Part shown: one piece after another, positions 1 to 64,000 of the stretch
How positions within the stretch are numbered: the first letter of the stretch is position 1
Layout: every line of letters begins with the position of its first letter
Assembly (NCBI RefSeq): GCF_019891175.1
Contig: NZ_CP072600.1
Coordinates: forward strand, 4,216,001 to 4,280,000
Reading direction: 5' to 3'
DNA length: 64,000 bases
From: Leptothermofonsia sichuanensis E412
GTDB taxonomy: Bacteria > Cyanobacteriota > Cyanobacteriia > Leptolyngbyales > Leptolyngbyaceae
The notes under the pieces: generated by a model
The model's input: only the letters and a program-made list of their open reading frames with translations
The model's database searches: none
What the model was told of the DNA's origin: nothing
Made by a program: the position numbers and the translations under genes

Positions 1-57
1 AACGGCTATCACCACCGGGGTGAACCTTGGGCTGAAGAGCGCTACAGCATTCTGTGA
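1..57 (+). CDS. C-terminal end of an unidentified gene (partial)
   Basis: Frame 1 is open from the window edge to a TGA at 55-57 and ends with HRGEPWAEERYSIL. Only 18 residues are visible, so no family can be named. It may simply be a chance open frame; the next 190 bases contain no gene. Confidence 0.25.
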   Translation, partial: NGYHHRGEPWAEERYSIL

Positions 58-130
58 CAGGACATAGGACGGTGAATCTGTGCTCTATTACAATGTCTAT
101 ACATAGCAATTACCCGAATGAGGATTTTAT

Positions 131-212
131 AACCTGAAACGTCACCACAGAAGCACAGAAAACACAGAGCAATTCCTTTCTGTCCTTTGTGGTGACGTTT
201 CCAGATTATAAA
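131..212. repeat. Dispersed 'CACAGAGCAATT' hairpin repeat, copy 1
   Basis: Intergenic inverted repeat: the arm around GTCACCACAGAAGCACAG pairs with CTGTCCTTTGTGGTGACG, so the element can fold into a long imperfect hairpin. Related sequences occur near 23573, 30686, 39376, 45670 and 59350. It is non-coding, with no good start or ribosome binding site nearby. Confidence 0.6.
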
Positions 213-248
213 AGTAGCTATCCAGGTCAGGACAGCTATCGTTTGGCG

Positions 249-1607
249 TTATCGGCATCTTCCCTTTGCCCATTCCCGGTCATAGGCGAGGGAAATTTCA
301 GTCCCAGGACCAGGATTGCCACCTGATCGATCGATGACGGTAATTTCAGCGGCAGGAAAACCTGTGAGCCGTCCCCGGTAGATGGGTTGTCCCTGCTCTG
401 TTGCTCCGGCATTACTTAAATAGGCAATGGACCGGTAGCCCGTTTGGCGGTTCCTGAATTCTGCTCGTCTGAACTGGTTGTCACGAGCCAGGACCGTAAA
501 GGCCGTATCACTAAAAATATTGCCAAAACAACGGGTTTCCCCGGTGTTCCCATTGCCTTTTGAGTAATCGACAAACTCATACAGGGTGCCATTCTGGTTA
601 ATCCGACAGTAACCCTCTTCGCCAGTATTCGTAGACCAGATGACTTTGTAATTTCGACTGCGTTCGCGTGGGTCCAGGGAAACTTCAATCTGGGCATCGG
701 GGTATGCCCGTCGAACCCGCTCGCGGCAGCGATCCAGAGCAATCTGCCTGGCTGAAGGCTGGTCATTTTTGATGAACGAGAGCACACTTCCATTGCGGGT
801 CACCCGACAGAACCCTGACTGCCCTGTAGTTGTCCACCAATTCACTCCAAAGGTGCCATCCCGATAGGCAGAGGCTTCCTGGACATTGACGTCATACAGG
901 GATAAGCCTAATTCCCGCGCTACCCGATTTTCACATCCCCGCAATGCAGCCGGGGTAATCGAATAGCTGGGTGGACCATCCTGTTCGTAGGTGTTGGCGA
1001 AGGACACCACCCAGCCATTGGCATCGACCGTACAGGTGCCATAAGCACCATTACTGGCCGACCAGTTGATGACATAGCTACCATCCGGGTTGAGCCAGCC
1101 CTGGGACACTTGAATTCGAGTCCCTGGCAGTTCTGCTTCAGCCTGACTGCGGCAGCGACGAAGGGCAGTGTCAGTGTCGATTGGGGTGTTCGTATCGGGC
1201 GCTGGTGTAGAAACACTATCCAGAAATCGGATCAGGGTGCCATAGACCCAGCCCTTTGCATTGGCATCATCAAAGGTAACGTAATACCAGGTTTTGCGAT
1301 TGCTGTCTTGCTGTTGCTGTATAACATGGACGCGATCGCCCACCGTCCCATAGTAGATGACAGCCGCCTGCATGTTTGGCTGGCTGCGAATATTGATTTG
1401 ACTCCCTTCCGATAGCCCAGAAAGAACTGCCGCTCGACCAGCGGGGGAAGGGCTGACCGGGGTAACTGGAGATTCACTAACCCCAGGGGTGGTTCCAGGA
1501 GAAGGGGGCGGCTGAAGATTCCGATCAATGGATCGCAATAATTCACAGCCGCCAGTTGCCAAACTCAAAAAAATGGGGAGGAGCAAACCAGCAATCCTGA
1601 ACTTCAT
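249..1607 (-). CDS. SH3-domain lipoprotein
   Basis: 452 residues. The N-terminus is a lipoprotein signal peptide: a short basic start, a hydrophobic stretch and a lipobox ending LATGGC at about residue 21, so the mature protein should be anchored in a membrane by a lipidated Cys. A Pro/Ser/Thr-rich linker (about 30-57) leads to a bacterial SH3 domain at about 60-130, recognised by the INIRSQPN and WYYVTFDDANAKGWVYG segments. Then come three related blocks of about 70 residues with RC-R/E near the start and a G(T/F)CRV/T-x-NG core (about 145-210, 220-285, 290-350), and a C-terminal domain with Cys near 360 and at the end. SH3b domains of this kind usually bind cell wall or peptides; the three-fold repeat is unrecognised. 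The gene is single and downstream of a holin-like gene on the same strand. Confidence 0.7.
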   Translation of the reverse strand: MKFRIAGLLLPIFLSLATGGCELLRSIDRNLQPPPSPGTTPGVSESPVTPVSPSPAGRAAVLSGLSEGSQINIRSQPNMQAAVIYYGTVGDRVHVIQQQQDSNRKTWYYVTFDDANAKGWVYGTLIRFLDSVSTPAPDTNTPIDTDTALRRCRSQAEAELPGTRIQVSQGWLNPDGSYVINWSASNGAYGTCTVDANGWVVSFANTYEQDGPPSYSITPAALRGCENRVARELGLSLYDVNVQEASAYRDGTFGVNWWTTTGQSGFCRVTRNGSVLSFIKNDQPSARQIALDRCRERVRRAYPDAQIEVSLDPRERSRNYKVIWSTNTGEEGYCRINQNGTLYEFVDYSKGNGNTGETRCFGNIFSDTAFTVLARDNQFRRAEFRNRQTGYRSIAYLSNAGATEQGQPIYRGRLTGFPAAEITVIDRSGGNPGPGTEISLAYDREWAKGRCR

Positions 1608-1623
1608 TCAAAACCACACCGGG

Positions 1624-1998
1624 TCAGCTAACCTGGAACAGCCCAACTGCGCCCAGAATCCAGAACAGGAAGCCGTTCACAATACTCAAGGCGATCGCCC
1701 CCAAAACCGCACTCAAGATCCCGTTTCGGAGCCGAAACCCCTCTACGATACGAGCAGAAAGACCAAAGATCAGGGTATTCACAATCAGCCAGAGTATGCC
1801 CAGGGTCAGGACATTAAGAATAAATGAGCCACCAAGCCAGCCCAGCAACCCATTCAAAATTCCGAAAACGATACCAGAGATCAGGGCTTTGCCAGCACTA
1901 TCTACCTCCACGCCCAAAAAGGGGATTTTGGAGATAATCATCAAACTGATCGCTGTCACCACGGCGGTGATCAGAAAGGCAATAAGAAAGCCACCCAT
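1624..1998 (-). CDS. Phage holin family (four-TM) membrane protein
   Basis: 124 residues, almost entirely hydrophobic, with four predicted membrane helices separated by short Gly-rich loops (GIVFGILNGLLGWLGG; ILWLIVNTLIFGLSARIVEGF). This is the pattern of the four-TM holin-IV/YvlD-type family common in cyanobacterial chromosomes. Despite the family name there is no phage gene nearby, so a role in cell lysis is not implied. It lies 16 nt upstream of the lipoprotein gene on the same strand and may be co-transcribed with it. Confidence 0.75.
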   Translation of the reverse strand: MGGFLIAFLITAVVTAISLMIISKIPFLGVEVDSAGKALISGIVFGILNGLLGWLGGSFILNVLTLGILWLIVNTLIFGLSARIVEGFRLRNGILSAVLGAIALSIVNGFLFWILGAVGLFQVS

Positions 1999-2328
1999 AC
2001 TAAAAATTCCTTCATTGTTAAACAGTTTACTCCCAGTAAACGAGAGTAACCGGGCAGTGTCAACCAGGGAAGCAGAAATTCTGGAAATTCTGGAATGAGA
2101 ATTTTATGGCGGGGGATAGGGGACGGGGAAGAGGAGAAAGATAGTCAGCAGTGATGCAAAGTTCACTAGCTGTCGCTGAACTCGATGTTATCCTGTTAAA
2201 TCCTGAGTGGGGAAAGTAACCTGGAAGTTATTTGTGAGTGTTCGGAGTTCAAGCCACCGTGTTTTTTGTAGCATCATGTAGTATGATGAGCAGAGTTTAC
2301 AGGTTCTTGCGCGATCGTCTATAGCGGC

Positions 2329-2721
2329 ATGATCAGAAATGTAAAATCACAGAAAGAAGTGCTGAAATTGGCTCATAAAAAAAATGGTTTAACCATAGAA
2401 GCAGGTTCAATTCAATTCAATGAATCCGGTCTTGATTTTCAAGTGGTGTTAGGAACGGATATAGATGGAATACCCTGGGTTCTACGCCTTCCTCGACGGG
2501 AAATGTTCTGCCCTCCGTAGATAAGGAAAGACGAACACTGGAACTGATCTCGGCATATGCAGAGGCAGGTGGCTACACATGGCCAAAGATGCCAGACAGA
2601 GCATGTGATTGAACTAAATGCCACTGTTGCTATAGACGTTGCGGAATTGGCACTAAAGTCGGGTTTAGATGAATACAGACAAATGGCTATTCAGATGCTC
2701 TGCCCGGGCAAATCAGCGTAA
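2329..2721 (+). pseudogene. Macrolide 2'-phosphotransferase remnant (Mph family)
   Basis: The first 58 residues (from MIRNVKSQKEVL through GTDIDGIPWVLRLPRR) match the N-terminal lobe of Mph-type macrolide kinases, where the motif is LDF-x-V-x8-WVLR(I/L)PRR. After RR the frame shifts by one: VLPSVDKERRTLELIS continues in the next frame. It is then joined directly to the family's C-terminal end (AYAEAGGYTWPKM, then in another frame EHVIELNATVAIDVAELALK and SGLDEYRQMA). The whole catalytic middle, including the HGD loop, is missing. It therefore cannot make an active kinase. It has at least two frameshifts and an internal deletion of roughly 200 residues. Confidence 0.75.
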
Positions 2722-2743
2722 TAATGCGATTTGCAACTTTTGG

Positions 2744-2823
2744 TGGTGCTGAATAGCAGTATGAATTGGAACGAAGTTTCAATTCATACAACGCTCAATT
2801 CATACCCGAAATCAGCAACGCCC
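2744..2823. repeat. Dispersed 'TTGCTGAA...GCAACGCC' repeat, copy 1
   Basis: About 80 bp bounded by GGTGCTGAATAGCAGTATGAA on the left and CAGCAACGCCC on the right, with an internal inverted motif ATGAATTGGAACGAAGTTTCAATTCAT. Two further copies (47164-47248 and 59279-59355) share both ends and the ATGAACT core. The bounded ends and internal palindrome suggest a small non-autonomous mobile sequence. Confidence 0.6.
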
Positions 2824-2974
2824 AACTTTTTCAGGGGAAAAGCCTCTTGTTCCAAGTTGAATTCATTTTTATACCTACGGCGATACGGGGTGCCCGATGA
2901 AGGGATTGCCCCTGTATGGGGAGACCCCCATGTATTGGTACAACGCAACGCAAGCATTAGGCCGGGCTTCAATC

Positions 2975-3119
2975 GTAGGAAGTACGGTTTTGGATGTCCT
3001 TGCAGAGGGTCATAGAGGTCAGTGAATTGACGACCACAACCAATACAGATGTGATTTTTTTCACCTGGTTTCCTGTCATTCTTACGGATATCAGTGGAGC
3101 CACATTCCGGGCACCGTAT
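2975..3119 (-). pseudogene. Transposase N-terminal zinc-finger remnant
   Basis: On the minus strand from 3119 the frame reads an IS1-InsA-like zinc ribbon: CPECGSTDIRKND, then HICIGCGRQFTDLYDP (C-x2-C ... C-x2-C). After about 48 residues the similarity stops and the frame runs into unrelated sequence. No DDE domain follows. It is a fragment of a different element from the intact IS at 3892-4749. Confidence 0.55.
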
Positions 3120-3130
3120 GAAAACTCCTC

Positions 3131-3882
3131 CTAATTTATGCTTCTATTCTGCAACGCCCAGCTTAAGGCTAAGCTAGACTTTGCTAGAGCAGGAACGATG
3201 CGATCGCTGATTGCCCTTGCGCCGGATAAATTTCGTGCTGTTGGTCCCGTGCGTAATGCAGCTAACCCGCCCATAATAAATAGCTCACAGTCCCGCCAGC
3301 GTAAGCATTCACCCACAACAGGTAATCCGTTCACAATATCAGTTGGATACGTCTCTAAAATACTTTGTAACAGTGGGTGCTTTGTTGCGTCTAACTGGCT
3401 ACCTGTGGCGCACCAGATGCGGTCAATCGGTTGATGCAGAATACATTCACGCAAGGCTCCATGATCACAACACACCTGCCAGTGGTCGTCCTTCCATCTG
3501 GCTTGAGAAACCTGACACTGCTCATAAAACACAATCCGCCCCTCTCGCTGCAAGCGACGTAGTTGAGTCAGCATCGCTGGAGTCATAGAACCCCCATTGC
3601 GCGCCTGTTGAATTATTTGCCAGCGAATGTTCCAATCAGGTTCTGCCCAAAAACCCTTGAGATATTTTGGACCTAGCCAGCCTGGATCGGCATCAAACAA
3701 TTTTTCGTAAACAGGGCGGCGAGACATGAGTAATACCTGTGCCCCGCGTTGAATGGCACCAATAGCCAGGTGTCCACTGGTCAGTCCACCCCCGATAATC
3801 AGAATTCGTTCACCTTGAAGTTGCAATCCTCGTAAATCAATCTGGCTGGAATGCAAAAGGCGATCGCATGGATACCCTGGTG
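3131..3882 (-). pseudogene. FAD-dependent monooxygenase, C-terminal part (cut by IS1)
   Basis: About 245 codons, open from the IS junction to TAG at 3131. It contains a second dinucleotide fold, ILIIGGGLTSGHLA, expected for NADPH in the SidA/IucD-type ornithine/lysine hydroxylase and flavin-monooxygenase superfamily. It also has the conserved SRRPVYEKLFDADPGWLGPKYLKGF segment and a C-terminal GGLAALRTGPTARNLSGAR, the usual FAD-proximal end. It is the downstream half of the gene that starts at 5269; the reading frame is separated only by the IS1 element. Removing the element and one copy of the 9-bp duplication would rejoin SQIR to the sequence IPPGYPCDRLLHSSQ. Confidence 0.75.
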
Positions 3883-3891
3883 GAATCTGAC
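3883..3891. repeat. Target site duplication of IS1, left copy
   Basis: GAATCTGAC here is repeated exactly at 4750-4758, on either side of the element. Nine bases is the duplication length made by IS1-family elements. Confidence 0.85.
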
Positions 3892-3936
3892 GGTAATGTT
3901 CTAGGTTTGTTGTTTTCCTTACGAAGAACTGGTTAG

Positions 3937-4257
3937 ATGGAGAAGTCAGTAGTTGCGGGAACTCAAGTTATGGTATTAGAACCAATTCACTGCCCTGTGT
4001 GTGATGGGATTGAGGTGATCAAACACGGCACAACACCAGACGGCAAACAGCGCTACTTTTGTCAAAACTCAGGATGCCATCGGCGCACCTTTATTTTGCA
4101 ATACACCTATCAAGGGTATCTGCCTGAAGTCAAGCAACAAATCAGCGATATGGCAATGAATGGGAGTGGGATTCGAGACACTGCCCGTGTCCTTCACATT
4201 AGTCCAACGACGGTGATTGAGGAATTAAAAAAAAAGATCGTCAACTCAAAGCCGTGA
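3937..4257 (+). CDS. IS1 transposase first frame (InsA-like)
   Basis: 106 residues. A zinc ribbon is visible near the start, CPVCDGIEVIKHG followed by RYFCQNSGCHRRTFI, then a helix-turn-helix at about 65-90 (GSGIRDTARVLHISPTTVIEEL). This is the DNA-binding half of an IS1-type transposase. The frame ends at 4257, overlapping the next frame. A run of nine A (4227-4235) just before the overlap is a likely slippage site for making the InsAB' fusion transposase. Confidence 0.85.
   Translation: MEKSVVAGTQVMVLEPIHCPVCDGIEVIKHGTTPDGKQRYFCQNSGCHRRTFILQYTYQGYLPEVKQQISDMAMNGSGIRDTARVLHISPTTVIEELKKKIVNSKP
4227..4235 (+). promoter_or_regulatory. Probable slippery A9 frameshift site
   Basis: Nine consecutive A residues end 18 bases before the start codon of the second IS1 frame. 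IS1 elements use an A-rich slip site at this position to fuse the two frames by -1 shifting. Confidence 0.55.
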
Positions 4258-4721
4258 ATGAACTCAAACTGGCTGAGTTGGAACCCGCTCAAAGCATCGT
4301 AAAGCTTTGCCAGTGGGAAGATACAGAGGCAGAAGCCGATGAAATGTGGAGTTTTGTCCAGTCTAAAGCCCAGCAACGTTGGTTATGGCATGCAATTGAC
4401 CATCACAGTGGAAAAATATTAGCTTATGTGTTGGCGACGCATCAAGATGAAGCATTCCTCCAACTCAAAGCGTTATTAGAACCGTTTGGAATTATGCAGT
4501 TTTACACAGATGGTTGGGGAACCTATGAGCGGCAGCTTGACCCAAGTCTTCATACCGTTGGCAAACAGAACACGCAGAAGATTGAGCGTAAGCATTTGAC
4601 TTTACGCACGCGCTTGAAGCGATTAGCTCGCAAAACTATTTGCTTTTCTAAGTCCATTCTGATGCATGACATTGTGATTGGGCTATTTATTAACCGTTAT
4701 GAGTTTGGTTTTGCTATCTAA
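4254..4721 (+). CDS. IS1 transposase second frame (InsB-like catalytic part)
   Basis: 155 residues with the IS1 catalytic domain: an early DEMWSFVQSKAQQRWLWHAIDH block, YTDGWGTYERQL with the second Asp, and a C-terminal TQKIERKHLTLRTRLKRLARKT with the Glu. These match the D-D-E triad of IS1. It starts within the stop region of the first frame, overlapping by 4 bases, and is expected to be expressed as a frameshift fusion through the A9 run at 4227-4235. Confidence 0.87.
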   Translation: MNELKLAELEPAQSIVKLCQWEDTEAEADEMWSFVQSKAQQRWLWHAIDHHSGKILAYVLATHQDEAFLQLKALLEPFGIMQFYTDGWGTYERQLDPSLHTVGKQNTQKIERKHLTLRTRLKRLARKTICFSKSILMHDIVIGLFINRYEFGFAI

Positions 4722-4749
4722 CCTAAAACAACAAGTCTAGAACACGACC

Positions 4750-4758
4750 GAATCTGAC
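4750..4758. repeat. Target site duplication of IS1, right copy
   Basis: Second copy of GAATCTGAC, identical to 3883-3891. Confidence 0.85.
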
Positions 4759-5269
4759 TGACCCAGGCTGGAAGCTGAGGGATCCCTCCCCCGTTAGCAA
4801 TGACGACTCGACGGGCGATGACCATTTGTCTGGTAGATAATTCCAGACAAAATTGGGATTGACGCCGACCTTTCAAAGGTTGAATCTGTTCAACTTGAGC
4901 TGGATACACGCAATGCTCCAACTGCCAGCGCCGGATCACATCCTGGCAAAAGTCTTGAAACAATTGAGTTCCCGGCAGGTCGTAGGGGGGAAACAGTTCG
5001 TGGGGGCGAGATTCGGCAAAGGTACGCAGGGCGTGAGGATCGGGATCGGGTTGATGGACTGCTGGCGATCTGAGGTGAGGAATTTCCAATGCGGCGAATT
5101 GGTGATTCCAGCGACTCATCCAGGTGCCGCTAGGGTCGAAGACGGGAAACCGTCCCCGCATCGATTTTTTCTTCTGCAAGAGGTGGGTCACCAACGTTAG
5201 CGCGTGGGGGCCTGCCCCGACAATCGCCAGGTCAATGAAGTCTGGCAGCGCAAACACGGCATCAGGCAT
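4759..5269 (-). pseudogene. FAD-dependent monooxygenase, N-terminal part (cut by IS1)
   Basis: About 170 gene-derived residues, then 13 more read from the IS before a stop at 4718. The N-terminus has an FAD-binding fold, DLAIVGAGPHALTLVTHLL, then FDPSGTWMSRWNHQFAALEIPHLRSP, typical of the lysine/ornithine N-hydroxylase-like FAD/NAD(P) family. With the C-terminal half (3131-3882) it makes a protein of about 410 residues. It is divergent from the SCO5389-like/COG0523 operon and shares with it a Zur box at 5288-5302, so it was probably zinc-repressed. The true substrate is unknown. Confidence 0.75.
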
Positions 5270-5287
5270 GAATCAAGTGTTAAATTA

Positions 5288-5302
5288 TGAGAACGATTAT
5301 CA
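5288..5302. promoter_or_regulatory. Zur box 1
   Basis: TGAGAACGATTATCA is an imperfect 7-1-7 inverted repeat matching the cyanobacterial Zur consensus (TGATAAN-N-NTTATCA type). It lies between divergent genes, 19 bases from the monooxygenase start and 56 from the SCO5389-like start, and could repress both. The box in front of hemB is nearly identical. Confidence 0.75.
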
Positions 5303-5357
5303 TTTTAGTTGTATCATAGGATGATATTTTGCAGTGAATGAATCATGAGGAGAAAAA

Positions 5358-5750
5358 ATGTCTTTGAATGTCAGTGAAACTCTGGTTCAACAGGCAGCAG
5401 TGGGTGAGGTAGATGAGCGAGTTTTTGTCGAAACCATTCGGCAATCCCTACCCTATGCTTGGGGCATCGTTGAAAAACTGGCTTACAGTCTGTATCAAGA
5501 AGGTGAGGAGTGGGCAAACTATGGGGTTGCTCCACCCAATGAACAGGCGTGGGGACAATTGCTGCGGATGGTGGGCGGCGATGCGATTCGGGGGGCAGTC
5601 GAGCGTCACTTTAACGTGAAGTTAGCGTTTCAAAACTGTCACATCCTGGCAGCCTTTCGCCCGGATCAGCTTAATTCAGAGGCTTATCTCGAGTTTACTT
5701 CTATACGCAGTCAAATCTTAAACCAGACGCCTGAGCTAAAAGACTGTTAG
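5358..5750 (+). CDS. SCO5389-family protein
   Basis: 130 residues. The body has a conserved MSLNVSETLVQQAAVGEVDE start, SLPYAWGIVEKLAYSL, and GGDAIRGAVERHFNVKLAFQNC; I recognise this combination from the SCO5389 family, whose function is unknown. A ribosome binding site (GAGGAG) lies 8 bases before the ATG. It is first in an operon with a COG0523 GTPase (15-nt gap) and two phosphoesterase-like proteins, behind Zur box 1. A zinc-deficiency role is therefore inferred from context, not from its own sequence. Confidence 0.65.
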   Translation: MSLNVSETLVQQAAVGEVDERVFVETIRQSLPYAWGIVEKLAYSLYQEGEEWANYGVAPPNEQAWGQLLRMVGGDAIRGAVERHFNVKLAFQNCHILAAFRPDQLNSEAYLEFTSIRSQILNQTPELKDC

Positions 5751-5764
5751 AAGTCAATGCAAAA

Positions 5765-6538
5765 ATGCAAACTTTGGAGATTACCCTCGTTACGGGATCC
5801 TCTGGTGCGGGTAAAACCACCTGGATACAGCAGCAGATTCGTCCGATTGCCGATACCGCAATCTATCTCAGTTTAGGTTCGGATGAAACGGCGATCGATG
5901 CGACTTATTTAGCGGCTGAAATTCCTGGACTCACAGTATTGCCTGTTACCCATCTAGCCAACTTTTCAGAACAGCCTCCAGACAAACATGTCATCTATCT
6001 GGAATTAGGATTTCATGTTGATTTAACCTCGCTCATTTTACCCGACAAGATGGTAGTCCACCGCCGAGTGGCAGTTCTGCCACCGGGAACTCGACACCCA
6101 GAATGCCATGATTGGGCAGATCTTGTGGTAACGGGTGTTAAGACGAGCGTAGCATTACAACAACCTCATCTTTGGCGTTCTGTTTTGTCGGGACAGGTAC
6201 TTGACCTGGCAAGTCTGAATACTTTCTGGTATGAACTGACCCATGGAGCGTATGGCACCATTCAGCGCGCAAAAGGTATCTTTGATGTCGCTGATGGGCG
6301 ATCGCTCTATTTTGATTTTGTAGCAGGACTTCCTGAAACAACCCATTTAGAACTGAATCTCCCTCTTTGGCTGAATGGCAGACCGGATCGTTTCAGTGGC
6401 ATCGAAGTTGTAGGGGAAATGTTAGATCAAGAAGCAATTGCTCAAACAATCAAGGAGTGCTGCTTAAATGATCAGGCAATTGCCTACTATCAGCAACAAA
6501 TTAAAGACTCATTAGAACCAGGAGATGAAGTAGCATGA
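5765..6538 (+). CDS. COG0523-type GTPase (CobW/P47K family), putative zinc metallochaperone
   Basis: 257 residues. A Walker A loop, TGSSGAGKTTW, is at about 10-20. The C-terminal third (FDVADGRSLYFDFVAGLPET, then LPLWLNGRPDRFSGIEVVG) resembles the CobW C-terminal domain. The classical metal-binding CxCC motif and the usual NKxD motif are not apparent, and the protein is shorter than the usual 320-400 residues, so it is a divergent subtype. COG0523 proteins under Zur control are thought to deliver zinc to key enzymes when zinc is scarce. The stop overlaps the next start by four bases (ATGA). Confidence 0.7.
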   Translation: MQTLEITLVTGSSGAGKTTWIQQQIRPIADTAIYLSLGSDETAIDATYLAAEIPGLTVLPVTHLANFSEQPPDKHVIYLELGFHVDLTSLILPDKMVVHRRVAVLPPGTRHPECHDWADLVVTGVKTSVALQQPHLWRSVLSGQVLDLASLNTFWYELTHGAYGTIQRAKGIFDVADGRSLYFDFVAGLPETTHLELNLPLWLNGRPDRFSGIEVVGEMLDQEAIAQTIKECCLNDQAIAYYQQQIKDSLEPGDEVA

Positions 6539-7347
6539 AAATTGCAGTGATGTCTTGCATTCACGGTAACTATGAAGCATTGAATGCGGTGCTATCCGAT
6601 ATTGATGACCAAAATGCAGATAAGGTCTATTGTCTCGGTGATTTAGTTGGGTATGGTCCTCATCCTAATGCCGTAGTGGAAATGATTCGCGCTCTGGATA
6701 TTCCCACCTGTCAGGGCTGTTGGGATGAAGATATTGTGGAAGGGTTGAATGCTTGTGAATGTAGTTACCCTTCTGTACTGGCGGAGAAGCGAGGCAAGTT
6801 GGCGCATGATTGGACGAATCAAGTGATTCACCCTGAAGTGCGAGAGTATTTGGCGCAGTTACCCTTTAGCTTGCGTGATGACAATCTATGTTTTGTTCAT
6901 GGCAGTCCTCACAATCAGCATGAATATCTATTGCCCGAAGTGAATGCGTTTGTGGCAATGGAGCGGGTATTGGCAACAGGTGCCGATGTTTTATTTTGTG
7001 GTCATACACATGTTCCTTACGTGCGATCGCTCGATGCAGGACAACTCCAAATTCGAGTCAAGGTGACAGGAAAATCAGAAGCAAATATGAGTTTTTCTGC
7101 ACCACTTAAACGCATTGTCAATGCAGGCTCTGTGGGGGAACCCCGTCATGGTAGACCGAATGCCACCTATGTGATTTATGACACGAATGATGATCAAATC
7201 ATTTTGCGAGAAGTGGAATATGACTATCAAAAAACCTGTGCTGCCATTATTGAAAAAGGCCTGCCGCCGATCTTTGCTTGGCGATTAGCGAGAGGGATGG
7301 AGTTTGCCGAACGAGCTGATGACCCAACTCATGTGTGTGAACGATAG
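6535..7347 (+). CDS. Metallophosphoesterase-family protein with altered first metal ligand
   Basis: 270 residues of the calcineurin-like YfcE/MJ0936-type fold. The block order is conserved: MSCIHGNYEAL (7-16), YCLGDLVGYGPHP (about 34-46), the WDE region in place of GNHD, FVHGSPHN (about 120-127) and FCGHTHVPY (about 155-163). In active members the first block is D-x-H-G-N; here that Asp is Cys (residue 8). This removes a ligand of the two-metal centre, or replaces it with one that prefers zinc or other soft metals. It is translationally coupled to the GTPase and followed 3 nt later by a second, more degenerate paralogue. Confidence 0.75.
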   Translation: MKIAVMSCIHGNYEALNAVLSDIDDQNADKVYCLGDLVGYGPHPNAVVEMIRALDIPTCQGCWDEDIVEGLNACECSYPSVLAEKRGKLAHDWTNQVIHPEVREYLAQLPFSLRDDNLCFVHGSPHNQHEYLLPEVNAFVAMERVLATGADVLFCGHTHVPYVRSLDAGQLQIRVKVTGKSEANMSFSAPLKRIVNAGSVGEPRHGRPNATYVIYDTNDDQIILREVEYDYQKTCAAIIEKGLPPIFAWRLARGMEFAERADDPTHVCER

Positions 7348-7349
7348 CT

Positions 7350-8087
7350 ATGACCATCTGGGCAATTTTAAGTGGAATAGAAGGTAATTTAGCGGCATAT
7401 GAAGCAGTACTTACAGATATCAAACGGCAACGACAACCAATCGAAGAACTGTATATTTTAGGTGATGTAATTGCCGCAAGACCTGAAAGTAAAAATGTGA
7501 TTGAACGGATCAGATCGCCGCGTGCTAATGAACCCGAACCTCAAGTGTGTCAAGGTTGGTGGGAAGAACAGTTACTCATCTTGCATGGCTTAGGACGAGC
7601 GGGAGAACCGACTGAACTGATTGAGCGCTTTGGGATGGAAACTGTGAAAATATTGTGGGATGCCATTCCACGACATATGGTGGAATGGGTGCGATCGCTT
7701 GATTTCGGTTTCTTTGAACTAGATTGCTTACTGATTCACGGTAGTAGTGTCAGTGTCAGTGATGAATTGACTCCAAATACACCGCCGATGCAGATGCTTG
7801 ATCGACTGATGCGGATGGATGCAAACCTATTGTTCTGTGGTCGCTCTGGTTTAACGTTTCAGTATGAAATCCAACAAGGTAGCGTGACATCCAGCATCAT
7901 AACACTAGATCAAGCAACTTCACCGCAGGCGACCTTTGTTCGACCTCGACAAATTGTTGGTGTTGGGAATGTTGGACGTGTTCCTGGACAGGCAACCTAC
8001 ACCCTCTACAATCCAAATACAAATCAGCTTGAATTTAGAACAGTGCGGTATGCTTCAGGGAAAGGGTTTCAGCGAGCCAGACAATGA
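7350..8087 (+). CDS. Degenerate metallophosphoesterase paralogue (probable pseudoenzyme)
   Basis: 245 residues and collinear with the preceding protein, but most metal ligands are changed. The first block is SGIEGN instead of SDIHGN, the GD of the second block remains (ILGDVIAARPES), the HGS block remains (IHGSSV), and the GHTH block has become CGRSGL. The frame is intact and the fold landmarks (QGWW, VGNVGRVPGQATYTLYN) are kept, so this looks like selection for a non-catalytic role rather than decay. A regulatory or scaffolding partner of the upstream paralogue is a reasonable inference. It ends just before the convergent zur gene. Confidence 0.65.
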   Translation: MTIWAILSGIEGNLAAYEAVLTDIKRQRQPIEELYILGDVIAARPESKNVIERIRSPRANEPEPQVCQGWWEEQLLILHGLGRAGEPTELIERFGMETVKILWDAIPRHMVEWVRSLDFGFFELDCLLIHGSSVSVSDELTPNTPPMQMLDRLMRMDANLLFCGRSGLTFQYEIQQGSVTSSIITLDQATSPQATFVRPRQIVGVGNVGRVPGQATYTLYNPNTNQLEFRTVRYASGKGFQRARQ

Positions 8088-8098
8088 CAACACAAGGT

Positions 8099-8533
8099 TT
8101 ACCTCGGTTGCTGAATACACAGTTCACACAAACCAAAAAACTCTAGCGTGTGGTAGTAAATTTTGAATGGCACCGAGTGTTGCAAGGGTATTTCTAAGTC
8201 GTGCACAGGACAATAATCCAAGGGGAACGATCGCCCACATTGCAAGCACGTTAAATAATGCTGATCTTGCTCCACCGAACTGTAGAGTGATTCTCCATTA
8301 ACACTCACCCGACTCTGGATCAATCCGCGGCGCTTTAGGGTTTCCAGTGCCCGGTATACGGTTGCTAAACCAATCCCCTGTTGCTGCCGCAGAACACTAT
8401 ACAATGCCTGAGCCGAAACAGGTTGGGGTTGCTGGCTCAGCACATCCAACACGGTTTGTTGGTGTCGTGTCAGGCGAGCCGAATAGGTCATGGAATGCAT
8501 ACAGTTTTTTGGGGGAAAAGACTCATTTTTCAC
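8099..8533 (-). CDS. zur: Zur/FurB zinc uptake regulator
   Basis: 144 residues of the Fur family. The winged-helix part has LTRHQQTVLDVLSQQ and GIGLATVYRALETLKRRGLIQ, followed by SGESLY-type sequence (NGESLYSSVEQDQHYLTCLQCG) and a second Cys pair, FGLCELC, near the C-terminus. The two CxxC pairs are the structural zinc site. The stretch YCPVHDLE and KIYYHTLEFFGLC match the cyanobacterial Zur (FurB) subgroup rather than FurA or PerR. The start at 8533 gives a 14-residue N-terminal tail; MHSM or MTYS a few codons later are alternatives. The gene faces hemB across Zur box 2 and may be autoregulated. Confidence 0.85.
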   Translation of the reverse strand: MKNESFPPKNCMHSMTYSARLTRHQQTVLDVLSQQPQPVSAQALYSVLRQQQGIGLATVYRALETLKRRGLIQSRVSVNGESLYSSVEQDQHYLTCLQCGRSFPLDYCPVHDLEIPLQHSVPFKIYYHTLEFFGLCELCIQQPR

Positions 8534-8557
8534 GACGAGTGCTGTAGAATGAGAGAA

Positions 8558-9652
<1,095 letters not shown>

Positions 9653-9853
9653 TGAGTAATCAATGCCCAGATCCTGCTTGCCTCCAAAGCTAAGTAGAGA
9701 GTTGTGAACCGCAACCGATTCCTCAGGATTTTTCCATGAGATTCTCTATTTTCATAGAAACTTCATACAATCCGTGCATTTAGTTGACTAAATTCTCAAT
9801 AGAGAGGAACACTGTTTGGCGATCGACATACAGTAATTTGAGGGCTTTTACCA

Positions 9854-10579
9854 ATGTTTAAATGTTCAATTTCGCTGACAGTTTCAACACTTGGTTTGGT
9901 TTTGCATGGTGCATTGGCAATCCCGGCGCAAGCAGTGACTTTTCAACTGGGTTGGACGGGACAAATTGCAGGCTTTCGCATCGATGGTGCGTTTGGCTAT
10001 GACGAAACCAGGAATTATACAGATGGCATTGTTAGAACCGGAGATTTAGATTTTTTAACAGTTTCCTTCTTGGCTCCCGATGGTTCTCTCTTAAGAACAT
10101 ATGCTAATAATCATCTTGATCCGGGGGTCAATTTTAATTTTGACACGAGAACACAACAAATTCTCCAATATGGAAACTTCAATGATCCGGATGGCATCAA
10201 TATTGGTGCCCCTAACTACGATCGCGAGAGTGGGAATGATCCCAGTCAGGCAAGGGGGCTGAGTTTTTGGTCGAAGCCCCCGCGTAGTTCAGTTCCGCAC
10301 GTTCACTTTGATGACTGGGCAAATGAGTTTGGTTTTCCAGTTGGGTTTGGTTCTCATGAAGATGTTGCTTTTTTTGAGCGCACGACGGCGCAGTTGCTGG
10401 CCACAGGACGGGTGGGTGAGGCCTATCGAGACTCCCTAGCGCAAGGAGCGACTCTAAACGATTTCGGTCAACCGATGACAGCCGCAATACCTGAACCAAG
10501 CACGATTTTAGGACTGAGTCTTGCCGGGGTAGGAGGGTGGATGGCTCGTAAGCGGCGGCGGATAGCCGTTGACAAATAA
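9854..10579 (+). CDS. PEP-CTERM sorted exported protein
   Basis: 241 residues. An N-terminal signal peptide (about 1-27, ending AIPAQA) and a C-terminal PEP-CTERM sorting tail: AIPEPST, a hydrophobic helix ILGLSLAGVGGW and the basic end ARKRRR. The family is exported and processed by an exosortase. The middle (about 28-210) is a single domain with Gly/Asp/Asn-rich sequence and no recognisable catalytic motif; the pattern LDFLTVSFLAPDGSLLRTY is typical of cyanobacterial PEP-CTERM proteins of unknown function. It stands alone, with a long hairpin downstream. Confidence 0.8.
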   Translation: MFKCSISLTVSTLGLVLHGALAIPAQAVTFQLGWTGQIAGFRIDGAFGYDETRNYTDGIVRTGDLDFLTVSFLAPDGSLLRTYANNHLDPGVNFNFDTRTQQILQYGNFNDPDGINIGAPNYDRESGNDPSQARGLSFWSKPPRSSVPHVHFDDWANEFGFPVGFGSHEDVAFFERTTAQLLATGRVGEAYRDSLAQGATLNDFGQPMTAAIPEPSTILGLSLAGVGGWMARKRRRIAVDK

Positions 10580-10592
10580 CCCATTCAGTATT

Positions 10593-10660
10593 GGTGAAAG
10601 CTGTAAGATGCAGATTAGCAATGAATTCTTCATTAGTCTGCATCTTATAATGCTTTCACC
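10593..10660. terminator. Long imperfect hairpin after the PEP-CTERM gene
   Basis: GGTGAAAGC...GTAAGATGCAGA pairs with TCTGCATCTTAT...GCTTTCACC, giving arms of about 26 bases around a loop near CAATGAATTCTTCATT. It starts 14 bases after the stop codon. There is no clear T run, so it may be a bidirectional barrier, an mRNA end-stabiliser or a mobile repeat rather than a classical terminator. Confidence 0.5.
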
Positions 10661-10716
10661 TTTGGCCACTGGGTCTCAGTATTGTGGCAACCCAGTTAGT
10701 GTTGCAGGCAGCCTGG

Positions 10717-10857
10717 ATGAAGGTAAGTGAAACCTTCCCGGATAATTTCAAAGAGGCAACGCGAAAAGATGCAGGAGCAGAAGGGCTACGGCGTTACACC
10801 CGAGTGAAAGCATTTTTGAGAATCCCACTGAAAATCCGATCAGCCCAGAAGCGTTAG
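10717..10857 (+). other. Short open frame, doubtful
   Basis: 46 residues from an ATG at 10717, basic and without a known family (contains FPDNFKEATRKDAGAEGLRR). The open frame continues upstream without a start, and it abuts the convergent amidase relic, so it may be the tail of a lost gene. Confidence 0.25.
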
Positions 10858-10867
10858 AAGCATACTA

Positions 10868-11536
10868 TCAAAACCGAGGTGCATCCTCTTGTCCAGTCAC
10901 AAAGCCCACTTCCACCAGCACCGCAGGCATCGCGGTACGAACCAGAACATAAAAGCGAGCACGTTTCACACCCGATCGCGCATTCCAGTTCTTGCCAGCA
11001 GTTGTTGTTGAATATGTTCTGCCAGTCGTTGTCCCTCTCTGCTACCCGCAACATGAAAGGTTTCGATCCTATTCACCTCTGGACGGCTCATGCTGATGGC
11101 ATTGGCATGAATGCTGACAAAGAGGGTGGCGCGAGCACGGTTCGCAATATCTAACGCGGTTATAAGCCCAAATCCACATCTGTCTGTCGGGTCAAGATTG
11201 CCTGGATTCCTTGATTCTCTAGCAAACTGGCGACTTGTAAACTGATGTCTAAGACAATGTCTTTTTCGTAAATCTCGCCAATTCCAACTTCACCGGGATC
11301 AGGACCCCCATGCCCTGGATCAATGACCACAATGGGGCGCTGCTGGGGTAGAAGATTGGTTGGATGGGGTGAGAAAACTGGGGCTGTTGGTGCAGGTTCT
11401 ATCCTTTCTGGGACAGAGTTGTTGGGAACGGTCATCGTCTCACCAGCAGGCGATGAGGGGAGGGTTGAGCGGTGACCACAGCAGCTTGCAGCCAGATCAG
11501 TCCAAAACAGCCAACGAATTGCCAATGAAATTTCAC
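10868..11536 (-). pseudogene. Broken N-acetylmuramoyl-L-alanine amidase (Amidase_3)
   Basis: A secreted zinc-dependent wall amidase that has lost its frame in three places. A GTG at 11536 begins a signal peptide (VKFHWQFVGCFGLIWLQAA). A shift leads to the linker and the catalytic start VIDPGHGGPDPGEVG with IYEKDIVLDISLQVASLLE, ending at a premature stop at 11160. A second shift continues with DIANRARATLFVSIHANA, the second zinc His. A third shift near 10963 leads to AMPAVLVEVGFVTG, the catalytic Glu. All family blocks are present in order, so decay is recent. It is divergent from thrS over Zur box 3. Confidence 0.75.
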
Positions 11537-11598
11537 GAATTTGAAGTCCAGAAAGCTGAAGAGCCGAGTTTTTTGCGTTAAGCTGGATGATTATAATA

Positions 11599-11613
11599 TG
11601 AGAATGATTATTA
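11599..11613. promoter_or_regulatory. Zur box 3
   Basis: TGAGAATGATTATTA, differing from box 2 at a single base. It lies 12 bases upstream of the thrS fragment ATG and about 60 bases from the amidase relic start. Confidence 0.7.
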
Positions 11614-11625
11614 TTTTTATCAATT

Positions 11626-11946
11626 ATGGTCAGTTCTGTTCTTCAGTCTTCTTCCAATCAAACCAGCACTGAAAGACTGCTACGGATTCGGCATACCTGC
11701 GCTCATGTGCTGGCAATGGCAGTACAAACGCTGTTTCCAGAGACAAACGTGACGATTGGACCCTGGACAGACACCGGCTTCTACTATGACTTTGACCGTC
11801 TGGAACCCTTCACCCCTGACGACCTCGTTGAGATTGAAGTTGAGATGCGGCGTATCATTAGTGCCAATCTGCCTATTATTCGAGAAGTCGTCGATCGCGA
11901 ACAAATTCGGGCAGAAATTGAGCAGCTCAACGAACCCTACAAGCTA
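11626..11946 (+). pseudogene. thrS: Threonyl-tRNA synthetase paralogue, N-terminal fragment
   Basis: About 107 residues before the IS junction, starting MVSSVLQSSSNQT. The segment LLRIRHTCAHVLAMAVQTLFP, then IGPWTDTGFYYDFD and the EIEQLNEPYKL end, is the beginning of the ThrRS editing domain. The TGS domain is absent, as is common in cyanobacterial second copies. The catalytic and anticodon domains are gone: an IS630-type element starts at 11947 and on its far side lies an unrelated isiA fragment. In Anabaena a second ThrRS is reported in the Zur regulon; this looks like its relic. Confidence 0.8.
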
Positions 11947-11953
11947 TACCTTG

Positions 11954-12436
11954 TCAGGGTATAGTTTTTACTTGTTTAAAGGACTGAAAACGCAAGGTTA
12001 ACAGTGAATCTAACTCAGGTTTATACGTCGTATGACACTGGTTGAGACAAGCAGTAATCGCCTCCTTAAATGCAGAGAAGTCAGCATAATAAATCGAATA
12101 TAAGCATTGCTTCTTGACAAACTTCCACAAGCGCTCAATCAAGTTGAGATTGGGAGAATAGACCGTTAGATACAACAACTCAATGTTCAATGATTGAGCC
12201 AACTCCATCACAACCGCACACTTCTGATACCGAGCGTTATCCAACACAAGCGTAATCGGAATGTCTAATCCCAGAGCTGCCAGTTTGTGCAGTAATTCAC
12301 AGACACTTTGAGCGTTGATATAAGTCTCATTGGTGACGGTGATTAACGCATGAGTCACGGCGTTGAGGGCCCCTAAGACATTGAACCGTTGCCTTCCTGC
12401 CCCCGACTTGATAAACAAGCGTTCAAAGCACCACAA
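11954..12436 (-). CDS. IS630 transposase, catalytic half (second frame)
   Basis: 160 residues from the first start codon in this frame; open sequence extends upstream through KAGQRAVFFVDAAHFV to the end of the first frame. Catalytic landmarks are FFVDAAHFVLGAYLG (first Asp), ITLVLDNARYQKC (second Asp) and LLYLTVYSPNLNLIERLW (Glu), the DDE pattern of IS630. A run of eight A on the coding strand (8 T around 12530-12537) lies at the boundary of the two frames and would allow -1 slippage to make one protein. Confidence 0.82.
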   Translation of the reverse strand: MWCFERLFIKSGAGRQRFNVLGALNAVTHALITVTNETYINAQSVCELLHKLAALGLDIPITLVLDNARYQKCAVVMELAQSLNIELLYLTVYSPNLNLIERLWKFVKKQCLYSIYYADFSAFKEAITACLNQCHTTYKPELDSLLTLRFQSFKQVKTIP

Positions 12437-12525
12437 AAACCCTAAGTAGGCCCCCAGAACAAAATGGGCAGCATCGACAAAGAAGACGGCTCTCTGACCT
12501 GCTTTTGCCTCTTGCAGTCGTGGGT

Positions 12526-12993
12526 CTAGTTTTTTTTGACGAACTCCTCCTGCGCTTCTACATCAGCTTTGGCGGGCAACATCCCCACTCGCCGACAACG
12601 CATCCCCATCGATTTGAGAAACACCCTCACTTGCTCCCGACTACGGACAATACCAGTCAGTTCTTCGATCTTGGCGCAAGCCTGCGCTAGGGTCTTTGGA
12701 GGATTTGCCCGGAAGTATGCTTCCAAAGTCTGTTGATGTTGTTTCAGTTCACTCTGGGGTCGATAAAAGGTCAATTCTTTGAGATTGCCGATCCCCCCAG
12801 TTTCATAATCTCGCAGATAGCTCAACAACGTTGGTTTTGTCACCCGAAGCAACCGGGTAATTTCCTGATGCGAGTATCCTTGACTTTTGAGATACAACGC
12901 TTCCATTTTTTGTTGCACACGCGGATGTGGATGGTGAAAGCGTTCGTAATGTAGTTGCTCAATCTCTTCGGCACTAAAGCTCAGTTGGATCAT
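12526..12993 (-). CDS. IS630 transposase, DNA-binding half (first frame)
   Basis: 155 residues with a helix-turn-helix (QGYSHQEITRLLRVTKPTLLSYLRDY) and a second paired-like region (PPKTLAQACAKIEELTGIVRSREQVRVFLKSMG). It ends at the A-rich slip site, after which the catalytic half continues in another frame. The frame is intact, unlike in copy 2. Confidence 0.82.
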   Translation of the reverse strand: MIQLSFSAEEIEQLHYERFHHPHPRVQQKMEALYLKSQGYSHQEITRLLRVTKPTLLSYLRDYETGGIGNLKELTFYRPQSELKQHQQTLEAYFRANPPKTLAQACAKIEELTGIVRSREQVRVFLKSMGMRCRRVGMLPAKADVEAQEEFVKKN

Positions 12994-13078
12994 TGGGAGG
13001 CACCGTGCTCAACACTCAACGGTCTACCTCATTTCTACTTTATCTAGAGGGTAAAATCTATACCCCGGCAAAGTATAT

Positions 13079-13540
13079 CTGTTGGGTTTCAGGGGCAAGT
13101 TCTGGTTAGCCAGTGTCGATAATCTGGAAGATGTCGTTGGTGGTCATATCTGGATAGGGTTGCTGTGCATTATTGGTGGCATCTGGCACATGCGTACAAC
13201 TCCTTTTAGATGGGCAAAGCGCCTGTTCGTCTGGTCTGGAGAAGCCTATCTATCCTATAGCATTGGTGCGGTGAGTTTGATGGCCTTCATTGCAACTCTA
13301 TTTGTTTCGGTGAACTCATTAGTGTTTCCTACCGAGTTTTATGGACCAACACTTTCATTAGTTTTTGATCGGTTCCCTGTTTTTACCAGTCCGGATGGTG
13401 CCCTAACGGCACGAGTCTGGCTCGCAAATGCTCACTTCTGGCTGGGCTTCTTCTTCCTGCAGGGGCATTTGTTCCACGCGTTACGGGCGGCAGGATATAG
13501 CTTTACGGAAGGGCGGTTGATGACTTCTACTCGTGGGTAG
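13079..13540 (+). pseudogene. isiA: N-terminally truncated IsiA/Pcb-type chlorophyll-binding protein
   Basis: About 152 residues, equal to the second half of a CP43-like antenna protein. It starts in mid-domain at the IS junction and runs through [43 protein letters not shown] and a final helix with [21 protein letters not shown]. The first four membrane helices are missing. IsiA surrounds photosystem I or stores chlorophyll in iron-poor conditions. It lies 11 bases before the intact IsiA-PsaL fusion gene, so it was probably the first gene of that operon. Confidence 0.78.
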
Positions 13541-13551
13541 GTGAGCTAGTG

Positions 13552-15132
13552 ATGACCACAACAACCAATCAAGTTTCAACTCCAGTTTCAACAGACACAG
13601 CAAAGCTAGATTTTCCTGACAGTACCCTTGAAACCCGCTACGTCAAAGATGCTATCAATCCCACATCCTGGTGGGCAGGCAATTTCCGATTTGTTAACCT
13701 ATCTGGAAAGTTGCTGGGTGCCCACATTGCCCATGCTGGATTGATTGTTCTCTGGGCGGGCGCGATGACGCTGTTTGAGTTGTCGCGCTTTGATCCAACG
13801 ATGCCGATGTCCCAGCAGAGTTTAATTTTATTACCTCACCTGGCAGCATTAGGGTTTGGAGTAGGTCAGGGGGGGCAAATTGTAGATACCCAGCCCTACT
13901 TTGCGATCGCAGTGGTTCACCTGATCAGCTCAGCGTTTTTGGGAGCTGGAGGTATCTACCATGCCGTACTGGGACCAGAAACCCTGGATGAGAAAGGTTT
14001 TGGCTATCGGTGGGAAGATAGCAATAAAATGACCACCATTCTGGGCATTCACCTGGTGTTGCTGGGTTTAGGGGCATTGTTGTTCGTAGCCAAAGCTGTT
14101 TTCTGGGGTGGGTTGTACGATCCAGTGGTTGAAACGGTGCGATCGATTGACCACCCGACCTTGAATCCGCTGACTATCTTTGGTTACCTGGTTGGGATTA
14201 CGCCAGAAGGGTGGACGCTGCGAGGAATGGCCGCGGTTAATAATCTGGAAGATGTGGTTGGAGGGCACATCTGGGTTGGCACACTCTGCATTCTGGGTGG
14301 TCTCTGGCATATCGTGACGGCACCCAGGCGGTGGGCAAAAGGTCTGTTTCTCTGGTCAGGGGAAGCGTATTTGTCCTACAGTCAGGGAGCGCTGGCATAC
14401 ATGGGGTTTCTGGCAGCCTATTTCGTCAGCGTTAATGACACGGTTTATCCGAGTGTGTTTTATGGGCCGGTAGGAGTGCGAGCAGTGGATAGTATTATCA
14501 CATCCCGTACCTGGCTGGCCTGGTTTCACATTCTATTTGCCAGTTTACTGTTGCTGGGGCACTGGTGGCATGCCGGGCGATCTCGCATGATTGCAGCCGG
14601 GTTCAATTTCAGCACCATGAAGTTCAATCCGAATGCACTCTTTGGCGATACTCAATTCAATAGCGAGCCTTTGTTTACAGGGATAGTGCAACCGTACAAA
14701 AACGATCCATTTCAGGGCAACCTGGCTACCCCAATCAACAACAGTGATGTTGTACTTAATTGGGTCAAAGCACTCCCCATTTATCGCCAGGGGCTTTCTC
14801 CAATTAGCAGAGGACTGGAAATTGGCATGGCTCATGGTTATTTTCTGCTCGGTCCCTTTCTCAAATTGGGGCCACTGCGGGATACAAGTAATGCCCTGCT
14901 GGCGGGTGCCCTTTCTGCAGGTGGTTTGGTGCTGATTCTCACCGCTTGCCTTTCCATCTATGGAGCTGCTGTATGCCAGGCGAATAAAAAGCCAGTGGGT
15001 GAGCTTCCTGATAACCTGCAAACCTTCCGAGACTGGGGCTTATTTTCCTCCGGGTTTCTGATTGGCGGCTTGGGTGGCATTATTTTTGCCAGCTTCATAC
15101 TGCTGGAAATTCAGCGTTCAGGAATTGGGTAA
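13552..15132 (+). CDS. IsiA/Pcb-type chlorophyll antenna fused to PsaL
   Basis: 526 residues from the ATG at 13552. Residues about 35-350 are a six-helix CP43-like chlorophyll-binding domain ([63 protein letters not shown]), lacking the large lumenal loop of true CP43. Residues about 375-526 are a PsaL-like domain: [19 protein letters not shown], then [23 protein letters not shown], three helices and an end like that of PsaL2 at 31772. Such fusions (CBP type V) are known next to isiA in some cyanobacteria and are thought to bind at the PsaL edge of photosystem I. It is followed by flavodoxin, another iron-starvation gene. Confidence 0.88.
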
Positions 15133-15255
15133 TGGGTAGTGGGGGTGAAGAAATGATGAGGAATGCCAACTTTATAACTCCTTCGCCCCCTCACTCTCTT
15201 ACACCCCTGGGATTATGGATTTAATAACTTCGGTAATTGGATGCTCTTCCAGTCC

Positions 15256-15325
15256 CTCACCCCCAACCCCCCGACCCCGACCCCTCTCCCAAACTTGGGA
15301 GAAGGGGGCAGGGGGGTGAGGGCAG
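15256..15325. repeat. C-rich/G-rich hairpin repeat
   Basis: CCCCGACCCCTCTCCCAAAC pairs with the mirror stretch TTGGGAGAAGGGGGCAGGGG, an intergenic repeat type seen in many filamentous cyanobacteria. It lies between the IsiA-PsaL gene and flavodoxin. Confidence 0.6.
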
Positions 15326-15410
15326 CACAGATCTTGCAGGTTATTTAATTCTTGTTCCTAAGGCTCTCGCGTTTCTTGAATCTCAAAGGATGAATCTCAA
15401 AGGAGTAAGT

Positions 15411-15926
15411 ATGGCAAAAATCGGTTTATTTTTTGGCACTCAAACTGGAACAACCCAGGACATCGCAGAGTGCATTCAAAAAGAATTGGGTGGTGATGAT
15501 GTGGTTGATCTTTATGATATTTCAGGTGCAGATGCCAGTGATTTTGAAAAATATGACTGCATTATTATTGGCTGCCCCACCTGGGATATTGGTGAATTGC
15601 AGAGTGATTGGGAAGATTTCTATGAAAAGAACCTTGGCAAGATTAACTTCAATGGGAAAAAGGTTGCCTATTTTGGAGCAGGTGATCAGTATGGCTATGC
15701 TGATAATTTTCAAGATGCGATCGGTATTCTAGAGGAAAAAATTGCTTCACTGGGTGGTGAAACAGTGGGTTACTGGCCAACTGATGGCTATGAATTTAAC
15801 GAATCGAAAGCGTTGAAGAATGGCAAGTTTGTAGGATTAGCCATTGATGAAACAAACCAGTCTGAATTAACAGATGAACGTATTAAGACCTGGTCTGCTC
15901 AACTAAAGCGGGAGTTCAATATATAG
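15411..15926 (+). CDS. isiB: Flavodoxin
   Basis: 171 residues. The FMN phosphate loop is FGTQTGTTQDIA at 8-19, the second loop CPTWDIGELQSDWEDF at about 54-69, and the third GAGDQYGYADNFQDA at about 88-102, with the long-chain insertion. Flavodoxin replaces ferredoxin as the photosystem I electron acceptor when iron is scarce. I chose the ATG at 15411 because AAAGGAG lies 7 bases before it; an in-frame upstream extension runs back into repeat sequence and is not likely translated. Together with the isiA genes it forms an isi cluster. Confidence 0.93.
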   Translation: MAKIGLFFGTQTGTTQDIAECIQKELGGDDVVDLYDISGADASDFEKYDCIIIGCPTWDIGELQSDWEDFYEKNLGKINFNGKKVAYFGAGDQYGYADNFQDAIGILEEKIASLGGETVGYWPTDGYEFNESKALKNGKFVGLAIDETNQSELTDERIKTWSAQLKREFNI

Positions 15927-16046
15927 GTTCACCTTTACGTAGCACCCAATTTACTGTCAGTCTTCAGGTTATATTCAGCAAGGTCTTATCTATCATTCGA
16001 TCAGCTTACTCATGGATTGGCAACTGGTGGATGTAGCGTTTGTGCC

Positions 16047-16304
16047 ATGCTTCTGACTGTTTTTTTCTGCTGGAGCCTCTGGAATACCTTACAAAAAGGG
16101 ATACACTACCTCAAACGATTACATCAGATACCCTGCCATCGTTGCCAGTATTTCACAGGTGAGCATTTGCTGAAATGCACTGTGCATCCCTGTAAAGCCT
16201 TTTCAGAATCTGCAATTGACTGTCTGGACTTTGTACCGATAGGACGGACGCTGACACCTTTACCAACGTGCAATCGGTATAAACCCTCCTGCTTGAGGCA
16301 GTAG
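16047..16304 (+). CDS. Small Cys-rich single-TM protein (paralogue of the gene at 56979)
   Basis: 85 residues from ATG 16047 (TTG at 16017 is possible). One N-terminal membrane helix, then a conserved block: HQIPCHRCQYFTGEHLLKC, TVHPCKAFSESAIDCLDF. The spacing C-x2-C-x9-C-x4-C-x10-C suggests metal or disulfide binding. The protein at 56979-57338 between far-red psbC and psbB has nearly the same block, so the family is linked twice to chlorophyll-antenna operons. Function unknown. It follows flavodoxin by about 120 bases on the same strand. Confidence 0.7.
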   Translation: MLLTVFFCWSLWNTLQKGIHYLKRLHQIPCHRCQYFTGEHLLKCTVHPCKAFSESAIDCLDFVPIGRTLTPLPTCNRYKPSCLRQ

Positions 16305-16480
16305 GTCTACTTTTGACAATCTCTTGGCAGGATGAAGCCTGTAATGCGACATTAAGGAAAGCAAACCTGTAAAAATATCTGTGATCGCCCCTTCATGATT
16401 ACTTGTCTCTCCTTGCAGGGGCGATCGGTAGACCTGATTGAACATCTAGGTGAAGCCTGCTCCTTTGTATTGCCGAAATC

Positions 16481-17047
16481 ATGAAGCACTTTACTGTTCG
16501 CATGGTTCAAAATGAACAAGAGTTGATGGCATTGCTATATCAACGATGGCTCGTCCTCCGAAAGCCATTGGGCATGCCCCAGGATACAGAAACTGACCGC
16601 TACGAGGAGCAATCGGTTCACCTTATTGCGGTCATCCCAGAAGGTGTCAAGAGTTCACCCGCTCAAGGTGTAGAAAAGATCATCGGTTCTGCCCGTCTAC
16701 GCGAACTTTCGCCTGGCATTGGTGGCATTTCCTATATTGCAGTTTTACCCGAATTTCAAAATCAAGGGGTTGGCTCTGCTTTAATTCAATCCTTGATTGC
16801 GCTTGCAAAAAAACAGCAATTTCACCAACTCAAACTTCGATCGCGCCTCTCTGCGGCTGGCTTTTACGAGCACTTCGGTTTCATCAGCCAGGGAGCACCC
16901 ATCGACTATTTAGGAATTCCTCATATCTTAATGTCCCTAACACACCAACTTCAGGGCTATCAGTGCGTTACAGCTTCACCTAACACACCCTACGAAATCA
17001 TAATGAACTTCCGAAATAGGTATGAACAAACGCTGCCGGGTTATTAG
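16481..17047 (+). CDS. GNAT-family N-acetyltransferase
   Basis: 188 residues. Acetyl-CoA binding motif A is ISYIAVLPEFQNQGVGSALIQSLIALAKK (about 87-115), followed by motif B LRSRLSAAGFYEHFGFISQG. The N-terminal RKPLGMPQDTETDRYEE is typical of the ElaA/YjdJ-like group. The substrate cannot be told from sequence. The gene is single and convergent with the sucrase-ferredoxin gene. Confidence 0.82.
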   Translation: MKHFTVRMVQNEQELMALLYQRWLVLRKPLGMPQDTETDRYEEQSVHLIAVIPEGVKSSPAQGVEKIIGSARLRELSPGIGGISYIAVLPEFQNQGVGSALIQSLIALAKKQQFHQLKLRSRLSAAGFYEHFGFISQGAPIDYLGIPHILMSLTHQLQGYQCVTASPNTPYEIIMNFRNRYEQTLPGY

Positions 17048-17083
17048 GAGTGCTATATAAATTGGTCATATGAAATGCACAGA

Positions 17084-18061
17084 TTATGCACTTAAACCGA
17101 CTGACCAGACTGAATGCAGAGAGAGCTGATCTACCCTGTACTTAATAAATTTAGACTCTTTGATTGCGTTACAGGATCCTTTTAGACAAAGGGTTTTGCA
17201 TAAATCCTGAGTCAACTCAGCTCGATAACGGTAGATAGAATTATCAAGCGTTTTGAATGCCAATTCCACATGCAGCCAATCTTGATTTTCACTCTGATCT
17301 ATGATCGTGTGCTTGATCTTGTAGTTAAACCACTCCCATCCACACTTGAACATCAATTCTCGTTCTAAAACCTGTAGGAATGTTGGTAAAATCCCCCAAC
17401 CTCGATAAACGGATTGCAGATTTAAGATGCTTCCCGTACGAGTCAAAATGGCTTTCAGCATTGCCTCATCCAGTGCGCCATAGTAACGACCATCGGGCAA
17501 GGTAATTGCCGTTGGTGCAAAGCGATGCCCACCAAAGTGACTTGCCTTCCAAATGCGAATTGAATCCAGCTTTAGTTGGGAGACAGTGGAAACAGCCTGT
17601 CGATAGAAGGGTAACCCATACTTGGCACAGCACTGATCATGTATTCCATGGGTACAAATGAGAATATCTTGAACCTTGTTCGTCAGATCTACAGTTTTGG
17701 GGCGCTCTCCTGCCAGGTAAGCTCTCACAATCTCAGCCACCTGTTCGATATGATCGACATCCCATTCAAATTTTTGATAACCACCTACAAAAGCTTCATT
17801 CTCTTGTTGATAAATCAAAAGCTTGGTTTGAGAGGGCTGCCGCTGTTGAGGCGCAACCAGTAGAAACCGAATCGATAATTTTGCCTGCCAAACTTCTTGC
17901 ACCAGATCTCGCAAGTTTTGGGGGATAGCCAGGGAATCAAAGGCTTCAAAAGCCCAGGGCATGGGACATTCTACTAAAACATAAGTCACGTAAGGTGTAC
18001 CACTGCCGATCATGTCTTCATTAGCTTGACGAGAAGCGTCTGCACAAAAGAATTTAGCCAT
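17084..18061 (-). CDS. Sucrase/ferredoxin-like (Suc_Fer) protein
   Basis: 325 residues from ATG 18061; an upstream in-frame extension overlaps the JmjC gene and is less likely. The family has a thioredoxin-like [2Fe-2S] ferredoxin fold. Visible landmarks are FCADASRQANED at the start, ILICTHGIHDQCCAKYGLPFYR (about 158-179, the iron-sulfur Cys region), ASHFGGHRFAPTAITLPDGRYYG and a C-terminal Cys pair (CKTLCLKGSC). It may pass electrons to a partner oxygenase. It begins one base after the JmjC gene stops, so the two are translated together; a Suc_Fer protein as electron donor for the JmjC oxygenase is an inference. Confidence 0.78.
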   Translation of the reverse strand: MAKFFCADASRQANEDMIGSGTPYVTYVLVECPMPWAFEAFDSLAIPQNLRDLVQEVWQAKLSIRFLLVAPQQRQPSQTKLLIYQQENEAFVGGYQKFEWDVDHIEQVAEIVRAYLAGERPKTVDLTNKVQDILICTHGIHDQCCAKYGLPFYRQAVSTVSQLKLDSIRIWKASHFGGHRFAPTAITLPDGRYYGALDEAMLKAILTRTGSILNLQSVYRGWGILPTFLQVLERELMFKCGWEWFNYKIKHTIIDQSENQDWLHVELAFKTLDNSIYRYRAELTQDLCKTLCLKGSCNAIKESKFIKYRVDQLSLHSVWSVGLSA

Positions 18062-18062
18062 C

Positions 18063-19217
18063 TTAAACGTCTGCCTCCACAAAGAGAATGCCTTCTGCAA
18101 CCAAGTGTGATAGTAGGGGCATGACATCTATTTCCCAGTCATAGCCGGGGAGCCATCGTAAAACATCTCGTCCGGTAAATGATGACTGCTGAAATAGATG
18201 CTCTACCAGTGTTGCAGTTACTCCTCTCAGTAAAATTTCTCGACCTGAAACCAGGACACGAAAGCCTTCTTCAGGCAGTTCTATGATTTGGATCGGCTGA
18301 AATTGAATGCATTGAAAGCGGGTATCAATTCCTTTAGGAAACTGATCAAACCCTGACTGGCGTGGAAAATCATATCTCTTGACTGGCTGAGCCAGACTAT
18401 CGAGATAGCCTTGATAGCGATCGCCCAGCAGTGGCTCGGTGAGTGTTTCTGAAACCTGTTGAACCAAACTGGATAGATGCTGACCAATGGTTTTGTTTTC
18501 ACATTTAGCGGGTAAACTTTTGCGCCACTCAACTTGCTGACGTAGATTATGAATGAGCCATTCCAGTAGATCAATTCCAGTTTTGACATGGATCCCCAGT
18601 GTCAGATGCAGGGATGGTGACTCTGTTGCAATCGCATAATGCCAGTGGCCTTTCGGAATGTAGAGGACATCCCCCGGATGCAATACACAGCTTAGATAGG
18701 GTGGATCGGTAGGAGGAGACAATTCGGCTGATTTCTGCTCTGGTAAAGGATACTTAAACGTATCTTGAAAAATATGCCATTCCTTACTGCCCTCAATCTG
18801 TAAAATGAACACTTCATGGGTATCGTAGTGACAAGAAAATCCTTGCTGCTGAGGATAGGAGCTATAGGCATTTACCTGAGTGCGAAAGCCAAAGATTTGT
18901 CTTAGTTCAGCAGCAAATTGGGCGATCGCCGGAACCCGTTTATGCACCTGATTAATAATCAAAGTAGCTCCTTGCTGGCACCAATGCAACAAGCGCTCAT
19001 TCTCAGACTCCTCCAACACTTTCTCATTCAGCGCCAATCGCAAATCGGGATAGTCGATCTGATGAAAATTCAACAAGTCATTCAAGACTTCCCAAGAAAA
19101 TAAATGAGAAAATCGCCGTGGCTCCTTACCCGCGATCGCAAGTGCCTGAGCCGTCCAGTACCGCTCTTAAAACGTTGCCATGTCACAGGGATGTAGAAGC
19201 GACTGCAAAGCATTCAT
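18063..19217 (-). pseudogene. JmjC/cupin oxygenase gene with an early in-frame stop
   Basis: From ATG 19217 the frame reads MNALQSLLHPCDMATF, then TAA (19167-19169), then continues without a shift as ERYWTAQALAIAGKEPRRFS to the end at 18063, about 384 codons in all. The body is a JmjC fold like ribosomal protein hydroxylases: iron ligands in SCHYDTHEVFILQIEGSKEW (H-x-D) and the distal His in LHLTLGIH, plus a C-terminal winged-helix-like part. These are Fe(II)/2-oxoglutarate oxygenases. No ATG restores a full protein after the stop; TTG at 19085 would omit the first 44 residues. It could still be made by restart or read-through, so it may be only partly inactive. Suc_Fer follows directly. Confidence 0.65.
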
Positions 19218-19222
19218 TTTAA

Positions 19223-19237
19223 TAAGAACTATTATCA
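19223..19237. promoter_or_regulatory. Zur box 4 (upstream of JmjC)
   Basis: On the minus strand TGATAATAGTTCTTA, an inverted repeat with one perfect half site (TGATAAT). It ends 5 bases before the ATG at 19217, the same close spacing seen at hemB and thrS. Confidence 0.6.
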
Positions 19238-19277
19238 ATAGTAGAGCAGGTTTTCCAGTGTGTCCAGAAATTTGAAA

Positions 19278-19299
19278 AAGGGGTAAATAGTTACCCCTT
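19278..19299 (-). terminator. Rho-independent terminator after the small peptide gene
   Basis: On the minus strand AAGGGGTAA-CTAT-TTACCCCTT followed by TTTC: a perfect 9-bp stem, 4-base loop and T run. It lies between the peptide gene and the JmjC gene, so the peptide can be made in excess of downstream proteins. Confidence 0.75.
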
Positions 19300-19356
19300 A
19301 ATCGAGACTATTGATAGCTGGTTAAAATCCAGGAGAGAAATTAGAAGTCTAGCAAT

Positions 19357-19503
19357 CTACTCGTTGCTGACATCACCACCATCACCGTCCACATCATGAT
19401 GGCGAACCACCACCTGTTTACTCACAACAGGAATTTCTCGAATTTGAACCTGAATTTTGCTAGAACGAACCTGGGTAGAGGTTGATACATTTGTTCGTTG
19501 CAT
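19357..19503 (-). CDS. 48-residue peptide, possible precursor of a modified peptide
   Basis: Starts at ATG 19503 with GGAG 8 bases upstream. The N-terminal part is Ser/Thr/Val/Gln-rich and basic (MQRTNVSTSTQVRSSKIQVQ); the C-terminal part is RHHDVDGDGGDVSNE, rich in His, Asp and Gly. This leader/core-like split, its strong terminator and a JmjC oxygenase plus ferredoxin-like protein just downstream resemble a RiPP locus. No known RiPP leader motif is recognised. It could also be an unmodified small metal-binding protein. The nearby Zur box points to zinc. Confidence 0.5.
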   Translation of the reverse strand: MQRTNVSTSTQVRSSKIQVQIREIPVVSKQVVVRHHDVDGDGGDVSNE

Positions 19504-19622
19504 TACCACAATCTCCAAATTAAAATACACCCAAACTCTCCGCAAGTCCTGCCAACTTAGAGCAAAAGAAAATTGCGAAGATTTTCATTAGACTATCCCA
19601 AAGTCTAAAAAAGAGCAAGCTA

Positions 19623-20735
19623 TACCTTGTCAGGATATAGTCTTAACATCTTTGAAGGACTGAAAACGCAAAGTTAACAACGAGTCCAATTCTTGTTGAT
19701 AAATCGTATGGCACTGGTTCAGGCAAGATAAAATGGCCTCCTTAAACGCAGTAAAGTCAGCATAGTCAATCGAGTATAAACACTGTTTCTTCACAAACTT
19801 CCATAACCGCTCAATCAAATTCAAATTCGGAGAATAAGCAGTCAGATATAACAACTCGATGTTCAACGATTGAGCTAACTCCAGCACCACTGCACACTTT
19901 TGATATCGGGCATTATCAAGGACGAGCGTAATCGGAATACTCAATTCCAGTGCCCCAATCGTGTGCCACAACTCGCAGACCCTGGCGGCATTGATATAAG
20001 TCTCATGGGTCACCAGAATCAACTCATGGGTGATGGTGTTCAACGCACCCAGGACATTCAACCGTTGTCGTCCAGCTCCCGATTGAACAAACAGACGCTC
20101 AAAGTACCAAAGGAAACCGAGATACGCCCCTAACACAAAGTGGGCCGCATCGACAAAGAACACTGCTCGCTCTCCGGCTTTCGCCTCTGCCAATCGCGGT
20201 TCTAGTTTCTTTGAGAAATTCCTCCTGCGCTTCGGGGTTGGCTTTGGCAGGCACGCCCCCCACGCCGCGGCAACACATGCCCAGCAATTTGAGGAAACAC
20301 CCGCACTTGCTCTCGACTGCGGACAATCCCTGAGAGTTCTGCAATCTTGGCTGCGGTTTGTGCCAAGGTTTTGGGTGGATGCTCCCGAAAGTACGCTTCC
20401 AGACTCTCCTGATGCTGCTTCAATGCACTTTGGGGTCTGTAGAAATTCAATTGCTTGAGTTTGGCAATGCCTCCGCTCTGATACTCCCGCAAGTAGCTCA
20501 ACAATGTGGGGTCCGTGATCCGTAGCAATTAGACAATTTGCCCATGCGCGCATCCCTGACTTTTGAGATACACTACTTCCATTTTTTGCTGGACTCGAGG
20601 ATGGGGATGATGGAAGCGTTCGTAATGAAGTTGTTCAATCTCCTCTTTCGTGAAAGCCAGCTTAATCAAGCTCAGCTCAAATGTAAAGGGTCTCTTTCAC
20701 TTTTTGCAATCTGAAATCTATGCCCTGCTAAAGTA
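19623..20735 (-). mobile_element. IS630/Tc1-type insertion sequence, copy 2 (degenerate)
   Basis: About 1.11 kb, ends TACCTTGTCAGGATATAG and, in reverse, TACTTTAGCAGGGCATAG, with flanking TA (19621-19622, 20736-20737). It is clearly related to copy 1 but diverged throughout. Both copies have the same AAGC before the left TA. Confidence 0.85.
19630..20674 (-). pseudogene. IS630 transposase of copy 2, frameshifted
   Basis: The catalytic half is open and keeps FFVDAAHFVLGAYLG, ITLVLDNARYQKC and TAYSPNLNLIERLW. The DNA-binding half has an in-frame stop in the helix-turn-helix region (near 20528) and further frame changes around 20200-20330. The A-rich slip site of copy 1 is interrupted (AAAGAAACT). 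It is probably not autonomous. Confidence 0.75.
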
Positions 20736-20769
20736 TAGCGAGGTTTGGCAAAAGCTGTCCTTGCTATAT

Positions 20770-20784
20770 TGATAATGATTATCG
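20770..20784. promoter_or_regulatory. Zur box 5
   Basis: TGATAATGATTATCG is a 7-1-7 palindrome with a single mismatch, the best Zur-box match in the window. It lies 21 bases upstream of the oxidoreductase relic ATG at 20806. Confidence 0.75.
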
Positions 20785-20805
20785 TTTCAAGTGTCGCCAA
20801 ATTCC

Positions 20806-21274
20806 ATGGAAAAGCCAGAAGCGTTCGATGTGATTGTGGTAGGTGCGGGTGCTGCGGGCATCGGCGTTGGGGTAGTCCTGAAAATGCAATTGCCCGCAAA
20901 ACCTCTCCTGCCATCAGCTTTCGGCGGGAACATCTGACAGCCAGTGGGTCAGCCCAACTCAACCGATTCTCTGCACTGGATTTGAAGGTAGCTTGAAGCA
21001 AATTGCCCATTTGTTTAACTGGTCTGAGGGCTACGCCAGATTAACTGAAGAGGATGAATCTACCATTACTCCAGGATTATTTGTGGTCGGGCCTTCCGTG
21101 CGCCATGGCAAGGTCATCTTCTGCTTTATCTATAAGTTTCGCCAGCGTTTTACCGTTTTTGCTAATGCGATCGCCCGACGCCTTGGCATCGACTGCACCC
21201 CTCTGGATAGCTATCGACAAGAGGGGATGTTTCTGGACGACCTCTCCTGCTGTGACAATGAATGTCTCTGCTAA
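20806..21274 (+). pseudogene. NAD(P)/FAD-dependent oxidoreductase relic
   Basis: The N-terminus MEKPEAFDVIVVGAGAAGIG is a clear FAD-binding fold. The frame breaks after about 43 codons. A second frame resumes at about 20993 with LKQIAHLFNWSEGYARLTEE, then LFVVGPSVRHGKVIFCFIYK (the C-terminal FAD contact), ending in DDLSCCDNECLC. Most of the middle (some 200 residues) is missing. The Cys-rich end suggests a metal or redox site in the intact family. Its Zur box is intact, so the promoter has outlived the gene. Confidence 0.65.
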
Positions 21275-22047
21275 AAATAATTGTCTCTGTTAAAGACGTG
21301 AGCAGTGGGGAACGCATTGCAGCGTTGCTCGATTATTAGCAGCCAGCGACATTTTTCTTGGACAATCCAATGCCCCGCAATTGGGAAGGATGGGGCAACA
21401 CAGCTTAGCAAAAGCGTGCTTGACTGAATTGGTCAATTGCCTGAGTAGCATAGAAACAACCGTCACTTACACACCAAAGCAGGCTTGCGCAACTTATTTT
21501 CAGCGATCAGCCCTAGCTCAAAGCAATAGGTTTAAGTTAACGATTTCTAATACTGGTTAAAAAGGCGATCGCGCCAGCACCCCAACAAATCGATGAAGCG
21601 GACGATACGAAGTCTATTAGTGAGGTTTCAAGTTTGTCTGCCCGCTGATTTGAGTCGTTAGCCTGCTGCGTGTGGCTTGGTCGTGTGTATCGTGGTAAAA
21701 ATAGGTCCGACATGAATAAACAGGAATAGTCAGCCGCGATCAAGTCCTTTATGCAATTCCAACGTGAGCAAAGTTCAATCTCCGACTGCGACAGCCTCTC
21801 GGAAGAGGAAGAATGGCATTGTCGCATCATTGGCGACGAGTTCATTAGCTGGTATCAACATCATCTGCGTGATATTCTTGGGCAGCGGGCGGCATTGCGA
21901 ATTATGAAGTTTGACCCGAAGCCCCTCATCGTGTTCATAATGTAGGTTTTGGGTTGAGTTGCGTCACGAGAAATCATACCGGAGGCATCCGAAAACTTGG
22001 TTTATCTGTTTCACTCTGAGTTCACCTGTTGTACCAGCAGGAGCCGT
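21275..22047. other. Gene-poor stretch
   Basis: No convincing gene. Short open frames occur on both strands. One reading, VSSGERIAALLDY followed by a stop and TFFLDNPMPRNWEGWGNTA (21296-21410), looks like the remains of a protein but is not recognised. Most likely decayed sequence next to the oxidoreductase relic. Confidence 0.4.
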
Positions 22048-23472
22048 TCACATCAACCCTGACGACTCATACAACCGTTTCAAAATCGCCATAATCTTAT
22101 CGCCATACTGGGAATCCGCCGTCCAGCGACCGCTCAACTGCCTGACTAGGGGGGCAATGCCGCGAGTGACAAAGCGGAATCGGGGGTCAACCACTTCCTG
22201 AACCAGGGGTTCGGTATTGGCATAGGCTTTCAGATGTTGAATCTGTGCTCGCACGCCCAGGCGGGCACTGGGAAAGGAGGCAAATTCAGCGGCACCCCCT
22301 GCCGCTCCTAACCTGGAGAAGTTGTTTTGTCCTGGTCGGATGTCACCACTGAAGCGCAGGTAGTTAGTTTCCAGACACATCTGGGAGAAAGCGATATCAT
22401 AATTAATTCCTTCCAGACTGCCCTCTTCCCGGTAAAGTCTGGCAATGTCTGGAAACTGAGTCAGTCCTGACTCGTGGTTGGACTTCAGAAACATCATGAG
22501 TTGCACTTCAGTGGTGTTTCCATGTCCGGCGATGCGGTCAATCTGTCCAGGGCAGATGGTCAGAGACGATCGCAAAATGACCGTTCGACTGGTTGCCTCC
22601 CAGTGGACGGAAATATAAAAATCACGCAGATCGACGGCTCGCACATACACCACTCCCCGGTAGTTTAGCTTACGGGTGTGGGGGTTAGTAGACAGGTCAA
22701 CACCCAGGCGATCAGCCAGGTCTATTGGAATGTAGGCATTGCCACTGACGATAATGCCCTGCTCACCATAGTTCTGACTGTTGATGTTGATGTTGCAGGG
22801 TGAGTAGGTATCAGCAGGTGGAGGTGGCAAAGGGGTAGGGGTGGGGGTGGGAGTCGGACTGGGCGTGGGACGAGGGGTGGGGGCGGGACTGGGCGTGGGA
22901 GTCGGCAAGGAAATAGCCTGGCTCCAGACAATCAACCCATCCGCAATTCCCAGCGCAATATCCCGGCGGCGGTTTTGTAACAGGAAGCGATCGTCCGGGT
23001 TAGAGAGAATACCAATTTCCATTAGCAGGGAGGGGGCAACCACCTGGCGACAAAATGCCAGACTGCCAGTCCCTGTCGCTGTGTCAGGCTTAACACCCCG
23101 GTTCAGCAGTTGGGGCACCCGGCGCAATACTGCCAGCAACAGTTGTTCTGCGTTCTGTTTGCGCTGGTTATTGTTGGCAATGTGGAAGATGCTGGTGCCG
23201 CGCATAGAGGGATTGGAGAATGTTTCAGCATGAATTTCTAAAGCCACATCCCCAGATCGAGTGCGGGCGTTGATCCAGTCGATAGTCTGCCGCTGGCTCA
23301 GTTCATCTGGTACAGAGAGGATTTCAAACCCCCGCGATCGCACCTCTGGGACAATCAAATTCCGGAGCTGGATCATCTCCTGAGCTTCGGTTGTCCCGGC
23401 AATCACTCCCCCCACATCCATCACCCCATTTTCCTGGCCACCATGCCCTGCCGAAATGAAAATTCGTCCCAT
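22048..23472 (-). CDS. Cell-wall hydrolase: amidase plus glucosaminidase
   Basis: 474 residues from ATG 23472. The N-terminal Amidase_3-type domain (about 1-170) has ISAGHGG with the first zinc His, ALEIHAETF with the second, and LLMEIGILSNPDD with the catalytic Glu. A Pro/Thr/Ser linker of PTPSP repeats (about 185-220) follows, then a copper-amine-oxidase-like stalk domain (about 225-300), then an N-acetylglucosaminidase domain (about 315-474) with FLKSNHESGLTQFPDIARLYREE and FSQMCLETNYLRFSG. No signal peptide is visible. It would cut both the peptide-sugar bond and the glycan chain. Related fusions occur in cyanobacteria. Confidence 0.78.
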   Translation of the reverse strand: MGRIFISAGHGGQENGVMDVGGVIAGTTEAQEMIQLRNLIVPEVRSRGFEILSVPDELSQRQTIDWINARTRSGDVALEIHAETFSNPSMRGTSIFHIANNNQRKQNAEQLLLAVLRRVPQLLNRGVKPDTATGTGSLAFCRQVVAPSLLMEIGILSNPDDRFLLQNRRRDIALGIADGLIVWSQAISLPTPTPSPAPTPRPTPSPTPTPTPTPLPPPPADTYSPCNININSQNYGEQGIIVSGNAYIPIDLADRLGVDLSTNPHTRKLNYRGVVYVRAVDLRDFYISVHWEATSRTVILRSSLTICPGQIDRIAGHGNTTEVQLMMFLKSNHESGLTQFPDIARLYREEGSLEGINYDIAFSQMCLETNYLRFSGDIRPGQNNFSRLGAAGGAAEFASFPSARLGVRAQIQHLKAYANTEPLVQEVVDPRFRFVTRGIAPLVRQLSGRWTADSQYGDKIMAILKRLYESSGLM

Positions 23473-23572
23473 CACAACCGTCCTTTCCGTGGATGCTGCC
23501 CAATTCACCCATCTGCGTCAGTTGTATACCAAGAAATGGCATTGGGATGAAAAAAATGGGAGCAGCAACTGA

Positions 23573-23640
23573 GGAATTGCTCTGTGTTCTCCGTGCCTCT
23601 GGGGTGAATTTTCCGGTTATAAGATCCTCATTCCTAAACA
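23573..23640. repeat. Dispersed 'AATTGCTCTGTGTTCTC' repeat, copy 2
   Basis: GAGGAATTGCTCTGTGTTCTCC followed by GCCTCTGGGGTGAATTTTCCGG and TTATAAGATCCTCATTCC; the same modules recur near 39376 and 45670. Confidence 0.55.
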
Positions 23641-23836
23641 TGAAAATGGAGCAGATACCCGAATTAAACGCTTTGCGTCATTTGTCCTCTCCCCATCCGA
23701 TGAATCATCGAGTAATCCTTCATCTAAAGGATTATTCCACCGGGTAGACTCATGATCAAAAACGTAATAAGATCCAACTTTGATTGCATCAGTAGTTAGG
23801 TAGTTCGGTCATTCGTTCTTAGAGGCGTAGAGAATA

Positions 23837-24874
23837 GTGAATCTCTTCAAGCGGTTTTCCCTTTCACGGGATATGGGTATCGACCTTGGTACAGCGAATA
23901 CGCTGGTTTATGTATCAGGGAAAGGAATTGTTCTCCAGGAACCTTCAGTTGTAGCGATTGACCAGGATGCAAAAGTTCCTCTTGCCGTTGGGGAAGATGC
24001 CAAGAGGATGCTGGGGCGGACTCCAGGCAACGTGGTTGCTCTGCGCCCTTTGCGGGATGGGGTAATCGCTGATTTTGATACCGCAGAGTTAATGCTCAAG
24101 CATTTCATTGCCCGCGTTCATGAAGGTAGAACCCTGGTATCACCCCGGATTGTGATTGGCATCCCCAGTGGAGTCACCGGGGTGGAACGCCGGGCTGTAG
24201 AAGATGCGGCTAAGGAGGCGGGTGCCCGCGAAGTTTATCTAATCGATGAACCTGTGGCAGCGGCGATCGGGGCTGGGCTGCCTGTGGCTGAACCCACAGG
24301 GAACATGATTGTTGACATTGGCGGTGGCACCACTGAAGTGGCGGTTCTGAGTTTGCAGGGGACTGTGCTGAGTGAGTCGGTGCGAGTGGCTGGAGACGAA
24401 TTGAGCGAGTCAATCTCTCAGTATATGAAAAAGGTTCATAACCTGGTGATTGGCGATCGCACCGCTGAAGAAATTAAAATTACCATCGGTTCTGCCTACC
24501 CGGTTGGCGACGATGCCATGATGGAAGTCCGGGGGCTGCATATGCTCTCTGGCCTGCCCCGTACTGTCACAGCAAAAGCGCCTGAAATCCGAGAAAGCAT
24601 GTCAGAGCCGCTGGCGGTCATTGTGGACGCCGTTAAACGCACCCTGGAACGGACTCCGCCTGAATTAGCTGCCGATATTATTGATCGCGGCATCATGCTG
24701 GCTGGTGGGGGTGCCCTATTGAAAGGAATTGATACGTTGATTAGCCATGAAACAGGGATCGTTGTGCATGTTGCCGCCGATCCACTCAGTTGTGTTGTTT
24801 TGGGTACAGGTCGTGTTCTGGAAAACTTCCAGCAATTACAGCGGGTTTTCAGCACCCGTTCGCGTAATTATTAG
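23837..24874 (+). CDS. mreB: Rod shape-determining protein MreB
   Basis: 345 residues, GTG start. Actin-like ATPase: phosphate 1 loop MGIDLGTANTLVYV, phosphate 2 loop MIVDIGGGTTEVAVLS, adenosine loop IMLAGGGALLKGID. MreB filaments guide side-wall synthesis; mreC and mreD follow in the usual order. Confidence 0.95.
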   Translation: MNLFKRFSLSRDMGIDLGTANTLVYVSGKGIVLQEPSVVAIDQDAKVPLAVGEDAKRMLGRTPGNVVALRPLRDGVIADFDTAELMLKHFIARVHEGRTLVSPRIVIGIPSGVTGVERRAVEDAAKEAGAREVYLIDEPVAAAIGAGLPVAEPTGNMIVDIGGGTTEVAVLSLQGTVLSESVRVAGDELSESISQYMKKVHNLVIGDRTAEEIKITIGSAYPVGDDAMMEVRGLHMLSGLPRTVTAKAPEIRESMSEPLAVIVDAVKRTLERTPPELAADIIDRGIMLAGGGALLKGIDTLISHETGIVVHVAADPLSCVVLGTGRVLENFQQLQRVFSTRSRNY

Positions 24875-25094
24875 TAGTCTGTCAACGTTGTCTGGATGAG
24901 TAACTGAATGATCGAAAGCTGATCAGGGTTAAATTTTGAGGGTCTGCGACCCATCAAAGTTTTCTTGACGGAACGGCCAACCAGCCTGTTCTCACGGACT
25001 CTCTGATCATTGGAAAATTACCCTGGTTGAAGGCCATTTCCCTTTTCAACCACCGATTAAATCTGAGCCTGATTACCCTCACAAAACTCCCTAA

Positions 25095-25886
25095 ATGTTC
25101 ACACTTCGTCGCTGGTGGGAACGACATCAAGTCCAAATTATTCTGGCAGGTCTTGCCATTGGTTCTGCTGTGCTTGTGCGCCAGACTGAGGCAAGGTTTC
25201 TGTTTGAGACGTATCAGTTCATGACACGTCCTTTTCAGCAGGCTCCAACTCAAAGGGTCCTCCTGGAAAATGCCCAGATCCAGGAGCTGCAACAGCGTCT
25301 GACTGAGCTTGAAAGCCAGAACCAGAGGTTGCAAGAGCTTTTGGGTTATGTTTCCCAGAAGCAGCAGTCCCCCGGCATTTCTGCCCCGGTTGTGGGGCGC
25401 AGTGCCAGCCACTGGTGGCAACAGGTTATCTTAGGACGGGGCAGCGGGGATGGGATTAAAGAAGGCTACGTAGTCATGGCTCCAGGTGGCGTTGTGGGAC
25501 GGGTAACCAGTGTCACTCCCCACAGCAGCCGGGTTTTGTTACTCAGTGATCCTTCCAGCCGGGTCGGTGCAACCATCAGCCGCAGTCGGTTTATGGGCTA
25601 TATCCGGGGACAGTATACCAATCGGGCAGTGATGGTCTTTTTCGACAAAGTTCCGGATGTGCGACGGGGCGATGTGGTGACCACCTCAGCATTGAGTCAG
25701 CTATTTCCGGCTGGCCTGCCAATTGGACGGGTAGAGTCTGTGGATCTCAACAAAACTCCGGCTCCAGAAGCGATTATCGAATTTTCTGCTCCCGTCAGTT
25801 TCCTGGAGTGGGCAGTGGTTTATCCCCATACTCCGCGTCCGCAGACTACCCTTCCTTCCAAACAGCAGCTAGATAATGACCTATGA
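25095..25886 (+). CDS. mreC: Rod shape-determining protein MreC
   Basis: 263 residues. One N-terminal membrane helix (about 14-32), a coiled coil (about 52-90, QIQELQQRLTELESQNQRLQ), then the periplasmic beta domains with GRSASHWWQQVILGRGSGDGI and GVVGRVTSVTPHSSRVLLLSD. It links MreB to the wall-building enzymes. The stop overlaps the mreD ATG by four bases. Confidence 0.93.
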   Translation: MFTLRRWWERHQVQIILAGLAIGSAVLVRQTEARFLFETYQFMTRPFQQAPTQRVLLENAQIQELQQRLTELESQNQRLQELLGYVSQKQQSPGISAPVVGRSASHWWQQVILGRGSGDGIKEGYVVMAPGGVVGRVTSVTPHSSRVLLLSDPSSRVGATISRSRFMGYIRGQYTNRAVMVFFDKVPDVRRGDVVTTSALSQLFPAGLPIGRVESVDLNKTPAPEAIIEFSAPVSFLEWAVVYPHTPRPQTTLPSKQQLDNDL

Positions 25887-26446
25887 AGAGTGAATCTCTC
25901 AGTCGAAGCTGGGAAGACCATCCTTTTACCCGTCTTCTGGTTAACTGTGCTGTTACAGTTGGGTCACTTCTGTTGTGTTTGCTGATTTTGCCCACCCGTC
26001 TGCCAGGAATGGAACTGGCCGGGATTGGACCCAACTGGTTACTCATCTGGGTAGTTGCCTGGAGCGTCAAACGTACAATGGTTCAGGGGGCACTGGCCGG
26101 GCTGGTATTGGGGCTGATTCAGGATGGCATGACGGCCCCTACCCCGACCCATACCCTGAGCTTAATGCTGGTTGGCATTTTGACTGCCCGGTTACAGAAA
26201 GAGCGATACCTCCAGGAAGACTTTATCTCGGTGGCATTGATTGCCTTTGGCATGGCGGTGCTGGCAGAAACCGTTATGGCTATCCAGTATACTTTTCAGG
26301 GCGATCGCTCCCTGGCGGAAATCTGGACTTACCACCAATTGATTGCATTGAGTTCAGCCATTCTGAGCAGCCTCTGGGCACCTGTTCTTTACTTTCCCCT
26401 CAAGCGCTGGTGGGAGTATGTGAGTGAACTGGATGGGCAGTCTTAG
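25883..26446 (+). CDS. mreD: Rod shape-determining protein MreD
   Basis: 187 residues with about five membrane helices and the family's WLLIWVVAWSVKR and LVLGLIQDGM (G-x2-QD) region. Translationally coupled to mreC. Confidence 0.88.
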   Translation: MKSESLSRSWEDHPFTRLLVNCAVTVGSLLLCLLILPTRLPGMELAGIGPNWLLIWVVAWSVKRTMVQGALAGLVLGLIQDGMTAPTPTHTLSLMLVGILTARLQKERYLQEDFISVALIAFGMAVLAETVMAIQYTFQGDRSLAEIWTYHQLIALSSAILSSLWAPVLYFPLKRWWEYVSELDGQS

Positions 26447-26455
26447 GATGGGGTT

Positions 26456-26520
26456 TGAGGAGTGAGGGGTGAAGGGTGAGGAGTGAGGAGTGAGGGGTGA
26501 GGAGTGAGGAGTGAGGGGTG
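26456..26520. repeat. Short tandem GAGGAGT/GAGGGGT repeats
   Basis: Nine or more tandem 7-mers (GAGGAGT, GAGGGGT, GAAGGGT) between mreD and the HAD gene. These are STRR-type heptamers typical of cyanobacterial intergenic DNA. The same units in reverse lie at 29657 and 53870. Confidence 0.85.
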
Positions 26521-26548
26521 GTTATGGGTGGTTGTTAGATTAGCGTCT

Positions 26549-27325
26549 TTAATCGCTTGCCAGCAGTGCCTGGGTAAGTTCCCAGAATCCTTCTCCTTCG
26601 GGATTGGTGGTGATGTAGGCGGGTTGATGGATAAGTTGGGTTGAATAATCCATCACGTTGGCTACACCTACTGACAGGGGAAATTGGCTGCAATCAAACA
26701 GGCTGACATCGTTGGGGCTATCGCCGACGGTCAAAACCTGCGCCGGGGCAATGGCTGGAAAAGACTGGTACAGAACTTGCTGTAGCCCGATCGCCTTTTC
26801 CTGGTGAGCGAGCTTAATGTGGCACTGAACCGTACTGTAAGTGAAACCCCAGCCCCACTCCTGACAAAGGTTGCCCATATGCTGAATTTCATCCTGAGAA
26901 AGCCCCTGGATGTCAAAGGTCCAGTCTGTCAGGCGAAAGGCGTTATCAGCCGTTTCCTGAATCTGGGGAAATTTACTTTGGAGGCGCTGGAAAACGGCGG
27001 CAAGCTGCCGCCGGTGCTGGGGGATATCTCGAATCGGAGCCAGCAGCGTTGTCGATTCGGGCCTGCCAGTGAAAACCACACCGCCATTTTCAGCGATCGC
27101 CCCCCAAACTGGCAGATAGTTCACGACCGCACTCACCCAACCAGCGGAACGCCCGGTCACAATCAGCACCGGAATTTCTGCCTGGTTCAGTCTTTCCAGT
27201 GCTTGTAGCAGAATAGACGTAAACTTCCCGGCAACGGTTAACGTGCCATCCATATCGGTTGCAACCAGTTGAACGAGCTGCAATCGATTTGCTGCCAATG
27301 CCTGGGAAAGTGGAGTAAGAGGCAT
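26549..27325 (-). CDS. HAD-superfamily phosphatase (Cof/SPP type)
   Basis: 258 residues. Motif I is LVATDMDGTLT (nucleophile Asp), motif II IPVLIVTGRS, the Lys near HQEKAIGLQQVL, and motif IV LTVGDSPNDVSLFD, with a type IIB cap between. Family members hydrolyse sugar phosphates and similar; the substrate is unknown. It is divergent from hemE. Confidence 0.82.
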   Translation of the reverse strand: MPLTPLSQALAANRLQLVQLVATDMDGTLTVAGKFTSILLQALERLNQAEIPVLIVTGRSAGWVSAVVNYLPVWGAIAENGGVVFTGRPESTTLLAPIRDIPQHRRQLAAVFQRLQSKFPQIQETADNAFRLTDWTFDIQGLSQDEIQHMGNLCQEWGWGFTYSTVQCHIKLAHQEKAIGLQQVLYQSFPAIAPAQVLTVGDSPNDVSLFDCSQFPLSVGVANVMDYSTQLIHQPAYITTNPEGEGFWELTQALLASD

Positions 27326-27423
27326 ACCTGTTCTCTGTAAAGTTCAAAACACTCAACTCTACAAAACGGTCATCCTAGAATGGTAAGCTAACGAATGCAC
27401 TCAAAATTCTAGGATGACGTTAG

Positions 27424-28488
27424 ATGACCGGGTCAACCCAGGTTCCCTACCTGTTACGGGCTGCGCGTGGTGAAGTATTAAGTCGCCCCCCTGTATGGAT
27501 GATGCGTCAAGCAGGGCGCTACATGAAGGCATATCGGGAGTTGAGGGAAAAGTATCCTTCCTTCCGAGAGCGTTCTGAAAAAGTGGATCTGGCCGTTGAG
27601 ATCTCTTTGCAGCCATTTCGGGCGTTTCAGCCGGATGGGGTGATTCTGTTTTCTGACATTCTGACGCCGCTACCAGGAATTGGGATTCCGTTTGATATTA
27701 TTGAAAGCCGGGGTCCAGTGATTGATCCCCCAATTCGTAGCCTGGAGCAAATTGACCAGTTGCGTCCCCTGGAGCCAGGAGTTTCTCTGCCATTTGTTCG
27801 AGAAATTTTGCAAATTCTGCGTCGTGAAGTGGGCGATCGCGCCACTGTCCTGGGTTTTGTTGGAGCACCCTGGACGCTGGCAGCCTACGCCATTGAAGGG
27901 AAAAGTTCAAAAGATTACACGGTGATTAAGAGTATGGCATTCAGCCAGCCAGCGATGTTGCACAGGTTTTTGGGCAAGCTGGCAGATGCAATCGCGGTTT
28001 ACCTGCGCTATCAAATTGACGCTGGCGCTCAGGTGGTTCAGATGTTTGATTCCTGGGCAGGGCAACTCAGTCCCCAGGACTATGACACCTTTGCCCTGCC
28101 CTATCAGCAGCAGGTGGTGCGTCAGGTGAAGGCAACCCATCCCGACACGCCCATGATCCTCTACATCAATGGTAGTGCCGGCATCCTGGAGCGGATGGGT
28201 CAGTCTGGGGTCGATATTGTCAGCGTGGACTGGACCGTAGATATGGCGGATGCCTGCCGTCGCTTAGGTCCTCATGTCGGAGTACAGGGGAATGTGGATC
28301 CCTGTGCCCTGTTCGGCTCCAAGGAGTTTATTCGCGATCGCATCCTCGATACCATTCGCAAAGCCAGCAACCGAAAACACATTCTGAATCTGGGGCATGG
28401 TATTCTACCCAACACGCCCGAAGAAAATGCTGCCTATTTCTTTGAAGTGGGTAAGCAGGCTGATCAGTTATTAGCTGTTCATGCTTAA
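27424..28488 (+). CDS. hemE: Uroporphyrinogen decarboxylase
   Basis: 354 residues. The signature [20 protein letters not shown] is at the N-terminus, the second signature [16 protein letters not shown] in the middle, and [13 protein letters not shown] and [15 protein letters not shown] further on. It converts uroporphyrinogen III to coproporphyrinogen III for heme and chlorophyll. Single gene; the tetrapyrrole link to nearby hemB (19 kb away) and to the FaRLiP genes is positional only. Confidence 0.95.
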
Positions 28489-28500
28489 TCTGGGAAGGTG

Positions 28501-28641
28501 AGAGGTAGGAGGTGAGCGGTGAGCGGTGAGCGGTGAGCAGCAATATATTTGCTAATTAGATCCCTGATCCCTGACCTCTGACCGTTTGGCTGATGCTCAC
28601 GGTGAAGCCCCCAACCCCTGACCCCTGACCCCTGACCCCCA
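28501..28641. repeat. Tandem GGTGAGC and CCCCTGA repeats
   Basis: GGTGAGC repeated about four times (28510-28540), then after a spacer GACCCCT units (28607-28641). STRR-like intergenic DNA between hemE and the SDR gene. Confidence 0.75.
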
Positions 28642-28652
28642 TCTAACTCCTG

Positions 28653-29618
28653 ATGACATCCAAGCGGATTTTCGTGACTGGCGCGAGTGGCTGTATTGGT
28701 CACTATGTGGTCGAAGCCTTGATTCAAGAAACTAACCACGAACTTTACCTGCTGCTTAGAAACCCAGAAAAGCTGAAGGTAGACTACAGAGCGCGTCCGG
28801 GCATCAGGATCCTGCAGGCGGACATGCGGGAGATTGAGCAGTTCAGTTCCCTGCTGAAAACTATGGACAGTGCGGTGCTGATTGCCACTGCCTGGGGGGG
28901 AGCAGAAGAGGTTTACGACATCAACGTGGTCAAAACCCTTCGTCTGATGAGCCTGCTTGATCCAGAAACCTGCGAGCAGGTTATTTATTTCTCAACGGCC
29001 AGCATTCTGGATCGGCAAAACCGCTTACTCAAAGAAGCTGGAGAGATTGGTACAGACTACATTCGCTCTAAGTACACCTGCTACCGACAGATGGCAAATC
29101 TGGCGATCGCCCCCAAAATCACAACCCTGTTTCCGACTTTGCTGTTGGGTGGCGATAGCAACAAACCCCAATCCCATATTTCTTCAGGCATCCCTCAAGT
29201 AGAACAATGGCTATGGCTACTACGGTTTCTGCAAGCTGATGCCAGTTTCCATTTTATTCACGGCAAGGATATTGCCCAAATCGTTCGCCACCTGATCGAC
29301 TATCCCCCGGCAGCAACCGATTCTCGCCAACTGGTTTTGGGCAATCAGCCAGTGACTGTGAACCAGGCGATCGAAGAATCCTGCACCTACTTGAACAAAC
29401 GCATTTTTTTCCGCATTCCACTGACCCTGGGACTGGCAAACCTGATTATTCGTCTGTTCCGCATTCGCATGGCAGCCTGGGATCGGTTTTCGATGAACTA
29501 CCGCCACTTTACCCATCGAACAGTGGTTAACCCAGAGACCTTTGGCTTACCCACCTTCTGCGCCACATTTACGGATGTCCTGAAGATCAGCGGAGTTGGA
29601 CGAAAGAAGCCAAAATAG
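28653..29618 (+). CDS. NAD(P)-dependent epimerase/dehydratase (extended SDR)
   Basis: 321 residues. The nucleotide-binding loop is VTGASGCIGHYVVEALI at 8-24. The FSTAS strand and YIRSKYTCYRQ correspond to the S and Y-x3-K active-site region. C-terminal GKDIAQIVRHLID is typical of extended SDRs. The substrate is not known. larE follows 17 or more bases later. Confidence 0.8.
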   Translation: MTSKRIFVTGASGCIGHYVVEALIQETNHELYLLLRNPEKLKVDYRARPGIRILQADMREIEQFSSLLKTMDSAVLIATAWGGAEEVYDINVVKTLRLMSLLDPETCEQVIYFSTASILDRQNRLLKEAGEIGTDYIRSKYTCYRQMANLAIAPKITTLFPTLLLGGDSNKPQSHISSGIPQVEQWLWLLRFLQADASFHFIHGKDIAQIVRHLIDYPPAATDSRQLVLGNQPVTVNQAIEESCTYLNKRIFFRIPLTLGLANLIIRLFRIRMAAWDRFSMNYRHFTHRTVVNPETFGLPTFCATFTDVLKISGVGRKKPK

Positions 29619-29656
29619 AGAAGAACGGGAGGAGAGTGAAAACACAAAAAAACACC

Positions 29657-29686
29657 CCTCACCCCTCACCCCTCACCCCTCACTCT
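29657..29686. repeat. Tandem CCCCTCA heptamers
   Basis: Four CCCCTCA units just upstream of the larE ATG; an upstream GTG in frame would translate them, but the ATG after them is preferred. Confidence 0.8.
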
Positions 29687-29692
29687 CAAATC

Positions 29693-30553
29693 ATGGTGAC
29701 TGAAAAACTGGAACAACTGAAAGCCTTATTGGCAGGCATGGAGCGAGCGTTGATTGCCTATTCTGGGGGGATTGATAGTACCCTGGTGGCAAAGGTAGCT
29801 TACGATGTGCTCAGCGATCGCGCCCTGGCGGTGACGGCGGTTTCTCCCTCGCTCTTGCCAGAGGATCTGGAGGATGCCTGTGTGCAGGCGGCAGAAATTG
29901 GCATTGCCCATGAACTGGTGGAAACCCATGAGCTGGAGAACCCCAACTATGCAGCGAATCCGGTTAATCGCTGCTACTTCTGTAAAAGTGAATTACACGA
30001 TAGGTTGAAGCCCCTGGCGCTGGAGCGGGGGTATCCTTATGTGGTCGATGGCGTCAATGCAGACGATCTGACAGATTACCGACCGGGGATCCAGGCAGCA
30101 AAGGAACGGGGAGCGCGATCGCCCCTGGCAGAAGTGGGTATCACTAAAGCTGAAGTGCGGGAAATGGCTAAACTTTTAGACCTGTCCTGCTGGGACAAAC
30201 CCGCTCAACCCTGTCTCAGCTCCCGCTTTCCCTATGGAGAAGCCATCACAATTGCCAAATTACAGCGGGTTGGCAGAGCCGAAGCCTATCTGCGCCGGAT
30301 GGGACTAAAAACTTACCGGGTTCGCTCCGAAGGCGACACTGCAAGGATTGAGTTGCCACCAGAGAAAATCCAGGAGTTCGTGTTGACCACCGATTTACCT
30401 GCCCTTGTTCGTGCTTTTCAGTCCTTTGGGTTTCTCTACATTGCCCTTGACCTGGAAGGGTTCAGCAGTGGCAAATTAAACCGGATGCTTCCGTCAGCAA
30501 CCCCACAGGTGATACAAAATCAACAAAGCACAGCGGGACTGGCTTCAGGCTGA
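29693..30553 (+). CDS. larE: ATP-dependent sacrificial sulfur transferase LarE
   Basis: 286 residues from ATG 29693. The PP-loop is ALIAYSGGIDSTLVAKVA, followed by NPVNRCYFCKSELHDRL and DGVNADDLTDYRPG, and the Cys in SCWDKPAQPCLSSRFPYGE, all family hallmarks. LarE supplies sulfur from its own Cys for the nickel-pincer cofactor of lactate racemase-like enzymes. Several Cys near 170-180 raise the question of an iron-sulfur-type LarE, which uses three Cys. larB, larC and larA are not in the window. Confidence 0.88.
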   Translation: MVTEKLEQLKALLAGMERALIAYSGGIDSTLVAKVAYDVLSDRALAVTAVSPSLLPEDLEDACVQAAEIGIAHELVETHELENPNYAANPVNRCYFCKSELHDRLKPLALERGYPYVVDGVNADDLTDYRPGIQAAKERGARSPLAEVGITKAEVREMAKLLDLSCWDKPAQPCLSSRFPYGEAITIAKLQRVGRAEAYLRRMGLKTYRVRSEGDTARIELPPEKIQEFVLTTDLPALVRAFQSFGFLYIALDLEGFSSGKLNRMLPSATPQVIQNQQSTAGLASG

Positions 30554-30685
30554 AGAATGTGGTGCAGGTTGGCAGAAATAAGCGTACAGTGCCTTGATGC
30601 TCAACTTTAGAATTTATCGGGATTTCGCCTTCATCCTTCTGCCGTCTTGCAGTCGATTAATCGGGATGTAACACTGGAACGGAAC

Positions 30686-30777
30686 CACAAAGACACAAAG
30701 AACACAAAGGAATGGCTCTGTGTTCTCTGCGCCTGTGGGATGGATTCTAAGGTTTCCGGTTTATTTAGTGCACGATC
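30686..30777. repeat. Dispersed 'CACAAAGGAATGGCTCTGTG' repeat, copy 3
   Basis: CCACAAAGACACAAAGAACAC, then GGAATGGCTCTGTGTTCTCTG, then GGTTTCCGGTTTATTTAG; shares modules with the copies at 45670 and 59340. Confidence 0.6.
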
Positions 30778-30918
30778 CTAAGGGACTGAATGGAAATAGG
30801 TTCCATACTGTAAGCCCGGGAAAAAGCGGTTAAGCTCAATCAAAATTCCCGAGAAAATGACCATTGCCAGTGTTGCCATTACAGGGGCACTGGTGAGGTA
30901 TTTCAAAAAGTGATTCAT
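30778..30918 (-). CDS. psaJ2: Far-red photosystem I subunit PsaJ2
   Basis: 46 residues, MNHFLKYLTSAPVMATLAMV then a helix and LIELNRFFPGLQY. The pattern KYLxSAPV...LIExNRFFPDLL is that of PsaJ. One membrane helix. It is last of the minus-strand far-red operon, after psaF2, and too short to be found by a length filter. Confidence 0.92.
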   Translation of the reverse strand: MNHFLKYLTSAPVMATLAMVIFSGILIELNRFFPGLQYGTYFHSVP

Positions 30919-30982
30919 GGATTAAAACTCCCAATTGATGGTGTATGGATGCCGGGGATTTTTAGTTGATTGGTTGCATCAA

Positions 30983-31468
30983 CTAGCGGGGTGAAACTGG
31001 AATTTCATTGTCTTTGGCGGTCAGTTGACCTGTTGTTAATTCTTGCAGGAAAAGGAGGGGCCAAAGCAATCCTTTGATAAAAGACTGAATTGCCATTGGG
31101 AGATCGATAAAAATCTCCTTTTCCTCTGGATTACTGGACTTGTTCGCTGCCTGTAAGTACGAACGTCCAGACCAGCCAATGAACCCAGCGGTATAGAGAA
31201 AGATGCCAAACGGGATCAAAACATCAATGAATCGATCAAGTCTAATCGGCAAATGGGGAAGTCCATCTTCACCACAAACCAGCTCTGAACCATAGACCTC
31301 AAACGGTTTGTTGAAGTAATAACTATCTGGAGCCTGGCTCTTGCGCTGCTGGAAGGCAGAAGACTGGCTGCAAGGCACCAGAAATTCAGCAGAGGCTGGA
31401 GAAACAGTGCTGCTCCAAAGAATTAGACTCGCAATTGGAATCAGCAAAAGAAGCAAAAGTTTTCGCAT
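30983..31468 (-). CDS. psaF2: Far-red photosystem I subunit III, PsaF2
   Basis: 161 residues. A signal peptide (about 1-27, ending SPASA) directs it to the thylakoid lumen. LVPCSQSSAFQQR and YGSELVCGEDGLPHLPIRLDRF are PsaF hallmarks (two lumenal Cys), then a membrane helix (FGIFLYTAGFIGWSGRSYL) and the C-terminal helix. Far-red type by position beside psaI2, psaL2, psaB2 and psaA2. Confidence 0.93.
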   Translation of the reverse strand: MRKLLLLLLIPIASLILWSSTVSPASAEFLVPCSQSSAFQQRKSQAPDSYYFNKPFEVYGSELVCGEDGLPHLPIRLDRFIDVLIPFGIFLYTAGFIGWSGRSYLQAANKSSNPEEKEIFIDLPMAIQSFIKGLLWPLLFLQELTTGQLTAKDNEIPVSPR

Positions 31469-31543
31469 GAAATCGACACCTGTGTATAATTAGCGGTTTG
31501 ACAATCTAGAACAGCTATTTAGAACAGCTATATCAATCGAAAT

Positions 31544-31696
31544 TCAGGTTTCTTCCTCAGCCGACTCTTTTTCTATCCACAAAAAGACAAGGGCAACGAT
31601 GGGAAAAGGAAGAATATAGAAAACCAGGGGAATCATAAGCCAGGGTAGCCAGGAAGCCGCATAGTCGCCGGTCAACTGAGTGATATCTGTCACCAT
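31544..31696 (-). CDS. psaI2: Far-red photosystem I subunit VIII, PsaI2
   Basis: 50 residues from ATG 31696, just one helix (AASWLPWLMIPLVFYILPFPIVA). The (A/S)x(L/Y)LPWI(M/L)IPLV core is that of PsaI. The GAGGAG sequence lies upstream of this ATG, whereas the in-frame GTG/ATG 10 codons earlier has none. Confidence 0.9.
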   Translation of the reverse strand: MVTDITQLTGDYAASWLPWLMIPLVFYILPFPIVALVFLWIEKESAEEET

Positions 31697-31771
31697 GATG
31701 AATTGCTCCTCTTTTTCATTAGTCACTGGTCAAATATTGCTGATTTGGGGCATGGAAATTGCCCATAACCA

Positions 31772-32341
31772 TTACCCAAAAATCCAGGGGAATAGATTCT
31801 GACTAACGTTGACGGCTCCCCGCAGAATAGCATCCAGATCCGAGAAGTTTTCTAACAGCAAATAGGCAAAAACGGCACCTCCCATTGAACCCAAAAAGAT
31901 GCCACCACAAAGTTGGAACCAATCCTCTTTTTTCTTCAGTGGTCTGAGCGGATCTTTTGAGTTGGAGTTGTAGGTGCCCCGTGGATCTCCCTGAAACGTT
32001 GCCAGCGCAAAAATTGAAATTCCCAGGCAGGCGGAGGCGGTAATGTAAATGGCGGTAATTAATCCACTCAAATTTGCCCCGTGGGCAGTTTCTCTCAGGG
32101 GGCCAACGACCACCTGGGGACCCACCAGAAAGAAACCATGTGCCATTCCGATTTCCAGTCCACGCATGAAGGGGGTTAAACCAGGACGGTAGGCAGGCAG
32201 GTTTTGGATGTAGGCTCTAACAATGGGGGAATCGTTAAAGGGAGTCGATAGATTTCCACGAAATGGGTCGCCTTTATAGGGTTTAACAGGGTCAACTCCT
32301 TGATAGACAGCGGATAAATCTGTCTGACTTGTTGCGGTCAT
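31772..32341 (-). CDS. psaL2: Far-red photosystem I subunit XI, PsaL2
   Basis: 189 residues with three membrane helices. Landmarks are [38 protein letters not shown] and GPLRETAHGANLSGLI. PsaL forms the centre of the photosystem I trimer. The loop region EDWFQLCGGIFLG is longer than in the common copy. It shares about half its residues by eye with the PsaL domain at 13552. Confidence 0.94.
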   Translation of the reverse strand: MTATSQTDLSAVYQGVDPVKPYKGDPFRGNLSTPFNDSPIVRAYIQNLPAYRPGLTPFMRGLEIGMAHGFFLVGPQVVVGPLRETAHGANLSGLITAIYITASACLGISIFALATFQGDPRGTYNSNSKDPLRPLKKKEDWFQLCGGIFLGSMGGAVFAYLLLENFSDLDAILRGAVNVSQNLFPWIFG

Positions 32342-32638
32342 ATTCCTTTACCTTTCTAGACGAAAAAAGTGTATTCACTTTCTGTTCTGCTTTTGAACCC
32401 ACGAGTGCAGGTTGCTGAAAATAACTCACCAGTGTTTAGTTTGAACCACAAAGACACCCGGTGCCCTAGGAAATTTTTTAGGCCTGTGTGTCCGTATGGT
32501 GAGAAACTTTTGCCTTAATGCACCAGGTCTGGCTATAGGGTAATCAGGTCGTGATGAAAAATGGGGGAAAGAAGCCGCGTTGTAAAGAAGTTTGGGATTC
32601 TACCCCCCTTCTGATACACTCTAGGTTGATTGAGAGAA

Positions 32639-32673
32639 AAGTCCTGATCTTAATAGCCAATCGACCAGGACTT
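32639..32673. repeat. Inverted repeat between psaL2 and psaB2
   Basis: AAGTCCTG pairs with CAGGACTT across an 18-base loop, followed by a second small hairpin (TGAGAC...GTCTCA, 32676-32694). Within the 405-base gap between psaB2 and psaL2. May be an operon processing or attenuation site. Confidence 0.45.
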
Positions 32674-32703
32674 CATGAGACGAGGAGAGTCTCACGCTTT
32701 TTG

Positions 32704-32732
32704 GATCGGGGCGTTCATGACACGCCCCGATC
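32704..32732 (-). terminator. Hairpin after psaB2
   Basis: GATCGGGGCGT pairs perfectly with ACGCCCCGATC (11 bp, 7-base loop), 15 bases after the psaB2 stop. The T-rich tail (TCATTTTT) is on the plus-strand side; on the minus strand it is weak, so termination may be partial and allow read-through to psaL2. Confidence 0.65.
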
Positions 32733-32746
32733 TCATTTTTGGAGAG

Positions 32747-34978
32747 CTAGCCAAACTTGGCGGCTGTGGCTCCAATCAGGAATGCCCCGTAGGTGGCAAT
32801 GTATCCAACAGTGAAGTGGGTTAAGCCAACCAGACGAGCCTGAACGATAGAGAGGGCAACGGGCTTATCTTTCGGATAGCCGAAGGACAGGGGAGTGTTT
32901 TCGTGTGCCCACATGAGGGTTTCGATTAACTCTTGCCAGTAACCTCTCCAGGTAATCAGGAACATAAAGCTGATTGCCCAAACCAGGTGCCCGAACAGGA
33001 ACATCCATGCCCAAACCGCCAGAGCGCTGGTGCCATAGGGGTTGTAGCCGTTGACCAGGGGACCGGAATAGAGCCACAGATAGTCGCGCAACCAGCCCAT
33101 TAGATAGGTTGAGCTTTCGTTGAACTGGGCAACATTGCCGCCCCAGATTGCCAGATGCTTCCAGTGGAAGTAGAAGGTAATCCAGCCCAGGGTGTTGAGC
33201 ATCCAGAACATGGCGAGATAGAAACCATCCCAGGCAGAGATGTCGCAGGTGCCGCCACGACCAGGGCCATCGCAGGGGAAGCTGTAGCCAAAGTCTTTTT
33301 TATCCGGCATCAGCTTCGAGCCGCGTGCATCCAACGCACTCTTGACCAGAATCAGGGTGGTGACATGCAGACCGAGGGCGATCGCATGGTGCACATAAAA
33401 GTCACCTGGTCCAATGGTCAGGAACAAGGAATTGGTGCCATTGTTGATGGCTTCTAACCAGTTAGGCAGCCAGACATTGCCATAGTTGGGCCATGCCGTG
33501 GAGGCAACGCTATCTGGATTGGAGAGCAACGTGCTGACCCCGTAGAGGGCTTTCCCGTGGACAGCCTGAATCCACTGGGCAAACACGGGTTCAATTAGAA
33601 TTTGCTTCTCCGGCGCACCGAAGGCAACTTCACAATCGTTGTGGACGTATAGCCCCAGCGTGTGGAAGCCCAGGAACATGGACACCCAACTCAGGTGAGA
33701 GATAATGGCTTCCTTATGGTTCAGTACCCGTGCCAGTACGTTATCCCGGTTCAATTCAGGATCATAGTCCCGCACCATGAAGATGGCACCGTGGGCAAAG
33801 GCACCCACCATCAGGAATCCTGCAATGTACTGGTGATGAGTATAAAGTGCCGATACCGTTGTGTAATCCTTTGCCAGGAAAGCATAGGGCGGCATGGAGT
33901 ACATATGCTGCGCCACCAGGGACGTGATGACCCCCAGACAGGCCAGGTGCCAGCCCAACTGGAAGTGAAGGGAATCGTTGTAGGTTTCATAAATGCCCTG
34001 GTGTCCCCGTCCAGTTTTGGGGGCAATGAAGAATCCCTTCCAACCTGGACCCTGGAGGGCATCCATCATTTCTTTGAGGTTATGTCCTATGCCCCAGTTG
34101 GTGCGGTACATGTGCCCGGCGACGATGAATAGAACCGCGATCGCCAGATGGTGATGGGCCATATCCGTCAACCAGAGGGACTCGGTCTGAGGATGGAAGC
34201 CACCCAGGAAAGTGAGAATCGCTGTTCCAGCGCCCTGGGAGGTGCCGAAGACATGGGACGCCGTATCCGGATTCTCTGCATAGGCTCCCCAGTTCAGGGT
34301 GAAGAAAGCTTGCAAACCTGCCGGGTGAGGGGGAGTGGTGAGAAAGTTATCCCAGCCCACGTGCTGACCCCGCGATTCAGGAATGGAAACGTGGATCAGG
34401 TGCCCTGCCCATGCCAGAGAGCTGACTCCAAACAGCCCTGCCAGGTGATGGTTCAGCCGCGATTCAGCATTTTTGAACCAGGCAAGACTGGGACGGTACT
34501 TGGGCTGTAAATGCAACCAGCCCGCAAACAGAAAAATGGCTGCCAGCAGAAGGAGGAATAGAGAACCGGAAAACAGTTCTGCATTGGTGCGGATGCCCTG
34601 GGTATACCACCAGTGATAGACGCCGGAGTAACAGATATCGACAGGATTGCGTGCCCCTGCGCGGGTAAACGCCTCAATCGCCGCTGGTCCCAACTGGGCA
34701 TCCCAGATGGCATGGGCAATGGGTTTAACGTGTATGGGATCTTTGATCCACTGCTCAAAGTTACCTTGCCAGGCTACGTGAAACAGAACGCCCGATGTCC
34801 ACAGGAAGATGATTGCCAGATGGCCAAAGTGGGAAGCGAAAATCTTCTGATAGAGATTCTCCTCGGTCATGCCATCGTGGCTTTCAAAATCGTGGGCAGT
34901 GGCGATCGCATAGAAGATCCGCCGGGTTGTCGGGTCTCCCTGGAGATCCTGGCTAAATTTTGGAAATTTAGTCGCCAT
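32747..34978 (-). CDS. psaB2: Far-red photosystem I core protein PsaB2
   Basis: 743 residues, eleven helices. The [18 protein letters not shown] stretch holds the two Cys ligands of cluster [30 protein letters not shown] is the usual N-terminus. Together with PsaA2 it carries the reaction centre with chlorophyll f. Far-red status is inferred from the FaRLiP context. Confidence 0.96.
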
Positions 34979-35194
34979 AAGCCAATTTGGGATTTTCGAT
35001 TTTGGATTTTGGAATCTGAAATTTGGAATGGCTTGATTGAAGGATCAGCCGATACAGTCAATGGATTGGAAGCGGTTTGGGAGAGGTATCAGATGTCAGG
35101 GATGCAGGAGCCAGGCTGACTGAAACGTGTTTCATCCTACCCAGCGGGAACGGCAGAGCCGTATATCCCCCATCCTTCTCTGCCTTCCGCCTCC

Positions 35195-37546
35195 TTACCC
35201 AATCGCTGCCATTCGTGCCAGGAAAAACGCCCAGGTAGTGGCGATTCCTCCCAACAGGTAGTGAGATACCCCAACCGCCCGACCATGAATGATGCTGAGG
35301 GCGCGAGGTTGAATGGCAGGGGTAATCTTGAGCTTGTTGTGAGCCCAAACAATCGACTCAATCAGTTCTTGCCAGTAGCCGCGACCACTGAACAGGAACA
35401 TAAGGCTGAAACCGAAGACAAAGTGGGCACCCAGGAAGACAATGCCATAGGCAGACAGGGCTGAACCGTAGGAAGTAATTACCTGACTGGACTGTGCCCA
35501 GAGGAAATCTCGTAGCCAGCCATTGTTGGTAATCGATGAAGTGGCAAAGTTTCCAGCCGTAATGTGGCTGATGGTGCCATCTGGATTCACCGTCCCCCAC
35601 ACATCGGACTGCATCTTCCAGAAGAAGTGGAAAATCACAATCGACAGGGAGTTGTACATCCAGAACAAGCCAATGAAGACATGATCCCAGCCAGACACCT
35701 GGCAGGTGCCACCCCGTCCCGGACCATCACAGGGGAATCGGAAACCGAGGTTCGCCTTATCGGGAATCAGGCGAGAACTGCGGGAAAACAGCACACCCTT
35801 CAGTAAGACCAGAGCTGTGACATGGATGGTAAAGGCATGGATGTGGTGGATCATGAAATCCGCCGTACCCAGGGGAATGGGCATCATCGCCACCTTGCCA
35901 CCGACTGCCACGACGCCACCGCCCCAGGCATGGCTGACCGGACCCAGGATATTGGGAGCCGTCACGCCCAGACCGCCCAGTTCAATGTTTCGCAGCCCAC
36001 CAAACACATTGCCCAGGGGTTGTGCCACGTTGGTTGCCCCAACGGCTGCCGTATGGAGGTGTTGAATCCATTGAGCAAAGATGGGCTGAAGCTGAATCCC
36101 CGTGTCTGAGAACATATCCTGAGGACGACCAAATGCCCGCATGGTGTCGTTATGACAGTACATGGCAAAGCTGTGGAAACCCAGGAACTGACAGACCCAG
36201 GCAAGGTGGGAGACGATCGCATCCCGGTGCCGAATTACCCGATCCAGCACGTTATTGATGTGCTGTGCCGGATCATAGTCGCGCACCATAAAGATAGCCG
36301 CGTGAGCAGCCCCACCCACGATCAGAAAACCAGCAATCCAGACATGATGGGTAAAGAGAGATAATACCGTGGCATAGTCGGTTGCCAGATAGGGATAGGG
36401 GGGCATGGCGTACATATGGTGTGCCGCCAGCAGACTGGCAGTACCCATCTGCACCAGGTGGATCGAGAGGTTGGCGTGCCAGGAAGTCTCGAAGATTTCA
36501 TTCAACCCTTCGTGCCCACGAGGACCGATGAAGCTCAGGAAGGGCAGCATTTTCGGAGTCTTGGCATCATCCATCAGTTCTTTGAAACTGTGACCGATGC
36601 CCCAGTTGGTGCGGTAGAAGTGACCGGCAATGATGAATAGAACTGCAATTGCCAGATGGTGATGGGCCGTATCCGTCAACCACAACCCGCCTGTTACTGG
36701 ATTCAACCCGCCCTTAAAGGTAAGGAAATCGGAATAGGCGGCCCAGTTGAGCGTAAAGAAGGGAGTCAATCCCCGGGCAAAACTGGGATAGATATCGGTC
36801 ATCAGGTTCGAGTTAAGGATGAACTCGTGGGGCAGGGGAATGTCTTTGATCGAAACCCCCCGATCCAGCAGTTCATTTGTCGGCAGAGCGACATGAATCT
36901 GGTGACCTGCCCAACCCAGGGAACCGCAGCCCAGCAACCCTGCCAGGTGGTGGTTCATGTAGGATTCCATGTTCTGGAACCATTCCAGTTTGGGAGCACT
37001 GACGTGGTAATGGAACCAGCCTGCAAATAACATCAGGGCTGCCATTACCAGTCCCCCAATGGCTGTGCAGTAAAGCTGAAACTCATTGGTGAATCCAGCC
37101 GCCCGCCACATCTGAAACAATCCAGAGGTAATTTGAATGCCGTGGAACCCGCCGCCCACATCTCCATTCAAAATTTCCTGACCCACGATGGGCCAAACCA
37201 CCTGGGCACTGGGCTTCACATGAAGGGGGTCTGCCATCCAGGCAGAGAAGTTAGAGAACTTAGCGCCATGAAAATACATGCCACTAAGCCAGATAAAAAT
37301 GACGGCAAGATGCCCGAAGTGAGCCGAGAAGATTTTGCGAGAAACCTCCTGTAAATCACTGGTGTGGCTATCAAAGTCATGAGCATTGGCATGGAGATTC
37401 CAAATCCAGGTAGTGGTTTTGGGACCTCGCTGGAGGGTGCGATCGAAATGACCTGGTTGCGCCCATTTCTCGAAAGAGGTGGGCACCGGATTCCTATCTA
37501 CCACAACCCTGACGCGTTGCTTTTGCTCAGGAGTGCGTGGAACCAT
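35195..37546 (-). CDS. psaA2: Far-red photosystem I core protein PsaA2
   Basis: 783 residues. FX ligands lie in [45 protein letters not shown] is conserved. It is longer than the common PsaA (about 750 residues). It starts 57 bases after chlF stops, with GGAG 8 bases before the ATG, and so probably shares its transcript. psaB2 follows after 216 bases. Confidence 0.96.
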
Positions 37547-37603
37547 TCAAGACTCTCCTTTTGCTAGATGGAAAATTAGAGAGTGAAGAGTTTTGATTAA
37601 TGA

Positions 37604-38734
37604 CTAACCTTCATCAACCAAAAGCTCATCAGGCAGAGCAAGTTCAGGGGGAAAATTGTGAGTCGCGCGCTCACTCATCGCTGCAACCCCCAGATTGCTC
37701 TGCTGAATTGAGTCAAGCCACGTTGGAATGCGATGCCCCTGAGAATAAATCGCTGGAGCTTCATTGAACGTAAGCCTGTCGAAATTAAATGCAGCGATAT
37801 CCACCCCCAGCGCCGCCGACCAGATTCCTGCAACCGGCAGCGCTGCCAGAAGAAAATGAACTGAGCGGGAAGTTGGGAAGCTAACTTGCCGCCAGAATAA
37901 CCGTTGCTGATACCGTTGAGCAGCCTTAAAGCTATAGGTAGTTTCCCGTTGCCCAAGGGTGTAGCCGGCGTTGATGGATTCGTCCGGGTTGGTTTTCCGC
38001 ACCAGTGTTGAGGTCACAAGAGACCCATGCACTGAACAGAGAAATGCACCACCAAACACACCAATGACACCCATTTGATGCAGGGGACTCATCAAGATAT
38101 TGTGGTCTGCCTGAAACAGGAACATGAAGTTGAAGGTGCCACAGATCCCCAGGGGCATTCCCGCTGAAAAGCTCCCTTGAGCCACCGGATAGACCAGCAA
38201 GACCGATACAGTAGCCGCAACAGGAGCGGTGAATGCCAGGGAAATCCAGGGGCGCATTCCCAGACGATAGCTTAATTCCCATTCCCGATCCTGGTAGCAG
38301 ATGATGCCAATCAGAAAATGGAAAACAATGAGTTGATAGGGTCCCCCGTTATAAAGCCATTCATTGATTGAGGCCGCTTCCCAGATGGGATAAAAGTGCA
38401 ACCCGATCGCCGCCGACAGGGGAACAACCGCTGCTGTAATGATATTGTTGCCACTCCAGAGGGAACCGGAAAGCATTTCACCCGTACCTGCTACATCAAC
38501 GGGTGGCGCAGCGATAAACGCAATGATAAAAGTAATGGCTGCGGTTGACAGCGTGGGAATCATGATCACCCCAAACCAACCGATATAGATTCGGTTTTCG
38601 GTACTGGTAACCCACTGGCAAAACCGTTCCCACGAGAAGGTGATGCGTTTGCGTTGGGTTTGTTGATCGGGTGCAGAGATTTGGTCAGGGCGATCGCTAT
38701 CCGCTGCGATCGCCCGACCAAATTGTGTCATCAT
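37604..38734 (-). CDS. chlF: Chlorophyll f synthase ChlF (super-rogue PsbA)
   Basis: 376 residues and D1-like ([19 protein letters not shown]). It differs from a water-splitting D1: the Asp170 Mn ligand is Ala ([12 protein letters not shown]), Glu189 is Asp (FQADHNI), and the C-terminal HE-x3-H-x4-D-x-A set of D1 is changed ([15 protein letters not shown]). At D1 positions 130-131 it has Gln-Asp ([11 protein letters not shown]), the QD motif linked to chlorophyll f synthesis. Also called psbA4. It oxidises chlorophyll a to f in the light. The 376-residue length includes an N-terminal extension of about 20 residues. It lies upstream of psaA2 and downstream of rfpC. Confidence 0.95.
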
Positions 38735-39445
38735 GAGGATATAAGCTCCTTTCTTTTGATAGTTGGGAGTTGCCCGTCGCAGAAGGTTTCCTAGTCCAGT
38801 TGCGGCGGGCTTATCGTTTGGTTTGAACCTTCGCAGCTATAAATAACGGAAAAAATGTTATCCATGGCTGCCTGCTGCACAATTTGATTTGAGTTTGATT
38901 TGAGATATAGGGATTCTATCTGGATTGTGGGAAAAGGCTCCTGAGAACCTTTTCTCGCAACGCCTCTCATGATCGCGAATGATTTGGGACTGCCAGGCGA
39001 AAGTCAGATTAAGGCAGCAGATTGGTTACAGCAGATGCCCCGCTATAAAAACGAGACAGGCTGCTTTAGCATTGCCTAACAGAAAGCGGAGGAACAACCA
39101 GCGAGATGCAATTTCACCAGTTCTTCCGGCTTCTGAAGAAAGCCCCAAACACTACAAGTAGAGAGGTTAGGGGAAAAAAAAGAAGAACTGATGAAGATGA
39201 GGGATTTGTTCAAAAAACGTTACGATTTTAGCAAACCATAGAAACTTATCTATTGAAATCGTAAAAGTAGTGCTGGAAAGTTGGATGACGCTTGAGCAGC
39301 ACTAAACTTCCTGGTTGCTAATAAGCTCAGGATCAGGATCATGGATTAAATAAACCGAAAAATCTGGTGTTCTACTACAGAGGACCGGAGGGCGCAGAGG
39401 AATTGCTTTGTGTTCTCTGGGGTGATGTTTCAGGTTATAGAATCC
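38735..39445. other. Intergenic region upstream of chlF
   Basis: 711 bases without a convincing gene. A ribosome binding site (AGGAG) precedes chlF. Part of a dispersed repeat (39376-39445) is at the rfpC side. The chlF-psaA2 promoter should be here; no recognised operator was seen. An open frame at 38979-39161 on the plus strand has no support. Confidence 0.6.
39376..39445. repeat. Dispersed 'GAATTGCTTTGTGTTCTCTG' repeat, copy 4
   Basis: CAGAGGAATTGCTTTGTGTTC, then GGGGTGATGTTTCAGGTTATAGAATCCTTATTCC, ending right at the rfpC stop. Modules match 23573 and 45670. Confidence 0.55.
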
Positions 39446-39814
39446 TTATTCCAGAAGTTGTGCAATCTGGTCTGCCAGGGTAATTGGATCGTAGGGTTTT
39501 GTGATCACACCTGCCACCTCTAGTTGGGTGAAGTGGCGGCGATCGGCCGGTTGGGCTTTGGCGGTTAGCAAAATCACTGGGATGTGGCGGGTGGTTGGGT
39601 TCGTGCGTAAGTGTTCAAATGTCACCAATCCATCCATATCAGGCATCATTACATCCAGCAGGACGACATCGGGCTGTTCAGATATTGCTTTCTCCAGTCC
39701 TTCACGGCTGGAACTGGCTGTGGTAACCCGCCAGCCTTTAGCAATCTCCAGGCAAACCTGGGTCGCCTCACGAATATCCGGTTCATCGTCGATGATGAGA
39801 ACGTGTTTCGACAT
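39446..39814 (-). CDS. rfpC: Response regulator RfpC (CheY-like)
   Basis: 122 residues, a single receiver domain. The acid pocket IIDDEPD, phosphorylated Asp in VVLLDVMMPDMDG, Thr/Ser in VILLTAKAQ and Lys in VITKPYDP are all present. No output domain. In FaRLiP strains RfpC is thought to pass phosphate from RfpA to RfpB. It lies between rfpA and chlF. Confidence 0.9.
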   Translation of the reverse strand: MSKHVLIIDDEPDIREATQVCLEIAKGWRVTTASSSREGLEKAISEQPDVVLLDVMMPDMDGLVTFEHLRTNPTTRHIPVILLTAKAQPADRRHFTQLEVAGVITKPYDPITLADQIAQLLE

Positions 39815-39870
39815 GGGTAAACCCGTCCATACAGTTTGGGAAATGATTGAATCTGCAACTTGAATTCATA

Positions 39871-39924
39871 TTTTGAATTCACACTTTGAATTTAAATTGA
39901 ATTTAAAGTGTGAATTCACACTTT
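39871..39924. promoter_or_regulatory. Perfect palindrome between rfpA and rfpC
   Basis: AAAGTGTGAATTCACACTTT (39905-39924) is a perfect 20-bp palindrome. A second partial copy, GAATTCACACTTT (39875-39887), lies to its left, so 39875-39917 also forms an inverted repeat around AATTTAAATTG. It sits about 60 bases upstream of the rfpC ATG; candidate operator or transcript hairpin. No protein is known to bind it. Confidence 0.5.
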
Positions 39925-39964
39925 CAGCCGGTCTCTGTAACACCAGAAACTGGACTGATCCGCC

Positions 39965-42757
39965 TTACGAAGAATGACTCTCGCAGTGTTCACCAAGCGG
40001 CAAAGCGACGTAGAAGGTACTTCCTTGCCCTAACTGACTCTCCACCCAAATTCTTCCACCATGTTGTTGCACAATGCCACGACAGATGGTTAGTCCCAAT
40101 CCACTGCCACCCCGACTGCGGGAGTTTGAGGTGTCAACCTGCTGAAAGCGATCAAAGATAGTCTCCAGTTTATCCTCTGGAATGCCAATCCCCTGATCTT
40201 TGATGGAAAAGAGAATGCAGGCTGCCAGGGGAGCGGGGTTCGGTGGGTAGTGGGTGGTGGGCGTTGAATGGTTCGCCTGCTGGCTTCCAGCTTCTGGCTC
40301 CTGACGGCGATCAAAATTGCCCATGGCTGCTGCGTGTGTAGAATTATTCCTGGCTTCTGTCAACGCTTTTGATCCTTCCTGGGTTTGCGGAATTAACAGC
40401 GTTGCTTCCTGGTTTCTGATTTCTGCGGTTAGCCAGACTGTCGAACCAGGGGGTGAGAACTTAATGGCATTGCTGAGGAGGTTGGTGAGGGTCTGGATAA
40501 TGCGATCGGGGTCTGCCCAGAGGGTCGCAGAGGCAGGCGTCAGGGAGAGGGTGATGCCTGCTTTGTCTGCCATGGCGCGCATAGCATCCACAGACTGCAC
40601 CATCAGGTCGGCAGCATTGCACGTTTTCTTCTCCATCATGACTTTGCCAAACTTGATCCGCTCGACATCCAGAATGTCGCTGATCAGCCGCACCAGACGG
40701 TTAGTGTTGGAGAAGGCAATTTCCAGCATTCGCTGACTTTTGTCGGGGTAGCTGCGGAGCCAGCCGCTGGCCAGTAAGCCCAGGGTGCTGCGAATAGATG
40801 TGAGGGGGGTACGCAGTTCATGGCTGACAATGGAAATGAATTCGTCTTTCATTTGTTCGACAATTTGCCGGTCTGTGATGTCTTTGAAAATGACGACCGC
40901 GCCAACGATGCTGTCCTGTTCATGAATCGGTGTGCTGACATATTCAACCGGAAAGCGGGAGCCATCCCGGCGTTGAAACAGGTCCTCTGATCTGGACTGG
41001 AGGGTGCCATCCCGCAGAGTGGCGTAGATGGGATTTTCGGATAGCAGGTAGGGGGTGCCGTCGAAGCCGGCATGGTTCAGGAGGGTATGCATCCATTGCC
41101 CAATCAGTTCCGAGACTTCATAACCCAGCATTCTGGCGGCGGCTGGGTTGGCAAAGGTGATTTTACCCTGAAGATCGAGTCCATAAATGCCCTCACCAGC
41201 AGAGTTAAGGATGAGTTCGTTTTGGTGGCTGAGGCGTGCCAGGGAGGCCTGTGCCTGCTGGCGCTCTACCAGGGCGCGTTCCCGTTCGGCAATTTCTCGC
41301 ATCAGTTCCGCGTTTGCCCGTTGCAGTTCGGTTGTCCGTTCTAGGACTCGTTGTTCTAGCTGGGCATTGAGCGTAGAGATCTTGATTTCTGCCTGTCTGC
41401 GCTTTTGAATATCCCGTCTCAGGTCACTATTCAATGCCTGCACTTGCTGATAGAGGCTGACCTGGTGCAGCGCAACCGCAATATGGTTGCTGAGTGCCCG
41501 CACCAGGCTGATATCGGCATCAGACCAGGGTTGAGCCTGGTTGCGTTTTAATTCGCGCCAGGTTTCAAAGGATTGGCGGGGACGGAGATGGCGGGGGTCG
41601 TTGCGATCGCGCCGCCCCGCCCAGACGCGCTCAATATCAACTTCATTCCGAAAAACCGTCAGGTAACCCAGCACTTGCTGTCGGTACTGGAGACGCCCAA
41701 TCAATAGACCGCGTACCTCTGTAGCCAGGAGGGCAACGGCCAGATCGGAAGGCATCACCGCCTGGTACAGGTCGGAAATTGCCCAGATGCCCGCGTCAGG
41801 GTCTACAGCGTCTTCCATTTCCAGCCAGGTTTGCCAGTAGGGATGCTGCTCGATTGGGAAGAAGTGTAAAGGAGTCTGACCTGGTTTCCGCCGGTTGCCA
41901 TTCGCATCTCGCAGTTTCCAGGATTCAGGCAGGGCAGGTTGGCTGCCACAGGTAACCAGTTGGGGAGACTGCTGGAGGGTTTGGGGTGCCAGATAAATTC
42001 TGCCGCCACATCCTTGCAGGGCAGTGATCACCTGTTCCAGGGCTGCCCGCAACTGGATATCGGGGCTGGCATGAAGGAGCGTGGTAATCTGGTTAATTGT
42101 GGCTTCCTGGGCGGCTTTCAGCCGTGCCTGGCTGAGCAAATTTGACTGGGCGATCGCCACTGAAACCTGATCCGCCACCAGTTGCACCACCTGAAGTTCC
42201 TGCTCGGTAATACAGCGGGGCTTGCTGTGGTGGGAAACCAGCAGCCCCCAGAGGCGATCGCGGTCCAGAATGGGCACCACCAGCGAAGAGCGCACTCCCA
42301 TGGCGGTCAGGTATTCCACGTGGCAGGGGTCTACTGGACGAAATCGGATATCGCCATTCAAGTCACCGGCATCCTCCCCTAAGGGACTCAGCCCAATCTG
42401 TCCCCTTTCAACATCCACAATAGAGCGCTGGCGAGCTTTGAGAAACAGTTCCCGGGCTTCAGGTGGAATATCTTCTGCTGGAAAACTGTGCCCGATTAAG
42501 GACGGCAACTGCTGATCCTGGATGGCTTCTGCCACAACCTCCCCGCTTTCATCGTCGTAAAAGCGGTAGACTTTAACCCGATCAGTTCTCAGAAATGCCT
42601 GAATCTCCGCAACAGTTGCATTCAGAATCTCAGGCAATTCCAGAGACTGACGAATACGGTTTGTCATTCGGTGCAGTAGCCCTTCAAACCCATCAACCTG
42701 CCCGGATAATGGAACAAGGTTGGATGGTTCCAGAGGCTGGAATTCAGATTGCATCAC
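39965..42757 (-). CDS. rfpA: Phytochrome photoreceptor histidine kinase RfpA (knotless)
   Basis: 930 residues. There is no N-terminal PAS, so it is a knotless phytochrome: GAF (about 30-205) with chromophore Cys in DPCHVEYLTAMGVRSSLVVPI (Cys145), PHY-like domain (about 215-440), coiled coil (about 440-510, LNAQLEQRVLERTTELQRAN), PAS (about 515-625), HisKA with SHELRTPLTSIRSTLG (His about 647), and HATPase with NLLSNAIKFSP, DQGIGIPEDKLETIF and GGSGLGLTI. It senses red/far-red light. Between the N box and G1 box lies a low-complexity insert of about 50 residues (near 790-845). It overlaps rfpB by four bases. Confidence 0.93.
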   Translation of the reverse strand: MMQSEFQPLEPSNLVPLSGQVDGFEGLLHRMTNRIRQSLELPEILNATVAEIQAFLRTDRVKVYRFYDDESGEVVAEAIQDQQLPSLIGHSFPAEDIPPEARELFLKARQRSIVDVERGQIGLSPLGEDAGDLNGDIRFRPVDPCHVEYLTAMGVRSSLVVPILDRDRLWGLLVSHHSKPRCITEQELQVVQLVADQVSVAIAQSNLLSQARLKAAQEATINQITTLLHASPDIQLRAALEQVITALQGCGGRIYLAPQTLQQSPQLVTCGSQPALPESWKLRDANGNRRKPGQTPLHFFPIEQHPYWQTWLEMEDAVDPDAGIWAISDLYQAVMPSDLAVALLATEVRGLLIGRLQYRQQVLGYLTVFRNEVDIERVWAGRRDRNDPRHLRPRQSFETWRELKRNQAQPWSDADISLVRALSNHIAVALHQVSLYQQVQALNSDLRRDIQKRRQAEIKISTLNAQLEQRVLERTTELQRANAELMREIAERERALVERQQAQASLARLSHQNELILNSAGEGIYGLDLQGKITFANPAAARMLGYEVSELIGQWMHTLLNHAGFDGTPYLLSENPIYATLRDGTLQSRSEDLFQRRDGSRFPVEYVSTPIHEQDSIVGAVVIFKDITDRQIVEQMKDEFISIVSHELRTPLTSIRSTLGLLASGWLRSYPDKSQRMLEIAFSNTNRLVRLISDILDVERIKFGKVMMEKKTCNAADLMVQSVDAMRAMADKAGITLSLTPASATLWADPDRIIQTLTNLLSNAIKFSPPGSTVWLTAEIRNQEATLLIPQTQEGSKALTEARNNSTHAAAMGNFDRRQEPEAGSQQANHSTPTTHYPPNPAPLAACILFSIKDQGIGIPEDKLETIFDRFQQVDTSNSRSRGGSGLGLTICRGIVQQHGGRIWVESQLGQGSTFYVALPLGEHCESHSS

Positions 42758-44775
42758 ACGTTTAGCTCCGCCATACTGCGCAATAGCTGGGTCCGCTCTA
42801 GCTGACTGAGGATACGATTTACGACTTCAGAGTCTTGAATGGGTTTACCAATCAGGTCATTCGCTCCAGCCATCAGTGCCTGCTGAAGCGTGGTTGCATC
42901 GGTATGTACCGTCAGAAATAAAACTGGGATCTGGCTCCACTGGGGGGCATTACGCACAGCCTGACAAAGCTCAATGCCATTAAAATGAGGCATTTCAACA
43001 TCCAGGATGAGCAAATCAGGAGCACAGGTTTCCAGCGTATGCCAGAACTGGAGAGGATGTTCCACTGTGGTCAATTGTAGCCCCCAGGGTTCCAGCAATG
43101 CCCGCATTACCATCAACACCTGCGGGTCGTCGTCTACTACCATCACGCGTGCCGGCTTTGGGGTCAGCGATCGCGCTTCAGCCATCACCCTGCCAGCCCG
43201 GCACTGGAAGCGCTTAATCAATTCCAGCGCGCGCCCGGCTAACGCCTTAGAAACCACCGCATAAATGCCTGATTTGGCTAACCAGATGCGTCGATCCAGG
43301 TTGTCTTGATCGGTGAACAGCAAAATCGGAATGGGTGGAAGCTGGTGAGTCAGGCGTTGTAACCGGGTCAGATCGGCGTCTGTGACATCCGCCAGGGGAA
43401 AATTGAGCACCACAGCATCGCAGATTTTCCCCAACTGGTGGGCAGCCATCCCGTCTTCGACTGTTTTTAATTCAAAAATTTGCTCGACCCGCATCTGCAT
43501 GGACACGGAAGATTCCACGATTTGATCAACCAGAGAGCAATCATCATCTACCAGCAGCAGGGGGCAACGCACGCTCCAGGTGGGTTGAGGTGACGGTTCG
43601 GGACCTCGATGCAGTTCAGTGTTCAGTTCTGCCAACTGCTGTGTCAGGTGATGAAAGATTGCTGGTGTCGGACGCTCGCCCTGCCTGAAGCAGGTTTCTA
43701 AAGTGGCCGCAATTTGGGAGCCTGTAGTCAACCCAAAAATTCCCAGTGCTCCGGCAAGCTTATGGGCTGCCCACCGACCCTGCTCAAGCTGGTCATTATC
43801 CAGGTCGCCCTGTTGCCAGAGGTCTATTGTCTGTTCCAAAAGTCGCAGGCGATCGCAGTTTCGCGGCTTAAACTTCTCCCAGATTTCGGCCAGGGCGGCT
43901 CTGGTTTGTTGCACCTGGCAGGATGGCTCAATCCCCGATTGTTCATTCCCGTCCCGGTCACCCATGACCAGGACACTGGTTACCGCCTCTGGCCCATTTG
44001 GGGCATGGGCGTTCCACCGGCTGGCAGCATTGTCTGCTAAGGGGTGCCGGGTTGAGGTGTTGTCGGTTGGGGTTGAGCCAGCATGGTTGCCTCCATTCCG
44101 TTTCAGGCGATAGCCGATACCATATACCGTTTCAATCAGATCCGACGGTGCCCCGGCTTTTTTCAGCTTTTGGCGCAACCCTTTAATATGGGCTGTCACC
44201 GTGTCTTCACCAGGCGCTTCCTCTACTGCCCATAAATGTTCCAGGATGCCACTGCGACTAAAGACATGGTGAGGATTGCGCAGAAACAACTCCAGCATTC
44301 GATATTCCTTAGGGGTCAGATGCAGGAGGCGATCGCCGTACCGGACTTCCCGGGCAGTCGGATCAAGCTGCAAGTGTTCCCATGCCAGGATTGACAGGAC
44401 GGGTGTGTTAACGCGCCGCAGGAGCACCCGGATACGGGCCAGCAATTCCAGCACTTCAAACGGCTTAGTGAGGTAATCATCAGCTCCTGCATCCAGACCT
44501 GCTATCCGGTCGCGGCTGGTCGCCTGCGTTGTGACCAGCAGCACAGGCATCTGGTAATTGTGCGATCGCAACCGCTGACACAGGGTCAGCCCATCTACCT
44601 TAGGCAACAACACGTCCAGCAAAATCAGGTCGTAGGCGAAGGTTTCAATCAATCGCCAGCCAACCTCGCCGTCAAAAGCGATATCAACCGCGTAACTTTC
44701 TCTTGTGAGGATTGTTTCAAGGGTTCTTGCTACACACTCGTCATCCTCAACCAGCAGAATTCTCATGCACGGCAA
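42754..44775 (-). CDS. rfpB: Response regulator RfpB
   Basis: 673 residues: receiver 1 (about 4-120, Asp in LILLDVLLPKVDG), OmpR/PhoB winged helix (about 130-228, LHLTPKEYRMLELFLRNP and VTAHIKGLRQKLKKAG), linker, Hpt domain (about 300-390, WAAHKLAGALGIFG with the His), a degenerate receiver (about 405-525, starting LLLVDDDCSLVD) and a full receiver (about 543-665, Asp in LLILDVEMPHFNG). It is the DNA-binding master activator of the far-red genes. An alternative start three residues later (MRILLVEDD) is equally likely. The stop overlaps rfpA's start by four bases. Confidence 0.92.
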   Translation of the reverse strand: MPCMRILLVEDDECVARTLETILTRESYAVDIAFDGEVGWRLIETFAYDLILLDVLLPKVDGLTLCQRLRSHNYQMPVLLVTTQATSRDRIAGLDAGADDYLTKPFEVLELLARIRVLLRRVNTPVLSILAWEHLQLDPTAREVRYGDRLLHLTPKEYRMLELFLRNPHHVFSRSGILEHLWAVEEAPGEDTVTAHIKGLRQKLKKAGAPSDLIETVYGIGYRLKRNGGNHAGSTPTDNTSTRHPLADNAASRWNAHAPNGPEAVTSVLVMGDRDGNEQSGIEPSCQVQQTRAALAEIWEKFKPRNCDRLRLLEQTIDLWQQGDLDNDQLEQGRWAAHKLAGALGIFGLTTGSQIAATLETCFRQGERPTPAIFHHLTQQLAELNTELHRGPEPSPQPTWSVRCPLLLVDDDCSLVDQIVESSVSMQMRVEQIFELKTVEDGMAAHQLGKICDAVVLNFPLADVTDADLTRLQRLTHQLPPIPILLFTDQDNLDRRIWLAKSGIYAVVSKALAGRALELIKRFQCRAGRVMAEARSLTPKPARVMVVDDDPQVLMVMRALLEPWGLQLTTVEHPLQFWHTLETCAPDLLILDVEMPHFNGIELCQAVRNAPQWSQIPVLFLTVHTDATTLQQALMAGANDLIGKPIQDSEVVNRILSQLERTQLLRSMAELNV

Positions 44776-45553
44776 TCCTTAATCTGCTTGCTAAACACGG
44801 ATCTGAATAGTGAATAAAGATAAATTGAGAAAAGTTAAGAGCCGCCAGCCATTACAGGTATTATCAACAAGCTGGCTCAGGAATTTATTATTCTTAAACT
44901 TTCGTTAAATTTATCTATTTTTCTTTACAGCCCTGGTGTGGCAGAAGGTAGGGGCGAGTTTCGCCCTGGAGTTATCAACCCGGTCGGGAACGTCGAATTT
45001 GAATCCATCCAGACTCAGGCTTGAGGATGTAATACCCTGCAAAACTCACCACAAAGGCCCACAGGACACAAAGCAGGCTCCTAGCGCTCCTGGTGTTTTC
45101 GTGGTTCTGCTTCAGGATGACATCTTAGTTAATTATCAATTCACATTCCTCAGGCGATTTCTCGAAACCAACCTGCCCGGGTAGGATGGGCAAAATCTGC
45201 GTGCCCATCCCCTGCAACAAAGTGACAGAACATAGCGATGGGTATGTTCTCTGGTAGAAACCTCCTTACCTCACCGTATTGTGATTGGATTAAATTCCCA
45301 TTCCTGAGGCAAGCCGTTGTGCAAAGTAAACGTAAATTTATTTAAAGTAAAACCTGTTCTCAACTAAAGAAATATAAATTGTATCGATAACGGGTATCAG
45401 AAATATCCCGGCCTCGTTTGCCTGAGATGCCAGTTTAAATATCAACCCATAGCGGTCTGGCAGTGAGGAGTCACTTTTATTTTTCGAAAAAGAAACACTG
45501 ATTGCTCTCATTTTTCTGGGAAAATCACAATCTTTCTACATCAATTAATATTT

Positions 45554-45647
45554 CTGTTGCTCACGTTCTGTTACTTACGTCCTGTTACTTACGTTTCGTT
45601 GCTCAGATTTTGTTACCCAGGCTCTGTTGCTCACGTTCTGTTATCCA
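45554..45647. repeat. Tandem array of about 14-bp CTGTTGCTCACGTT units
   Basis: About seven units, CTGTTGCTCACGTT, CTGTTACTTACGTC, CTGTTACTTACGTT, then degenerate ones and again CTGTTGCTCACGTT. Located 170 bases upstream of the RfpB-like gene. Could be an STRR-type repeat or a set of direct-repeat sites for an OmpR-type regulator (family sites often contain CTGT). Confidence 0.6.
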
Positions 45648-45669
45648 ATCAACTGAGGAATGAGGGTTG

Positions 45670-45781
45670 TATAACCTGAAATCCACCCCAGAGGCCCAGA
45701 GGGCACAAAGGAATAGCTCTGTGTTTTCTGGTCTTCTGCGGTAGAGTTCTAAGTTTTTCGGTTTATTGAATCCACGATTCT
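45670..45781. repeat. Dispersed 'CACAAAGGAATAGCTCTGTG' repeat, copy 5
   Basis: TATAACCTGAAATCCACCCCAG upstream, GGCACAAAGGAATAGCTCTG, and TTTTCGGTTTATTGAATCC at the end; the last module recurs at 30760 and 59405. Confidence 0.6.
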
Positions 45782-45816
45782 ACAAGTGAATGTAAGAGTG
45801 AATGGTCTGACCCGCC

Positions 45817-46944
45817 ATGAGAATTCTGCTAGTTGAAGATGACCCGCTTATTTCAAAATCGCTGGAGAAACATCTGTGCGAGCACCACTATGTGGTAGAG
45901 GTTGCTGCCGATGGGCAGGTTGGATGGGAAATGGTGACCGCCTTTACCTACGACCTGATTTTGCTGGATGTCAATTTGCCTGGTCTGGACGGCATTCAGT
46001 TTTGCCAGCAACTGCGTGCTAATCATAATGAAACCCCAGTGTTATTGCTCACTGCCCGCAGTTCCAATACGGATAAGGTTTTGGGCTTAGATGCGGGAGC
46101 CGATGATTACGTGGTCAAGCCATTTGAATTGTCGGAATTACTGGCACGCATTCGTGTGCTGTTGCGACGTGGCAAAGCCTGCCAGCCTGTTACCCTGAAA
46201 TGGCTGAACTTGAAACTGGACCCAAGTATTTGTGAGGTCACCTATGGCGATCGCGTCCTGCATCTGACCCCTAAGGAGTATCGGCTCCTGGAACTGTTTC
46301 TGCGTAATCAGCATCGGGTGTTTAGTCGCAGTGCCATTCTGGACCACCTCTGGTCCAGTGAAGAGGCCCCCAGCGAAGAGGCGGTCACCGTTCACATCAA
46401 AGACTTACGCCAAAAGTTGAAGAAGGCCGGCGCACCCTCTAATTTAATTGAGACGGTCTATGGTCAGGGTTATCGGCTGAAACAGGCTGCTCCCAGTTCA
46501 TCAAAACCTGCAACCAGGACGCCCCAGTCTCAGCCCGCCATCCATCAGCAAACAAAGGAAAACCTGACAACGGTCTGGGAAACCTACCAGGAGTTAAGCC
46601 GCGATCGCCTGTTGATTCTGGAACGGGCAGCCGCTGAGTGGTTAGAAAACAGACTCAAACAAGAACAGTGTCAGAAGGCACAGGAAGCTGCCCACAAATT
46701 AACAGGAGCCTTAGGGATTTTTGGGTTTACGGAAGCCTCCCAGGTTGCGAAGGAGATAGAAGAAATTTTTCAGGCTGGGGGTGTCTTAAATCAGAAAAAA
46801 GCCCTGCATCTGGCTGGATTACTGACAAGGTTAAGAGAAGTAATGGAGCAGCCAAAAGCTCAAACCAGCAATGGGCAGGGGGTGATTGGCAATGGGCACC
46901 GGGTGGTTGGCCTGAAGCGGAGTAGTGGAGAACAGTCCATGTAA
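45817..46944 (+). CDS. RfpB-like response regulator (REC-OmpR-Hpt), extra regulator
   Basis: 375 residues. Receiver (about 2-118, Asp in LILLDVNLPGLDG), winged helix (about 128-225, LHLTPKEYRLLELFLRNQ, VTVHIKDLRQKLKKAG) and an Hpt domain (about 250-340, AHKLTGALGIFGFTEAS). It matches the first half of RfpB very closely, but the two C-terminal receivers are absent. It has its own Hpt His, so it can take part in the phosphorelay. It reads divergently from rfpB and directly precedes the far-red psbA. FaRLiP clusters are normally described with only rfpA, rfpB and rfpC. The last 35 residues are low-complexity Gly/Asn/Val sequence. Confidence 0.85.
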   Translation: MRILLVEDDPLISKSLEKHLCEHHYVVEVAADGQVGWEMVTAFTYDLILLDVNLPGLDGIQFCQQLRANHNETPVLLLTARSSNTDKVLGLDAGADDYVVKPFELSELLARIRVLLRRGKACQPVTLKWLNLKLDPSICEVTYGDRVLHLTPKEYRLLELFLRNQHRVFSRSAILDHLWSSEEAPSEEAVTVHIKDLRQKLKKAGAPSNLIETVYGQGYRLKQAAPSSSKPATRTPQSQPAIHQQTKENLTTVWETYQELSRDRLLILERAAAEWLENRLKQEQCQKAQEAAHKLTGALGIFGFTEASQVAKEIEEIFQAGGVLNQKKALHLAGLLTRLREVMEQPKAQTSNGQGVIGNGHRVVGLKRSSGEQSM

Positions 46945-47163
46945 CCCCCTGATGTAAAGTTTTGTAAACATAAGGATTGCCTTTAGAGGTTCTTTAGGTT
47001 TTTTCACTATTCTTCTTACACATCACCAAGCTTCATTCACACATTAGTTTTCAAATCAACTTGGATGCCGTGGTGGAGCATGTTAGCAATGGGAATGCAT
47101 AAAACCGGGATACCTGGAAATGTGCATTATGACCTTGCTTCAGCCTGCCTGTTCCAGTTCATG

Positions 47164-47248
47164 GTGTTGCTGAAAAGCAGGATGAACTGAGGATCTTCAA
47201 TTCATCCAGATATTTCATTTTCATTTATGCCTGACATCAGCAACGCCA
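47164..47248. repeat. Dispersed 'TTGCTGAA...GCAACGCC' repeat, copy 2
   Basis: Starts GTGTTGCTGAAAAGCAGGATG and ends GACATCAGCAACGCCA, with an internal ATGAACT...TTCAATTCAT core. Same ends as 2744 and 59279. Confidence 0.6.
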
Positions 47249-47559
47249 TTTGTTGATTGAAGATGACTGTCCCTGTTTGGAGACAGTGTGAATTGCCGGT
47301 TTTATTGGAAGAAATCGAGCTGTCAAAGCACTTTCATTTTTTTGAAGTCACGACAGTATTGCTGATTGCTGGTATCAGTGACAGGGCGGTGATTGTCAGC
47401 CCCATCATCGGCATCAATTACTGCTTGGTAATTATGCTAGGGTTCTGGTGCGCGATCGCTCTGATTTCTCTGATTTCTTGCTTTGGACTATTTGAAAAAT
47501 CAATTCTGTAATCCATTTCTGAATTGATCTGCAATCATCACTAATTCAGGTCAAGACCT

Positions 47560-48639
47560 ATGACTACAACCATCCAACAACGCAGAACTCGCGATCTGTG
47601 GGATCGATTTTGCGACTGGATTACCAGCACTGAAAACCGGCTGTATATTGGCTGGTTCGGTGTTTTAATGATTCCCCTGTTGGGCGTCTCTGCCTGCGTT
47701 TTTATTATTGCCTTCATTGCGGCTCCCCCCGTTGATATTGACGGTATTCGAGAGCCAGTGGCGGGTTCTTTGCTCTATGGCAACAATCTCATTACAGCCG
47801 CCGTTGTCCCATCTTCCAATGCGATCGGCTTACACTTTTACCCCATTTGGGAAGCCGCCAGCATCGATGAATGGCTGTATAACGGTGGTCCCTACCAGAT
47901 GATTGGTGCCCACTACATCCCAGCCCTGTGCTGCTATATGGGGCGGGAGTGGGAGTTAAGCTATCGCCTGGGAATGCGCCCCTGGATTGCGGTTGCCTAT
48001 TCTGCACCGCTGGCTGCCACCACCTCTGTTTTCTGGATTTATCCAATCGGGCAGGGAAGTTTCTCTGATGGTTTGCCCATGGGCATTAGCGGCACGTTCA
48101 ATTTCATGTTCGTGTTCCAGGCAGAACACAACATCCTGATGCATCCTTTCCATATGCTGGGGGTTGCGGGGGTGTTTGGTGGCTCCCTGTTCTGTGCCAT
48201 GCACGGTAGCTTAGTCACCTCCAGCCTGGTCCGGGAAACAACTGAAACTGAATCTCAAAATTTGGGCTACAAGTTTGGGCAAGAAAATGAAACCTATAAC
48301 ATTGTGGCTGCCCACGGTTATTTTGGGCGTTTGATTTTCCAATACGCCAGCTTTAACAACAGTCGTTCTCTGCATTTCTTCCTGGGAGTGTTTCCCGTTG
48401 TTTGCATCTGGGCAACCGCTCTGGGTATCTGCACCATGGCTTTCAACCTGAATGGGTTTAACTTTAACCAATCGGTGCTGGATTCTCAGGGGCGGGTGAT
48501 TAACACCTGGGCAGATATCATCAATCGGGCAAATTTGGGATTTGAGGTGATGCATGAACGGAATGCTCACAACTTCCCGCTCGATCTTGCAGGGGGTAAA
48601 GCGATTCCAGTTGCCATGAAAGCTCCAGCGATCGGTTGA
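47560..48639 (+). CDS. psbA3: Far-red photosystem II D1 protein (PsbA3)
   Basis: 359 residues, a functional D1. [21 protein letters not shown] at the start; [14 protein letters not shown] keeps Asp170; [26 protein letters not shown] keeps Glu189, His190 and His198; the end [16 protein letters not shown] keeps His332, Glu333, His337, Asp342 and Ala344. So it can bind the Mn cluster, unlike ChlF. The C-terminal extension ([13 protein letters not shown]) would be processed. It is the far-red D1 by position at the head of the plus-strand FaRLiP genes. Confidence 0.95.
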
Positions 48640-48650
48640 GTCTGGTTGCC

Positions 48651-48691
48651 TTCCCCATTACAGCTGGATCGGCAATCGGTGTAATGGGGAA
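48651..48691 (+). terminator. Terminator hairpin after psbA3
   Basis: TTCCCCATTACA pairs perfectly with TGTAATGGGGAA (12 bp, 17-base loop), followed by TTTCTCTT. It begins 12 bases after the stop, so psbA3 may be transcribed alone. Confidence 0.75.
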
Positions 48692-48767
48692 TTTCTCTTC
48701 CCTCTAGATTTTTACTGGATTTTCACAAGTTTTCCACGTTCAAACATCCCTATCTAAGGAGAAATCG

Positions 48768-49244
48768 ATGAGTCTTGTCACAGAACTGGTTCTTAATGCT
48801 GACAGTGAAGCCCGTTATCCGGCTCCTAAGGAACTGCGCATCTTTCAGGACTTCCTGAAAACGGGCGATCAGCGGATTCGAATTGCTGGAACGCTGGCAG
48901 ACAACGAACAACGCATCATCCAAAATGGTTTTGCTAAGTTTTGGGAACGGTGTCCTGTGACACCCAGCAACAGCGGCAATCCTCGCAAAACGGCTTCTTG
49001 CCAGCGCGATGTGGGTTGGTACATCCGACTGATTGCTTACTCGATCCTGGCGGGCAGTGAACAACCTCTGGTTGAAATCGGCACGCTCGGAATTAAGGAA
49101 ATGTACAACTCGCTGGAAATTCCACTCAAAAATATTGTGGAGTGTATGCGTTGTATCAAAGAAGAGACGCTTTCCCTGCTGAGTCCTGAGGATGCAACTG
49201 AGGTTGCGCCCTACTTTGATCTGATCATTCGATCGCTGTCCTGA
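48768..49244 (+). CDS. Far-red allophycocyanin alpha-type subunit (ApcD2/D3/D5 class), first copy
   Basis: 158 residues of the ApcD-type phycobiliprotein fold. The chromophore Cys is in [19 protein letters not shown] (about residue 80), and the C-terminal EVAPYFDLIIRSLS matches the alpha end. FaRLiP clusters contain ApcD2, ApcD3 and ApcD5; which one this is cannot be fixed without alignment. It binds phycocyanobilin in a red-shifted phycobilisome core. It has a strong ribosome binding site (AAGGAG) 7 bases before ATG. Confidence 0.9.
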   Translation: MSLVTELVLNADSEARYPAPKELRIFQDFLKTGDQRIRIAGTLADNEQRIIQNGFAKFWERCPVTPSNSGNPRKTASCQRDVGWYIRLIAYSILAGSEQPLVEIGTLGIKEMYNSLEIPLKNIVECMRCIKEETLSLLSPEDATEVAPYFDLIIRSLS

Positions 49245-49428
49245 CCCAGGGATGGCGCTGAAAAACGGGTTGATTGACAGTTTATTCACAAAACATTCAA
49301 CCCACTTTTCATGCCAGATTTTCATATCAGACATGAGCCATTTCCAACGAATTGCGCACTACAGCTTTCGTCTCTACTCTCTCTTTTTTCCTACTGTTCT
49401 ATTAACTTGATTCATGGGAGATATCAAC

Positions 49429-49914
49429 ATGCAAGATGCGATTACATCACTGATTAATGCCTCAGATGTTCAGGGGCGCTATCTCGACAGTGCAGGGGTT
49501 GAGAAACTGCGGGCTTACTTTCAGAGTGGGGAATTGAGATCGCGGGCTGCCACCACCATCAGCGCCAATTCTTCCTCTATTGTGACTCAGGCAGTTGCCA
49601 AATCTTTGATGTATACCGATATCACAGCTCCTGGCGGCAATATGTATACCTGCCGTCGCTACGCTGCCTGCATTCGGGACATGGACTACTTTTTGCGTTA
49701 TGCAACCTATGCCATGCTGGCTGGAGATCCTTCCATTCTGGATGAGCGAATTCTGAATGGACTGAGAGAAACCTATAACTCATTGGGTGTCCCAATTGGG
49801 GGAACGATTCGAGCCATTCAAGCTATGAAAGATGTGACTGCCGATCTGGTCGGAGCTGAGGCTGGCAAGGAAATGGGCGTCTACTTTGACTACATCTGCT
49901 CTGGATTAAGCTAG
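49429..49914 (+). CDS. apcB2: Far-red allophycocyanin beta subunit (ApcB2)
   Basis: 161 residues from ATG 49429 (an in-frame ATG five codons earlier is weaker). [20 protein letters not shown] is the ApcB N-terminus; the bilin Cys is in [20 protein letters not shown] (about residue 81). The conserved Asn71 region ([19 protein letters not shown]) is present. It pairs with the ApcD-type alpha subunits. I use apcB2 because the FaRLiP beta subunit is so named as far as I recall; apcB3 belongs to the low-light cluster. Confidence 0.9.
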
Positions 49915-50083
49915 AACTCTGCTAGATGGAATGATTAGCAGCGGAGAACCATTGTGGATGAACTGAATGAACAAAGGGTGTCTGTCCTCCACCTGTGAAT
50001 CATCTGAGTTCGCTATGAACTCCGCTGCTGATTTCTTCGCCAACTACTGAAATGTGAAATCGTTGAATCTTTAGGTTACTGGC

Positions 50084-50563
50084 ATGAGTATTGTTACACG
50101 CTCAATTGCGATCGCTGATCGGGAAGCCCGTTATTTAAGCCCAGGAGAACTCCACGCGATCGGCGAATATTTTGCAGCGGGGAGCGATCGCCTGCGCATT
50201 GCCACCGTCCTGGTCGCCAATGAACGCTATATCGTTGAACATGGAAGCCTGCGTTTCTGGCAACGCTGCCCGGTGACACCGAGTAACAGTGGTAATCCCA
50301 CTTACCGGGCATCTTGCCAGCGAGATCAAGCCTGGTATGTGAGGCTGGTGTCCTATGGGGTGATGGCCGGTGATATTACCCCGATCGAAAAAATTGGGGT
50401 AAAGGGCGGCAAAGAAATGTATAACTCGCTCGGTGTGCCGCTCAGAAATGTTGTTGAATGTATGTCTTGTATTAAAGAAGTGGCAATGGAACTGTTAAGC
50501 CTGGAAGATGCCGCAGTCGTTGCTCCTTACTTTGATTGCATCATTCAAGGACTGACTCCTTAG
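50084..50563 (+). CDS. Far-red allophycocyanin alpha-type subunit (ApcD2/D3/D5 class), second copy
   Basis: 159 residues. Bilin Cys in YRASCQRDQAWYVRLVSY; KEMYNSLGVPLRNVVECMSC and the C-terminus VAPYFDCIIQGLTP match the class. It differs from the other two copies by the GVKGGKEM segment and an extra Cys near position 153. Order in the cluster: alpha, beta, alpha, ApcE2, alpha. Confidence 0.9.
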   Translation: MSIVTRSIAIADREARYLSPGELHAIGEYFAAGSDRLRIATVLVANERYIVEHGSLRFWQRCPVTPSNSGNPTYRASCQRDQAWYVRLVSYGVMAGDITPIEKIGVKGGKEMYNSLGVPLRNVVECMSCIKEVAMELLSLEDAAVVAPYFDCIIQGLTP

Positions 50564-50675
50564 GCAATTTTTCAAACAGAATATACCCATCACTGTGAGT
50601 AGATGGGCAAATCAGTGGATGTGTACAGAAGAATCTGTTATTCAAACCTGTTTTTTAGGGAGCAATTGAAGTCTC

Positions 50676-53042
50676 ATGAGTCCTCATGCAAGCAGCGGCA
50701 GTCCTGCCATATTCCCCCAGCAATACCGCACTTTACCAGTTGCCGTCATTTCACAAGCGGAACAACAGGATCGGTTTTTCAAGCAAAGTGAACTACGGGA
50801 ATTGACCAGCTTTTTCCGCTCTGGTGGAAAGCGGTTGGAGGTTGCAACCGTTCTCACAGAACATGCCAATGAGATTGTGGAAGCGGCAGCCAATCGCATC
50901 TTTTATGGGGGTTCACCAATGGCGTATCTGGAAGCGCCACCAAACCGTGAAAACCTGCCAGGGTACAACCGTCCCCTGCGAGAAAGAAAGGCACCGCCTA
51001 AGGAAAGGCTGAAAATTGAAACCCCCAGTTACGGGAATCCGCTGCGTGGTATTTCAGAATTCATGCAGACTCAGTTCAGCGGCGATCGCGATCCACTGCC
51101 GGGTGGTTTTCGGCTGATCCATGTGAAGCGCTACGGACCGCGCCGCATGAAGAATTCAATGCGAGATCTTGCCTGGTTTCTACGTTATGTCACCTATGCC
51201 ATTGTGGCGGGGGATGCCAGCATTTTAACGGTGAACGTGCGGGGGCTGCGGGGGGTCATTCCTGAAGATGTAACCGAAGCAACCGTTGTTGCCATCCGGG
51301 AAATGCGCTGGCGATCGCTGGGCTATTTCAAACGGGATGCAGAAGCCAGCGACCTGATCCGAGAATATTTTGATGTCCTGATCACTGATTACCTGGCTGA
51401 AAAACCTTCAAACCGGGTGCGCCAGGGGGTTTCCAACGACCAGCAGGGTCTGGAACTACCTGAAAATTATGCCCTGTCAGGCATTCCACGCCATCGGTTT
51501 GTGATGAAGCCCAACCTGGCCGAAACGGAGAAGCAGGAAGTCATTAAAGCCGCTTACCGGCAGGTATTTGAACGGGATATCACCCGTGAATATGGGATCA
51601 GTCTGACGGATCTGGAATCCAGGTTTCGGAGTCATGAGATTTCAACCAAAGAGTTCATTCGCCGCCTGGGTAAGTCCCGGCTTTACCGGAAGGAATTTTA
51701 TGAACCCTTTGTTATCAGTCGGTTTATTGAACTGGCAACGCGGCACTTTTTGGGCCGTGGGATCAGTTCTCCAGAAGAATTTCAGCACTATTTTGATCTT
51801 GTTTCACAGCGCGGATGGGCTGCTTTGATTGACACGCTGGTGGATTCTCAAGAATATGCCGATTACTTTGGGGAAGAGATGGTTCCCTATTTACGGGGCT
51901 ACGGCGTGGAAGCCCAGGAATGTCGCAACTGGGGTCCGCAACTGCATCTCTTCCGGTTTAGTGCTTCTGCTCACAAAATACCTCAGTTCATTACCCAATT
52001 TGGGGATTATCAGAAACCGCTGCCGAATCAGCACCCCTATGGCGCTGGTAATGATCCGCTGGAAATTCGATTTGGTGCCATCTTTCCACAGCCAGCCTGG
52101 AAAGGGAATGATCATCCCGCTGCGTTCAATAAAGATCATCGTCGCATTTTGATTAGTTGTGACACGGGCGATGACCACGGTAATCATGCGGTCAACTGGG
52201 GGCTGGTTCCTGGGCGCTCGAATCGACAGCCCTTGAGACTGGATCAGATGGCTCATTTGAATGGTCATTCGGGTAAACCCTCCCAGCAAGGACCCAGTGT
52301 CAATCTGGCGAAAAACTCACCCGCTGCCATTATTGACGGGGCCTATCGCCAGCTATTTGGACGGGAGGTGTACCCGGAGCAGCGATTAACTCCAGCCGAG
52401 TTGAAGCTGAAAAGCGGTGAAATCACGGTGCGAGAATTTATCCGCCAACTGGCAAAGTCGCGCCCCTTCCGGCGGGTGTCCTGGGATTCGCTTTATATCA
52501 CAAAGGCGATCGAATACATTCACCGTCGCCTGTTAGGGCGTCCGACCTATGGACGGCAGGAAATGGGACGTTACTACGATATTTGTGCTCGCAAAGGCTT
52601 CTATGCCCTGATTGATGAACTGGTGGATAGTCCTGAATACATCGCTGCCTTTGGCGAAGATACGGTTCCCTACGAGCGGTTTGTCACTCCACGGGGGTAT
52701 GAGTTGCGATCGCGCAGTAGCACAGGCAGTCTGCGCCTCCAGCATGAACGCCTGGGTAGCACAATGCCAGGACCACGGGTTGCTGAAAACTTTAGTGGTT
52801 GGATTAAGGCGGCTTTAGAGGGCGGTGATGCTGCCCACCGACGGCCCCAACGGAAAACCACCACTATGGAGCAAAAACCCCTCAGTCTGGAAGTCCTGGA
52901 TACAGTCAAACAACTTCACCTTGATTCAGACACGGCGACTGAAGCCAGCCAGACACCCAATTCTCAAACAGCAGAAGAACCATCCAGGCAACCGCCAGAA
53001 ACGGTTCAGCCAGCTTTGAGTGAAACCGGCGGGCAACGGTAA
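50676..53042 (+). CDS. apcE2: Far-red phycobilisome core-membrane linker ApcE2
   Basis: 788 residues. The N-terminal phycobilin domain (about 20-245) lacks the bilin Cys: the loop reads VIPEDV (194-199), the known ApcE2 change, so the chromophore is held without a covalent bond and absorbs further to the red. A PB-loop insert (about 85-150) is kept. Two linker (REP) domains follow, at about 270-450 (KQEVIKAAYRQVFERDITREY) and 545-700 (IDGAYRQLFGREVYPEQRL), so the core has two cylinders. The C-terminus (about 720-788) is a low-complexity tail. Standard ApcE has 2-4 REP domains. Confidence 0.95.
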   Translation: MSPHASSGSPAIFPQQYRTLPVAVISQAEQQDRFFKQSELRELTSFFRSGGKRLEVATVLTEHANEIVEAAANRIFYGGSPMAYLEAPPNRENLPGYNRPLRERKAPPKERLKIETPSYGNPLRGISEFMQTQFSGDRDPLPGGFRLIHVKRYGPRRMKNSMRDLAWFLRYVTYAIVAGDASILTVNVRGLRGVIPEDVTEATVVAIREMRWRSLGYFKRDAEASDLIREYFDVLITDYLAEKPSNRVRQGVSNDQQGLELPENYALSGIPRHRFVMKPNLAETEKQEVIKAAYRQVFERDITREYGISLTDLESRFRSHEISTKEFIRRLGKSRLYRKEFYEPFVISRFIELATRHFLGRGISSPEEFQHYFDLVSQRGWAALIDTLVDSQEYADYFGEEMVPYLRGYGVEAQECRNWGPQLHLFRFSASAHKIPQFITQFGDYQKPLPNQHPYGAGNDPLEIRFGAIFPQPAWKGNDHPAAFNKDHRRILISCDTGDDHGNHAVNWGLVPGRSNRQPLRLDQMAHLNGHSGKPSQQGPSVNLAKNSPAAIIDGAYRQLFGREVYPEQRLTPAELKLKSGEITVREFIRQLAKSRPFRRVSWDSLYITKAIEYIHRRLLGRPTYGRQEMGRYYDICARKGFYALIDELVDSPEYIAAFGEDTVPYERFVTPRGYELRSRSSTGSLRLQHERLGSTMPGPRVAENFSGWIKAALEGGDAAHRRPQRKTTTMEQKPLSLEVLDTVKQLHLDSDTATEASQTPNSQTAEEPSRQPPETVQPALSETGGQR

Positions 53043-53283
53043 CCCGTGTGTTGATTTCAGGAGTTTGCAACCCTATGGCAAAACTTGATCGATCAGATTC
53101 AGTGTTTATCAAACACTTTTATCGAAAATCTCTGGTAGGGTCGCGGGAACGCTCTTTCATTCCAGAAATTAGCACCCGGTTAAACCCTCGCATCTGGAAG
53201 CGGTGGATTCGTCGGTTCACCCATTCCCCACACCTCCACATAGGTTGGTTTGGAGGTGTCCGAATTGTCTCAGGAGGAAAACG

Positions 53284-53805
53284 ATGAGTCTTGTTCAGCA
53301 AGTGATTTTGAATGCGGATGAGGAATTGCGGTATCCAACACCCGGTGAAATCCGCATGCTCCAGGGCTTTTGTAAAACGGGCGATCGCCGCATTCGGATC
53401 GCTCAAACCCTGGCAGACCATGAAAAGGAACTGGTGGAAAAGGGCTGTGTCAAGTTCTGGAAACGCTGTCCGGTGACTCCCAGCCGGAGTGGAAATCCCC
53501 GTAAAACTGCCTCCTGCCAGCGAGATCAGGGCTGGTATATCCGCCTCATTGCTTACTGCGTTTTAGCCGGTAATGAGAAGCCCCTGCTGGACATTGGCAC
53601 CCTTGGCATGAAGGAAATGTACATTTCCCTGGGAATTCCGCTGGCAAATTGGGTTGAAGCAGTGCGCTGCCTGAAAGAGGAGGCGATCGCACTGCTGGGC
53701 GAAGAAGATGCGGTTGAAGTCATTCCCTATTTCGACCACATTATTCAAACCCTCGCCACGCCGGGTGCTCCCTACTTTGTCCACGAGGGCAAGTTGGAGT
53801 ACTGA
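53284..53805 (+). CDS. Far-red allophycocyanin alpha-type subunit (ApcD2/D3/D5 class), third copy
   Basis: 173 residues from ATG 53284, preceded by GGAGG at 8 bases; upstream in-frame extension has no start support. Bilin Cys in [19 protein letters not shown]. The C-terminus is about 12 residues longer than the other copies (after [13 protein letters not shown] comes [15 protein letters not shown]), a visible difference. Closest by eye to the first copy (48768). Confidence 0.9.
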
Positions 53806-53869
53806 GGCCAGTGCTTCTCGTCCGACACGACCAGGCTCCAACCTGGTCACGAGTGCCAACAACTCTCCT

Positions 53870-53945
53870 CACTTCTCACTCCTCACTCCTCACTTCTCAC
53901 TCCTCACTCCTCACTCCTCACTTCTTACCCCTCTCCCCTTACTCG
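53870..53945. repeat. Tandem CACTCCT/CACTTCT heptamers
   Basis: About nine CTCCTCA/CTTCTCA units in tandem between the third alpha gene and psbD. Same family as 26456-26520 read in reverse. Confidence 0.85.
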
Positions 53946-53983
53946 TCTCACCACTCGCCGCTCAATCAAAGGAGGAACTTTCA

Positions 53984-55045
53984 ATGACCATTGCCATTCA
54001 ACGCCCCCCAGTCTGGGTGGATTGGTTGAATACACTGGATGACTGGCTGAAGCGCGATCGCTTCGTCTTCATTGGCTGGTCCGGGTTACTGCTCTTTCCC
54101 TGTGCTTACCTGGCGTTTGGAAGCTGGTTTACAGGCACGACCTTTGTCAGCTCCTGGTACACCCATGGACTCGCCAGTTCCTATCTGGAAGGTTGCAACT
54201 TCCTCACCGCTGCCGTTTCCACCCCGGCAGACAGCATGGGGCATTCCCTCTTAACCCTGTGGGGACCCGAAGCCCAGGGAGACTTTACCCGCTGGTGTCA
54301 AATCGGTGGGCTGTGGACCTTCACCGCTCTGCATGGTGCTCTTGGCTTAATGGGGTTTGCCCTGCGCCAAATTGAAATTGCCCGGTTGGTAGGTATCCGC
54401 CCCTATAATGCGCTTGCTTTTTCAGCCCCGATCGCTACTTTTGTGGCTACCTTTCTCATCTATCCCTTAGGGCAATCCAGTTGGTTTTTTGGTCCCAGTT
54501 TTGGGGTGGCTGGCATCTTTCGATTCATTTTGTTCGTCCAGGGCTTCCACAACTTCACCCTCAACCCATTTCACATGATGGGGGTTGCAGGGGTGTTAGG
54601 CGGAGCGTTACTCTGCGCGATTCATGGTGCAACGGTCCAAAACACCCTGTACGAAGATAGCCGCAGCTACAACACCTTTGGTGGATTCAGCCCCACCCAG
54701 GGAGAAGAAACCTACTCGTTTGTGACAGCAAACCGTTTCTGGTCTCAAATTTTTGGGATTGCCTTTTCCAACAAGCGCTGGTTGCACTTTTTCATGCTAT
54801 TTGTCCCGGTCACTGGCTTGTGGATGAGCGCGATCGGCATGATTGGGCTGGCGTTTAACCTGCGGGCCTATGACTTCGTATCCCAGGAAATTCGGGCGGC
54901 GGAAGACCCGGAGTTTGAAACTTTCTACACCAAAAACATTTTGCTGAATGAAGGATTGCGCGTCTGGATGGCAGAGCAAGATCAACCCCATGAGCACTTC
55001 GTCTTCCCTGATGAAGTTCTACCGCGAGGCAATGCGGCAGGATAA
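53984..55045 (+). CDS. psbD3: Far-red photosystem II D2 protein (PsbD3)
   Basis: 353 residues from ATG 53984, with GGAGG 11 bases upstream. [29 protein letters not shown] is the D2 N-terminus; [19 protein letters not shown] and [15 protein letters not shown] (C-terminus) are conserved. It forms the reaction centre with PsbA3. It is not overlapped with psbC as in the standard operon; 332 bases of repeat-containing DNA separate them. Confidence 0.94.
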
Positions 55046-55151
55046 AACACCGCTAAAGGAACAGAAAAAAGGCGCTGCCGGATCAGGATAAAAAGCGCAG
55101 GATGAATCAAACCAGGGTTTCAACCATCCTGCGACCCCTTGATCACCAATA

Positions 55152-55225
55152 CCAGCAGTGCCTGCGGAATAAAGTTGCTCTAAAGGTTGCTCTAGCAGTT
55201 GCTCTAACAAAGTTGCTCTAACAGT
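55152..55225. repeat. Tandem AGTTGCTCTA repeats
   Basis: Four to five units of (A)GTTGCTCTA(A) between psbD3 and psbC2, near the middle of a 332-base non-coding gap. No gene in that gap. Confidence 0.75.
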
Positions 55226-55377
55226 GATGGGTTATGAGTTTTGAGTTTCGAATTGCGATTAAATTCCAACTCACAGCTCAAAGCTCATAACCCGTCTTTC
55301 CTAAAATTCTAGCGGACATTTCCACCTTCTAGAAACTTTCCTCAACCCCTCTTAACAAAGGAAATCTTTGACAAGCT

Positions 55378-56796
55378 ATGACAACACTGTTTGATCGGGC
55401 AGTCGTCCAGACTGAGAAGACTGCCAAAGGTCTAAAAATTACCACTGCCAGAGAAGGGCGCGATGAAGCATCCACAGGTTATGCGTGGTGGGCAGGCAAT
55501 GCCCGGTTCATCAACCTATCTGGGCGTTTCCTCGGTGCCCATGTTGCCCATGCCGGGCTGATTGCCTTCTGGGCAGGAGCCATGTTGTTGTATGAAGTGG
55601 CTCACTATGTTCCCGAAAAACCCATGTATGAACAGGGCATGATTTTGATGCCCCACGTCGCCACCTTAGGGTTTGGCGTTGGTCACGGGGGCGAAGTCGT
55701 TGATATTACGCCCTTTTTTGTGATCGGGGTGCTGCACTTAATTGGGTCTGCTGTTTTAGGCTTTGGGGGCATTTATCACGCCCTTCGTGGACCAGAAAAG
55801 CTGGCTGGCTTCTTCGATTTTGACTGGGATGATAAGGATAAAATCACCACCATTCTGGGAATTAATCTGATCTTTCTGGGGATTGGAGCCTGGCTGCTGG
55901 TTGCCAAAGCTATGCTGTGGGGCGGGTTGTATGACACCTGGGCACCGGGTGGTGGAGATGTTCGCCTCATTACCCATCCCACACTCAATCCACTTCGGAT
56001 CTTTGGCTACCTGTTTCGCTCCCCCTACGGCGAAGCTGGCTGGATCATTGGTGTGAATAACCTGGAAGATATCGTCGGTGGTCATATCTGGATGGGTGGC
56101 ATCCTGATTGCGGGCGGCATCTGGCATATTCTGACCAAGCCCTGGAAGTGGACCCATGGCGTCTTTACCTGGTCAGGGGAGGCTTACCTTGCCCAGAGTC
56201 TTGGCAATGTTTGTGGTCAGGCATTCATTGCAACCTTCTTCATCTGGTTCAATAACACCGCTTATCCCAGTGAATTTTATGGACCCACGATCGCAGAAGC
56301 CTCCCAGGCGCAGGCACTGGTGTTTCTGGTGCGGGATCAGAAATTGGGAGCAAATGTAGCCTCAGCCCAGGGACCCACTGGCTTGGGGAAATATTTGCAG
56401 CGATCGCCGACGGGTGAAATTATCTTTGGTGGTGAAACGATGCGCTTTTGGGATTGCCGTGCCCCCTGGCTGGAGCCTTTACGGGGTACCAATGGGCTGG
56501 ATCTGGACAAACTGAGAAACGACGTGCAACCCTGGCAAATTCGGACAGCCGCAGAGTATATGACCCATGGCCCAATTGGTTCACTAAACTCAGTGGGTGG
56601 GTTGGCGACCGAAATTAATTCCTTCAACTTTGTCGGTCCCCGCGCCTGGCTGGCTGCCTTCCACTTCATCGTGGCATTCCTGTTCCTGGTTGGTCACCTC
56701 TGGCACGCAGGGCGCTCCCGGGCCGCAGAAGCAGGCTTTGTGAGAGGCATCAACCGCGAAGATGAACCTGTTTTGTCCATGCCTGATTTGGATTAG
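55378..56796 (+). CDS. psbC2: Far-red photosystem II CP43 (PsbC2)
   Basis: 472 residues, a full CP43: six helices and a large lumenal loop (about 290-420) with [20 protein letters not shown], where the Arg357 next to the Mn cluster is kept. [15 protein letters not shown] is the start; [22 protein letters not shown] ends the last helix. The Mn-ligand Glu354 lies in GGETMRFWD. Confidence 0.95.
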
Positions 56797-56814
56797 ATCC
56801 TCGACAGCGGTTTG

Positions 56815-56965
56815 ACGATGAATGGTGAATGGGGAACCCACATTCATCATTCATCATTCCTCATCCATCACCCATATACAGGATCGCCATACTCGGCATC
56901 GCCAGCCCATATTCTTTAATTCATACTCCCTATTCTCTACTCCCTATTCCCTATTCTCCATTTTC
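56815..56965. repeat. ATTCATC and TACTCCCTAT tandem repeats
   Basis: ATTCATCATTCATC and CTATTCTCTACTCCCTATTCC short tandem arrays between psbC2 and the small membrane protein gene. Confidence 0.75.
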
Positions 56966-56978
56966 CGTTTCCTGCAAT

Positions 56979-57338
56979 ATGTCTCACCTGATGGTTTTGC
57001 AAACCAATTCCAGTCAGCCAATCAGTGTTACTTTTTGCTTCTTCCTTGCCTGGCTGCTGATTCTGCTGATCTTCTGGAGTACCTGGGCAGTGGTCAAAGA
57101 CACGGTTGATCAAGCGGCACAATTGCATCAAATTCCCTGTGCCAGGTGCCAATTCTTCACCCACAGTTATTACCTCAAATGTACGGTTCATCCGTCAAAG
57201 GCACTGTCTGAAGAGGCGATCGGCTGTCCCGATTTTCAAGCGGTTACAAACCCATATACAGCCTCTTCACTGGTGCCTTCTCAAACAGCCCATTGGAGGC
57301 AAAAAACCAGCAGAAGCAAATCGACGCGCAGAGTATGA
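56979..57338 (+). CDS. Small Cys-rich single-TM protein (paralogue of the gene at 16047)
   Basis: 119 residues from ATG 56979. One membrane helix (about 16-40, VTFCFFLAWLLILLIFWSTW), then HQIPCARCQFFTHSYYLKC and TVHPSKALSEEAIGCPDF. The Cys spacing is the same as in the 16047 protein, minus one Cys (Ser at the HPS position). The C-terminus is a basic Ser/Lys-rich tail. It lies between psbC2 and psbB2, so it is probably far-red-induced. Function unknown; assembly or metal delivery to photosystem II is a guess. Confidence 0.75.
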   Translation: MSHLMVLQTNSSQPISVTFCFFLAWLLILLIFWSTWAVVKDTVDQAAQLHQIPCARCQFFTHSYYLKCTVHPSKALSEEAIGCPDFQAVTNPYTASSLVPSQTAHWRQKTSRSKSTRRV

Positions 57339-57379
57339 GAAAGAGGCGATAAGTAGTATTCAGAAGCCAGACGCCAGAA

Positions 57380-57430
57380 AGGGAATGACTCCTGAATTCT
57401 GAATTCTAAATTCTGACTCCTGAATTCTAC
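57380..57430. repeat. GAATTCT tandem repeat
   Basis: CCTGAATTCTGAATTCTAAATTCTGACT and again CCTGAATTCTA, STRR-like, upstream of psbB2. Confidence 0.7.
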
Positions 57431-57526
57431 CCGCTGCCCTGGCAATCATCTGCCACTTTAAGTGATTACCCTTTCAATCAAGTTTTCTTTGACTCATCAC
57501 GTGTTTAGAAAAAGGAGCATTAGCTA

Positions 57527-59191
57527 ATGGGACTCCCCTGGTACCGAGTTCACACTTCAGTTCTGAATGATCCAGGACGATTAATTGCCGTGCATTTAAT
57601 GCACAACGCACTTTGTGCCGGTTTTGCTGGTTCTATGCTTCTGTTTGAACTGGCTTTGTTTGATCCAAGTGACCCGGTGTTAAACCCGATGTGGCGGCAG
57701 GGCTGTTTTTTAATGCCCTTTGTTGCTCGTTTAGGCGTCGTCAATTCCTGGCAGGGATGGAGCATCACGGGTGAAACCGTATCTGACCCAGGATTTTGGA
57801 CCTTTGAAATGGTTGCGATCGCCCATATTCTCTTTTCCGGGCTGGAATTTCTGGCAGCCGTCTGGCACTGGAAATACTGGGATCTAGCCACCTTTTTTGA
57901 TTCCAAATCGGGTGAACCCGTTTTGGATTTACCCAAGATTTTCGGGATTCATCTGTTTCTGGCAGGGTTAGCCTGTTTTGGATTCGGTGCCTTTCATTTA
58001 ACCGGCATCTTTGGTCCAGGGATGTGGGTTTCTGACCCTTACGGGTTGACCGGGCATATGCAACCCGTCGCCCCAGAGTGGGGACCTGCCGGGTTTAATC
58101 CCTATAATCCAGGCGGGGTGGTGGCACACCACATTGCGGCAGGAATTGTTGGCATCATTGGTGGGCTGTTCCACATGAATGTGCGTCCATCGGAGAACAT
58201 CTATCGCGCTCTGCGCATGGGCAACATTGAAACGGTGCTGGCCAGTGCTCTGGCGACTTTCTTCTTTGCTGGTTTTGTTGCCTGTGGCACGATGTGGTAT
58301 GGCACGGCTACTACCCCAATTGAACTGTGGGGACCCACCCGCTACCAGTGGGACTCTAACTATTTTGGACAGGAAATTGAACGCCGGGTACAAACCAGCC
58401 TGGCAAACGGTAAGAGCCTGTCGGAAGCCTGGTCAGCGATTCCAGAAAAGCTGGCTTTCTATGACTATGTAGGCAACAGTCCTGCCAAGGGTGGTTTGTT
58501 CCGGGTAGGTCGCATGGTGGATGGCGATGGGCTTGCCCGTGGATGGTTGGGGCATCCTATTTTCAAAGACCAGGAAGGACGAGAACTCACGGTACGCCGA
58601 ATGCCGAATTTCTTTGAAAACTTTCCAGTTGTGTTAACGGATAAAGATGGAGTTGTCCGGGCTGATATTCCCTTCTTCAAATCAGAAGCCAAATACAGCG
58701 TAGAACAAACGGGAGTCACCGTTAGTTTCTTTGGAGGCAAACTGAATGGGCAAACCTTTAAGGATCCAAAGTTGGTGAAAAAATATGCCCGCCAGGCTCA
58801 ACTGGGAGAACCGTTTGAGTTTGATAGCACGGTCTACAATTCGGATGGGGTCTTTCGCACCAGCAACCGGGGGTGGTTTGCCTTCTTCCACTGTTGTTTT
58901 GCCCTGGTCTGGTTTTTCGGTCATCTCTGGCATGGCTCACGCACCCTGTTCCGCGATGTCTTTGCTGGGATTGACCCCGACCTTGATATTGAGCAGGTTG
59001 AGTGGGGTATTTTCCAGAAGGTGGGTGACAGAAGTACCCGTTTAAGACCAGCCCTGCAAACAGCTACTCCAGCTCCAGAACCTGCCGTGCCTTTGTTACC
59101 ACCATCTGGTGGAGGGTTGCAACCATTACCGGATGTGGTTCAGGCGATCGCTGGCGAACAGGCAACCCCCCAGAAAGGTGCGGAAGCTTAA
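57527..59191 (+). CDS. psbB2: Far-red photosystem II CP47 (PsbB2)
   Basis: 554 residues; [20 protein letters not shown] is the CP47 N-terminus, with six helices and a large lumenal loop (about 260-450; [20 protein letters not shown] and [22 protein letters not shown]), then [36 protein letters not shown]. The C-terminal tail (about 505-554) is Ala/Pro-rich and longer than standard. AAGGAG is 7 bases before the ATG. Confidence 0.95.
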
Positions 59192-59249
59192 AGTTGCCCT
59201 TTCTGGTCAGCCCCTGACCGACTGGGCAATCTGGTAACCAGGAACCCCG

Positions 59250-59440
59250 GTTAGAGACATGGAGGGCATAAAGGAAGGTGTTGCTGAATAGGCATATGAA
59301 CTGGAACGAAATTTCCACTCATATAGCCTCCAAATACTTCCAGGCAGCAACGCCCAGAGAAATTGCTCTGTGTTCTCTGTGTCTCTGTGGTAGAACTCTC
59401 AGCGTTTCGGTTGATTGAATCCACGCTCCTTTATGAGAAA
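59250..59440. repeat. Two dispersed repeats in the psbB2-psbH2 gap
   Basis: 59279-59355 is copy 3 of the TTGCTGAA...GCAACGCC element (TGTTGCTGAATAGGCATATG ... AGGCAGCAACGCCC). It is inserted inside a copy of the other repeat: GGAGGGCATAAAGGAAGG on its left, and GAGAAATTGCTCTGTGTTCTC with TTTCGGTTGATTGAATCC on its right. One repeat family has thus inserted into the other. Confidence 0.6.
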
Positions 59441-59508
59441 CCGGGGAACTGTCTAAAGCTTGTTGCATACTCGGTCACTTTCTTATTCGCAATGATTCGG
59501 AGTCGTTT

Positions 59509-59880
59509 ATGCAGATTCAAAATTTTCAGCCTAAGAAAATTGCACCCATCCAGTATATTCTTAAAAAGTTGAATTCAGATGCGGGGATGGTAGTTCCCGG
59601 ATGGGGCACTACGCCATTGATGGCAGTTCTCATGGTGTTATTTTTCCTGTTCCTGCTGATCATTCTGCAACTCTTCAATGCTTCCATTTTGCTTGAAGGA
59701 GTTGATATTGACTGGTCAGGCTTGAATAGTGCGATCGCTTCTGCGGATACTCCGCCCTCCATCAGCAATGAGTTCACTCCCACAGCAATTGGAGTGTTTC
59801 TGGGACTACTGGTGTTTGTCGCTGGTTGCGTTGCCTTCATTGTTTATGGCGCAATTACTTACCCGGCTGACCAGCCTTGA
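59509..59880 (+). CDS. psbH2: Far-red photosystem II PsbH2 with C-terminal extension
   Basis: 123 residues. The PsbH core is at about 10-72: [26 protein letters not shown] then [23 protein letters not shown]. Standard cyanobacterial PsbH ends near here at about 65 residues. Here a further linker and a second hydrophobic helix follow (about 92-116, [20 protein letters not shown] then [11 protein letters not shown]). The ATG at 59509 gives about 20 residues before the core. It is last of the plus-strand far-red genes. Confidence 0.88.
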
Positions 59881-60045
59881 GGATGGTGTTCAATCAATCC
59901 AAAAACTTTGAACTCTATCACAGAGTCACCGGAAACACAGAACCATTCCCTAATCAGTCCTTCTTGATGAGTGCTCCTAGATTGCCCTCTTTCATTTTGT
60001 GGAAGAGGGTTTGCTTTCACCAGTGGATTGCGGCAGAAGTTTTTC

Positions 60046-60200
60046 ACCACAAAGGCACGAAGGGACACAACGTTTCTTAAAGCCTAGCCGAAAACTTCCT
60101 CAGTCTGGGTTTAAGCTTTGTCCGTTGGGGCTTTTCGGATAGGCTTTTAGTCTGCTTTGTGTCTTTGTGGGTCAACCTGAAACTGGCGGGTTATTTCGCC
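60046..60200. repeat. Dispersed repeat, weak copy, before pdxH
   Basis: CACCACAAAGGCACGAAGGGACAC and, about 70 bases on, CTGCTTTGTGTCTTTGTGGG form an inverted pair; related to the CACAAAG family. The gap 59881-60235 contains no gene. Confidence 0.5.
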
Positions 60201-60235
60201 AACCTGCACTGGTTACAGGGTTCTTGCTGCAACAC

Positions 60236-60874
60236 TCAAGGCGCAAGCCTATTAATTTCCCAATGGTCATTATCCTGGCGAATGTATAAGAAGCGATCGT
60301 GTAATCGGTTAGAGCGCCCCTGCCAAAATTCAAAACTATCAGGAACGATCCGGTACCCACCCCAGAAAGAGGGTAATGGAACTTCATGGTTGAGAAACTT
60401 CTGCCGCATCTTTTCAAATTCCATCTGTAACATCTGGCGGGAGGAGATGATCGAACTCTGGGGCGAACACCAGGCTCCCAGTTGACTCCCACGGGGGCGG
60501 GTGGCAAAGTATTTGAGTGATTCGGCAGTCGAGATTTTCATGGCTCTGCCTGTAATTTGAACCTGGCGTTGTAACGGCAACCAGAGAAACAACACGGCAA
60601 CATGGGGATTGGCATCGATATGGCGGGCTTTGCGGCTCTCATAGTTGGTAAAAAAGACAAATCCATTATTGTCAAAATATTTCAAAAGCACGGTACGCAC
60701 CAGTGGTTCCCCTTGAGCAGAAGCAGTGGCTAAAACCATTGCGTTTGGTTCCTGCAACTCCGCATGACACGCTTGCTGAAACCAGCATTCAAATTGCTGA
60801 AAAGGATTGGGCTGCAAATCCTTTCGGCTTAATGCGGCCTGGGTATATTCTTCTCTTAAATGATGAATATCCAT
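60236..60874 (-). CDS. pdxH: Pyridoxine/pyridoxamine 5'-phosphate oxidase
   Basis: 212 residues. FMN-binding PNAMVLATASAQGEPLVRTVLLK, FVFFTNYESRKARHIDANP and the C-terminal GGYRIVPDSFEFWQGRSNRLHDRFLY (substrate Arg and His) are hallmarks. It makes pyridoxal 5'-phosphate. Convergent with psbH2 across a repeat-rich 350-base gap. Confidence 0.94.
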   Translation of the reverse strand: MDIHHLREEYTQAALSRKDLQPNPFQQFECWFQQACHAELQEPNAMVLATASAQGEPLVRTVLLKYFDNNGFVFFTNYESRKARHIDANPHVAVLFLWLPLQRQVQITGRAMKISTAESLKYFATRPRGSQLGAWCSPQSSIISSRQMLQMEFEKMRQKFLNHEVPLPSFWGGYRIVPDSFEFWQGRSNRLHDRFLYIRQDNDHWEINRLAP

Positions 60875-60883
60875 GTTGCCCGA

Positions 60884-61114
60884 TCAGGGTTGGATTTGAT
60901 GCAAATAGTTCAGAGTACGTTCTGCTTCCTGGGCATCAAGAATACTGAGTGCAAACCCAACGTGAACGATCGCATAATCATCCACCTTTGCCTCAGGAAC
61001 ATAGGCGAGACTGACTTCCTTAAGCACACCACCAAAACTGATGGTGCCCGTTCGGAGCAACGGATCTTCATGATCATGAATCCGGATAATCTTTCCTGGA
61101 ACTGCCAGACACAT
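60884..61114 (-). CDS. hypC: Hydrogenase maturation factor HypC
   Basis: 76 residues from ATG 61114, chosen because family proteins start MCLA(V/I)PG and the N-terminal Cys2 is essential. KIIRIHDHEDPL, RTGTISFGGVLKEVSLAYVPE and DDYAIVHVGFALSILDAQEA match. It carries the Fe(CN)2CO group to the hydrogenase large subunit. The stop is 9 bases from the pdxH start. hypF lies 78 bases upstream on the same strand. Confidence 0.93.
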   Translation of the reverse strand: MCLAVPGKIIRIHDHEDPLLRTGTISFGGVLKEVSLAYVPEAKVDDYAIVHVGFALSILDAQEAERTLNYLHQIQP

Positions 61115-61191
61115 ATCGTGTTTCTCAATGGAGTGAGGTATCCGCCCCCTCACTGTACCTCACACCCCTGAAAAGGGCTATAAGTTCTCCT

Positions 61192-63675
61192 CTAATCATT
61201 CACTGGAGGGGTTGCTGAAAAGCGGGATGATGAATGCACCATACATAGGGCTGCCATCATTTGTCCCAGAGCAATGCCCCCATCGTTGGGAGGAATCTTC
61301 TGGTGCCAGTAGGGTCGAAATCCTGCCTGTTGCAATCGTTGAATAGTGCGTTCAGTCAAATATTTGTTTTGAAAACAACCTCCCGTCAGGACAACCTGTT
61401 CTTCCCCAATTTGGTTGGCCACTGCCACCATCATTTCTACCAGGGTGTTGTGAAATTTAGCTGAAATATGGCTGATTGACAGACCCAATTCTCTATCGAT
61501 TAAGATTTGCTGTACCGTTTCTGTCCAATCAATCGTGAGGGGATGGCAGGAATCAGAAATAGCTCGCGGTGCTGGCAAAACTGGAGATTGGGACAGCCTT
61601 TGTGACTGCGGTAAGGAGTCTTTCGTTTGCAGAGCAAAAGGGTAGGACGTATCGGTTTGAACAGAATCAATCGCAAACTCCAGTTCCATGGCGGCTTGCC
61701 CTTCAAACTGATTGTGCTGGCGCAATCCAACAATGGCAGCGATCGCATCAAACAAGCGGCCCGCACTGGAGGTTGTGGGAGTATTCAACCGACTTTGCAG
61801 CATGGTTTTGATGATCTTGAGTTCTGGTGGCGTAAACGCCTGGATGGGAGCCAGGGTTGACCTCTCAAGAATTTCAGCACCAAACACAGCATAAAGCAAT
61901 CCAATCGCCGATCGTCTTGGTTCCTTCACGGCTCGATCCCCACCGGGTAGCTGAAACTCACGCAGGTGAGCGACTCGCTGCCAGGAACCATCCGTAATCT
62001 GGAGGAATTCGCCCCCCCAGAGGGTGCCGTCTAAACCATAGCCAGTGCCGTCCCAGGCAATGCCTAAAACCGTCCCCGTAAGCTGATGCTCGGCCATACA
62101 GGAGAGGACATGGGCATAGTGATGCTGAACCGGGATTAGCGGGATGTTGAGTTGGGCTGCCATCTGGTGGGCAAACTGGGTGGATCGGTAATCTGGATGC
62201 CAGTCACAGGCAATGGCCGTCGGTTGCAGTTCATAGAACTGCTGGAAGCGGGCGATCGCCTGTTGAAACGCTGCAAATGCCGGAACGGTTTCTAAATCGC
62301 CAAGGTGCTGGCTGACAAAGACGTGGTGCTTAATTGAGAAGGCGACGGTATTTTTCAAATGGGCACCAACGGCCAGAATTCTGGATGTTTGATTATGTCC
62401 AGCGGGTGGAGTGATGGCAATCGGCAGTGGAGCGTAACCACGGGCACGGCGCAGGATTACAGGCTGACCCGCCAGAACCCGCACAATGGAGTCATCAATG
62501 GGACGGGCGATCGCCCGATTGTGGACAAGAAACTGATCTGCAATCCCCCCCAGGCGTTGAATGGCTTCCTGTTCATCGATGCAAATTGGTTCATTGGCAA
62601 GATTGCCACTGGTCGCAACGATGGGAAACCCCAGGTGATGCATCAACAGATGATGCAGGGGGGTATAGGGCAGCATAATCCCAAGACAGGGATTGTTCGG
62701 AGCAACGGAGGGTGCAGGGTATGGAGTGGAGGATGGGGAGTGGGGAATGGACGAGGGTGGAGTTGCCCCACCCCCTGCATCGGAGATGATAGGCGGTTTC
62801 AGGTTGAGAATGACGATTGGGGCAGCGGGCGATCGCAGCAATTGTTCTTCTAACTCAGACACCTCACAATGGGCTTTAACCAATGCCAGGGAAGGATACA
62901 TCAAGGCAAACGGCCTGGCTTCCCGATGCTTTGCCCGCCGCAGGCGTTCAATGGCGTCCGGATTGCGGGCATCGACCATTAAGTGAAATCCGCCTACGCC
63001 TTTGACGGCAACAATTTTGCCCTGACGGATGGCATCGGCAGTCAGCTTCAAAGCGGTTTGAGCGGATGCCAGTGCTCTACCGGCGGTGTCCCACAACTCC
63101 AGATGGGGGCCACACTGGGGACAGGCGTTTGGCTGGGCATGGAAGCGGCGATCGCAGGGGTTGTCATACTCCCTCTGGCAACGATTGCACATGCTAAAGG
63201 GCTGCATGGTGGTGTGGGGGCGATCGTAGGGCAGCGCTTCAATGATGCTGAAGCGTGGACCACAGTTTGTGCAGTTGGTAAAGGGGTAATAATAACGACG
63301 ATTTGTGGGATCCAAAATTTCGTTGAGACAGTCCGGGCAGGTAGCCAGATCGGGTAAAACAATGGCGGTTTTTTCGCCCCCAAGGCTGGCACGAATTTCA
63401 AAAGCAGAATACCCCACAGGATCGACCCATGCGAGTTCCAGACTCTCGATCAGCGATTGCGGTGGTTTTTCCTGGTCAAGCCGAAGCAGAAAGGTGTCGA
63501 GTTGCGATCGCGGTCCTTCAATCTCAATCAAAACACCGTGGGTAGAGTTATTCACCCAACCCTTCAGTCCTAAATCCGTCGCCAGCCGATAAACAAATGG
63601 ACGAAAGCCAACCCCCTGCACAACGCCCTGAATGGCAATCGACAGGCGCTGTTGACACAGAGATTGGCTGAGCAT
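61192..63675 (-). CDS. hypF: Carbamoyltransferase HypF
   Basis: 827 residues: acylphosphatase-like domain (about 10-95, VQGVGFRPFVYRLATDLGLKGW), two zinc fingers (about 114-195, CPDCLNEI ... CTNCGPRF; CNRCQREY ... CPQCGPHL), a YrdC-like domain (about 205-400) and a Kae1-like domain (about 425-810, QHHYAHVLSCMAEH, GIAWDGTGYGLDG, VVLTGGCFQNKYL). It makes the cyanide ligands of [NiFe] hydrogenase from carbamoyl phosphate. Residues about 288-328 of the YrdC domain (SSIPHSPSSTPYPAPSVAPN) are a low-complexity insert absent from other HypF proteins as I know them. Confidence 0.94.
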   Translation of the reverse strand: MLSQSLCQQRLSIAIQGVVQGVGFRPFVYRLATDLGLKGWVNNSTHGVLIEIEGPRSQLDTFLLRLDQEKPPQSLIESLELAWVDPVGYSAFEIRASLGGEKTAIVLPDLATCPDCLNEILDPTNRRYYYPFTNCTNCGPRFSIIEALPYDRPHTTMQPFSMCNRCQREYDNPCDRRFHAQPNACPQCGPHLELWDTAGRALASAQTALKLTADAIRQGKIVAVKGVGGFHLMVDARNPDAIERLRRAKHREARPFALMYPSLALVKAHCEVSELEEQLLRSPAAPIVILNLKPPIISDAGGGATPPSSIPHSPSSTPYPAPSVAPNNPCLGIMLPYTPLHHLLMHHLGFPIVATSGNLANEPICIDEQEAIQRLGGIADQFLVHNRAIARPIDDSIVRVLAGQPVILRRARGYAPLPIAITPPAGHNQTSRILAVGAHLKNTVAFSIKHHVFVSQHLGDLETVPAFAAFQQAIARFQQFYELQPTAIACDWHPDYRSTQFAHQMAAQLNIPLIPVQHHYAHVLSCMAEHQLTGTVLGIAWDGTGYGLDGTLWGGEFLQITDGSWQRVAHLREFQLPGGDRAVKEPRRSAIGLLYAVFGAEILERSTLAPIQAFTPPELKIIKTMLQSRLNTPTTSSAGRLFDAIAAIVGLRQHNQFEGQAAMELEFAIDSVQTDTSYPFALQTKDSLPQSQRLSQSPVLPAPRAISDSCHPLTIDWTETVQQILIDRELGLSISHISAKFHNTLVEMMVAVANQIGEEQVVLTGGCFQNKYLTERTIQRLQQAGFRPYWHQKIPPNDGGIALGQMMAALCMVHSSSRFSATPPVND

Positions 63676-63704
63676 GGTTTCTATCAGTTAAGCTTTAACT
63701 CCAG

Positions 63705-64000
63705 TTACACTTTAGCAACGCCAATACCGGCAATCTTACGGTATTCCTCTGCCGCCTGCCGACAGATCACCGCACACTTTTGACAATGCTTCATCTCGTG
63801 CCGCTCGCACTCTTCAGCGCAGGCATCACAAATGTCAGCACAGGTACGGGCAAGGTGAGCAATAAAATACGAGCCTCGCACCATATAGGTGGCAGCCGTC
63901 CGACAAATTTCTGCACAGTCCAGGCAGACTCGTACACATTTCACCATGTCTGGCATTCCCATGCAGGCTCGCGCACAATATTCACAAGACACCGCACAGT
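63705..64000 (-). CDS. Four-helix bundle copper-binding protein (partial, 5' end outside window)
   Basis: About 98 residues visible; the frame is open to the window edge, so the N-terminus is missing (AVSCEYCARACMG is preceded by another Cys). Pairs and triplets of Cys recur (VKCVRVCLDCAEICR, ARTCADICDACAEECERHEMKHCQKCAVICR), the pattern of DUF326/copper-storage proteins with four helices whose inward Cys hold many Cu(I). Stop at 63705. It is 30 bases upstream of hypF on the same strand. Confidence 0.85.
   Translation of the reverse strand, partial: CAVSCEYCARACMGMPDMVKCVRVCLDCAEICRTAATYMVRGSYFIAHLARTCADICDACAEECERHEMKHCQKCAVICRQAAEEYRKIAGIGVAKV

Follow-up and report, generated by a model that had tools for sequence, protein, structure and literature searches.

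Our analysis of a 64,000-nucleotide stretch of the Leptothermofonsia sichuanensis E412 genome (the whole stretch is referred to here as the window) reveals a short peptide gene followed by genes for a JmjC oxygenase and a Suc_Fer-like protein. We consider it fairly probable that this locus belongs, as a damaged copy, to a RiPP-like system widespread in cyanobacteria, in which the JmjC enzyme hydroxylates the core of the peptide and of which one class, class A, is metal-regulated. The directly observed basis comprises gene order, conservation, core repeats, a shared motif, a Fur/Zur-type box, and the fold of the JmjC C-terminal domain. A RiPP-type interpretation had been proposed in a preliminary description of this DNA; the peptide proves to be conserved, the reading of a Zur box gains support, the core is of Asp/Gly and not His/Asp type, and the terminator is not a specific trait of the class. 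The elements that it named (peptide, ribosome binding site, 9-bp stem, JmjC, Suc_Fer, and Zur-type palindrome) are all present, on the minus strand. The features of the locus and its surroundings are:

19503..19357, minus strand: class A precursor-like peptide, ATG start, 48 aa, C-terminal end RHHDVDGDGGDVSNE
About 19273-19299, minus strand: terminator-like 9-bp hairpin and T run, 3′ of the peptide gene, AAGGGGTAA-CTAT-TTACCCCTT then T
19237..19223, no strand: Fur/Zur-type palindrome just 5′ of the JmjC start codon, TGATAATAGTTCTTA, 13/15 to TGAKAATNATTMTCA
19217..18063, minus strand: JmjC_2 oxygenase frame with C-terminal RRE/winged-helix-like domain, PF08007, 93.6 bits
18061..17084, minus strand: Suc_Fer-like (sucrase/ferredoxin-like) protein, PF06999, 94.9 bits
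16481..17047, plus strand: GNAT acetyltransferase, convergent neighbour; homologue near 22/34 class A loci
19616..20742, minus strand: transposase gene remnant, DDE_3 match, between the peptide and the box at 20770
20770..20784, no strand: additional Fur/Zur-type box, on the far side of the transposase gene, 14/15
8099..8533, minus strand: Zur-like Fur-family regulator gene, PF01475

Organization and condition of the window locus

The peptide gene has a GGAG ribosome binding site 9 nt 5′ of its ATG, and the Suc_Fer ATG (18061) lies one base past the JmjC stop. The JmjC frame is broken near its N terminus by an in-frame TAA at 19169-19167, after which the next start, TTG at 19085, opens an ORF of 340 aa. 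Because of this stop and of the transposase gene upstream, the window copy of the trio is probably damaged and decaying or inactive. The transposase remnant, which we take to be of IS630 type, has imperfect inverted ends (17/24, by count alone, without a chance comparison), and the box on its far side is possibly a former element of the peptide promoter.

The hairpin had been read as a leaky terminator separating precursor from enzyme. In the window it is unexceptional (P 0.125 versus 40 shuffles), and hairpins at P<=0.05 occur in the corresponding gap at 13/34 class A and 11/42 class B loci, so that a terminator is not a class-specific trait of the system.

A conserved peptide family upstream of JmjC genes

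We compared 90 related JmjC loci, namely that of the window and 89 retrieved ones; because several of the genomes belong to the same genus as another, the locus counts are not independent. At 76 of these loci, a conserved, gene-encoded putative precursor lies beside the candidate modifying enzyme. Two models distinguish class A (34 loci), a short upstream peptide like that of the window, from class B (42 loci), a longer peptide with a signal-like start; 14 loci have neither. A locus was assigned to a class if a model matched in the expected position at E<2, and E<1e-3 was reached in 32/34 class A and 39/42 class B loci; the seeds (9 class A, 15 class B) were picked by eye among the latter matches, and weaker scores were allowed for L123 and L124 (class A) and for L060, L118, and L122 (class B). 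Among 13,382 six-frame ORFs, 72 matches at E<1e-3 (33 to the class A model, 39 to the class B model) fall on 71 ORFs, 24 of them seeds, and every one is located upstream of JmjC on the JmjC strand. No convincing peptide was found at 46 control loci (1,828 ORFs; best match E 9.5), seven of which carry more distant JmjC_2 genes, out of about 17 such matches. The window peptide, itself a seed, scores E 9.3e-22 against the class A model and has homologues in 33 other loci.

The peptides combine a separable leader-like motif with a variable or repeated core. In particular, the motif I-x-V-E-V-x-x-[IL], a pattern written after the peptides had been inspected, precedes an Asp/Asn-rich tail in 33/34 class A and 33/42 class B peptides, versus 158/5,658 background ORFs. 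Asp plus Asn make up 23% (class A) and 28% (class B) of the tails, versus 10% of the JmjC proteins. A DADGGD-type unit is repeated twice in L104, L106, L107, L109, and L113 and three times in L110 and L111, all class A. In the window peptide, the leader-like motif is IQVQIREI and the core DVDGDGGD. The core had been described as His/Asp: across the class A alignment Asp is conserved together with Gly, giving an Asp/Gly core, and the two His residues of the window peptide are not conserved.

The peptide frames appear to be maintained as proteins. Purifying selection is seen in 6/10 peptide pairs (dN/dS 0.14-0.22: window-L040, with dN 0.26 and dS 1.43, L037-L041, L099-L103, L100-L108, L107-L109, and L104-L106). 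The ratio is 0.27 for L101-L108 and 0.38 for L110-L113; L094-L097 (0.69, with dS only 0.06) gives no clear purifying selection, and L094-L095 has dS 0. The preliminary reading would have been refuted by the lack of a conserved peptide near JmjC/Suc_Fer pairs elsewhere, and it withstood this check: all three genes occur together at 30 other class A loci, and the ORF is conserved as a protein that carries a leader-like motif and, in a number of genomes, a core in more than one copy. A search with the peptide alone in 42 genomes of the family, including its own, returned, besides itself, two weak matches (E 0.29 and 0.63) in unrelated surroundings; it overlooked a class A peptide in one of these genomes (G009, locus L043) that was later reached via JmjC.

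The end of the window peptide, DxDxDGxxxxxE, could also be read as an EF-hand-like calcium loop, in which case the peptide would be a calcium-binding protein and not a RiPP precursor. DVDGDGGDVSNE matches the 12-residue loop pattern, and L040, L042, and L037 are among the homologues with Glu at position 12. The spacing is lost elsewhere, however: L043, L044, L045, L104, L110, L111, L114, and L124 lack the terminal Glu and have only D/G units, and Pfam gives no EF-hand in the window peptide or in six class A/A-like and class B peptides. We regard a calcium-binding role as very improbable. More generally, no NCBIfam or Pfam family exceeded its curated cut-off in the peptides scanned (7, then 6, plus that of the window, of the 76).

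The JmjC enzyme and its C-terminal domain

The window JmjC_2 domain scores 93.6 bits versus a cut-off of 22, and across 65 sequences residues H130, D132, and H193 of the HxD...H motif, with H193 presumably the third metal ligand, show conservation of at least 95%. In a model of the window homologue L037, C-terminal residues 301-383 (pLDDT 71-87) match MINA53 (Z 10.2), the PbtF RRE (Z 7.4), and PqqD (Z 6.6), with several RREs at Z 5-7.4, in a comparison in which the absence of a fold from the results is uninformative. The winged helix of a ribosomal oxygenase thus outscores the RREs, and the domain models as a fold type common to ribosomal-oxygenase winged helices and RREs, from which an RRE is not distinguished. 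Foldseek with the whole L037 model, the N-terminal part of which is poor (mean pLDDT 47), returned nothing under E 0.001. Elsewhere in the window's own genome, at C1:842 kb, lies another, more distantly related JmjC_2 gene, which we take to be YcfD-like.

These data bear on whether the JmjC protein could be an ordinary enzyme of the ribosomal-oxygenase type acting on a cellular protein, with the peptide a small protein of regulatory or metal-binding function, connected to the enzyme only by a common regulon and gene neighbourhood. The nearest solved sequences are NO66, MINA53, and YcfD-type proteins, the best fit of the C-terminal domain is to the winged helix of MINA53, and the box between peptide and JmjC may mean separate transcription. 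Against this, the differing peptide forms track the enzyme tree (8 label changes versus a shuffled mean of 35.2), have one leader-like motif in common in most cases, and sometimes carry repeat cores, and the seven more distant JmjC_2 loci are without such peptides. On balance, we judge an ordinary oxygenase unlikely.

In the RiPP-like reading that we prefer, the precursor would carry a motif for recognition (SKIQVEVKEI-like) and, at its C terminus, an Asp/Gly core, the latter present in two to three copies in some genomes. The JmjC_2 protein would bind this motif, with its C-terminal RRE/winged-helix domain as the probable site of contact, and would use Fe(II), 2-oxoglutarate, and O2 to hydroxylate the core, most likely at Asp (Asn/Asp in class B relatives). 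Class A would couple the JmjC enzyme to the Suc_Fer redox protein. We infer that the peptide is the JmjC substrate, that its leader is cleaved, and that the product handles metal; the modified residue, the product chemistry, and the metal belong to the same predicted scheme. Such a JmjC RiPP-like family would span at least nine cyanobacterial families, with a JmjC protein with a built-in recognition domain as its only constant candidate enzyme, and would offer a concrete candidate substrate for JmjC_2 proteins outside the ribosome.

Suc_Fer and other neighbours

Suc_Fer separates the two classes, being present at 31/34 class A and 0/42 class B loci (none lies in the 9.5 kb downstream at L114 and L116). 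The preliminary description gave Suc_Fer the putative role of holding the JmjC iron in its reduced state; near class B enzymes no Suc_Fer was found. The window protein exceeds the PF06999 cut-off of 34.9 bits by a wide margin (94.9 bits), and, with regard to a putative [2Fe-2S] cluster, C28, C158, H160, H163, C166, C167, H197, and H201 are conserved in at least 30 of the 31 proteins; by sequence, no relative was found among solved structures (best E 0.69). On a Nostoc plasmid, a trio of genes is annotated as hypothetical protein, cupin, and sucrase ferredoxin.

Genes for a TonB receptor, Peripla_BP_2, and MFS proteins adjoin L045 and L124. Homologues of the L045 set occur at these 2/34 class A loci and at L151, and a homologue of the L052 TonB gene at L052 only; with the uptake genes of L045 and L052 traced in this way, no constantly linked protease or transporter was seen. 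As candidates for export there are the MFS genes near L045 and L124 and a gene near L039 that is presumably an ABC transporter. Beyond the TonB gene of L124 lies a second copy of the peptide with a weak score (E 0.036).

A Fur/Zur-type box and a Zur-like regulator

A Fur/Zur-type box is present in the peptide-to-JmjC gap at 17/34 class A versus 0/40 class B loci, the consensus having been picked after the first nine class A loci were inspected, so that those nine are not blind and class B serves as the control. The window box (19223-19237, 13/15) was equalled in 0/200 shuffles. Upstream of the peptide, scores of at least 13 occur at 2/34 class A and 0/42 class B loci. As is usual in Zur regulons, the predicted palindrome lies close 5′ of a gene; this putative box adjoins the JmjC start codon, between peptide and JmjC, and therefore does not show a promoter. 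Among ZnuA-family loci, 4/17 show a box scoring 13/15 or better in the 450 nt upstream (counted without a shuffle control), with centres that are, by eye, more GC-rich than those of class A boxes.

Among PDB entries, the regulator at 8099..8533 is closest to 7ne9 (E 7.7e-31, 110 bits, versus 54 bits for the second-best match), the Zur of Synechococcus WH8102 (PMC9337993). A zinc-type island in the window comprises this gene, a ThrS fragment, an amidase fragment, and a PEP-CTERM-like protein just under the Pfam cut-off. The island presumably also holds a COG0523-like gene. The box distribution and the regulator lend support to the earlier reading of a Zur box, and class A is predicted to be controlled by a metal regulator of the Fur family, with Zur a likelier candidate than Fur. 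Iron, through Fur, was our first reading, from isiA-like and flavodoxin genes next door; it was weakened by the Zur-like gene, by the zinc-type island, and by the presence of isiA-like and flavodoxin genes near a class B locus (L142) as well. If the preferred reading is correct, peptide hydroxylation would be linked to metal starvation.

A more specific proposal is that the class A peptides give rise to a β-hydroxyaspartate metallophore of ribosomal origin (zincophore or siderophore), in which JmjC-hydroxylated Asp residues of the DxDG[GS]D core (DxDGxD in general form) would chelate zinc or iron, TonB receptors would import the complex, and Suc_Fer would either free the metal by reduction or supply the JmjC enzyme. 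The boxes in class A gaps, the uptake genes beside L045 and L124, and the second peptide copy at L124 point in this direction, as does the resemblance of the zinc-type island to zepA neighbourhoods described in extracts of PMC10957091. According to extracts of PMC12628792, β-hydroxyaspartate serves as an iron ligand in a cyanobacterial siderophore, of which such a product would be a ribosomal counterpart. However, the uptake cassette is found at only 2/34 class A loci, with one more locus having a TonB gene; isiA-like genes are near 2/34 class A but also 1/42 class B loci; the class A peptides have, by eye, no signal peptide; and the metal may be either iron or zinc. We therefore hold the metallophore proposal as possible but rather doubtful.

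Comparison with known systems

The window neighbourhood of the trio (Zur-like gene, ThrS and amidase fragments, COG0523-like and PEP-CTERM-like genes) resembles ZepA/Zur zinc acquisition as presented in extracts of PMC10957091, the text of which contains no "JmjC", "Suc_Fer", "ferredoxin", or "oxygenase".

In the literature on JmjC proteins with RiPPs, as far as the extracts go, the sole statement on a JmjC-RRE fusion is one sentence: the bacterial homologues closest to eukaryotic JmjC (PF08007)-RRE fusions appeared in RiPP-like contexts (Bregman et al., mSystems 2025, PMC12710340). Those fusions join the same Pfam domain to an RRE-like fold, as here; unlike here, the main text of that article mentions JmjC only twice, and its extracts describe neither a class of precursors with a core nor a Suc_Fer partner or a metal box.

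NO66, MINA53, and YcfD share with the present enzymes the JmjC_2 domain, the HxD...H motif, and a C-terminal winged helix, whereas the JmjC protein described here is linked to a peptide gene. BpmG is reportedly a cupin/JmjC hydroxylase of a biphenomycin-type RiPP. Extracts of PMC12257519 describe PbsQ as a cupin/JmjC-type hydroxylase of a biphenomycin-type RiPP precursor, a tailoring enzyme that acts on Orn beside an MNIO, an arginase, and a B12-rSAM enzyme. Both systems pair a cupin/JmjC-type enzyme with a RiPP or RiPP-like precursor, hydroxylation being predicted in the system described here; unlike in the PbsQ system, no candidate modifying enzyme other than the JmjC protein is constant here, and the cores are Asp/Asn-rich.

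Peptide families upstream of JmjC genes

Homologue searches with the JmjC protein matched 39 of 388 genomes of the class (E<=1e-10) and 59 of 291 genomes of one order (E<=1e-40); among 36 genomes of one family, five had a match and none added a class A locus, and a search of genome contigs added three named loci. The resulting set comprises 90 loci (89 fetched stretches and the window). Among their 13,382 six-frame ORFs, a class A peptide model (nine seeds) gave 33 matches and a class B model (fifteen seeds) 39 at E<1e-3. All 72 matches (71 ORFs) lie upstream of JmjC on the same strand, a place occupied by 696 of the 13,382 ORFs; in a control set of 46 loci (1,828 ORFs), seven of them carrying more distant JmjC_2 genes, no match to a peptide model was better than E 9.5. 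The window peptide is 62% identical to that of locus L040, with dN 0.26 and dS 1.43.

Class assignment gives 34 class A, 42 class B and 14 unclassed loci. The unclassed loci include L039 (a MAG titled Deltaproteobacteria), with Suc_Fer and a peptide carrying, by eye, two GEGEGGD-type units; L126 and L138, with a third peptide type upstream of JmjC, which begins like a GG leader and ends in an Asp/Asn-Val tail; and L151 and L153, with Suc_Fer and a JmjC match lacking its first part. On a JmjC tree of 83 rows, near-copies among which favour label clustering, assigning the peptide labels takes 8 changes (3 for class A, 5 for class B), against a mean of 35.2 for shuffled labels.

Class A peptides are ~40-65 aa long, counted from the likely ATG, and show no signal peptide by eye. 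They share the motif I-x-[VI]-E-[VI]-[KR]-[ED]-I (33/34 match the search pattern), followed by a core of Asp and Gly that in most peptides reads DxDG[GSD]D. The core is doubled in L104, L106, L107, L109 and L113 and tripled in L110 and L111, with related doublets in L043 and L114. Class B peptides have a hydrophobic signal-like start; they share the motif [IV]-E-V-E-V-V-[ND]-L (33/42 match), and many have tails with SN, NQD, DYDQ, RNND or DYSRN repeats. The motif background is 158 of 5,658 ORFs of 40-180 aa. Because Asp and Asn together make up 23% of class A and 28% of class B tails versus 10% of JmjC proteins, these residues are, on composition, the likely targets of modification. In class B loci L118 (two peptide copies), L127-L130, L135-L137 and L139-L148, the peptides upstream of JmjC have signal-like starts, many with NQD, DYDQ or similar repeats, and are perhaps secreted; no nearby Suc_Fer homologue was found in these loci.

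Partner genes

A Suc_Fer homologue is present within the fetched stretch in 31/34 class A loci (the L096 stretch ends 1.1 kb past the JmjC match start), 3/14 unclassed loci and 0/42 class B loci (the L063 and L143 stretches cover <1.6 kb downstream). Class A loci L114 and L116 lack Suc_Fer over 9.5 kb. Suc_Fer adjoins JmjC in most loci having it, and lies +6.2 kb away in L045. A homologue of the window's GNAT gene is nearby in 22/34, 2/14 and 0/42 loci of class A, unclassed and class B, respectively. In L054, an ORF read as a SagB-type oxidoreductase ends directly before JmjC.

An annotated Nostoc sp. C057 plasmid repeats the trio, as hypothetical protein (46 aa, C-terminal GGEGDDNA), cupin and sucrase ferredoxin, with 31% JmjC identity. 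Two Streptomyces plasmids (L197, 5721-7946; L199, 3221-5446) carry a 43-aa hypothetical protein, a cupin/JmjC and an aldo/keto reductase, possibly another peptide-modifying cluster; a third stretch, from Embleya, carries no annotation.

State of the window copy

The window (G000:C1:4216001-4280000) is part of a 6.43-Mb single-contig genome, judged cyanobacterial from genes and relatives. The preliminary description of a peptide, hairpin, box, JmjC_2 and Suc_Fer is accurate, and all were located:

19503-19357, minus strand: peptide ORF, 48 aa
Between peptide ORF and JmjC_2 frame, minus strand: 9-bp hairpin
19237-19223, minus strand: Fur/Zur-type palindrome
19169-19167, minus strand: in-frame TAA of the JmjC_2 frame
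One base past the JmjC_2 stop, minus strand: start of Suc_Fer-like gene
Facing these minus-strand genes: GNAT gene
5288, 8558, 11599, 19223, 20770, 38554: Fur/Zur-type sites (n=6)

The TAA falls inside an N-terminal segment in which P10, F16, W21, F36, F40 and W42 are >=95% conserved among 65 JmjC proteins, and a transposase gene separates the peptide from the further box at 20770; the window copy is therefore probably decaying, or else the stop reflects an assembly error. The same genome encodes a class B JmjC (L048, C1:5.137 Mb) with no stop in its matched part, and one may speculate that it could in principle act on the window peptide.

Two related transposase remnants, IS630-type by reading, lie at 11954-12993, overlapping the end of a cut-short ThrS-like ORF, and at 19630-20669. 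One ORF (13549-15132) encodes a fusion of a domain of PSII antenna type (PF00421) with PsaL (PF02605), and a flavodoxin gene follows it. A zinc-type island (4718-11964) with three Fur/Zur-type boxes holds a Zur-like regulator, HemB, a COG0523-like gene (by reading), a metallophosphoesterase, amidase and ThrS fragments, and a PEP-CTERM-like protein (9854-10579) just below the Pfam cut-off. Before the COG0523-like gene, 5358-5750 gives a full-length match to PF20704, KH_NucS_shadow.

A probable metal-regulator box in class A loci

A palindromic box matching TGAKAATNATTMTCA at >=13/15 positions lies between peptide and JmjC in 17/34 class A loci and 0/40 class B gaps (two of 42 being too short); in each of the 17, the box starts 16-31 nt upstream of where the JmjC ATG usually lies. 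In the window, sites 5288, 8558 and 11599 flank the COG0523-like gene, which had no match in Pfam or NCBIfam, a Fur-family regulator, HemB and truncated ThrS. The best PDB match of this regulator is Synechococcus Zur 7NE9; its NCBIfam scores are all below cut-off, the best being to a Fur model. The genome's own ZnuA-family gene (C1:5820238) has TGAGAACTGTTATCA upstream, and in L106 (genome G516) a gene sharing 63% identity with the window regulator is the first ORF of >=85 aa met going upstream from the class A peptide. The Anabaena FurA consensus in the cited part of PMC4005646, AAATAAATTCTCAATAAAT, is AT-rich and of another type than the class A box. Together, these observations support well the control of class A by a metal regulator, with Zur the better guess.

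Iron is a possible alternative as the sensed metal, since isiA-type and flavodoxin genes adjoin the window locus and FeoA-like ORFs (by reading) lie near L107 and L109. Such company is not unique to class A: among the 42 class B loci, L142 has neighbouring genes of isiA-like, flavodoxin, COG0523-like and phosphoesterase type. PMC10957091 describes furA of Anabaena as being regulated by Zur.

The JmjC enzyme and a proposed mechanism

The JmjC metal ligands are conserved. An AlphaFold model of the L037 JmjC, built from four sequences, has low overall confidence (mean pLDDT 47.2, pTM 0.30), with pLDDT 71-87 for residues 301-383. This domain can be superposed on the C-terminal region of the ribosomal oxygenases MINA53 (Z 10.2) and NO66 (Z 7.8) and also on chains that bear an RRE (PbtF 7.4, TigE 7.0, McbBCD chain 6.9, TbiB1 6.9, PqqD 6.6, TruD 6.2), Z <8 being, by the tool's own warning, a range that may reflect mere common arrangement. 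The modelled fold is compatible with leader binding, short of proof.

Alongside the observed gene order, conservation, repeats, box and fold, we infer a mechanism from derepression to core hydroxylation. Metal starvation would release the regulator from the box, and JmjC and Suc_Fer would then be produced; JmjC would bind the peptide motif and hydroxylate core Asp, and Suc_Fer might supply electrons to JmjC or act on the metal complex. A metallophore cycle is plausible at L045 and L124, alongside which lie TonB, binding-protein and MFS genes.

Relation to known systems

The searches made of open-licence PMC text gave no paper on this peptide family. PF08007-RRE fusions and RiPP-like contexts are mentioned at one place in the part of PMC12710340 cited here, and in PMC12257519 a RiPP is the substrate of a cupin-like hydroxylase. 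We file the JmjC/peptide system as RiPP-like rather than as a proven RiPP.
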